A DNA stretch of 33,074 nucleotides from an uncultured Lachnospiraceae bacterium (lineage in GTDB: Bacteria > Bacillota > Clostridia > Lachnospirales > Lachnospiraceae), in assembly GCA_902797025.1 (NCBI GenBank), contig CADBRN010000003.1, positions 1 through 33,074 on the forward strand, read 5' to 3'. Each line of letters starts with the position of its first letter. Position 1 is the first letter of the stretch. Shown one piece after another: positions 1-33,074 of this stretch. Made by a program: the position numbers and the translations under genes. The notes beneath the pieces were generated by a model that was not told where the DNA came from, ran no database searches, and was given only the letters and a program-made list of their open reading frames with translations.

Positions 1-1
1 T

Positions 2-511
2 AACGATTTAATGATCAACGGTCAGATCCGTGACAGAGAGGTTCGTCTGATCGGAGAAAATGGCGAGCAGCTTGGAATAATGTCATCTGCCGAGGCGTAC
101 GCAAAGGCACAGGAAGCCGGACTTGATCTGGTCAAAATCGCACCGAGGGCGAAGCCGCCGGTCTGCAGGATTATTGATTACGGAAAATACAGATACGAGC
201 AGTCCCGGAAGGAACGGGAGGCCCGGAAGAAACAGAAGATTGTCGAGATCAAGGAAGTTCGTCTTTCACCGAACATTGATACGAACGATCTGAATACCAA
301 AATGGGCGCAGCGAAGAAGTTTCTGACGAAAGGAAACAAGGTAAAAGTCACGCTGCGTTTCCGTGGCCGTGAGATGGCACACATCGCGAACGGCAGAGAG
401 ATCATGGATCAGTTTGCCAAAAGTCTTGAAGATGTGGCCGTTATCGAGAAGCAGCCGAAGATGGAAGGCCGCAGCATGACCATGGTACTCGGAGAAAAGC
501 GGAGCAAGTGA
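2..511 (+). CDS. infC: Translation initiation factor IF-3 (5' end probably beyond window)
   Basis: IF-3 binds the 30S subunit, prevents premature 50S joining and checks the start codon and initiator tRNA. The visible protein covers both IF-3 domains. The N-terminal domain starts at INGQIRDREVRLI and includes PPVCRIIDYGKYRYEQ. A lysine/arginine-rich linker follows, then the C-terminal domain with IKEVRLSPNI and VKVTLRFRGREMAH. The first ATG in the window is at 11 and would give 166 residues. The frame is open to base 2 and reads N-D-L before that methionine. IF-3 proteins usually have a few residues before the INGQIR-type segment, so I infer the true start lies outside the window. It is the first gene of the classic infC-rpmI-rplT operon. 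Any L20-type autoregulatory leader would be upstream and cannot be seen. The identity is secure. Confidence 0.96.
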   Translation, partial: NDLMINGQIRDREVRLIGENGEQLGIMSSAEAYAKAQEAGLDLVKIAPRAKPPVCRIIDYGKYRYEQSRKEREARKKQKIVEIKEVRLSPNIDTNDLNTKMGAAKKFLTKGNKVKVTLRFRGREMAHIANGREIMDQFAKSLEDVAVIEKQPKMEGRSMTMVLGEKRSK

Positions 512-532
512 TCAAACAGGAGGAATGAAGCA

Positions 533-730
533 ATGCCAAAGGTAAAAACAAAAAGAGCAGCAGCAAAGCGTTTTAAAATGACCGGAACAGGGAAACTGGT
601 CAGACATAAAGCATACGCAAGCCATATTCTGACGAAGAAAACGACAAAGAGAAAGAGAAATCTTCGCAAGCCGATCGTTACGGACAGCACGAACGTAAAG
701 ACCATGAAGAAGATCATGCCGTATCTCTGA
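533..730 (+). CDS. rpmI: 50S ribosomal protein L35
   Basis: Small basic protein of the large ribosomal subunit, 65 residues, the usual length. It starts [21 protein letters not shown], the L35 signature, followed by [10 protein letters not shown] and a [12 protein letters not shown] stretch. An AGGAGG ribosome binding site at 518-523 lies 9 nt before the ATG, and the gene starts 21 nt after infC ends. The position between infC and rplT is the standard bacterial order. The three products are probably made from one transcript. Confidence 0.98.
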
Positions 731-774
731 TTCCAAGCGGCGTACAGCGATCATTTCGTAAAATAGAAATTGAC

Positions 775-789
775 AGTGGCAGCGCCACT
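775..789 (+). other. Small hairpin in the rpmI-rplT spacer
   Basis: AGTGGC (775-780) and GCCACT (784-789) form a perfect 6-bp stem with a 3-nt loop. It lies about 15 nt before the rplT ribosome binding site in an 85-nt spacer, which is long for this operon. There is no U-run, so it is not a terminator. It could stabilise mRNA or tune L20 translation. That role is inference. Confidence 0.4.
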
Positions 790-815
790 TGTGACAGAAA
801 CAGGAGGAATTTGAA

Positions 816-1172
816 ATGGCAAGAATCAAAGGCGGTCTGAACGCCAAGAAAAAACATAACCGGGTATTAAAAGAGGCAAAGGGATACAGAGGCGCCAGAA
901 GCAAACAGTATCGCTATGCAAAGCAGTCCGTGATGCGTGCGCAGGCTTCCGCATATGCGGGACGCAAGCAGAGAAAGCGCCAGTTCCGTCAGCTCTGGAT
1001 TACCCGTATCAACGCGGCGGCGCGCATGAACGGCCTTTCTTACAGCGTATTCATGGACGGTCTGAAGAAGGCGGGCGTCGAGCTCGACCGCAAAGTGCTC
1101 TCGGATATGGCTGTAAATGATAAAGAGGGCTTCGCAAAGCTCGCTGAAATCGCAAAATCGGCGGTTGCCTGA
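816..1172 (+). CDS. rplT: 50S ribosomal protein L20
   Basis: Early-assembling 23S rRNA binding protein of the large subunit; in many bacteria it also represses its own operon. The product is 118 residues, the normal length. The sequence [19 protein letters not shown] then [13 protein letters not shown] is the basic N-terminal extension, and [18 protein letters not shown] with [24 protein letters not shown] is the globular domain. A CAGGAGGAA ribosome binding site precedes the ATG. It is the last gene of the operon, and a strong terminator follows at 1201-1250. Confidence 0.98.
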
Positions 1173-1200
1173 ATTCACGGGCATATGATATGACTTCGCT

Positions 1201-1250
1201 GATCCTTCTCCGCTTATTGAACTGCAATACGTGGGGAAGGATCCTTTTTT
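1201..1250 (+). terminator. Rho-independent terminator after rplT
   Basis: GATCCTTCTCCGC (1201-1213) pairs with GTGGGGAAGGATC (1231-1243) including two G-U pairs. The loop is 17 nt, and C plus TTTTTT follows at 1244-1250. It closes the infC-rpmI-rplT operon 28 nt after the rplT stop. Confidence 0.88.
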
Positions 1251-1296
1251 GTGTGCAGATGGCGGCCGGAATTTGTACGGATCGGGGTGAATAGGA

Positions 1297-2358
1297 TTGA
1301 GCACTTCTGGAATCGTTGTTTTCCTGCTTTTGATGGGTGCTTTTCCGGTCTTTTCCGGAAAAATCATCACAGCGGGCAGTAAAGACCGGGGGATTTTTTT
1401 TGATTACCTGTCGGGCCTGTTTTTTATGATGGCTGTTTTTCAGGCAGTCACGCTGCCCTGTATCTATTTTGATACGTCTCTGAATTTTGATCTGGCTGTG
1501 TGGTTGGGCGCGATGGCGGCGCTGCTTCTCGTCTTCGCGGCGTGTAATCGGAACAAGGTGCGGACAGGGACGGATGGCGGCACAAAATTTACCGGCGGAG
1601 AGGGTACGGAGAGAAAAGCGGATCCCCGGTTTCCGGTGTTCGTTGCTTTCGCGCTTGCCGCGGTTCTTTTTCAGACGTACATGGCGGTCCGGTACGCGCA
1701 CTACGATGAGGACGACGCTTACTATGTGGCTATGGCGACTACCGCCTGGTCGACGGACTCCCTGATGCGTTTTAATCCTTATACCGGTGCGGAAATGGCC
1801 GGATTTTATTCCCGGTATGTGCTTTCTCCCTTTTCCCTTTTCGTCGCGGCTGAAGCGAAGATCACAGGCGTTCATGCGGCGATCGTTGCACACACATTTT
1901 ATCCGGGCTGCTATATTCCGGCTTCTTATATGGTTTACGCGCTGATCGGGAAAAAGCTTTTTCCGGAAAAACGGACAAACCAGGCAAAATTCGTTCTCCT
2001 GATCGCGGTGATGGGGATTTTCTCACTCTGGTCGCGCCGCAATCAGATGTTTTTTCTGATCAGCAAGACGTGGCAGGGAAAAGCGGTACTGGCAGGTCTT
2101 CTTCTTCCGGCGATGTTTTTCCTGATGATGAAGCACTGGGAAGGCAGCTTCTGCAGACGCGACTGGATGGTCTGCGTATTATTGACCTTGTCAATGACGC
2201 TCGTCTCCAGCATGGGAATCATGCTGGGGGTGATCATGGCCGGGATTTACGCAATCATACGGATCGCGATACGGCGCGATTTTCGGGGAGCGCTGAAAAT
2301 CCTGTTGACGGCGCTGCCGAATATCATTCTCGGCGCGATTTACACGATGGCGTTTTAA
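1297..2358 (+). CDS. DUF6077-like polytopic membrane protein, N-terminal part (split gene?)
   Basis: Hydrophobic protein of 353 residues with many predicted membrane helices, for example residues 4-18, 33-56, 66-83, 113-130 and several after residue 225. After the fourth helix it has HYDEDDAYYVAMATTAWSTD, then RFNPYTG. An acidic motif in the first large outer loop is typical of GT-C fold glycosyltransferases, and the whole region resembles the DUF6077 family of Lachnospiraceae (from memory, not searched). The TTG start at 1297 is preceded by GGGGTGA (1284-1290); an ATG at 1333 is an alternative. The protein stops abruptly after GAIYTMAF in the middle of a membrane region. The next gene, 16 nt away in the +1 frame, continues with more helices and a soluble tail. 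The two would join if one T of TTTT (2353-2356) were skipped. The sugar substrate is unknown. Confidence 0.6.
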   Translation: MSTSGIVVFLLLMGAFPVFSGKIITAGSKDRGIFFDYLSGLFFMMAVFQAVTLPCIYFDTSLNFDLAVWLGAMAALLLVFAACNRNKVRTGTDGGTKFTGGEGTERKADPRFPVFVAFALAAVLFQTYMAVRYAHYDEDDAYYVAMATTAWSTDSLMRFNPYTGAEMAGFYSRYVLSPFSLFVAAEAKITGVHAAIVAHTFYPGCYIPASYMVYALIGKKLFPEKRTNQAKFVLLIAVMGIFSLWSRRNQMFFLISKTWQGKAVLAGLLLPAMFFLMMKHWEGSFCRRDWMVCVLLTLSMTLVSSMGIMLGVIMAGIYAIIRIAIRRDFRGALKILLTALPNIILGAIYTMAF

Positions 2359-2374
2359 CTGGAGGGATAACGGG

Positions 2375-3238
2375 ATGGAACGGATCATACAGGCGTTTTC
2401 CGGAACGCTGCGGATCAGCCGTGAGCAGTTCAATCTTTTTTTTGCGACGAAACGCAGCAATATGCATTTGATTCTTATCGCTGCCATAGCGTTTCTGGTC
2501 CTATGTTTTCTTTTAAAGAAGAATGAAAAGGATCGGATGTTTCTCTCATTCCTGCTGATCTTCTCGGTTCTTTACCTATTTCCGCCGACCGCGTATGTGA
2601 TCATAAAATGTATCGGCGATATTGTATACTGGAGGATGTTCTGGCTCGTTCCGATTCCCGCGGTGATCGCGTATGCCGCGGTGAAGGGGACCGGGCTGAT
2701 CCGCCCCGCGCTGATCCGGGAGAGTGCATACGCGGCACTCCTGGCAGTGATGGTGGTTTTCGGGATGTATCTGTTCTCAGATGAGAATATTGATCCGCAT
2801 TCCAATGTCTACGGGGTACCGGAAACGGTGATACAGATCTGCGACGAAATAAATGAAGACGCGAGAGGGCAGAATCTTTCCGGCTTTACCGTCGCGCCGG
2901 ACAAGCATTTTGCGTCCTGGATCCGTGTGTACGACCCGTCGATTCATACCCTGTACGGCCGCGGCGGAAACGGAAGCGTCATGCACGACAACGATCCGAC
3001 GGCCGTACGCATCTTCAAGTCCATTTCGAAAAACTATCCGGACTATGTTTCTCTCCGGGACGACCTTGAAAAAGAGGGCTGCGCCTACGTCGTCGGCAAA
3101 CCGTCGATTCTGAAGGCGCAGCAAGCGGAACTGTTCGGATTCCGTGTGGTTAAGGAGACGCGGCATTATATGATTCTATACTGCCCGTCCGCAGCCGGCG
3201 AAAAACCGCACAGCGTCACCGGCCAAGAAGCCGCTTGA
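2375..3238 (+). CDS. DUF6077-like membrane protein, C-terminal part
   Basis: 287 residues. An amphipathic start is followed by about four membrane helices (around residues 30-46, 55-75, 88-104 and 112-132) and then a soluble C-terminal domain of about 150 residues with no catalytic motif I recognise. The layout of a few helices followed by an extracytoplasmic domain fits the C-terminal half of a GT-C-like transferase. GGAGG at 2361-2365 lies 9 nt before the ATG at 2375, so separate translation coupled to the upstream gene is possible. However, the frame stays open upstream through N-W-R-D-N-G, back across the stop of the upstream gene, which fits a single ancestral gene of about 650 residues. 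The 3' end overlaps the convergent aroC gene by 23 nt, and no terminator lies between them. Confidence 0.6.
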   Translation: MERIIQAFSGTLRISREQFNLFFATKRSNMHLILIAAIAFLVLCFLLKKNEKDRMFLSFLLIFSVLYLFPPTAYVIIKCIGDIVYWRMFWLVPIPAVIAYAAVKGTGLIRPALIRESAYAALLAVMVVFGMYLFSDENIDPHSNVYGVPETVIQICDEINEDARGQNLSGFTVAPDKHFASWIRVYDPSIHTLYGRGGNGSVMHDNDPTAVRIFKSISKNYPDYVSLRDDLEKEGCAYVVGKPSILKAQQAELFGFRVVKETRHYMILYCPSAAGEKPHSVTGQEAA

Positions 3239-4316
3239 GACGGTCGAGCCGTGAAGATGCTCCGCAGAGGATCGCATCGGCGAGCACGAGCGCGGTCATG
3301 CATTCGACGACGACGCAGGCGCGCGGTACGATGACCGGGTCGTGACGGCCGTGAATTTCGATCCCGCACGGGGTACCGCTCGTATCGACGGTGTTCTGCG
3401 GCCTCGCGATCGAAGGCGTCGGCTTGACGGCCGCCCGAAGAATGATCGTATTGCCGTCGGAGATGCCTCCGAGGATGCCGCCGGCATGATTTGTTCCTGT
3501 TGTGACCGTGCCGTCCTCTTTTCTGATGAACCCGTCATTGTCGTCGGCTCCGGTACTTCGGGATACCGCGAAGCCGTCGCCGATCTCGACGCCTTTTACA
3601 GCTCCGATCGACATGACCGCGCCGGCAAGAGCTGCGTCCAGTTTCCTGAAAACCGGATCGCCGAAACCGGCCGGCATTCCTTTCGCGACACATTCAATGG
3701 TTCCTCCGAGGGAGTTTTTCTCAGCCATCGCCCGGGTGACCAGCTCCGAAGCTCTGGAGGCCGCATCTGCGTCCGGCATACAGAGCGGGTTCCGGAAAAT
3801 TTCTTCCTCGTCAAACGACGTGATCGAGACGGTGCCGATGGATTTTGCATAGGCACGCACAGTTACGCCCAGCGATTCCAGTAGCTTTGCGGCAACGGCG
3901 CCTCCGGCGACGCGGCCGATCGTTTCCCGTCCGGAAGAACGTCCGCCTCCGCGGTAATCACGGATACCATACTTTTCAAAATATCCGAAATCCGCGTGAC
4001 CGGGACGGAACAGATCCTGAATGTTGGAATAGTCCTTTGACCGCTGATCTGTGTTGCGGACGATCATAGAAATCGGTGTGCCGGTTGTCATCCCCTCGAA
4101 CGTTCCGGACAGAATTTCAACGGCATCCGATTCATTGCGGTGTGAGGCATAGCGGCTCTGTCCGGGTTTCCTGCGGTCAAGATATGCCTGAATCTCTTCG
4201 CCGGAGAGCGGAAGGCCTGCGGGACAGCCGTCCACTACGACGCCGATTGCTTTTCCGTGCGACTCGCCCCATGTTGTGATGCGAAACAATTCGCCGAATG
4301 AAGATCCTGCTGCCAT
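3216..4316 (-). CDS. aroC: Chorismate synthase
   Basis: Catalyses the last shikimate step, EPSP to chorismate, using reduced FMN without net redox change; cytosolic. The 366 residues match the usual bacterial length. Family motifs in order are FRITTWGESHGKAIG, RRKPGQSRYASHRNESD, the FMN/substrate segment RPGHADFGYFEKYGIRDYRG followed by GGRSSGRETIGRVAGGAVA, NHAGGILGGISDGN, VKPTPSIARPQNTVD, and GRHDPVIVPRACVVVE. I chose the ATG at 4316 because GGAGGG (4324-4329 on the minus strand) sits 7 nt upstream. An in-frame ATG at 4349 has no such site. It is transcribed away from the divergent membrane-protein gene at 4463. Its 3' end overlaps the convergent gene ending at 3238. No other aromatic pathway gene is nearby. 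Confidence 0.97.
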   Translation of the reverse strand: MAAGSSFGELFRITTWGESHGKAIGVVVDGCPAGLPLSGEEIQAYLDRRKPGQSRYASHRNESDAVEILSGTFEGMTTGTPISMIVRNTDQRSKDYSNIQDLFRPGHADFGYFEKYGIRDYRGGGRSSGRETIGRVAGGAVAAKLLESLGVTVRAYAKSIGTVSITSFDEEEIFRNPLCMPDADAASRASELVTRAMAEKNSLGGTIECVAKGMPAGFGDPVFRKLDAALAGAVMSIGAVKGVEIGDGFAVSRSTGADDNDGFIRKEDGTVTTGTNHAGGILGGISDGNTIILRAAVKPTPSIARPQNTVDTSGTPCGIEIHGRHDPVIVPRACVVVECMTALVLADAILCGASSRLDRLKRLLGR

Positions 4317-4352
4317 AATAAATCCCTCCATATATGATCTTTTTCGCAAAAA

Positions 4353-4381
4353 AGTTTATCATATGCGGACGAACAGTGCAA
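4353..4381 (-). promoter_or_regulatory. Probable aroC promoter
   Basis: On the minus strand TTGCAC (4376-4381), a 17-nt spacer and TAAACT (4353-4358) lie upstream of the aroC ribosome binding site. The -35 is one base and the -10 two bases from consensus. Confidence 0.5.
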
Positions 4382-4402
4382 TTCATTCCGCCGGATACAG
4401 GT

Positions 4403-4432
4403 TTGACAAAATGTATGAGTCTCTACTATAAT
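4403..4432 (+). promoter_or_regulatory. Sigma-A promoter for the rhomboid-like gene and lysA
   Basis: Perfect TTGACA (4403-4408) and TATAAT (4427-4432) with an 18-nt spacer, 30 nt before the start at 4463. It probably drives both the membrane protein and lysA, since no promoter or terminator is visible between them. Confidence 0.85.
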
Positions 4433-4462
4433 CCTTGAAAGAAATACAAAGGGGATTGGGGA

Positions 4463-5386
4463 ATGAAATTTCTGCAGAATCTTGAAAAAAAATTCGGACG
4501 TTATGCCATCCGGCATCTCACGCTCTATATCATCAGTTTTTATGTGATCGGCTACATTCTCTATTATATGCAGTCTGTGAACAATGTTCCGCTCCTCGGG
4601 TATCTGGCGCTGGATCCGGGACTTGTTGCAAGAGGACAGATCTGGAGACTGTTCACATGGGTACTGATTCCGCCGTCCTCCCTGAATATCTGGACGATCG
4701 TCATGCTGATCTGCTACTATCAGCTCGGCACGATGCTGGAGAGAACCTGGGGGGACTTCCTGTACGATTTTTATATCTTTTTCGGGCTGATCATGACCGT
4801 GATCGGTGTGTGCGTGATGTACGCGGTTTCCCCGGAGTTCCGGAATCTGCTCTCGGTTTCGACCGCGGCGGGAGCCTACATCGTGAGCACGTATTACGTC
4901 AGCCTTTCGATCTTTCTTGGATTTGCGATGACTTATCCGGATCAGATCCTGCTCTTTATGTTTATCATTCCGGTAAAGATCAAGTACCTCGCGATTCTTG
5001 ACGTCGCTTATCTCATTTACTCGATCGTCCGAAGCGGAATGCCGGTCGTGACGGCGGTTCTGATCCTGTGCTCGCTCGCAGGTACGATTCTGTTCTTCTT
5101 CCTGAGAAAGAACCCCGGCCGTACAGACCGGAAGCAGAAGAAACGGCAGGAGGAGTTCCGGAGGGCGTTTAATGAAAACCTCCGGGGAAACCGCGCGGAC
5201 CGGAGCAGTGCAGGAGCGGCGGGGAACGGCGCGGACCGTCACACGAAAATTGCGCTTCACCGCTGTGCGGTCTGCGGGCGAACGGAGCTGGACGATCCGA
5301 ATCTGGAATTCCGGTTCTGTTCAAAATGCAAGGGTAATTACGAATACTGCAGCGACCATATCAATAATCATACACATGTTCAGTAA
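4463..5386 (+). CDS. Rhomboid/derlin-like membrane protein with C-terminal zinc ribbon
   Basis: 307 residues with about six membrane helices in the first 210. The loop RGQIWRLFTWVLIPPSS resembles the GQ-WR-T loop of rhomboids and derlins, and WTIVMLICYYQLGTMLERTWG resembles the following helix. The rhomboid catalytic GxSG serine and the late-helix histidine are not visible: the matching region reads VSTAAGAYIVSTYY. It is therefore probably a non-proteolytic relative. Residues 215-255 are a charged, low-complexity linker. The last 45 residues contain CAVCGRTELDDPNLEFRFCS plus KCKGNYEYCSDHINNH, a probable zinc-binding ribbon. Translation starts at ATG 4463 behind a GGGGATTGGGGA purine run. It is followed by lysA after 44 nt. 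Function unknown; a membrane adaptor or chaperone-like role is inference. Confidence 0.7.
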   Translation: MKFLQNLEKKFGRYAIRHLTLYIISFYVIGYILYYMQSVNNVPLLGYLALDPGLVARGQIWRLFTWVLIPPSSLNIWTIVMLICYYQLGTMLERTWGDFLYDFYIFFGLIMTVIGVCVMYAVSPEFRNLLSVSTAAGAYIVSTYYVSLSIFLGFAMTYPDQILLFMFIIPVKIKYLAILDVAYLIYSIVRSGMPVVTAVLILCSLAGTILFFFLRKNPGRTDRKQKKRQEEFRRAFNENLRGNRADRSSAGAAGNGADRHTKIALHRCAVCGRTELDDPNLEFRFCSKCKGNYEYCSDHINNHTHVQ

Positions 5387-5430
5387 TATTTACAGTCGTA
5401 CGGTTTATCAGGAAGAAAGGACTAATCGTC

Positions 5431-6708
5431 ATGGGAAAAAAGCCGTTTGTAACAAAAGAGCAGCTCGAAGAGATCACAAAACAGTATCCGACTCCGTTTC
5501 ATCTTTATGATGAGAAGGGAATTCGTGAAAACGCGGAACGGGTAAAAAAAGCGTTTGCCTGGAATCCGGGCTTCCTTGAATATTTTGCCGTGAAGGCGAC
5601 ACCGAATCCGGCGCTGATGAAGATCATGAAGGAATACGGATTCGGCTGCGACTGCTCGTCGATGACCGAACTGATGCTCTCGGAAGCATGCGGGTTTTCA
5701 GGGGATGAGATTATGTTTTCCTCCAACGTCACACCGGCGGAAGAGTACAGCAAAGCGGAGTCGATCGGTGCGATCATCAATCTTGACGATATCACGCACA
5801 TCGATTTTCTCGAGAAAACGATCGGTTTTATCCCGAAAAAGATCAGCTGCCGTTTCAATCCGGGCGGACTGTTTAAACTGAGCAACGGAATCATGGACAA
5901 TCCGGGCGATTCGAAATATGGCATGACAGAAGAGCAGATGTTTGAGGCGTTCCGGATTCTGAAATCGAAGGGGGCGGAGGAGTTCGGTATCCATGCGTTC
6001 CTCGCGAGCAATACGGTTTCCAATGAATACTATCCGCAGCTTGCCGGCATTCTGTTCGATCTGGCAGTCCGGCTACAGAAGGAGACCGGCTGCCACATCA
6101 CATTTATCAATCTTTCCGGCGGCGTCGGGATTCCGTACAAACCGGATCAGGAGCCGAATGATATTCTCGCCATCGGAGAAGGCGTCCGAAAGGTCTATGA
6201 GGAGATTCTTGTTCCTGCCGGCATGGGAGATGTGAGTCTGTGCACGGAGATGGGACGTTTCATGATGGGTCCGTACGGATGCCTCGTCACAAGGGCGATC
6301 CATGAGAAGCACATCTACAAAGAGTATATCGGATGCGACGCCTGTGCGGCAAATCTGATGCGGCCCGCGATGTACGGCGCATACCATCATATCACGGTGA
6401 TGGGCAAGGAGAACGAACCCTGTGATCACAAGTACGATGTGACCGGATCACTCTGTGAGAATAATGATAAATTTGCGATTGACCGTATGCTGCCGAAAAT
6501 TGACATCGGTGATCTGCTTGTAATTCATGATACCGGCGCGCACGGATTTTCGATGGGATACAACTACAACGGACGGCTCTGGTCCTCGGAGCTGCTTCTT
6601 CACACGGACGGGAGCGTCGAGATGATCCGCCGGGCGGAGACCGCGAAAGATTATTTCGCGACGCTTGATTTTACTCCGGAGTATAAAAAAATGTTCGGGG
6701 ATCAGTGA
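5431..6708 (+). CDS. lysA: Diaminopimelate decarboxylase
   Basis: PLP enzyme of the alanine racemase-like fold III group that converts meso-diaminopimelate to lysine plus CO2. The 425 residues fit the family. The PLP lysine is K55 in EYFAVKATPNP. The glycine-rich phosphate loop is LSGGVGIPY, and the EMGRFMMGPYG segment is the usual EPGR block. Near the C terminus GSLCENND carries the catalytic cysteine that completes the active site from the second subunit, followed by DIGDLLVIHDTGAHGFSMGY and NYNGR. Translation starts at ATG 5431 behind AAAGGA. Related decarboxylases (carboxynorspermidine, ornithine/arginine fold III) are possible, but the CENND and GAHGFSM blocks favour LysA. No other lysine gene is nearby. 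A minus-strand tRNA converges on it. Confidence 0.88.
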   Translation: MGKKPFVTKEQLEEITKQYPTPFHLYDEKGIRENAERVKKAFAWNPGFLEYFAVKATPNPALMKIMKEYGFGCDCSSMTELMLSEACGFSGDEIMFSSNVTPAEEYSKAESIGAIINLDDITHIDFLEKTIGFIPKKISCRFNPGGLFKLSNGIMDNPGDSKYGMTEEQMFEAFRILKSKGAEEFGIHAFLASNTVSNEYYPQLAGILFDLAVRLQKETGCHITFINLSGGVGIPYKPDQEPNDILAIGEGVRKVYEEILVPAGMGDVSLCTEMGRFMMGPYGCLVTRAIHEKHIYKEYIGCDACAANLMRPAMYGAYHHITVMGKENEPCDHKYDVTGSLCENNDKFAIDRMLPKIDIGDLLVIHDTGAHGFSMGYNYNGRLWSSELLLHTDGSVEMIRRAETAKDYFATLDFTPEYKKMFGDQ

Positions 6709-6730
6709 CCGGACTGTAATTCCGAATCAA

Positions 6731-6753
6731 CAAAAAAAGCGCCGGAAAGGCGC
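6731..6753 (-). terminator. Terminator of the tRNA-Leu transcript
   Basis: Reading the minus strand, GCGCC (6753-6749), loop TTTCC and GGCGC (6743-6739) are followed by TTTTTTT (6738-6732). There is no T-run on the plus side, so it serves the tRNA and not lysA. Confidence 0.82.
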
Positions 6754-6790
6754 GGACGGGGACGTGTGTCGTTCGACAAAGTCGGAAAAC

Positions 6791-6874
6791 TGCCGGCAGT
6801 GGGGGTCGAACCCACACGCCCGTAGGGGCAACAGATTTTGAGTCTGTCTCGTCTGCCAATTCCGACATGCCGGC
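6791..6874 (-). tRNA. tRNA-Leu (anticodon CAA)
   Basis: 84-nt class II tRNA. The acceptor arm is GCCGGCA paired with TGCCGGC plus discriminator A. The anticodon stem is ACAGA/TCTGT with loop CTCAAAA, giving anticodon CAA, which reads the leucine codon UUG. A long variable arm (GCCC-CTAC-GGGC) and T arm GTGGG-TTCGACC-CCCAC complete the fold. The CCA end is not encoded. It has its own promoter (6887-6915) and terminator (6731-6753) and runs opposite to both neighbours. Confidence 0.97.
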
Positions 6875-6886
6875 ATGAATGTATTT

Positions 6887-6915
6887 ATTTTATCATGCCG
6901 GCATCTTTGGCGCAA
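6887..6915 (-). promoter_or_regulatory. Promoter of tRNA-Leu
   Basis: Minus strand TTGCGC (6910-6915), a 17-nt spacer and TAAAAT (6887-6892), ending 12 nt before the mature tRNA 5' end. It overlaps the first codons of the plus-strand phosphopantetheinyl transferase gene. Confidence 0.72.
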
Positions 6916-7650
6916 GAGGAAACCGATTTGAACGGATTGGAAGTTTTGGACAAATCGATTCCGGTCCGGATCATGCGGAGTAAAGAGGGCAGGCTGTCCG
7001 GAAACCGGGCAGTGCAGGAAACGCTCGGCATGATCCTTGGCGGAGATGTATATCCGGCATGGAAGATCTCGGCGGAGGAGCGGGGAAAGCCATATTTTGC
7101 GGAACACGCGGACGCCGCATTTTCTGTATCAGACAGTGCCGGGTTCACCGCGGTTTGCTTTGACCGGACAAGGATCGGACTCGATCTTCAGGAACACAGA
7201 AGAAGACGGAGTGATACAAGGGACCGGCTTTTCACACGGTGCCGTTCGATCGCTGCGCGGGCATTTCATGAGCAGGAAAATGCCTGTCTGAACGAAGTGT
7301 CTGACACGGATCGGGATGCGTTCATCCGGCGCTTTTTCCGGATCTGGTCCGCGAAGGAAGCGTACGTAAAATACACAGGAGACGGGATCGATGACCGTTT
7401 TTCACGCTTCTCGGTTCTTCCGGGATCCCGGTTGATTTTTTCCGAAAGCGTCCGGTCTGTTTCCGCTACAGGGAAGAGAACGGAACTGACGGAGACCGTT
7501 CCGCTGTTTGAAGAGATCGGAACGACGGCCTGGAATGCGCTGGGAAAATGGTTTTTCTGCGCGGATCTTTATTCTGCAGAGGTAAAACTCAGATTTTCCC
7601 TCTGCATCTGCGCGGACGTGGAAAAACCGGTGATCTTCCGCTCCGGATGA
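6895..7650 (+). CDS. 4'-phosphopantetheinyl transferase superfamily protein (Sfp-like)
   Basis: Transfers the phosphopantetheine arm of CoA to a serine on acyl or peptidyl carrier proteins. Family motifs are present: VSDSAGFTAVCFDRTRIGLDLQE, where GLDLQ holds the magnesium-binding aspartate, and FFRIWSAKEAYVKYTGDGI, the classical WxxKEA helix. Length is 251 residues from ATG 6895, in the Sfp range (about 220-250). The start is uncertain. ATG 6895 has no good ribosome binding site and lies inside the tRNA promoter. Start codons at TTG 6946 or ATG 6973 would give a more typical N terminus beginning near IPVRIM. The segment DTRDRLFTRCRSIAARAFHEQENACLN is an insertion-like helix. The gene is followed by tadA after 10 nt. 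No carrier protein or synthase gene lies in the window, so its target is unknown. Confidence 0.8.
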   Translation: MPASLAQEETDLNGLEVLDKSIPVRIMRSKEGRLSGNRAVQETLGMILGGDVYPAWKISAEERGKPYFAEHADAAFSVSDSAGFTAVCFDRTRIGLDLQEHRRRRSDTRDRLFTRCRSIAARAFHEQENACLNEVSDTDRDAFIRRFFRIWSAKEAYVKYTGDGIDDRFSRFSVLPGSRLIFSESVRSVSATGKRTELTETVPLFEEIGTTAWNALGKWFFCADLYSAEVKLRFSLCICADVEKPVIFRSG

Positions 7651-7660
7651 GGACATCAAA

Positions 7661-8176
7661 ATGACGGAACAGGAAAAACATATGAAAGAAGCGATCCGCC
7701 AGGCAGCGAAAGCGGAGGCGCTGAACGAGGTGCCGATCGGCTGCGTGATCGTCAGCGGCGGAAAAATCATCGCGCGGGGGTACAACCGCCGCAACACGGA
7801 TCAAAATACGCTTTCTCACGCAGAGCTGAACGCGATCCGGAAGGCAGGTAAGAAGCTCGGAGACTGGCGTCTTGAAGGATGCACCATGTACGTCACGCTG
7901 GAACCGTGTCAGATGTGTGCCGGCGCGCTTGTACAGTCGAGAATCGACGAGGTCGTCATCGGATGTATGAACCCGAAGGCGGGCTGTGCCGGATCCGTGA
8001 TGAATCTACTGCAGGATGACCGCTTTAATCATCAGGTGAAAATCACGAGGGGCGTTCTGGAAGAGGAGTGCAGCAATCTTCTGAGCGGATTTTTCAGGGA
8101 TCTCCGCGAGCGGAAAAAGCAGGAAAAAGCACGCAATCAGATGAATCCGGAGGAAGGGACACCGGGAAAGGAGTAA
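7661..8176 (+). CDS. tadA: tRNA(adenine34) deaminase TadA
   Basis: Zinc deaminase that converts A34 of tRNA-Arg(ACG) to inosine so that one tRNA reads CGU, CGC and CGA. The 171 residues include the cytidine-deaminase-like fold. HAE (53-55) holds the zinc histidine and the proton-shuttle glutamate. Zinc cysteines C83 and C86 are in LEPCQMCAGA. NEVPIGCVIV and QSRIDEVVIGCMNPKAGCAG match TadA better than cytosine or guanine deaminases. A charged tail of about 20 residues after FFRDLRERKK is variable in the family. Ribosome binding site GGATGAGGA. Its TAA stop directly abuts the thiD start. Confidence 0.92.
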   Translation: MTEQEKHMKEAIRQAAKAEALNEVPIGCVIVSGGKIIARGYNRRNTDQNTLSHAELNAIRKAGKKLGDWRLEGCTMYVTLEPCQMCAGALVQSRIDEVVIGCMNPKAGCAGSVMNLLQDDRFNHQVKITRGVLEEECSNLLSGFFRDLRERKKQEKARNQMNPEEGTPGKE

Positions 8177-8983
8177 ATGATGTATACAGCATTGACAATC
8201 GCCGGCAGTGATTCGAGCGGCGGAGCAGGCATTCAGGCGGATATCAAAACGATGACGGCGAACGGAGTCTACGCGATGAGCGCGATCGCAGCGCTGACAG
8301 CACAGAACACCACGGGTGTTCAGGATGTCATGACGGTGACGCCCGTATTTCTGACCGAAGAGCTTGACAGCATTTTTACCGATATTTTTCCCGATGCGGT
8401 GAAAACCGGGATGATACCGAATGCGGAACTGATCGAAGCAGCGTCCGCATCTCTGAAAAGATACGGCGCCCGTCACATCGTAGTTGACCCGGTCATGGTG
8501 GCTACGAGCGGATCGAGACTGATCGCGGAGGACGCGATCGGCACGCTGAAGGAGAAGCTGCTTCCGCTTGCAGAAATCGTGACGCCGAATATCCCCGAGG
8601 CGGAGATTCTTTCGGGGCGCACGATCCGGACCCGGGAAGACATGGAGTCCGCCGCGAAAGCGATTTTTGACGCGTGCGGATGCGCGGTCCTCTGCAAAGG
8701 AGGGCACAGCGTGAATGACGCGAATGATGTTCTGTTCGACGGAAATGAATGCAGGTGGTACAGCGCAGCGCGGATCGACAATCCGAACACGCACGGCACC
8801 GGATGTACGCTCTCGAGCGCGATCGCCTCGAACCTTGCGAAGGGCGCGGATGCGGCGGATGCCGTAAGACGTGCGAAACAGTATCTGACGGAAGCACTTT
8901 CCGCGATGCTTGATCTCGGTCACGGCTCCGGCCCGCTGAATCATCTCTTCGAGGTGCAGGAACAATGTGAGTTCGGACGCTGA
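8177..8983 (+). CDS. thiD: Hydroxymethylpyrimidine/phosphomethylpyrimidine kinase
   Basis: Thiamine pathway enzyme that phosphorylates HMP and then HMP-P with ATP. The 268 residues of the ribokinase-like fold start ALTIAGSDSSGGAGIQADIK, the ThiD substrate motif. FPDAVKTGMIP, VVDPVMVATSG, EIVTPNIPEAEILSG and HGTGCTLSSAIASNLAKG follow; the last holds the anion hole and catalytic base. The ATG directly follows the tadA stop, and the GGGAAAGGAG ribosome binding site lies inside tadA, so translation is probably coupled. No other thi gene or TPP riboswitch is visible, which fits salvage. A pyridoxal kinase role (PdxK/ThiD-like) is a weaker alternative. Confidence 0.92.
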   Translation: MMYTALTIAGSDSSGGAGIQADIKTMTANGVYAMSAIAALTAQNTTGVQDVMTVTPVFLTEELDSIFTDIFPDAVKTGMIPNAELIEAASASLKRYGARHIVVDPVMVATSGSRLIAEDAIGTLKEKLLPLAEIVTPNIPEAEILSGRTIRTREDMESAAKAIFDACGCAVLCKGGHSVNDANDVLFDGNECRWYSAARIDNPNTHGTGCTLSSAIASNLAKGADAADAVRRAKQYLTEALSAMLDLGHGSGPLNHLFEVQEQCEFGR

Positions 8984-9004
8984 AAACGGAGCGGAGATTT
9001 CCGG

Positions 9005-9033
9005 TTTACAAGCTTCTGTCTGTGTGCTATATT
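9005..9033 (+). promoter_or_regulatory. Promoter of rpsO
   Basis: TTTACA (9005-9010), a 17-nt spacer and TATATT (9028-9033). This leaves an rpsO leader of about 85 nt, in which I recognise no specific regulatory fold. Confidence 0.7.
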
Positions 9034-9126
9034 ATTCGGGTATGCAAAAGAACCGTGGTTCAGAAACCGGAAACTCCGACCGTTTCTTGATCACCGGCGA
9101 AAACAGACAAATGGAGGATTTGAAAC

Positions 9127-9393
9127 ATGATTACAAAAGAGAAAAAACAGGCGATCATCAAAGAGTTTGCAAGAACCGAGGGAGACACAGGATCACCGGA
9201 GGTTCAGGTTGCCGTTCTTACCGAGCGGATCAATGAACTCACCGAGCATCTGAAGGTCAACCACAAGGATCATCATTCCAGACGCGGCCTTCTGAAGATG
9301 GTCGGTAAGAGACGCGGACTCCTCGATTATCTGAAAGCGAAAGATATCGAGCGTTATCGTGCACTCATCGAGAAACTTGGACTTCGTAAGTAA
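9127..9393 (+). CDS. rpsO: 30S ribosomal protein S15
   Basis: Primary 16S rRNA binding protein of the 30S platform, 88 residues, the standard length. The signature [20 protein letters not shown] is followed by [20 protein letters not shown] and [10 protein letters not shown], the rRNA-binding helices. The ATG at 9127 follows a GGAGGA purine run. A hairpin terminator follows at 9402-9428, then pnp, the usual neighbour in bacteria. Confidence 0.98.
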
Positions 9394-9401
9394 AATAGCA
9401 G

Positions 9402-9428
9402 AGGGCGGAACTTTTCCGCCCTTTCTTG
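9402..9428 (+). terminator. Terminator or attenuator between rpsO and pnp
   Basis: AGGGCGGAA (9402-9410) and TTCCGCCCT (9414-9422) form a perfect 9-bp stem with a 3-nt loop, followed by a short interrupted T-run (TTCTT). I see no new promoter before pnp, so it may be leaky, setting the ratio of S15 to PNPase. Confidence 0.7.
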
Positions 9429-9519
9429 CTGTGCGCCGTGCTCTTTGAAGTGGGACAGTCCGTAAGAGAAGAAGCAGAATCAGAGAAGAAATCTAAGAAG
9501 ATACGAGGAACAAAGAAGA

Positions 9520-11658
9520 ATGGAAGAAAACAGGACATTTGCAGAGAAATACGATACGAGTTATAAAACCTACTCCATGGAGCTTGCTGGACGGACCCTG
9601 TCTGTCGACATCGGAAGAGTCGGAAAACAGGCAAACGGGTGTGCATTTATGCATTATGGAGACACGACTCTGCTTTGCACGGCGACGGCTTCCGCAAAGC
9701 CGAGAGAGGGAGTTGACTTTTTCCCGCTCTCCGTCGATTATGAAGAAAAATTCTACGCGGTCGGAAGAATCCCGGGAGGCTTCAAGAAGCGCGAGGGAAA
9801 GGCGAGTGATCACGCGATCCTTACTTCCCGTGTGATCGACCGCCCGATGCGTCCGCTCTTTCCGAAGGATTACCGCAACGACGTGACGCTGAACTGCATG
9901 GTGATGTCGGTTGATCCGGAGTGTGCTCCGGAAGTCGTGGCGATGCTCGGAGCATCCATCGCGACTTCGATCTCCGATATCCCCTTTGACGGTCCCTGCG
10001 CCGCGACTCAGATCGGTATGATCGACGGAAAACTGATCATCAACCCGACTGTCGATCAGAACGACAACTCCGATCTGAACCTGACGGTTGCGTCGACCAG
10101 GGACAAGGTGATCATGATCGAAGCAGGCGCCAATGAGATTCCCGAGGCGAAGATGATCGAGGCGATCTATCTCGCAGATGAAGTCAATAAAAAAGTAATC
10201 GCATTCATCGACAAGATTGTCGCAGAGTGCGGAAAACCGAAGCATTCCTATGAGAGCTGCGCGGTTTCCGGGGATCTCTTCGACGCGATCAAAGAGATCG
10301 TTCCGCCGGAAGAGATGGAGAAGGCGGTCTTCACCGATGAGAAACAGGTCCGCGATGAGAATATCCGCAGGATCACGGAGATGCTCGAAGAAAAATTCGC
10401 GGATAACGAGGAGTATCTCGCGATGCTTCCGGATGCGATTTATCAGTACCAGAAAAAGACCGTGCGGAAGATGATTCTGAAAGATCACAAACGCCCGGAC
10501 GGCCGTTCGATCCGCCAGATCCGCCCGCTTGCGGCCGAGGTTGATGTTATCCCGCGTGTTCACGGTTCGGCGATGTTCACCAGAGGACAGACGCAGATCT
10601 GTAATGTCGTCACGCTGGCACCGCTTTCCGACGCACAGCGCATCGACGGACTCGACGAGAATATTACAGAAAAACGGTATATGCATCAGTATAATTTCCC
10701 GTCTTACTCGGTCGGCGAGACAAAGCCGAACAGAGGGCCTGGACGCCGGGAGATCGGACACGGAGCACTGGCGGAGCGTGCACTCATTCCCGTGCTTCCG
10801 TCCACAGAGGAATTCCCGTACGCGATCCGTTCCGTGTCGGAGACCTTTGAGTCGAACGGTTCCACCTCACAGGCATCCGTCTGCGCCTCTTCGATGGCGC
10901 TGATGGCGGCAGGTGTCCCGGTCAAAAAACCGGTCGCGGGCATTTCCTGCGGACTTGTGACGGGGGATACCGATGATGATTACCTGGTGCTGACCGATAT
11001 TCAGGGTCTTGAGGACTTCTTCGGAGATATGGACTTCAAGGTCGCCGGAACGCACGACGGAATCACCGCGATTCAGATGGATATCAAGATTCACGGACTG
11101 ACCCGCCCGATCGTTGAAGAGGCAATCAGCCGCTGCAAGGATGCCCGGGAGTTTATCCTGACCGAGGTCATGGAAAAAGCGATCGCGGCACCCAGAGACA
11201 GCGTCAGCGAATATGCACCGAAGATCATCCAGATTCACATCGATCCGGAAAAGATCGGCGATGTCGTCGGCCAGAGAGGAAAGACGATCAATGAGATCAT
11301 CGCGCGCACGGGTGTCAAGATCGACATCGAAGAGGATGGAAGCGTCAACATCTGCGGAAATGATAAGGCGATGATGGATAAAGCGGTTGAATATATCCAC
11401 ATCATCACAACCGACTTCGAAAAAGGTCAGATCCTGACCGGAAAGGTCGTCAGCATCAAAGAGTTCGGCGCATTCCTCGAATTTGCTCCCGGTAAAGAGG
11501 GAATGGTCCATATCTCCAAGATTGCCAGGGAGAGGATCGAGCATGTCGAGGACGTTCTTACACTGGGCGATGTCGTCAAGGTCATCTGCCTCGGAAAAGA
11601 CCGCCTCGGACGCGTGAGCTTCAGCATCAAAGATCTTCCGAAGGATGAGCGAAACTGA
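9520..11658 (+). CDS. pnp: Polyribonucleotide nucleotidyltransferase (PNPase)
   Basis: Phosphorolytic 3'-5' exoribonuclease and RNA-tailing enzyme. The 712 residues hold all five family domains: a first RNase PH domain (about 15-145), the linking helical domain (about 240-325), and a second catalytic RNase PH domain with [45 protein letters not shown] and [17 protein letters not shown] domain around [20 protein letters not shown] and a C-terminal S1 domain beginning [20 protein letters not shown] follow. Start ATG 9520 is behind GAGGA. The TGA stop overlaps the ATG of the dUTPase gene (TGATG), so the two are translationally coupled. Identity secure. Confidence 0.98.
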
Positions 11659-12089
11659 TGGAAACGATCCGCATTCAATATCTGAATGACCAGATTGAAC
11701 GTCTGCGCTATATCGGAGGAAAATCCGACTGGATCGACCTCCGGTCAGCGGAAGATGTTTCGCTGAAAAAAGGAGAATTTCATCTGATTCCCCTCGGTGT
11801 GGCGATGAAGCTGCCGGAAGGATACGAGGCGCACATCGTGCCGAGGAGCAGTACCTTCAAAAATTTCGGGATCATTCAGACAAACCACATGGGCGTGATC
11901 GATGAGTCGTACTCCGGGCCGAATGACTGGTGGTTTATGCCGGTGATCGCAATGCGCGATACAGTGATCCGCTTTAACGACCGGATCTGCCAGTTCCGTC
12001 TGATGCGTCATCAGCCGGAGATTCGTTTTGAAGAGGGAACTCTTTCAGGCGAAGACCGCGGGGGCTTCGGATCAACAGGAAAACAGTGA
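11658..12089 (+). CDS. dut: dUTP diphosphatase-like protein
   Basis: Hydrolyses dUTP to dUMP and pyrophosphate, keeping uracil out of DNA and feeding dTMP synthesis. The 143 residues are the usual trimeric dUTPase length. Five motifs are visible in order: [13 protein letters not shown] (motif 1), [11 protein letters not shown] (motif 2), [20 protein letters not shown] (motif 3), RICQFRLM (motif 4), and the C-terminal lid RGGFGSTGK (motif 5). Motif 3 differs from the common DxDYxGE form, reading [11 protein letters not shown], so substrate preference (dUTP against dCTP) should be treated with care. It overlaps the pnp stop by one base and is followed by a strong terminator, so it is the last gene of the pnp unit. 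Confidence 0.88.
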
Positions 12090-12097
12090 AATACGAA

Positions 12098-12137
12098 TCC
12101 GTTCCGACCGGGTATTCCGGTTCGGGACGGATTTTTT
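12098..12137 (+). terminator. Terminator after pnp-dut
   Basis: TCCGTTCCGACCGG (12098-12111) pairs with CCGGTTCGGGACGGA (12117-12131), with small bulges, around loop GTATT. TTTTTT follows at 12132-12137. It ends the pnp-dut transcript in the 180-nt gap before the GTPase gene. Confidence 0.85.
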
Positions 12138-12211
12138 CAAATGGTCCGCCGGCTCAGAAACAGGATATGTCCTGCGGTCCGGGAACCGGATACAGTCCGC
12201 GAGGCGGCATC

Positions 12212-12240
12212 TTGCCGGGGCAGGAATGCTCTGTTAGAAT
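12212..12240 (+). promoter_or_regulatory. Promoter of the GTPase-NYN fusion gene
   Basis: TTGCCG (12212-12217), a 17-nt spacer and TAGAAT (12235-12240), 29 nt before the start at 12270 and downstream of the terminator at 12137. Confidence 0.65.
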
Positions 12241-12269
12241 AAGTCTGTATAGAATGGAGCGGAAGTGAA

Positions 12270-15113
12270 ATGAAAAGCAATCGCATCGTACTCGGTATTC
12301 TCGCTCATGTTGACGCAGGGAAGACGACTTTATCAGAAGGAATACTATATAAGACGGGAACGATCCGGAATGCGGGCAGGGTGGACAGCGGCGACGCGTT
12401 CCTAGATACGTTCGCGCTCGAGAAAAAACGCGGAATCACGATCTTTTCCAAACAGGCGGAATTCGTGTACGGCGGACGGAACTACACGCTGCTCGATACG
12501 CCGGGACATGTCGATTTTTCTCCGGAGATGGAGCGGACGCTTCAGGTACTCGATGCGGCCATCCTCGTCATCAGTGCTCCATCCGGAATCAACGCGCAGG
12601 TGCGGACGCTCTGGAAACTGCTTTCTCATTATGAAGTGCCGGTATTTCTGTTCGTGAATAAGATGGATCAGCCGGGGACGGACCGTCTCCGTATCCTGGA
12701 AGAGATCACAGAAGAATTCAGTGACTGCTGCATCGATTTTTCGGAGGGAATCGATTCCGCAAAGACACAGGAGCAGATCGCGATGACGGATGAGGAGGTC
12801 CTTGACCGGTATCTCGCGGGCGTGACGATCGGCAGGGACGCGGCGGCTTCGCTGATCCGAAGTCGAAAGCTCTTCCCGGTCTATTTCGGGGCAGCGCTCC
12901 GACTGAAGGGGATCGATGCGCTGCTCCACGGACTGGCTGAGTATCTGTGCGAAAACGAATGTCCGGATTTATTCGGAGCGCGGGTCTTCAAGATTTCAAG
13001 AGATCCTCAGGGAAACCGCCTGACGTGGATCCGTATGACGGGCGGTCAGCTGCGCGTCAAGGAGGCGGTCGGAGAAAAAGAAAAGATCGATCAGATCCGC
13101 GTTTACTCGGGAGATTCGTATGAACTGAGAAAGGAAGCCCGGGCGGGCGAGATCTGTGCGCTCACGGGGCTTACCGCCACAAGGCCGGGGATGGGGATCG
13201 GAAACGAGAAAAACAACACCTGGCGGCTGCTCGCTCCGGTTCTTCGAAGCACGGTGACGGCGAAAGACGGATCGGATCCGCGGGCCGTTCAGAAAGCGAT
13301 CCGGACGCTCGGTGAGGAAGAACCGATGCTGCAGGCTCAGATTGATGATGAGACCGGAACGGTCAGCATCGGCGTTATGGGACAGGTTCAGACCGAGGTT
13401 CTGCATCAGGTGCTGCTTGACCGCTTCGGCATCGACGCGGCGTTCGGACCCGGGATGATCCAGTACAAAGAAACGATCGCGGAGCCGGTCGAAGGCGTCG
13501 GTCACTTCGAACCGCTTCGTCACTATGCGGAAGTGCATCTTCTGATGGAGCCGGGAGAGCCGGGAAGCGGGATCGTGATCCGGAGCCGCTGCAGCACGGA
13601 TCTGCTGGCAGAGAACTGGCAGCGTCTGATCCTTTCTCATCTCACCGAAAAGAAATTCCGGGGCGTTCTCACCGGATCTGAGATTACCGATATGAAGATC
13701 ACCCTGATCGGAGGCCGCGCCCATGAAAAGCATACGGAGGGCGGAGATTTCCGTCAGGCGACGTATCGGGCGGTTCGTCAGGGATTGATGATGGCGAAGA
13801 TGCGCCTCCTTGAACCGGTCTGCTCCTTTCGGATGAGGATACCTCAAGAAACGATCGGCCGTGCGCTCAATGATCTCACGCAGATGGAAGCAGAGTTTGA
13901 TCCTCCGATGGTGATCGGAAGCGAAGCGGAAATTACAGGAAAGGTGCCCGCCTCCGGAATCGGCGATTACCAGATCACGCTGACGTCCTATACCTCCGGA
14001 CGGGGTGAAATCCAGACGGCTCTGCTCGGATATTTTCCATGCCACGATGCCGAAAGGGTGATCGCGGAGGCGGCCTATGAGCCGGACCGCGATACGGCAA
14101 ATCCCTCTTCCTCTATATTCTGTTCGCACGGTGCAGGAGTTCTGATTCCCTGGGATCAGGTCCGTGATATGATGCACGTCGATACCGGATGGAGGCCGGG
14201 ACTGCGTCTGTCGGAAGACGGATGGGTTCGGGACGCTTCGGAAATCCGTTCGGATTTTGACCTGGATGAATCGGGGGACGCGCTTCTCTCGGCGGAATCA
14301 GTCCGGGAGAAGCGCAGAGAAAAAGACGAATCACGGATGACCTTCAAAGAGCGCGAGAGACTTCGCGGCGCCGCGGAGCAGGAGCTGAAGGAAATTTTTG
14401 AGCGGACGTACGGGACAGTCCGCGACCGGAACGGAAAGGAATCCGCGACGCTGGACCGCCATATGGATGAGTCTGCGCTTTATGATCAGCAGTGGCGGGA
14501 TTATCAGAGCCGTGACCGGTCGGACCAGAATGCAAGAAAGAAAAAAGAAGTGAAGAACGGGAAACATGCGGCAAATCATCCCTTGAAGCGATATCTTCTC
14601 GTGGACGGGTACAATATCCTGTTCGCGTGGGACGATTTAAGGGCGCTCGCCGCGAAAAATATCGATTCGGCAAGAGATGCCCTGACTGACCGGATGTCGG
14701 AATTCCAGGGAGCATCTCCGGATCTCACCGTAATCCTCGTATACGATGCATATAAGGTGCGCGGCCGCGGACGAAGCATCGTCCGCACCGGCGGGATCCG
14801 CGTCGTGTACACGAAAGAGGCGGAGACGGCCGACGCATATATCGAGAAGACGGTCCATGAAATTGCGGGTGATCATCAGGTGCTTGTCGCGACATCCGAC
14901 GGATTGGAACAGACGATCATCCTCGGAGAGGGGGCGGCGAGAATTTCCGCAAGAGAGCTCCTCGCGATGACAGAGCGGGCAAGAGATGAAGTACGCGAGC
15001 GATCCGCTGATGTGGGGAGCGGCGGAGCGGCACTCACACGGTTTATGGATCATGCGCCGGATGAGGTGAAGGCGGCGCTTCAGGATCGTGAAGCACTTCC
15101 CGGAAAGAAATGA
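12270..15113 (+). CDS. TetM/EF-G-like translational GTPase fused to a YacP/Rae1-like NYN ribonuclease domain
   Basis: 947 residues in two parts. Residues 1 to about 670 follow the EF-G/TetM plan: G1 AHVDAGKTT, G2 RGITI, G3 DTPGH, G4 NKMD and G5 FGAAL, then the beta-barrel domain, domain III, domain IV and an EF-G C-terminal domain with TSYTSGRGEIQTALLGYFPC, like the TetM tail. A charged linker follows (about 675-770). Residues 773-947 match B. subtilis YacP (Rae1): LLVDGYNILFAW, VILVYDAYKVRG, YTKEAETADAYIEK, VLVATSDGLEQ and ARELL. Acidic residues D779, D826, D855 and D877 are placed for metal-dependent cleavage. TetM-type proteins eject drugs from the A site, while Rae1 is a known ribosomal A-site endonuclease. 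A ribosome-entering GTPase carrying an mRNA cutter is therefore inferred. It has its own promoter, and a TetR gene follows. Tetracycline resistance itself cannot be concluded. Confidence 0.88.
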   Translation: MKSNRIVLGILAHVDAGKTTLSEGILYKTGTIRNAGRVDSGDAFLDTFALEKKRGITIFSKQAEFVYGGRNYTLLDTPGHVDFSPEMERTLQVLDAAILVISAPSGINAQVRTLWKLLSHYEVPVFLFVNKMDQPGTDRLRILEEITEEFSDCCIDFSEGIDSAKTQEQIAMTDEEVLDRYLAGVTIGRDAAASLIRSRKLFPVYFGAALRLKGIDALLHGLAEYLCENECPDLFGARVFKISRDPQGNRLTWIRMTGGQLRVKEAVGEKEKIDQIRVYSGDSYELRKEARAGEICALTGLTATRPGMGIGNEKNNTWRLLAPVLRSTVTAKDGSDPRAVQKAIRTLGEEEPMLQAQIDDETGTVSIGVMGQVQTEVLHQVLLDRFGIDAAFGPGMIQYKETIAEPVEGVGHFEPLRHYAEVHLLMEPGEPGSGIVIRSRCSTDLLAENWQRLILSHLTEKKFRGVLTGSEITDMKITLIGGRAHEKHTEGGDFRQATYRAVRQGLMMAKMRLLEPVCSFRMRIPQETIGRALNDLTQMEAEFDPPMVIGSEAEITGKVPASGIGDYQITLTSYTSGRGEIQTALLGYFPCHDAERVIAEAAYEPDRDTANPSSSIFCSHGAGVLIPWDQVRDMMHVDTGWRPGLRLSEDGWVRDASEIRSDFDLDESGDALLSAESVREKRREKDESRMTFKERERLRGAAEQELKEIFERTYGTVRDRNGKESATLDRHMDESALYDQQWRDYQSRDRSDQNARKKKEVKNGKHAANHPLKRYLLVDGYNILFAWDDLRALAAKNIDSARDALTDRMSEFQGASPDLTVILVYDAYKVRGRGRSIVRTGGIRVVYTKEAETADAYIEKTVHEIAGDHQVLVATSDGLEQTIILGEGAARISARELLAMTERARDEVRERSADVGSGGAALTRFMDHAPDEVKAALQDREALPGKK

Positions 15114-15150
15114 GCCGGACGGGACGGATTTTACAGAGAGGTGGATTACA

Positions 15151-15672
15151 TTGGCAGATTCCAATATTACAAAAAATGCGCTTGCAAATTCAATGAAGGC
15201 ACTGATGAAGGAAAAGCCATTTGATAAAATCAGCGTTATCGATATCTGCCGCGGATGCGGGATGAACCGCAAGAGTTTTTATTACCATTTTAAAGACAAA
15301 TATGATCTGGTGAACTGGATCTTTTACATGGATTTCATCCTGTACATCGGACACGCCGAGTACAACGACGGGTGGGATCTTCTCACGGTCGTCGCGAAGC
15401 TGTTTTACCGTGATCAGGAGTTTTACCGCGCCGCGTTCCGGATTGAGGGGCAGAACTCGTTCCGCGAGTATTTCTGCGAATCGATGATCCCCATCGTCTC
15501 CTTCTTCATCGAAGAGCAGGGAGACGATGACGATGACCGGAAAATCCTGGTCGCCTCGTTCTGCGACGCCTATCTTGCAGTTCTTGAACGGTGGCTGATC
15601 AGCGGCTGCACCATCTCACCGGAGGAATATATACGAAAGATCCGAAAAATGTTCCGGATGATCGCAAAATGA
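15151..15672 (+). CDS. TetR/AcrR-family transcriptional regulator
   Basis: 173 residues. The N-terminal helix-turn-helix reads TKNALANSMKALMKEKPFDK, ISVIDICRGCGMNRKSFYYH and FKDKYDLVNWIF, the TetR signature. The C-terminal domain (from about residue 70) is of the DhaS-like type (TetR_C_7/8) seen in many Firmicutes; ligand unknown. I chose TTG 15151 because GAGAGGTGG (15136-15144) is well spaced before it and the protein then starts MADSNITKNALANSMK, as in relatives. A longer form from ATG 15088 would overlap the GTPase gene end. It lies 37 nt after the GTPase-NYN gene and is probably co-transcribed with it. It converges with the radical-SAM-like gene, with 12 nt between them. Targets unknown; the inverted repeat at 16802-16825 is a candidate. 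Confidence 0.9.
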   Translation: MADSNITKNALANSMKALMKEKPFDKISVIDICRGCGMNRKSFYYHFKDKYDLVNWIFYMDFILYIGHAEYNDGWDLLTVVAKLFYRDQEFYRAAFRIEGQNSFREYFCESMIPIVSFFIEEQGDDDDDRKILVASFCDAYLAVLERWLISGCTISPEEYIRKIRKMFRMIAK

Positions 15673-15684
15673 GACAGAACCGGT

Positions 15685-16719
15685 TTATTCTGAATCCACC
15701 GGAAGCGCGACGGACAGGATCTGTTCGAGGGAAAATGTGTGACGGCATTCTATGACAGTATCATCCGTTGTGAGAATGTTCCCGTCACCGAGCATTTCGA
15801 TGTAGATGTCGTTTCTGCTGTCCGTGATGATACGGCCGATCTGCATCACATCGAAGCGCTGTTCGAAAATAATGAAAGGATACTTCGGCTCGGTACGAAG
15901 GCGTTTGACAAAACGGCTCATTTTTTCGCACGTCTTTTTCGAACAGTTTTCATCCGGGGCCACGATGACGAATGATCCGCTGTAGGGAAGAAACTCTTCC
16001 GCGCGGCTCCCTTCCGTCCACTGGAGCAGCGTGTCGTCTCCGTAAAAATCATACAGGCCGAACAGGGATTTCTGCTGTTTCATCTTTTTGACATTCTCCG
16101 CGGTGGAGTCCTTCGCTGCCTGGAACAGGAACAGTGTATTTCTGCATTTTTTTATGATGGACAGCTGCTCAGGAGAAAGATGCCCCTCCGGAAGCAGGCA
16201 GATGAATGCAGAATCCGGATGCTCTGCGAACATCAGAAGCAGCTGATCGACTGCCTGCATGGTGCCGCCGCAGCGGATCAGGTACGTGTAGATCCCGAGG
16301 TCATTGCCCTGGCTGACGATATGACTCATATCTGCGGCGTCGATGCTCAGAGGTTCGGACGGATCCGTGCGAATAACGATGCACCACGGAATGTTGAACG
16401 GTTTTTTGCCGTCGAGTCCCCGGATCACCTTCCCGCCGAATGTGAGAGAATTGTAGCCGATGTTGATGCCGAATTCTTTGATGTTCGTCCGGCTGGTGTT
16501 TCGGAGAAGGTTCCGGATCGCCGTGTAGTACGGGCTGTCGTCATTTTTAAGAAGATCCTGGAGCATCTCGTAGATTTCATCAAGAAATCGTCCCGTCGCA
16601 AAATTTCTTCCCATATCGGTCAGCTTCCGGATGCTTCGGTTCGGATCCTCATCGATCTCCCGGAGACTCCGGTCAACGGTCGCGTCGATAATTGCACGTG
16701 TAATTTTATTTGGTTTCAT
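15685..16719 (-). CDS. Radical SAM-like protein lacking the FeS cysteines (probable pseudoenzyme)
   Basis: 344 residues, no close family that I can name with certainty. The order of segments resembles a Clostridial radical SAM family as I remember it. A helical N-terminal region (IIDATVDRSLREIDEDPNRS) is followed by FNIPWCIVI, where relatives have NxPWAILMDPTxxCNLxCxxC, then SHIVSQGNDLGIYTYLIRCG, matching the strand and helix before GGEP. AEHPDSAFICLLPEG matches EKHxDxxFLxFTNG, and near the end DSRNDIYIEMLGDGNI matches the usual INxNGDVEPC stretch. The CxxxCxxC motif is missing, replaced by a shorter RTDPSEPLS, and GGEP reads GGTM. No iron-sulfur chemistry is expected if this reading is right. 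AGGAG precedes the ATG at 16719, and a promoter is visible at 16773-16801. It converges with the TetR gene. It could instead be an unrelated hypothetical protein. Confidence 0.5.
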   Translation of the reverse strand: MKPNKITRAIIDATVDRSLREIDEDPNRSIRKLTDMGRNFATGRFLDEIYEMLQDLLKNDDSPYYTAIRNLLRNTSRTNIKEFGINIGYNSLTFGGKVIRGLDGKKPFNIPWCIVIRTDPSEPLSIDAADMSHIVSQGNDLGIYTYLIRCGGTMQAVDQLLLMFAEHPDSAFICLLPEGHLSPEQLSIIKKCRNTLFLFQAAKDSTAENVKKMKQQKSLFGLYDFYGDDTLLQWTEGSRAEEFLPYSGSFVIVAPDENCSKKTCEKMSRFVKRLRTEPKYPFIIFEQRFDVMQIGRIITDSRNDIYIEMLGDGNILTTDDTVIECRHTFSLEQILSVALPVDSE

Positions 16720-16772
16720 GTTCTGACTCCTGTCTGTGCCGGCGGTCCGGCTTTCTGATCGTATGGTACTTT

Positions 16773-16801
16773 ATTATAGTCTCATCAGACACGGGCGTGA
16801 A
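16773..16801 (-). promoter_or_regulatory. Promoter of the radical-SAM-like gene
   Basis: Minus strand TTCACG (16796-16801), a 17-nt spacer and a perfect TATAAT (16773-16778), about 55 nt before the ATG at 16719. Confidence 0.7.
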
Positions 16802-16825
16802 CGGACAGGTTTTGAAATCTGTCCG
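16802..16825. promoter_or_regulatory. Inverted repeat abutting the -35 element (operator candidate)
   Basis: CGGACAG (16802-16808) and CTGTCCG (16819-16825) are perfect inverted arms separated by 10 bp. They begin one base beyond the -35 of the minus-strand gene and lie about 52 bp upstream of the rpsF promoter. There is no U-run on either strand. The nearby TetR product is a possible ligand, but this is inference. Confidence 0.4.
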
Positions 16826-16876
16826 AAACATCATAATTTTTGTAATTGATTCAAAACCGGTCCGGGTATATTTTTC

Positions 16877-16905
16877 TTTACAAATCCGGGATGCAGTGAT
16901 AAAAT
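16877..16905 (+). promoter_or_regulatory. Promoter of rpsF-rpsR
   Basis: TTTACA (16877-16882), a 17-nt spacer and TAAAAT (16900-16905), leaving a leader of about 70 nt before rpsF. Confidence 0.7.
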
Positions 16906-16933
16906 ATCTCATTGTGAGTAATCACAGCCTTGT

Positions 16934-16954
16934 TTTCCGCACGAAGCGCGGAAA
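16934..16954 (+). other. Leader hairpin upstream of rpsF (possible S6:S18 site)
   Basis: TTTCCGC (16934-16940) and GCGGAAA (16948-16954) form a 7-bp stem with loop ACGAAGC, between the promoter and the GGAGG of rpsF. Many bacteria have an S6:S18-binding hairpin at this place, but I cannot confirm the conserved CCG bulge here. Confidence 0.35.
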
Positions 16955-16981
16955 GCCAAATGTCCAAAAGGAGGAAGAGAC

Positions 16982-17341
16982 ATGAACAAGTATGAACTCG
17001 CACTTGTGGTAAGTGCAAAGCTCGACGACGCGGCGAGAGAAGCGGTCGTTGAGAAGGCAAAAGGTTATGTAACACGCTACGGCGGAGAGATCTCCGAGGT
17101 TGAAGAGTGGGGCAAGAAGAGACTTGCTTACGAGATTCAGCACGAGCGTGACGGCTACTACTTCTTTGTAGAGTTCGAGGCTGAGCCGACTGCTCCCGCA
17201 GAGATCGAGAGACACGTCCGCATCATGGACAGCGTCCTGAGATATCTGATCGTCCGCAGAGATGAAAATGGAGAAGAGGCTGCAGTTGAGGCAACGGCTG
17301 AGGACGCTGCACCGGCAGAGGAAGCAAAGGAGGAGAACTGA
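16982..17341 (+). CDS. rpsF: 30S ribosomal protein S6
   Basis: Platform protein of the 30S subunit that binds 16S rRNA as a dimer with S18. The 119 residues start [41 protein letters not shown] and [20 protein letters not shown] are the S6 signature strands. The last 20 residues are an acidic alanine/glutamate tail, common in S6. AAAAGGAGGAAG precedes the ATG. The rpsR start follows after 2 nt. The usual ssb gene between rpsF and rpsR is missing. Confidence 0.98.
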
Positions 17342-17343
17342 TC

Positions 17344-17610
17344 ATGGCATACGCGAACAATAACGGAGACAGAGAAGAATATCGTTCCAGAAGAAGAACC
17401 CCGAGAAGAAGAAGAAAGGTCTGTGTTTTCTGCGGAAAAGACAGCACGATCAGCTACAAGGATGCTGCAAAGCTGAGACATTATATTTCCGAGAGAGGTA
17501 AAATTCTTCCGAGAAGAGTCACCGGAAACTGTGCAAAGCATCAGAGAGCGATCACGCTCGCGATCAAACGTGCAAGACATATGGCGATCCTTCCCTACAC
17601 AGAGGACTGA
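17344..17610 (+). CDS. rpsR: 30S ribosomal protein S18
   Basis: S6 partner in the 30S platform, 88 residues. An arginine-rich N terminus leads into [40 protein letters not shown], then [20 protein letters not shown], is the S18 core. CVFC plus a downstream C-x2-H may bind zinc, as in cysteine-bearing S18 forms. GGAGG lies just upstream, inside the rpsF end, so translation is coupled. A GC-rich terminator follows. Confidence 0.98.
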
Positions 17611-17618
17611 TCAACAGA

Positions 17619-17650
17619 CCGCCGCGCCGATATGGCGCGGCGGTTTTGTC
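17619..17650 (+). terminator. Terminator after rpsR
   Basis: CCGCCGCGCC (17619-17628) and GGCGCGGCGG (17634-17643) form a perfect 10-bp GC-rich stem with loop GATAT, followed by TTTTGTC. Confidence 0.88.
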
Positions 17651-17661
17651 GTAAAACGGCA

Positions 17662-17683
17662 GATAAGGCCGGGGTCCCTTATC
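17662..17683 (+). other. Hairpin between rpsR and ftsW
   Basis: GATAAGG (17662-17668) and CCTTATC (17677-17683) are perfect arms around an 8-nt loop, lying between the rpsR terminator and the ftsW promoter. There is no U-run and no known function; it may be chance in a GC-rich spacer. Confidence 0.3.
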
Positions 17684-17727
17684 CGGCTGTCAAGAGGCCG
17701 GGATATGCCGTCCGGGGCGGCTCCGCG

Positions 17728-17756
17728 TTGAAATGGACCCTGCACTGTGCTAAAAT
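17728..17756 (+). promoter_or_regulatory. Promoter of ftsW cluster
   Basis: TTGAAA (17728-17733), a 17-nt spacer and TAAAAT (17751-17756), 31 nt before the ftsW start. It is the only clear promoter before the tight ftsW-sirtuin-gltX-helicase run. Confidence 0.7.
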
Positions 17757-17787
17757 AATCAGAAGCTGAAATTCGGGGAGAGTATTT

Positions 17788-19020
17788 ATGGCGAAGGGGA
17801 AACGAAGCCGTTCCGCGCGGGAACGCGGTGATTTTTATGATTACAGTCTTCTGGCGGTGGTGATTATTCTGATCTGCTTCGGACTGGTTATGCTTTACAG
17901 TGCAAGCGCCTACGAGGCAGCCACATCGTCCGCCATCAAAGACGATATGTTTTACTTTCGGCGGCAGGCGGAGTTCGATGTGGCTGCGATTGTTCTCGCG
18001 GTGTTCCTCTCGAACCTCCGGAACGCGGATTATCATTTCGCGATCCGGATCGCGCCGGCGGTCTATGTGATCTCCTTCGTTCTGATGGCGATGGTGAAAT
18101 ATTCACCCCTGGGGCGCTCTGCAGGCGGCGCGCGCCGGTGGCTGTATCTGGGCGTTCAGTTTCAGCCTTCCGAGATCGCGAAGATTGCGGTGATTCTGTC
18201 CACTTCGTACCTGATCCTGCGGATCGGGAAAAATATGGGCACGGTAAAGGCATTTTTTGTATTGATCTTTTTCGGTGCGGTTCAGGCCGTCGGAGCGTTT
18301 TATCTGACCGATAACCTGAGCACGGGAATCATCATCATGGGAATCTGTTTTTTCATGGTTTTTCTGGCAAGTCCGAATACACGCCGGTATCTCGTCCTTT
18401 TTGCCGCAATCGGCGTCACGATCGCGGTGTCGCTGTTCGCTATCAACCGGATCTTCAGCAGCAGCTCGAATTTCCGGATGCGCCGGATCCTCGTGTGGCT
18501 GCACCCCGAAAAATACCTCGCTTCGGGCGGATATCAGGTAATGCAGGGTCTGTACGCGATCGGATCAGGCGGTTTGTTCGGCAAGGGACTCGGGAACAGC
18601 ACGCAGAAACTGTCCACGATTCCGGAAGCCCAGAATGACATGATTTTTTCGATTATCTGCGAAGAGCTGGGACTGTTCGGCGCAATTATTGTTCTGCTGC
18701 TTTTTGCTTACCTGCTGTACAGACTGTTCTTTATCGCACAGAATGCGCCGGATTTGTACGGAACGCTGATCGCAAGCGGAGTCTTTGTCCACATCGCGCT
18801 TCAGGTGATTCTCAATATCTGCGTGGTGCTGAACCTGATTCCGACGACCGGCGTGACACTTCCATTTGTCAGTTACGGAGGGACATCCGTCATCTTTCTG
18901 ATGATAGAAATCGGAATGGCGCTAAATGTTGCGCGGCAGATCCGTTTCGAAGATGAACCGGGAAAGGAAGGTGCAGGCAATGAGTATCCGATATCTGAAA
19001 GAAATTCTGAGAGAGGGTAA
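17788..19020 (+). CDS. ftsW: FtsW/RodA-family peptidoglycan glycosyltransferase
   Basis: SEDS-family membrane polymerase that extends glycan strands from lipid II together with a class B PBP; FtsW acts in division, RodA in elongation. The 410 residues have about ten membrane helices. Signatures are GLVMLYSASA in helix 1, GARRWLYLGVQFQPSEIAKI, LTDNLSTGIII, GGYQVMQGLYAIGSGGLFGK and PEAQNDMIFSIICEELGLFG. The C-terminal block is NLIPTTGVTLPFVSYGGTSV. The PTTGVTLPFVSYGG form occurs in both branches. I prefer FtsW from the QPSE and Q-N-D blocks, but RodA is not excluded, as no mre or division gene is adjacent. GGGGAGAG precedes the ATG. Its 3' end overlaps the sirtuin gene start by about 41 nt. Confidence 0.9.
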   Translation: MAKGKRSRSARERGDFYDYSLLAVVIILICFGLVMLYSASAYEAATSSAIKDDMFYFRRQAEFDVAAIVLAVFLSNLRNADYHFAIRIAPAVYVISFVLMAMVKYSPLGRSAGGARRWLYLGVQFQPSEIAKIAVILSTSYLILRIGKNMGTVKAFFVLIFFGAVQAVGAFYLTDNLSTGIIIMGICFFMVFLASPNTRRYLVLFAAIGVTIAVSLFAINRIFSSSSNFRMRRILVWLHPEKYLASGGYQVMQGLYAIGSGGLFGKGLGNSTQKLSTIPEAQNDMIFSIICEELGLFGAIIVLLLFAYLLYRLFFIAQNAPDLYGTLIASGVFVHIALQVILNICVVLNLIPTTGVTLPFVSYGGTSVIFLMIEIGMALNVARQIRFEDEPGKEGAGNEYPISERNSERG

Positions 19021-19774
19021 GCATATCGTCTGTCTTCTCGGAAGAGAGGCCGCCGCCCAGAACGGAGGCGTATTTTACCAGAGAGACTTCAGTTACGACA
19101 TCGAGAGTAAGTACGGGATGTCTCCGGATGAAATTTTCAGCACGACGTATTTTCACAACCGGCCGCAGGAATTTTTCCGCTTTTACCGGGAAGAGGTACT
19201 GATGAAACGGGCCGAACCGACCGGTGTTCATTCTGTGTTGAAGCGGATGCAGGATGACGGAAAACTGTCCGCGATCATCACGCGGGGATTTTTTAATGCT
19301 TCACAGAAGGCCGGATGCACCAATGTCATACATCTGTATGGAACGGTCGACGACAACCGCTGTCCGCACTGCGGCGAAAAATACAGCGCCGAATATATTC
19401 TGGAACACCGGCCTATTCCGAAATGCGAAAAATGCGGGACCATGATCCACCCCGGCGTCATTCTTGCCGGTGAGATGCTGGATTCGTCTGTCGTCACCAA
19501 TGCGGCGGAAGCGATATCCTGTGCGGACACATTGCTCGTCGTCGGATGCAATCTCGCGTCAAGGCTCGGATCACTCGCGCGCTACTTTAACGGAAACAAG
19601 ATCGCACTAGTCAATACAATCGAACATTACACCGACCGACGAGCGGACTGCGTCTGCATCGGGCCGTCGCTGGAGGATATTCTGACCGGCGCATACCCGG
19701 AGGCGGAACCGGAGTCTGAAATAACAGAAGCGGACGGTACCAGAAAAACGGATAAGGAGAGAGACAAGAAATGA
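18980..19774 (+). CDS. Atypical SIR2-family (sirtuin) protein lacking catalytic histidine
   Basis: 264 residues with a sirtuin layout. The four zinc cysteines are intact at C128, C131, C149 and C152 (CPHCG ... CEKCG), followed by IHPGVILAGEML, which matches the usual RPxVVxFGExL. SCADTLLVVGCNLAS matches DLLLVIGTSL, and IALVNTIEHYTDRRADCVCI matches the late NAD-binding strand. The key residues are altered. The GAGxS loop reads LLGREAAAQNGG, the QNID segment reads TRGFF, and the catalytic HG of VIELHG reads VIHLYG with tyrosine at 120. Normal NAD-dependent deacylation therefore seems unlikely; ADP-ribose binding or a divergent chemistry is possible. I chose ATG 18980 (behind GGAAGG), which overlaps ftsW. 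The stop overlaps the gltX start (ATGA), so it is translationally coupled to gltX. Confidence 0.75.
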   Translation: MSIRYLKEILREGKHIVCLLGREAAAQNGGVFYQRDFSYDIESKYGMSPDEIFSTTYFHNRPQEFFRFYREEVLMKRAEPTGVHSVLKRMQDDGKLSAIITRGFFNASQKAGCTNVIHLYGTVDDNRCPHCGEKYSAEYILEHRPIPKCEKCGTMIHPGVILAGEMLDSSVVTNAAEAISCADTLLVVGCNLASRLGSLARYFNGNKIALVNTIEHYTDRRADCVCIGPSLEDILTGAYPEAEPESEITEADGTRKTDKERDKK

Positions 19775-21228
19775 GTACAGTCAAGACAAGATTCGCACCG
19801 AGCCCGACCGGCCGTATGCACGTGGGCAACCTGCGCACGGCGCTTTATTCCTACCTGATCGCGAAGCATGCAGACGGAAAATTTATGCTTCGTATCGAAG
19901 ATACGGACCAGGAGCGTTTTATGGAGGGTGCACTTGACATTATCTACCGCACGCTCCGCGAGACGGGACTTCTCTGGGACGAGGGGCCGGATAAGGACGG
20001 AGGCGTCGGCCCGTATGTGCAGAGTGAACGCTGTGAGGCGGGCATCTATATGAAGTACGCGAAACAGCTGATTGAGCAGGGCGACGCCTATTACTGCTTC
20101 TGCACACCGGAACGCCTGAATTCTCTTCGGCGAGTCGTCGCGGGAAAAGAGCTGCTTATGTATGACAAGCACTGTCTCCATCTCTCGAAGGAAGAGATCC
20201 GGGCAAATCTTGACGCCGGTAAACCCTATGTGATCCGTATGAATATGCCGACGGAAGGAACGACGACGTTTCATGATGAGATCTACGGCGATATCTCGGC
20301 TCCGAATGAGGAACTGGATGATATGATTCTGATCAAATCGGACGGATACCCGACGTACAACTTTGCAAATGTGATCGACGATCACCTGATGGGAGTCACT
20401 CATGTCGTGCGCGGAAATGAGTATCTTTCGTCGACGCCGAAGTACAATCTGCTGTACAAGGCGTTCGGATGGGAGGTTCCTACCTATATTCACTGTCCGC
20501 TGATCACAAATGAAGAGGGAGCAAAACTTTCGAAGCGCTCCGGACATTCCTCGTTTGAAGACCTGATCGAACAGGGATTTGTGACGGAAGCCGTCGTCAA
20601 TTTTGTCGCGCTGCTCGGCTGGAGTCCGGAGGGAGAGAACGAAATCTTTTCTCTGCAGGATCTTGTCAAAGCCTTTGATTACCGGAGAATCAACAAATCC
20701 CCTGCGGTTTTTGATATGCAGAAGCTTCGCTGGATGAACGGCGAATATATCAGGAATATGGAGGATCATGCATTCCTGGACCGCGCGATGCCGTACATCG
20801 ATCAGGTGATCACAGCGGATTACGACAAGAAGAAGATCGCGGATATGGTCAAAACCCGCATCCAGGTGTTCCCGGATATTCCTGAGATGATCCGGTTCTT
20901 CGAGGAGCTTCCCGAGTACGACGTGGCGATGTACAACCATAAAAAATCGAAGAGCACACTGGAAAGTTCGAAAAAGGTACTCTCTGAGACGATTCCGATC
21001 CTCGCGGCACTTGATCCGTTTGACAATGATTCGATGTTCGACGCGCTGAAAGCATACGCGGGCGGACAGGGACTCAAGGTCAACACCGTGATGTGGCCGC
21101 TGCGGACCGCGGTTTCCGGAATGGCCGCGACGCCTTCGGGAGCGACCGGAATCATGGATGTTCTGGGGAAGGATGAATCAATCCGCCGCCTGAAGGCAGG
21201 GCTTGCAAAAATTGAAGCAGCCCAATAA
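19771..21228 (+). CDS. gltX: Glutamyl-tRNA synthetase
   Basis: Class I synthetase charging tRNA-Glu (and tRNA-Gln where the amidotransferase route is used). The 485 residues are the usual length. TRFAPSPTGRMHVGNLRTAL contains the HIGH-type motif HVGN. FMLRIEDTDQERF and YPTYNFANVIDDHLMGVTHV are catalytic-domain segments. The KMSKS loop is AKLSKRSG, followed by FVALLGWSPEGENEIF and the anticodon-binding helical domain. ATG 19771 overlaps the sirtuin stop by 4 nt and is preceded by GGAGAGA. The end overlaps the TTG start of the helicase gene by about 26 nt. One gltX is visible; whether it is discriminating or also charges tRNA-Gln cannot be read here. Confidence 0.97.
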   Translation: MSTVKTRFAPSPTGRMHVGNLRTALYSYLIAKHADGKFMLRIEDTDQERFMEGALDIIYRTLRETGLLWDEGPDKDGGVGPYVQSERCEAGIYMKYAKQLIEQGDAYYCFCTPERLNSLRRVVAGKELLMYDKHCLHLSKEEIRANLDAGKPYVIRMNMPTEGTTTFHDEIYGDISAPNEELDDMILIKSDGYPTYNFANVIDDHLMGVTHVVRGNEYLSSTPKYNLLYKAFGWEVPTYIHCPLITNEEGAKLSKRSGHSSFEDLIEQGFVTEAVVNFVALLGWSPEGENEIFSLQDLVKAFDYRRINKSPAVFDMQKLRWMNGEYIRNMEDHAFLDRAMPYIDQVITADYDKKKIADMVKTRIQVFPDIPEMIRFFEELPEYDVAMYNHKKSKSTLESSKKVLSETIPILAALDPFDNDSMFDALKAYAGGQGLKVNTVMWPLRTAVSGMAATPSGATGIMDVLGKDESIRRLKAGLAKIEAAQ

Positions 21229-23041
21229 AGAGCAGGCGGAGGCGATCCGGCACCGGGAAGGGCCGATGCTCGTCCTTGCCGGTCCCGGGACCGGTAAAAC
21301 CACGGTGATCGCCGGGCGATGCGCCGCACTCATCGGGAGCGGCGTCCCTGCCGGATCAATTCTTGTCGTGACGTTCACACGGGCTGCCGCCGCGGAGATG
21401 CGTTCGCGCATCCGGGCGGTTCTTGGCGAACGGGCAGACGGGGCGGCGATCGGTACGTTCCACGGTATTTTCTACGGGATGCTGAAAAAGGTGTACCGCA
21501 TACAGAGCGGAACCGTGATCGGAGCGGGAGAACGCAGGGATCTGATCCGGTCGCTGATCGCTCAGATCTACCCGGACGGCCTGAGGGAACCGGATCTTCC
21601 GGAACAGGCCGGACGGGAGATCAGCCTCGTCAAGACCGGGAGAATCCGCCTGTCAAATTATTATTCGGGAGCGCTTCCGGACGAAGTGTTCCGGAAACTT
21701 GCGGGACGTTATGCGGAAGAACTGAAAAAAAGAAAGCAGATCGATTTTGATGATCTGATCCTGCTCTGCTGGCAGATGCTCAGGAAGTACCCTGAGATTC
21801 TGAAGCGCTGGCAAAATAAATGGAAGTATATCCTGATCGACGAGTTTCAGGATATTTCGCCGCTTCAATATGAAGTGATGCGTATGCTGGCACTCCCCGA
21901 AAACAATCTGTTCATCGTAGGCGATGATGATCAGTCCATCTATCGTTTCCGCGGAGCAAATCCGTCGATCATGCTGAATTTCGGCAAAGATTATCCGGAT
22001 GCCGGGATGATCGCGCTCCGGAAAAATTACAGAAGTACGCCGGAAATCCTGGACTTTGCTTCGCGTGTGATCAGCGGAAATCACAGCCGTTTTGCGAAAC
22101 AGATCGAAGCGGTCAGACCTTCCGGAAAACCGGTGGGCTTCCGCATGTTCCGGGATCTCTTTGAAGAGGCGGATTTTCTGTCTCGTCATATCCGAAAGAA
22201 GATAGACTGCGGAATCGATCCTGACCGGATCGCGGTTCTCGTCCGCACCAACGCAGGCGCCCGCCATGTGATCGAGCGCTTTCTGTCCGACCGGATACCG
22301 TTTCGTGCGCTGGAGACGATTCCCTGTATCTATGATCACTGGGCTGCGAAAGATATCCTGACCTATCTGGAGATCGCAAACGGAGGCATGACCCGGGCGA
22401 ATTTTTTAAGAATCTGCAACCGCCCGCTGCGATATCTTTCAAGAGAGGCTTTTGCGGAGCGGGAGGTCTCCTTCGGCCGGCTGTACGATTTTTACCGCGG
22501 GAAAGAGTGGATGCAGAAGCGAATCGCACGGCTTGAAAACGATATCCGGACAATCCGGCATTTATCGCCGTACGGGGCGATCTGCTATATCCGGAAATCC
22601 GTCGGGTATGATGATTACATCGCAAACTACGCGGACGATCACGGGATGCCCGCCGGCGCGCTGACGGACGTTCTTGACGAGATCGCTGACAGTGCGAAAA
22701 GCTGCAGGTATTACGCGGAATGGAAAACCCGGATTGAACAGTTCCGGATGAATCTGCATGAAATGACCGACACGGTGCCGGAACACGGAGTGATGATCTC
22801 AACCCTGCATGCCGCGAAAGGAACCGAATATGATCTCGTATACCTCATCGATGTCAATGACGAAGTGATCCCGCACAAAAAAGCCGTACTCGACGCGGAC
22901 ATCGAAGAAGAGCGGAGAATGTTCTATGTCGGCCTGACACGCGCGCGGGACGAGCTTTTTATCAGCGCGGTTATGAACCGCTACGGGAAAGCCGCCGGTC
23001 TGTCTCCTTTTTTATCCGGGATCAAAACGGCGGAGAAATGA
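21203..23041 (+). CDS. UvrD/PcrA/Rep-type superfamily 1 DNA helicase
   Basis: ATP-dependent 3'-5' helicase of the UvrD family, 612 residues, about 100 shorter than PcrA. Motifs in order are the Q motif (LKQPNKEQAEAIRH), Walker A LAGPGTGKTT, Ia VVTFTRAAAAEM, IGTFHGIFYGML, KQIDFDDLI, Walker B LIDEFQD, motif III GDDDQSIYRFRGA, IV RKNYRSTPEIL, V STLHAAKGTEYDLVYLIDV and VI EERRMFYVGLTRARDELF. The C-terminal PcrA tail that binds RNA polymerase is absent. The start is TTG 21203 or TTG 21212; both lie inside the gltX end, and spacing from GCAGGG favours the second. Likely roles are repair and removal of RNA polymerase or RecA, by analogy. It is translated right after gltX. Confidence 0.92.
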   Translation: MQKLKQPNKEQAEAIRHREGPMLVLAGPGTGKTTVIAGRCAALIGSGVPAGSILVVTFTRAAAAEMRSRIRAVLGERADGAAIGTFHGIFYGMLKKVYRIQSGTVIGAGERRDLIRSLIAQIYPDGLREPDLPEQAGREISLVKTGRIRLSNYYSGALPDEVFRKLAGRYAEELKKRKQIDFDDLILLCWQMLRKYPEILKRWQNKWKYILIDEFQDISPLQYEVMRMLALPENNLFIVGDDDQSIYRFRGANPSIMLNFGKDYPDAGMIALRKNYRSTPEILDFASRVISGNHSRFAKQIEAVRPSGKPVGFRMFRDLFEEADFLSRHIRKKIDCGIDPDRIAVLVRTNAGARHVIERFLSDRIPFRALETIPCIYDHWAAKDILTYLEIANGGMTRANFLRICNRPLRYLSREAFAEREVSFGRLYDFYRGKEWMQKRIARLENDIRTIRHLSPYGAICYIRKSVGYDDYIANYADDHGMPAGALTDVLDEIADSAKSCRYYAEWKTRIEQFRMNLHEMTDTVPEHGVMISTLHAAKGTEYDLVYLIDVNDEVIPHKKAVLDADIEEERRMFYVGLTRARDELFISAVMNRYGKAAGLSPFLSGIKTAEK

Positions 23042-23059
23042 AACTTTGAGGTGAACAGT

Positions 23060-23542
23060 ATGGTCCTGCACGGAGTTAAGGCAAACAAAGATGATGGGAG
23101 AACACCGGCAGAGCGGTTCCTGCAAAGACTCAGAAGCCGGAAGGAACATCTTCTGAAGGCGTTGAGATGGAAGCGAAGCCGGGAAATGGGGCTTTCTCAC
23201 AAAGACGTCACCGCGATGATTCCGCGGTACCTTTCGGATGATCTTTCAGACCGGGAGCTGATCGCGTTTCTCAAGCACATCAACAGCTGCAGGGAGTGCT
23301 ATGAAGAACTCGAGACGATGTTCATGGTCGATCGTACGATCCATTATCTCGATGACGGACAGGACGGTTCTTTTGATCTGACGCCTGAGCTGATCCGGGA
23401 TATGGAGCGAAAGCTTCACCGCGTCCGGGTCAACAGAATGCTGGTGAAATTCCGCGTGTCTGCGGCTTTGTCTGCTGTTTTCCTTTTTTCGATGGCCGTG
23501 CTGGATTTCTTCGGTATTTTCCCGATCTCCCGCTTTCTGTAA
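23060..23542 (+). CDS. Zinc-finger (zf-HC2-like) single-pass membrane protein
   Basis: 160 residues. After a basic N-terminal stretch, residues 50-90 read DVTAMIPRYLSDDLSDRELI, then FLKHINSCRECYEELETM. The H-x3-C-x2-C pattern and its setting are those of putative zinc-finger (zf-HC2) domains, typical of anti-sigma factors. A single hydrophobic helix near the C terminus (SAALSAVFLFSMAVLDFFGI) would anchor it in the membrane with the zinc finger inside. No ECF sigma gene is next to it, so calling it an anti-sigma factor would be a guess. ATG 23060 is chosen because GAGGTGA lies just upstream; a GTG at 23051 is in the same frame. It sits between the helicase gene (18 nt away) and polA. Confidence 0.6.
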   Translation: MVLHGVKANKDDGRTPAERFLQRLRSRKEHLLKALRWKRSREMGLSHKDVTAMIPRYLSDDLSDRELIAFLKHINSCRECYEELETMFMVDRTIHYLDDGQDGSFDLTPELIRDMERKLHRVRVNRMLVKFRVSAALSAVFLFSMAVLDFFGIFPISRFL

Positions 23543-23593
23543 TCTGCCATCTGCGGTTATCTGCTCCAAACGTACTGATAAGGATGAATTATT

Positions 23594-26227
23594 ATGCGCG
23601 AAAAACTTTTGCTGATTGACGGACATAGTATGCTGAACCGCGCGTTTTACGGCATTCCCCTTCTGACCAATTCCGAGGGGCTGCACACGAACGCGGTCTA
23701 TGGATTTCTGAATATCATGCTGAAGGTCTGTGAAGAGGAGAAGCCACAGTATCTGACTGTGGCTTTTGATGTTCATGCTCCCACCTTCCGCCACAAAAAA
23801 TTTGAAGAATATAAGGGAACAAGAAAGGCGATGCCGGATGAGCTGCGCGAGCAGGTTCCGCTGATCAAGCAGGTACTCACCGCGATGAAAATTCCGATCG
23901 TCGAATGCGAAGGATATGAAGCGGATGATGTTCTCGGCACGCTTTCGCGGGAGGGGGAAGCGGCAGGCCTGTCTGTGACGATTCTGACGGGAGACCGGGA
24001 TCTTCTTCAGCTTGCGACCGATACGATCAAAATCCGTATTCCGAAGACATCAAAGGGTAAAACCGAGGTCTTCGATTACTATGCGGAGGATGTGAAACGC
24101 GAGTATCAGGTGACACCGTCCGAATTTATCGACGTCAAGGCGCTGATGGGTGATTCCTCAGACAATATTCCCGGAATCCCGGGAGTCGGAGTCAAGACAG
24201 CGACGAATCTTATCGTAACGTATCATTCCATCGAGTCCGCACACGATCATATCGACGAGATCAAACCGAAGAAGGCGATGGAATCACTCAGAGATCACTA
24301 TGATCAGGCGGTTCTTTCGAAAGATCTGGCGACGATCCGTCTGGATGCGCCTGTCACATTTGATCAGAAGCAGGCGGTGATCGGAAATCTTTACACCCCG
24401 GAAGCTTATGATCTGTTTAAAGAGCTGGATTTCAGAAATCTGCTCGGCGGTTTCTCCGATGCGGACAAAAAGCAGCAGGAGTACCCCCGGCCTCTGATCG
24501 TGCCGGAATATGAGCGGGACCGTGTCCTGAAGGCAGCGCTTTCTGCGGAACGGACAGGACTTGCCGCACTCGTCGGCCGGGAGTGGTCGCTTCTCGGAAT
24601 CGGTGTCTGCACCGGACCTGACACGGTGTACTTTTTGCCGTCGGAGGGCCGGGAAGACCGCTCATTGAAAGAAATAACCGGACGGATCCTGACGGATGCG
24701 GAGCAGCCGGCCGTCTTCGATTTGAAGGAAATCCTGAATGCCGTTCCGGCACCGGAGAGAAGCAGCATCATTGACGTCCGCATCGGCGCGTATCTCCTCG
24801 AACCGCTTCGTTCGGATTACCCCTGCGATGTGATCGCGTCAGAGTACGGAAAGGTGTTGATTCCGTCCGCCACGGAGCTTTTTGACGGCAGGAAAACACC
24901 GGATCCGGAGAAGATGACAAAGGAAGTGGCTGCAGAGTATATCGGCTGTGCAGCGTACGCGGCGTACGTGAGCGCGGAGCCGATTCTGGCGAAGCTGGAT
25001 GAGACCGGTATGCGGAGGCTCTTCGATGAAATCGAGATGCCGCTTGTCTATACGCTCTCTGTGATGGAACGGAACGGAATGCACGTCGAGAAGGAGGCGC
25101 TCGAAGCGTACGGGCAGGAACTCGGAAATCAGATCCGTGTTCTTGAAGAAAAAATATATGAAGGGGCCGGCAGGCATTTTAACATCAACTCCCCGAAACA
25201 GCTCGGCGAGATTCTCTTTGAAGACATGAAGCTGCCGGGAGGAAAGAAAACAAAAACCGGCTATTCGACGGCTGCCGGTGTTCTTGAAAAGCTTGCCCCG
25301 GCCGTGCCGTTCGTTCAGGATGTGCTGACCTACCGGCAGCTCGCGAAGCTGAAATCAACGTATGCGGACGCGCTTCCCGGATACATCCGCAAAGACGGAA
25401 GAATTCATTCCAATTTCAACCAGACGATTACGGCGACAGGAAGAATCTCGAGTAATGAGCCGAATCTCCAGAATATTCCGGTCCGCATGGAACTCGGACG
25501 CCGGATCCGGCGCGTTTTTGTGCCCGAGGATGGCTGTGTCTATATCGACGCAGACTATTCTCAGATTGAACTTCGTGTACTCGCCTCCATGTCGGGAGAT
25601 GAGAAGCTGATCGAGGCGTACCGCCAGGCGAGTGATATTCACAGACTGACGGCGTCACAGGTGTTCCATGTGCCGTTTGATCAGGTCACCCCGCTCCAGA
25701 GACGAAATGCGAAAGCTGTAAATTTCGGGATCGTATACGGAATCAGTTCCTTCGGTCTGAGTCAGGATCTTTCGATCAGCCGGAAGGAAGCGGCGGATTA
25801 TATCGAAAATTATTTCAAGACCTACCCGAAAATCAAGTCGTTTCTTGAAGGACTCGTCACATCGGCAAAGGAAAAAGGTTATGCGGAAACGCTGTACGGC
25901 AGAAGACGGCCGGTCCCGGAACTCGCAGAGAGTAATTTTATGCGGCGGCAGTTCGGCGAACGTGTCGCGATGAATTCTCCGATACAGGGTACGGCGGCAG
26001 ATATCATCAAGATTGCGATGAACCGCGTCAGAAGGCGGCTTGAAGCGGAAGGATGCCGTGCAAAACTGATTCTTCAGGTTCACGATGAGCTTCTGATCGA
26101 ATCTCCCCTGGAGGAAGCGGATCATGTATCCGCCCTTCTGCGGGATGAGATGGAGCACGCGGCGCAGCTTTCCGTCGACCTTGAGGTCGACCTGCACGAG
26201 GGGAAATCGTGGTACGATGCAAAATAA
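23594..26227 (+). CDS. polA: DNA polymerase I
   Basis: Repair and Okazaki-fragment polymerase, 877 residues. The N-terminal 5' nuclease domain (about 1-290) has LLIDGHSMLNRAFYGIP, CEGYEADDVLGTL, TGDRDLLQL and GDSSDNIPGIPGVG. The middle 3'-5' exonuclease-like domain (about 310-465) lacks the DxE and other acidic residues, so proofreading is probably absent, as in Bacillus and Taq enzymes. The polymerase domain has TGRISSNEPNLQNIPVR, DADYSQIELRVLASMSGD (motif A), RRNAKAVNFGIVYGIS (motif B) and QVHDELLIE (motif C). AAGGATG precedes the ATG. It is followed by coaE after a 66-nt gap with a hairpin; polA-coaE is a common Firmicute pairing. Confidence 0.97.
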   Translation: MREKLLLIDGHSMLNRAFYGIPLLTNSEGLHTNAVYGFLNIMLKVCEEEKPQYLTVAFDVHAPTFRHKKFEEYKGTRKAMPDELREQVPLIKQVLTAMKIPIVECEGYEADDVLGTLSREGEAAGLSVTILTGDRDLLQLATDTIKIRIPKTSKGKTEVFDYYAEDVKREYQVTPSEFIDVKALMGDSSDNIPGIPGVGVKTATNLIVTYHSIESAHDHIDEIKPKKAMESLRDHYDQAVLSKDLATIRLDAPVTFDQKQAVIGNLYTPEAYDLFKELDFRNLLGGFSDADKKQQEYPRPLIVPEYERDRVLKAALSAERTGLAALVGREWSLLGIGVCTGPDTVYFLPSEGREDRSLKEITGRILTDAEQPAVFDLKEILNAVPAPERSSIIDVRIGAYLLEPLRSDYPCDVIASEYGKVLIPSATELFDGRKTPDPEKMTKEVAAEYIGCAAYAAYVSAEPILAKLDETGMRRLFDEIEMPLVYTLSVMERNGMHVEKEALEAYGQELGNQIRVLEEKIYEGAGRHFNINSPKQLGEILFEDMKLPGGKKTKTGYSTAAGVLEKLAPAVPFVQDVLTYRQLAKLKSTYADALPGYIRKDGRIHSNFNQTITATGRISSNEPNLQNIPVRMELGRRIRRVFVPEDGCVYIDADYSQIELRVLASMSGDEKLIEAYRQASDIHRLTASQVFHVPFDQVTPLQRRNAKAVNFGIVYGISSFGLSQDLSISRKEAADYIENYFKTYPKIKSFLEGLVTSAKEKGYAETLYGRRRPVPELAESNFMRRQFGERVAMNSPIQGTAADIIKIAMNRVRRRLEAEGCRAKLILQVHDELLIESPLEEADHVSALLRDEMEHAAQLSVDLEVDLHEGKSWYDAK

Positions 26228-26236
26228 GACGGGACA

Positions 26237-26255
26237 GGCGGATTTTTGTTCCGCC
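26237..26255 (+). other. Hairpin between polA and coaE
   Basis: GGCGGA (26237-26242) and TCCGCC (26250-26255) form a perfect 6-bp stem around TTTTTGT. No U-run follows, so it looks more like an mRNA-processing or stability element than a terminator. Confidence 0.35.
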
Positions 26256-26293
26256 CGGTCAGACGGACGGATATGGATCACAGGAGGCCGGTC

Positions 26294-26890
26294 ATGAGGA
26301 AAATAGGGATTACTGGCGGTGTTGGCTGTGGAAAAAGTGAAGTCATGGAATATATCTCCGCACATTATGATGCGGTGACGATCCGCGCGGATGAAGTCGG
26401 AAGAAAGCTGATGGAGCCTGACGGCGCCTGCTTTGATCCGGTCGTGGCGCTGTTCGGGACGCGGATCCTCAGGGCGGACGGTACGATGGACCGTGCAAAA
26501 ATCGCGGAAGAAGTCTTCGCAGACAGCGACAGGAGAGAAGCGCTGAATCATATCATCCATCCGGCGGTCCGGAATTATATCACAGACGCCATGGATCTGG
26601 CGCGGCAGGCCGGACACAAATGGTTCTTCCTCGAGGCGGCACTGCTGATCGAAGAGGATTATGGTGCCATTCTCGATGAATTGTGGTATATTTATGCGGA
26701 GGAAACGGTTCGAAGGCGCCGCCTTGCAGCCAGCCGCGGGTATTCAGAAGAAACGATCGATTCTATCATGAGAAATCAGCTCTCCGAAGAGGCATTCCGC
26801 GACGCGTGCGGTTTTGTGATCGACAACAGCGGAGATTTCAGCGAAACAGCCGCGGCGATTGACCGGAAAATGAGGAAAAACAAGAGATGA
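26294..26890 (+). CDS. coaE: Dephospho-CoA kinase
   Basis: Last step of CoA synthesis: phosphorylates the 3'-hydroxyl of dephospho-CoA with ATP. The 198 residues match the family. The P-loop is GITGGVGCGKSEV. IRADEVGRKLMEPDGACFDP and LNHIIHPAVR are substrate-binding segments, and RRRRLAASRGYSEETIDSIM is the lid region. I chose ATG 26294 because AGGAGG (26282-26287) lies 6 nt upstream; a longer reading from 26246 has no such support. The stop overlaps the next start by 4 nt (ATGA). CoA is also the donor for the phosphopantetheinyl transferase encoded at 6895 and a substrate of Pta at 30711. Confidence 0.95.
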   Translation: MRKIGITGGVGCGKSEVMEYISAHYDAVTIRADEVGRKLMEPDGACFDPVVALFGTRILRADGTMDRAKIAEEVFADSDRREALNHIIHPAVRNYITDAMDLARQAGHKWFFLEAALLIEEDYGAILDELWYIYAEETVRRRRLAASRGYSEETIDSIMRNQLSEEAFRDACGFVIDNSGDFSETAAAIDRKMRKNKR

Positions 26891-27684
26891 GAGTCTGCAG
26901 TATTGCCAGCGGCAGCAGCGGAAATTGCATATTTGCCGGGAGTGAGCACACAAGTGTTCTGTTCGATGCCGGGATCAGCGGGAAGAAAACCGAAGCGGGT
27001 CTCAACGCGATCGGCATGACGGGATCAGATCTGGACGCGATTTTCATCACCCACGAGCATTCGGATCATATCCGCGGACTCGGCGTCCTCGCGCGGAAGT
27101 TCCATGTACCGGTTTATTCGACGGAAAAGACACGGGACGCGATCCTTACCGGAGGGAACGTCGGAAAGATTCCCGGGGAACTGTTCCGGACCGTGGAAGC
27201 GGATGCGGTCACAAAAATCGGAGATCTGGATATTCTTCCGTTTCATATTTCCCACGACGCAGCGGATCCTGTCGGATACCGCATCGCCTGCGGAAGGAAG
27301 AACGCAGCGATTGCGACGGACATGGGAATGTATGATGATTATACGATCTCGCATCTTCAAAACCTCGATGTTCTGTTCATCGAGGCAAATCATGATGTTC
27401 GAATGCTTGAAGCGGGCCGTTACCCGTATCCGCTGAAGCGAAGGATTCTGAGCGAGCGGGGACATCTTTCAAATGAAGATTCCGGAAGACTGCTCGGAGA
27501 AATTCTCCACGATCACATGAAACACATTTTTCTCTCGCACCTGTCGAAAGAAAACAACTATCCGGCACTCGCATTTGAGACGGTCAGCGCCGAGGTGACG
27601 ATGGGCGATAACCCGTACCGGGCCGCGGACTTTCCGATCACAGTCGCGAAGCGCGACGAAGTCAGCGACGAGATTACCTTCTGA
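26887..27684 (+). CDS. MBL-fold metallo-hydrolase, WalJ/YycJ type
   Basis: 265 residues of the metallo-beta-lactamase fold. The start MRVCSIASGSSGNCIFAGS is typical of YycJ/WalJ. The metal motif is THEHSDHIRGL (HxHxDH); downstream ligand candidates are SHDAADPVGY, ATDMGMYDD, SERGHLSNEDSG and FLSHLSKENN. In low-GC Gram-positives WalJ is linked to the WalRK regulon and has been proposed to act as a 5'-3' exonuclease in mismatch repair. Its position after polA here, without walRK, fits a DNA repair role, but that is inference. Its start overlaps coaE by 4 nt, so the two are co-translated. Confidence 0.88.
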   Translation: MRVCSIASGSSGNCIFAGSEHTSVLFDAGISGKKTEAGLNAIGMTGSDLDAIFITHEHSDHIRGLGVLARKFHVPVYSTEKTRDAILTGGNVGKIPGELFRTVEADAVTKIGDLDILPFHISHDAADPVGYRIACGRKNAAIATDMGMYDDYTISHLQNLDVLFIEANHDVRMLEAGRYPYPLKRRILSERGHLSNEDSGRLLGEILHDHMKHIFLSHLSKENNYPALAFETVSAEVTMGDNPYRAADFPITVAKRDEVSDEITF

Positions 27685-27699
27685 CAGAAAGGATCAGAC

Positions 27700-27972
27700 A
27701 TGAAAAAGACAATTATTACCGTAACAGGACGCGACACGGTCGGCATCATTGCCCGCGTCTGCAATTATCTGGCTGAAGAGAACGTCAATATCGAGGATAT
27801 CTCGCAGACCATCCTGCAGGGTTATTTCCATATGATGATGATCGCCGATACGTCCGCCTCAAAAAAGGATGTGGGCGATCTGGCGGAGGATCTGGACCAG
27901 ATCGGGAAGGAGATCGGAGTCTCGATCCACTGCCAGCACGAAGATATTTTCGACATGATGCACAGGATCTGA
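27700..27972 (+). CDS. ACT domain-containing protein (UPF0237 family)
   Basis: 90 residues forming a single ACT domain: [40 protein letters not shown] and MMMIADTS. The DTVGIIA and NIEDISQ segments match GcvR/UPF0237-type small ACT proteins, which bind amino acids or other small ligands. AGAAAGGA precedes the ATG. It is paired with the UPF0210 gene 13 nt downstream, a partnership conserved in many Firmicutes, so the two probably act together. The ligand is unknown. Confidence 0.92.
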
Positions 27973-27985
27973 CAGGAGCGGCGCT

Positions 27986-29350
27986 ATGATCAACATTTTT
28001 GAAGTCAACGAAACGAATGAGATGATCGAACAGGAAAATCTGGATGTCCGGACGATCACCATGGGGATCAGCCTGCTCGATTGCATCGATTCGAATCTCG
28101 ATAAAATGAACCGGAAAATCTACGATAAAATCACGTCAACCGCGCGGAACCTGCTTCCGGTCGGACGTGAGATCGAGCGTGAGTACGGAATTCCGATCGT
28201 CAACAAGAGAATTTCGGTCACACCGATCGCACTGATCGGCGGCTCTGCCTGCAAGACGGTGGATGATTTCGTATCGATCGCGGATACGCTGGACCGGGCG
28301 GCGAAGAAGGTCGGGGTCAATTTTCTGGGTGGGTATTCCGCACTCGTTTCCAAAGGAATGACACCGGCGGATGAGCTTTTGATCCGTTCGATCCCGATGG
28401 CACTGGCAAAAACCGACCGGGTCTGCAGCTCGGTCAATCTCGGCTCGACGAAGACCGGCATCAATATGGACGCAGTGCGTCTCCTCGGCGAGACAGTGAA
28501 GAAGACGTCGGAACTCACGAAAGACGTTGACTGCATCGGATGCGCAAAGCTTGTCGTGTTCTGCAACGCACCGGATGACAATCCGTTTATGGCCGGGGCC
28601 TTCCACGGCGTCACAGAACCGGATGTCGTGATCAACGTCGGTGTTTCCGGTCCGGGCGTCGTAAAACACGCCCTCGAAAAAGTCCGCGGAGAAAGTTTCG
28701 AGGTTCTGTGCGAGACGATAAAAAAGACGGCGTTTAAGGTCACGCGCGTCGGACAGCTCGTAGCACAGGAAGCTTCACGGAGGCTGAATGTTCCCTTCGG
28801 TATCATCGACCTGTCGCTGGCACCGACACCGGCGGTCGGAGATTCGGTCGCGGATATTCTGGAGGAGATCGGTGTGGAGCATGCGGGAGCGCCGGGAACC
28901 ACAGCGGCGCTTGCTCTTCTGAACGATCAGGTGAAAAAGGGCGGTGTGATGGCGTCCTCCTACGTCGGAGGACTGTCCGGCGCGTTCATACCGGTCAGCG
29001 AGGATGCGGGGATGATCCGCGCGGCCCTCGCCGGAGCTCTGACGCTCGAAAAACTCGAAGCGATGACCTGCGTATGCTCGGTCGGTCTCGACATGATCGC
29101 GATTCCCGGCGACACGAGCGCCGCGACGATCTCCGGCATCATAGCGGATGAGATGGCACTGGGTATGGTGAACCAGAAGACCACGGCGGTCCGTCTGATT
29201 CCGGCGATCGGTAAAAAAGTCGGCGATTCGGTTGAATTCGGAGGACTTCTGGGCGGAGCTCCGGTCATGCCGGTGAATCCGTTTTCCTGTGAATCGTTTA
29301 TCGGCAGAACCGGAAGAATTCCTGCTCCGGTGCACAGTTTCAAGAACTGA
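27986..29350 (+). CDS. PFL-family / UPF0210 protein (DUF711)
   Basis: 454 residues of the UPF0210 (DUF711) family, whose fold is related to the pyruvate formate-lyase/glycyl radical barrel but without clear radical chemistry. Typical blocks are [76 protein letters not shown] and [20 protein letters not shown]. Near the end are [17 protein letters not shown] and [12 protein letters not shown]. No glycyl radical loop (RVxGY) is present. CAGGAG precedes the ATG. It follows the ACT gene by 13 nt. Biochemical role unknown. Confidence 0.93.
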
Positions 29351-29359
29351 CGGGATCCG

Positions 29360-30571
29360 ATGAAAACAGCAGCGGTAATAGCAGAATACAACCCGTTTCA
29401 CAAGGGTCATGAATATCAGCTCCGGAGAATCAGAGATGACTCCGGAGCAGATTTTATTCTGGTTATAATGAGCGGAGATTTCGTTCAGCGCGGGGCTCCC
29501 GCGGTGATCGATAAATATCAGCGGACGAAGTCGGCGCTTTTGGGCGGGGCGGATCTCGTGCTGGAGCTTCCCGCGGCCGCGGCGCTCGGCAGTGCAGGAG
29601 ATTTCGCGAAAACAGCGGTCGGGATTCTCGACGGTCTCGGTGTCGTCGATGAACTATGGTTCGGCAGTGAGACGGGGGATCTTGAACAGCTGCAGGCGGC
29701 GGCCGCTGTGATCGCAGGGGAGCCGGAGCCGTACGGCGCCGTCCTCAGAGAATCTCTGGCGAAGGGTTATTCTTATCCGGCCGCGCAGAGCCGCGCGGCA
29801 GAGGCAGTTCTGGAGAAAACCGGCAGTCGGGCGTTTTGCCCGGATTCGGTATTACGATCACCGAACGATCTGCTGGCGACCGCATATCTCGCATCGATGA
29901 TCCGGGCGGGGAGCCGGATCAGACCGCGGGTTCTGAAAAGGAGAGGGGGAGCGTATCACTCCCGGATCAGCTCCGAATCCGCCTGGTCTGCCGAATCAGT
30001 CCGCTCGGAGCTTTCCCGCGGCCGGTTCTCCCGGGCATTCCGTTCGCTTCCGGAATACTCCGGGATCCTTCTTCAGGAGGAAGCGGATCGAAACCGTCTT
30101 TTGTTTCCGGATGATTTCAGCGACATGGTCCTGTATAAAATCCGGACAGCAGACCCGGAGTCGATCGCCGGATGTGCCGGTGTCACCGATGATCTTGTAA
30201 ACCGGATGAAAAAAAACTGCTATTCCTGTCAGACCGTCTCTGCGTTTGCCGATGCGCTGAAGACAAAAAATCTGACACGGACAAGAATCGACCGCGCGCT
30301 TTTTTCCGTGCTTCTTGGCATCCGGAAGGGAGACGCGGGGATAGCGGCACAGGCCGATCGTGTGCGGGTGCTCGGTTTTCGCCCGGGTGCGGAAAGGCTG
30401 ATCGGAGAAGCAGCGCGCAGCGGCCGCACAGTGCCCGTGATCGGGGCGAAAAATATGCCGGAATGGTACGGGACGGATGTACTGGCCTCCAATCTCTGCG
30501 AGGCGTTCCGCTCGAAGAAGGGCGGAGCAAAATTTCACCATGAGTTCACGAAAAATGTGGTTAAATTGTAG
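29360..30571 (+). CDS. tmcAL: tRNA(Met) cytidine acetate ligase
   Basis: 403 residues. TmcAL makes N4-acetylcytidine at the wobble base of elongator tRNA-Met, activating acetate with ATP and needing no acetyl-CoA. The N-terminal nucleotidyltransferase core has AEYNPFHKGHEYQL, where HKGH is the HIGH-like ATP motif, then IMSGDFVQRGAPAVIDKYQR and GGADLVLELPAA. SPNDLLATAYL and LKRRGGAYHS are further family segments, and the helical C-terminal domain binds tRNA. It lies 9 nt after the UPF0210 gene and ends before a terminator at 30593. The acetate-forming pta-ackA pair follows directly. Confidence 0.92.
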   Translation: MKTAAVIAEYNPFHKGHEYQLRRIRDDSGADFILVIMSGDFVQRGAPAVIDKYQRTKSALLGGADLVLELPAAAALGSAGDFAKTAVGILDGLGVVDELWFGSETGDLEQLQAAAAVIAGEPEPYGAVLRESLAKGYSYPAAQSRAAEAVLEKTGSRAFCPDSVLRSPNDLLATAYLASMIRAGSRIRPRVLKRRGGAYHSRISSESAWSAESVRSELSRGRFSRAFRSLPEYSGILLQEEADRNRLLFPDDFSDMVLYKIRTADPESIAGCAGVTDDLVNRMKKNCYSCQTVSAFADALKTKNLTRTRIDRALFSVLLGIRKGDAGIAAQADRVRVLGFRPGAERLIGEAARSGRTVPVIGAKNMPEWYGTDVLASNLCEAFRSKKGGAKFHHEFTKNVVKL

Positions 30572-30592
30572 AATTTTCATCAGAAATTGTAT

Positions 30593-30623
30593 CAGATGAG
30601 AAGCAAATCTTGTCTGTTTTTTT
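30593..30623 (+). terminator. Terminator after tmcAL, overlapping the pta promoter
   Basis: CAGATGAGA (30593-30601) pairs with TCTTGTCTG (30608-30616), with two G-U pairs, around loop AGCAAA. TTTTTTT follows at 30617-30623. The 3' arm contains the -35 hexamer of the pta promoter. Confidence 0.72.
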
Positions 30624-30638
30624 CAAACGTATTATACT
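30610..30638 (+). promoter_or_regulatory. Promoter of pta
   Basis: TTGTCT (30610-30615), a 17-nt spacer that includes the T7 run, and TATACT (30633-30638). The leader to the pta start is about 65 nt and begins with the inverted repeat AACAAT-G-ATTGTT (30640-30652). Confidence 0.72.
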
Positions 30639-30710
30639 AAACAATGATTGTTAATGATGGTGTTGTTGGTATATTCCACAAAAAATGAGTTGTTGATAAG
30701 GAGAAACGCT

Positions 30711-31697
30711 ATGGCATATGGATTCGGTGCAATGATTGACCAGCTGAAAAAAAATCCGAAGAAGATTGTCTTCACAGAAGGTACGGATGAGAGAATTCTG
30801 GAGGCGAGCTCCCGTCTTCTCGCGAGTAATTTCCTTCAGCCGATCCTGGTAGGAAATCCGGATGAGGTTATGGATGCGGCTGAAAAAGCGGGTTACAACG
30901 TCCGCGGCGCGAGAATCATCGATCCGAAGAGCTACGAGAGATTCGACGAAATGGTTGAATTATTCTGTGAGCTTCGCAAGAAAAAAGGCGTGACGCCGGA
31001 GCAGGCAAGGGGCATCCTTTCCTCCGCAAACTATTTCGGAACAATGCTGGTTAAAATGGGTGAGGCGGACGCGCTTCTGGGAGGAGCGACGTATTCGACC
31101 GCTGACACCGTCCGTCCGGCGCTTCAGGTAATTAAGACCAAACCCGGAAATAACATCGTATCCTCCTGCTTTATCCTTGTACGTCCGTCTGCGAGCGGTG
31201 AAAATGAAGTTCTCGCCATGGGCGACTGCGCGATCAACATTCATCCGACCGAGGACGACCTTGTGGAGATCGCAGGTGAAACGGCTGAATGCGCGAAAGT
31301 CTTCGGCATCGACCCGAAGGTCGCGTTCCTGAGTTATTCGACCGTCGGCTCCGGAAAAGGAGAGGACGTGGACAAGATGCGCAATGCTACAGCAAAGGCG
31401 AAGGAAAAATATCCGGATCTTCCGATCGTCGGCGAGATCCAGTTCGATGCAGCTGTTTCTCCGCGTGTCGCCAAGACGAAACATCTTCCGACTGATGTCG
31501 CGGGACATTGCAACACCTTTATCTTCCCGGATATCAACGCCGGAAACTGCGGATACAAGATTGCCCAGCGCCTCGGAGGATTTGACGCTTACGGCCCGAT
31601 CCTTCTCGGACTGAATGCGCCGATCAACGATCTTTCCAGAGGATGCAACGGTCAGGAAGTTTACTCGATGGCAATTATTACGGCGGCACTGGCATAA
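30711..31697 (+). CDS. pta: Phosphate acetyltransferase
   Basis: Converts acetyl-CoA plus phosphate to acetyl phosphate and CoA, the first step of ATP-yielding acetate formation. The 328 residues match the short single-domain Pta of Firmicutes. Signature blocks are IVFTEGTDERILEASSRLLA, GTMLVKMGEADALLGGATYS, TADTVRPALQVIKTKPGNNI, VAFLSYSTVGSGKGEDVDKM and IVGEIQFDAAVSPRVA. Near the end, NTFIFPDINAGNCGYKIAQR is followed by LNAPINDLSRGCN. I chose ATG 30711 because AAGGAG (30698-30703) lies 7 nt upstream; an upstream in-frame start at 30648 would add 21 residues and lies inside the leader. It is followed by ackA after 38 nt, probably in one transcript. Confidence 0.96.
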   Translation: MAYGFGAMIDQLKKNPKKIVFTEGTDERILEASSRLLASNFLQPILVGNPDEVMDAAEKAGYNVRGARIIDPKSYERFDEMVELFCELRKKKGVTPEQARGILSSANYFGTMLVKMGEADALLGGATYSTADTVRPALQVIKTKPGNNIVSSCFILVRPSASGENEVLAMGDCAINIHPTEDDLVEIAGETAECAKVFGIDPKVAFLSYSTVGSGKGEDVDKMRNATAKAKEKYPDLPIVGEIQFDAAVSPRVAKTKHLPTDVAGHCNTFIFPDINAGNCGYKIAQRLGGFDAYGPILLGLNAPINDLSRGCNGQEVYSMAIITAALA

Positions 31698-31735
31698 GTC
31701 CCCGCGTCCGGAAGTAAGAATTAAGGAGATACACG

Positions 31736-32929
31736 ATGAAAGTACTTGTTATTAACTGCGGAAGCTCTTCTCTTAAATATCAGCTGATCGACTCGGATTC
31801 CGAACAGGTCCTCGCAAAGGGTCTCTGCGAGAGAATCGGTATCGACGGACGCCTCACTTACCAGAAGGCGGGCGGCGAGAAGGAGATCACCGACGAGGCG
31901 ATGCCGACCCACAAAGAAGCGATTCAGCTCGTTCTTTCCGCGCTGACGAACAGCAAAACGGGCGCGCTTGCGGATCTTTCCGAGATCGACGCGGTGGGAC
32001 ACCGTATTGTCCACGGCGGAGAGAAATTCTCCAGCTCGGCGATCGTCACAGATGAGATGATCAGGGAGGTAGAGGAATGCTCCAGCCTCGCTCCGCTGCA
32101 CAATCCGGCAAATCTGATCGGGATCCGTGCGTGCAAGGAGCTGATGCCGGGCGTCCCGATGGTCGGCGTATTCGACACCGCTTTTCATCAGACCATGCCG
32201 AAGAAGGCGTATCTGTACGGCCTTCCGCGCGAATATTACACGAAGAACGGCATCCGCAAATACGGATTCCACGGAACATCTCACAGCTTCGTATCGAAGG
32301 AGACCGCAAAATTCCTCGGCCTCGATCTTGCGCATTCCAAAATCATCGTGGCGCACCTTGGAAATGGTGCTTCCATCTGCGCGGTGAAGGACGGAAAGAG
32401 CGTTGACACAAGCATGGGTATGACTCCGCTTTCCGGTCTCGTTATGGGTACCCGTTCGGGCGACATCGATCCGTCGATCGTTCAGTTCATCAGTAAGAAT
32501 GAGGGTCTGGATGTGGACGGCGTCATGGATGTCCTGAACAAAAAGTCCGGCGTTTTCGGACTGTCTGACGGCCTTTCCAGTGATTTCCGCGATCTGGAGA
32601 GCGCAGCCGGCGAGGGAAATGACGCTGCGGCAGAGGCGCTTGATGTTTTCGCTTATCGTGTCGCAAGCATTATCGGCGAATACATCGCGGTTCTTGACGG
32701 AGTCGATGCGATCGCATTCACTGCAGGAATTGGAGAGAATGACGGACTTGTCCGCGCAAATGTGATGAACTATTTCCATTACATGGGCATCGAGATCGAT
32801 CCGGAGAAGAATCAGCTCCGCGGCGAGAACGTCAAAATTTCCACGGATGATTCGAAGGTGGCTGTCTGCGTCATCCCGACGAACGAGGAACTTATGATCT
32901 GCCGCGAGACCGTCGCGCTTGTGAAATAA
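31736..32929 (+). CDS. ackA: Acetate kinase
   Basis: Makes acetate and ATP from acetyl phosphate and ADP; ASKHA fold. The 397 residues are the usual length. Motifs are MKVLVINCGSSSLKYQLID, VGHRIVHGGEKF, GVFDTAFHQTMP (catalytic aspartate), YGFHGTSHSFVS, AHLGNGASICAV, DTSMGMTPLSGLVMGTRSGD and IAFTAGIGEN. AAGGAGA precedes the ATG. With pta it forms the acetate fermentation module and could also supply acetate for the TmcAL ligase upstream. No terminator is visible after it; a new promoter starts 5 nt after the stop. Confidence 0.98.
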   Translation: MKVLVINCGSSSLKYQLIDSDSEQVLAKGLCERIGIDGRLTYQKAGGEKEITDEAMPTHKEAIQLVLSALTNSKTGALADLSEIDAVGHRIVHGGEKFSSSAIVTDEMIREVEECSSLAPLHNPANLIGIRACKELMPGVPMVGVFDTAFHQTMPKKAYLYGLPREYYTKNGIRKYGFHGTSHSFVSKETAKFLGLDLAHSKIIVAHLGNGASICAVKDGKSVDTSMGMTPLSGLVMGTRSGDIDPSIVQFISKNEGLDVDGVMDVLNKKSGVFGLSDGLSSDFRDLESAAGEGNDAAAEALDVFAYRVASIIGEYIAVLDGVDAIAFTAGIGENDGLVRANVMNYFHYMGIEIDPEKNQLRGENVKISTDDSKVAVCVIPTNEELMICRETVALVK

Positions 32930-32934
32930 AATCC

Positions 32935-32963
32935 TTGACATTCGCTGCCCCTGCATATATAAT
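32935..32963 (+). promoter_or_regulatory. Consensus promoter of rpmF
   Basis: Perfect TTGACA (32935-32940) and TATAAT (32958-32963) with a 17-nt spacer, starting 5 nt after the ackA stop. Confidence 0.88.
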
Positions 32964-32987
32964 ATTCGAGTATGACTGAGATACAAC

Positions 32988-33001
32988 TGATCGCTCGATC
33001 A
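32988..33001 (+). other. Short inverted repeat in the rpmF leader
   Basis: TGATCG (32988-32993), CT, CGATCA (32996-33001) lies between the rpmF promoter and its ribosome binding site. The 2-nt spacer is too tight for a stable RNA loop with all six pairs, so it could act as a DNA operator or be chance. Confidence 0.25.
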
Positions 33002-33030
33002 TCAATATAGAGCAAGAGGAGGTGTGAGAA

Positions 33031-33074
33031 ATGTCCATCTGTCCGAAAAATAAATCTTCCAAGGCAAGACGCGA
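33031..33074 (+). CDS. rpmF: 50S ribosomal protein L32 (3' end beyond window)
   Basis: Only the first 14 codons are inside the window: MSICPKNKSSKARR, then the beginning of the next codon. This N terminus matches the L32 form of Lachnospiraceae, in which CPKNKSSKARRDKRRA replaces the more usual VPKRKTSKARRDKRRA (from memory). GAGGAGGTG (33015-33023) is a strong ribosome binding site 7 nt before the ATG. A consensus promoter lies upstream. The DUF177 (yceD) gene that normally precedes rpmF is absent from the 101-nt gap after ackA. Confidence 0.82.
   Translation, partial: MSICPKNKSSKARR

Follow-up and report, generated by a model that had tools for sequence, protein, structure and literature searches.

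A Tet-like translational GTPase fused to a Rae1 (YacP)-type nuclease domain in Lachnospiraceae and other Clostridia

The fused gene and its surroundings

The window analysed here is a stretch of 33,074 nucleotides from an uncultured Lachnospiraceae bacterium (GenBank assembly GCA_902797025.1, contig CADBRN010000003.1). An uninterrupted open reading frame on its forward strand, running from the ATG at 12270 to the stop at 15113, encodes a protein of 947 residues (P0001) made up of a Tet/EF-G-type translational GTPase, a linker and a YacP/Rae1 NYN nuclease domain; the parts of the gene, the upstream sites and the downstream ORF described below lie on the same strand. The complete GTPase spans residues 1–640. 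Its G domain (residues 6–226; 12285–12947) matched Pfam GTP_EFTU at 2.2e-50 and contains the P-loop, RGIT, DTPGH (with H80), NKMD and a G5-like motif. EF-G domain 2 scored slightly under the Pfam cut-off (22.7 vs 27), and Pfam matches were obtained for domain III (EFG_III, residues 323–393; 13236–13448), domain IV (EFG_IV, residues 396–510; 13455–13799) and domain V (EFG_C, residues 512–593; 13803–14048). Domain IV bears the subfamily signature GHFEPLRHYAEVHL...KHTEGGDF in alignments, and its tip loop (residues 483–494, RAHEKHTEGGDF; 13716–13751) occupies the place of TetM loop III (Y506–V510). The GTPase closes with a conserved C-terminal extension (residues 594–640; 14049–14189), which unfused homologues have too; after it come a flexible linker (residues 641–773; 14190–14588) and the NYN_YacP domain (residues 776–912; 14595–15005), which scored 143 bits against a curated cut-off of 24.6 (9.4e-42). 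When the sequences of solved structures were searched, residues 6–591 matched TetO, TetM and EF-G (best 255 bits), and the structures closest to the C-terminal tail were those of B. subtilis YacP/Rae1 (5mq8/5mq9, 1.8e-24). An earlier, sequence-only reading of this DNA had described a TetM/EF-G-like GTPase fused to a Rae1-like nuclease; the reading frame, the Pfam domains and the solved relatives all bear this out, and the three models it had suggested for a domain search (GTP_EFTU, EFG_C and NYN_YacP) were all matched.

Its account of the GTPase motifs and NYN acidic residues likewise agrees with their conservation. Catalytic H80 of the G domain, together with K18, T57, D76, N130, K131 and D133, is kept in 61 of the 61 aligned fused sequences that reach those positions. 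In the nuclease, D779, D826, D855 and D877 are kept in all 63 fused and all 29 stand-alone sequences, and they align to Rae1 D7, D53, D81 and D104, the latter numbering being counted from the alignment. The catalytic residues presumably lie among these four. E852, in the ETAD-type motif, is Glu in 47/63 fused sequences and Gln in 16/63 (Gln in 1/29 stand-alone sequences).

AlphaFold2 modelled both halves of the fused protein mostly at pLDDT above 90, with linker segments 664–676, 717–738 and 762–769 below 50 and a pTM of 0.67, so that the relative position of the halves is not fixed by the model. Judging by their titles, the 50 Foldseek matches listed were all EF-G or proteins related to it. 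Of the structure that the earlier reading had asked to see predicted, the fold search backs the EF-G half; no NYN structure was among the 50 matches listed, and the NYN assignment is therefore made from sequence. Folding the NYN tail alone from its single sequence gave a poor model (pLDDT 48), on which nothing here is based.

The linker is long, variable and largely of low confidence. It does contain a short conserved element, ELKEIFERTYG (residues 705–715; 14382–14414). Of the 162 distinct linkers, 152 have it in a relaxed form, against a mean of 1.1 after shuffling, a count that is partly post hoc since the pattern was loosened after its misses had been looked at. Stricter earlier patterns were found in 74 of 181 loci and in 101 of the 162 distinct linkers.

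Upstream, a hairpin followed by a T run (12095–12136) is the likely terminator of a dUTPase-like gene. Behind it lies a weakly evidenced promoter-like site (TTGCCG-17-TAGAAT, with a TG before the -10; 12212–12240), the one forward-strand match with an extended -10. An own promoter, as the earlier reading had it, is plausible given this site and its position, but scarcely firmer than that, the region yielding 5 such sites against 1.5 expected by chance. A riboswitch or attenuator was considered and rejected: the sole gathering-level Rfam match in the window was a tRNA at 6791–6874, read as tRNA-Leu by ARAGORN, and no Rfam leader was found upstream of the fused gene. Downstream lies the TetR-family regulator already noticed in that reading (15088–15672; best NCBIfam model DhaS, 120 of 129 bits). 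Its suggested meaning, a stress- or drug-induced system, was not borne out, as among the 48 further fused loci surveyed just 1 has a relative of this ORF directly downstream. Neighbours were clustered for 49 fused loci, the window included (50 were taken, and L157 was left out for want of a fused frame that met the filter). A conserved partner, TetR or other, was rejected, since the biggest shared cluster occurred in 8 of the 49 loci at scattered positions.

Distribution, loss of free rae1 and origin

Fused and separate halves were surveyed in 120 genomes of the Lachnospiraceae, in 148 genomes across the class and in a sample of the order. NYN_YacP occurred in 108 of the 120 family genomes, fused in 99 and stand-alone in 9. 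The 99 comprise 97 with one long frame (judged by frame length and contig), one with two overlapping frames (G062) and one inferred over a contig break (G114). None of the family genomes was seen to combine the fusion with a complete stand-alone copy; a second NYN fragment of 140 bits at a contig end in G059 was not classable, and G096 had one of 22 bits. Across the class, 53 of the 98 NYN_YacP-bearing genomes have the fused form; in none of these 53 did any above-cut-off NYN match lie elsewhere than in a fused frame, and in G442 the fusion is present twice. Two of the genomes that were counted as fused, G014 and G392, have partial NYN matches only (1–80 and 1–75 of 166). A survey across Clostridia, which the earlier reading had also proposed, thus finds the fusion to be common and the separate halves to occur as well. 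Unfused GTPase copies were seen in 7 class genomes, 4 of them without NYN, so that the unfused GTPase has no need of Rae1. In counts uncorrected for relatedness, the separate halves are found together more often than chance predicts in the family and order samples, and the class sample shows no such excess. Inside the fused group, split forms were seen only as overlapping-frame cases (G062, G266, G363 and L110) that may be sequencing errors. The fusion is no oddity. It is usually the only Rae1 of its genome, and in many gut Clostridia Rae1 has no other form. Its function is dispensable, given that 12 of the 120 family genomes are without both halves.

The main point, which the sequence-only reading had overlooked, is that the fused protein is the sole Rae1 found in its genome and that rae1 is gone from its usual place. 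A profile search of the window's own genome gave one NYN_YacP match, that of the fused protein. The slot between rlmB and sigH is the usual location of rae1 rather than a functional requirement; in this genome just 14 bases, and no rae1, separate rlmB (4214–5311) from a SigH-like ORF (3615–4199), and the fused gene sits on another contig. Among 30 genomes whose rlmB locus was examined, none of the 24 with the fusion had a rae1 match beside rlmB, and in 16 of these 24 sigH begins 5–162 bases after rlmB. One genome, G289, the only one noted with both forms, has the fusion and an intact rae1 between rlmB and sigH. Another species of the same genus (G172) has the fusion and a rae1 with stops and a deletion in that interval, and one from another family (G143) has the fusion and a 28-residue rae1 remnant between the two genes. 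Free rae1 is absent or decayed where the fusion is present, and this suggests that the fused protein took over from free Rae1. Such replacement is correlative, the relics showing redundancy and not mechanism.

In a quick tree the 63 fused GTPases formed one clade (SH-aLRT 100), from which a single evolutionary origin is deduced, although FastTree gave the branch between them and the nearest unfused sequence a support of only 0.39. The NYN domain is short, and its free tree places some stand-alone sequences among the fused ones (4 changes); a tree constrained to keep all fused sequences in one group had the better score and was not rejected (p 0.88). Wholesale horizontal transfer was partly supported only: in quick trees the fused clades of the own family and of f2 were not rejected, and the two f46 sequences were (AU p 0.033). 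In two same-genus pairs of fused loci, no nucleotide similarity was found past the gene except a 39-base match (one flank in the case of G289). Carriage as plasmid cargo was rejected: of the 1062 plasmid records with a match, only 2 have one place that covers 80% or more of the query. Two plasmid records with the fusion were inspected, of which one is named tetracycline resistance and the other is not. The C. difficile "plasmid" records with NYN matches, of which one out of 12 was inspected, look like chromosomal sequence. A phage collection gave NYN matches in 12 records, and the one inspected is unannotated.

Known relatives and competing explanations

Like Rae1 of B. subtilis, a NYN/PIN-like ribosome-associated endoribonuclease, the fused form has an NYN_YacP domain in which the acidic residues are the same, and this is usually the only copy in the genome; unlike it, this domain trails a translational GTPase of 640 residues and is encoded away from the rlmB–sigH region. 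With elongation factor G the protein shares its fold, and the EF-G tip His aligns with H485, but it forms a separate subfamily; a protein encoded elsewhere in the own genome (G000:C53) passes the NCBIfam cut-off of one EF-G model. With the Tet(M)/Tet(O)-type ribosomal protection proteins, its closest solved sequences, it shares the EF-G-like domain plan. It reaches about half of the score that the Tet model needs, does not keep TetM loop III and has its own tip signature (KHTEGGDF), C-terminal extension, linker and nuclease. The same architecture was reported first by Atkinson 2015 (PMC4342817), who noted a YacP-like NYN domain on the Tet proteins of ten clostridial species in one untested remark, with a resistance hypothesis. 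The earlier description of the fusion as uncharacterised holds for experiments, as far as the literature was searched, but the architecture itself was already in print. New relative to that report are the distribution, the single origin, the loss of free rae1 and the relics.

The hypothesis of Atkinson 2015, echoed in some database names, makes the protein a Tet ribosomal protection protein that has acquired an RNase. TetO and TetM are indeed the best solved matches, tet_protect is the best NCBIfam model (429 bits), and an Agathobacter rectalis fusion is annotated as TetM/TetW/TetO/TetS family. These 429 bits fall far short of the cut-off of 775, however, and the fused protein lies under every Tet cut-off, while three Tet controls pass (832, 864 and 874). 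Six further homologues, two fused and four unfused, scored 381–439 bits on tet_protect, and the Tet-like L302 also fails, at 453. The TetM tip loop, too, is replaced: the residues aligned to Y506–V510 (YYSPV) read AHEKH, and the position of TetM Pro509 is Lys in 63/63 fused sequences. Loop III of domain IV has a described role in TetM (PMC4750697, PMC8161019); even so, TetM S508A P509A V510A can be active (PMC4750697), and an altered loop alone does not exclude function. The GTPase orthologue occurs in 104 of the 120 family genomes, unlike an acquired trait, and no Rfam leader precedes the gene. Moreover, 13 genomes with the fusion contain further matches of Tet-like length and 31–34% identity, three of which were checked as Tet. 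On the strength of the scores, the tip loop, the distribution and the coexisting tet genes, we regard tetracycline resistance as improbable. The scores, the tip loop, the coexisting tet genes and the unconserved TetR neighbour likewise leave the drug-induced or drug-resistance side of the sequence-only reading unsupported.

It is conceivable, if rather unlikely, that the two halves work separately, the fusion coupling their expression or holding the nuclease close to ribosomes, and GTP playing no part in a hand-off. The long, variable, mostly low-confidence linker and the occurrence of unfused GTPase and stand-alone Rae1 apart in other genomes would fit such an arrangement; one fusion event followed by broad retention, the linker element kept in most linkers (by the partly post hoc pattern) and the confinement of splits to overlapping frames, perhaps sequencing errors, speak against it. 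We consider it very improbable that the NYN part processes rRNA or tRNA and that the GTPase works in ribosome assembly. A part in rRNA/tRNA maturation was the original proposal for NYN/YacP domains (cited in PMC4342817), and rlmB, close to which free rae1 is located, encodes an rRNA methyltransferase, but the NYN tail finds its closest solved structures in B. subtilis Rae1, which is reported as a translation-dependent mRNA endonuclease.

Proposed role and significance

Our favoured reading, which we judge probable, is that the fused protein is the only Rae1 found in its genome, fixed to a Tet-like translational GTPase acting at paused or stalled ribosomes. Tet/EF-G factors and Rae1 have both been placed at the A site (PMC6613710, PMC12320835, PMC8161019), where Rae1 cuts mRNA (PMC6613710, PMC12320835), and the two halves therefore probably act in turn by means of the flexible linker. 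The GTPase half would bind the factor site of a paused or stalled ribosome, with domain IV toward the decoding centre, and would clear or probe the A site; the tethered NYN domain would then enter the A site and cut the mRNA, and this cut could start decay of the message and rescue of that ribosome. We infer ribosome binding, the order of events, a GTP-timed hand-off and mRNA as the putative substrate. The A-site, mRNA-cutting proposal of the earlier reading is kept as a working hypothesis, shorn of drug-blocked ribosomes. A more ambitious version, which we hold tentatively and with more doubt than belief, is that of a self-delivering surveillance nuclease, whose GTPase picks paused ribosomes, clears the A site and hands over by GTP hydrolysis to the tethered nuclease, and which, having arisen a single time, spread among Clostridia in part through horizontal transfer and displaced free Rae1 where it arrived, with decaying rae1 still present in some genera.

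For resistome surveys, it matters that a gene present in the majority of the genomes sampled from a very common family of the gut is named tetracycline resistance in some public records, yet the members tested fail the Tet-family models despite such names. How Rae1 chooses its ribosomes is, to our knowledge, an open question, and a lineage in which Rae1 is built into a translational GTPase makes its recruitment directly testable. If the proposed role is true, the fusion would give bacteria an example of a single polypeptide that joins a GTPase to an mRNA nuclease acting on stalled ribosomes.

Domain architecture of the fused protein

An uninterrupted open reading frame (ORF) of 947 aa, at 12270-15113 of the window, joins an EF-G/Tet-type GTPase to a Rae1 (YacP) nuclease tail. 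The domain plan proposed from the sequence was borne out by Pfam, since GTP_EFTU, EFG_III, EFG_IV, EFG_C and NYN_YacP all scored above their curated cut-offs in this one frame; EF-G domain 2 reached 22.7 bits (cut-off 27). The E-values of the two main domains (2e-50 and 9e-42) rule out chance. In sequence searches against solved structures, residues 6-591 matched TetO (255 bits) and TetM (252 bits), as well as EF-G, and the tail matched both B. subtilis YacP/Rae1 entries (E 1.8e-24). An AlphaFold2 model built on a 56-sequence alignment (mean pLDDT 86.6) had well-formed GTPase and nuclease halves, with pLDDT below 50 at linker segments 664-676, 717-738 and 762-769. The 50 Foldseek matches listed were, by their titles, EF-G or its relatives and included no NYN structure, so that the nuclease half gained no independent support from the fold search.

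The linker itself is variable, with a median length of 84 across 181 loci. With a relaxed pattern, a short element, E-[LIV]-x-x-I-[hydrophobic], was recovered from 152 of the 162 distinct linkers (shuffled mean 1.1); it was not found in the unfused GTPases displayed, whose ends fall short of it. This element might serve as a docking site for the nuclease or for a ribosomal protein.

Two neighboring ORFs were also noted in the window. A dUTPase-like ORF (11658-12089) lies directly after pnp and scored 68 bits against the NCBIfam dut cut-off of 102.55. Downstream of the TetR gene and opposite to it, a 344-aa ORF (15685-16719, minus strand) matched nothing in Pfam or NCBIfam at an E-value of 0.001.

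Relationship to tetracycline-resistance proteins

The sequence-only reading had allowed for drug-blocked ribosomes and a drug-induced system, and this side of it was not supported: by the Tet family's own models, placing the fused protein outside that resistance family is defensible. A fused Agathobacter rectalis protein (L303, NZ_CP143948.1, 4989-7790) scored 389 bits, and an unfused homologue carried by a plasmid of Ligilactobacillus salivarius (L305, NZ_CP114507.1, 4995-6914) 381 bits, against an NCBIfam Tet cut-off of 775. Public annotation calls the former TetM/TetW/TetO/TetS tetracycline resistance despite its score below the cut-off, and the latter likewise. The plasmid gene, near rpsN and an ArsR-type regulator gene, also places the unfused subfamily outside Clostridia, in a lactobacillus and on large plasmids.

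Domain IV is the best-conserved region, and its signature is common to fused and unfused members but absent from TetM and EF-G. In an ungapped alignment, TetM Y506 Y507 S508 P509 V510 corresponds to A484 H485 E486 K487 H488 of the fused protein, with H485 aligned to the EF-G tip histidine. K487 was kept in 63/63 fused and 22/24 unfused rows, and H485 in 62/63 and 24/24. TetM Pro509 is described as sitting in the drug site (PMC8161019), and loop III as functionally the most important (PMC4750697). The changed tip loop is nevertheless only suggestive as an argument against a Tet function, because a TetM triple mutant, S508A P509A V510A, can according to the latter source be active. A Tet-like GTPase in genome G088 (L302, 522-2453; 453 bits, below the Tet cut-off) has a tip loop of a third kind; this genome also carries a stand-alone Rae1.

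Distribution of fused and separate forms

In the window's own genome, the single NYN_YacP match is the fused gene. Among 120 genomes of the family, the GTPase orthologue occurred in 104 (of 105 matches reported, G088 was left out as Tet-like only) and NYN_YacP in 108, with neither half in 12. Both lay in one long frame in 97 of the 108, as judged from frame length and contig; G062 had two overlapping frames, G114 a gene broken across contig ends, and nine a stand-alone NYN frame (174-260 aa), five with an unfused GTPase (stop-broken in G118) and four without a GTPase. Further NYN fragments were seen in G059 (contig end, 140 bits, not classable) and G096 (22 bits).

Among 148 genomes of the class, the GTPase subfamily occurred in 61: 52 fused, one with adjacent overlapping frames (G363), one at a contig edge (G440), three with both halves apart and four without NYN. 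NYN_YacP was present in 98, fused in 53 and alone in 45; in G014 and G392, counted as fused, the NYN match spans only about half of the profile. Another genome, G442, has two fused copies (C16, C48). Among the matches listed for 196 genomes of the order, NYN occurred in 163 and the GTPase in 88, the latter fused or adjacent in 64, unfused in 22 (21 with a stand-alone NYN) and without an NYN match in two (G205, near a contig end, and G292), a split read from match list, genome table and frame lengths combined. A scan of named genomes confirmed at least 595 stretches. The best 80, ranked by similarity to the window and hence biased toward fused forms, included 77 with both sequences in one frame (for L140 and L161, GTPase sequence is itself spread over two), one with overlapping frames and two stopping at a contig edge. 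Among the record titles were Butyrivibrio, Roseburia, Eisenbergiella, Oscillibacter, Dysosmobacter, Anaerovorax odorimutans and a Vallitaleaceae MAG.

Origin and spread of the fusion

The GTPase tree held 63 fused, 24 unfused and four Tet-like rows selected among the loci examined. In a quick tree, all fused GTPases lay on one side of a branch (SH-aLRT 100), with one state change. With FastTree, the unfused G178 copy was the nearest outside row, with a support of only 0.39 for the branch that separates it from the fused rows. In the NYN-domain tree, a single fused clade was not rejected. Some horizontal spread is likely, because a clade of the two f46 rows was rejected (p 0.033) and because genomes G289 and G143 share 71% identity in the fusion (truncated at a contig end in G289) versus 59% in CysS, 61% in RlmB and 51% in SigH. 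Vertical inheritance may nevertheless account for much of the spread, since the own-family clade was not rejected.

Loss of the free rae1 gene

An annotated C. difficile record has the gene order cysS, a ribonuclease III-domain gene, thyX, rlmB, NYN and sigH. Twelve C. difficile "plasmid" records had a Rae1 match; the one examined (L306, NZ_CP149721.1) contains the cysS-rlmB-NYN-sigH-tuf-secE-nusG-rplK region of the chromosome and seems to be a chromosome piece. In the family sample, seven of nine stand-alone rae1 genes were about 1 kb or less from rlmB.

G289 has cysS, then other genes, then rlmB, followed by a small ORF, rae1 and sigH, with CysS, RlmB and SigH all above NCBIfam cut-offs. The window's genome (L269) has the same cysS/rlmB/sigma-gene order: a CysS match (ORF 5721-7127, 58% to that of G289), RlmB (4214-5311; 241 bits, cut-off 160) and a sigma factor resembling SigH (3615-4199; 168.6 bits, short of its cut-off of 208). 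Here rae1 is absent between rlmB and the sigma gene, which are 14 bases apart. Among 30 genomes compared at rlmB, none of the 24 fused ones had a match to G289's Rae1 beside it (E 1e-3). A sigH match followed rlmB by 5 to 162 bases in 16, and none was found in the stretch examined in the other eight, two of which end soon after rlmB. The six non-fused genomes comprised two with stand-alone rae1 beside rlmB, one with it elsewhere and three without NYN.

The most telling comparison is between G289 and G172, two genomes of one genus that each have the fusion. In G289, rae1 (177 aa) is still intact in the operon; in G172, the same interval holds a rae1 relic that is interrupted by in-frame stops and has lost an internal segment, and 16 kb around it align piecewise at 73-87%. 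The listed contamination of G289 is 5%, but synteny points to a native origin of its rae1. In G143, which belongs to another family, the fusion occurs together with a 28-residue rae1 remnant between rlmB and sigH. From this pair and this remnant, free rae1 looks expendable once the fusion is present, in two lineages (three genomes).

Meaning for clostridial Rae1

The sequence-only reading had called the fusion uncharacterized. No experimental study of it was among the results listed from the full-text literature searched, which covers few subscription papers, but the fusion has been in print since it was first noted by Atkinson in 2015 (PMC4342817), so at the level of sequence it has a precedent. 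In the proposed mechanism, one A site would be used in sequence, by the GTPase half first and the nuclease half second; GTP hydrolysis may be coupled to cutting. The fused protein is real, widespread and assembled from known parts. What can defensibly be called new is its recognition as a form of Rae1 that is common in Clostridia and has supplanted free Rae1 in many genomes.
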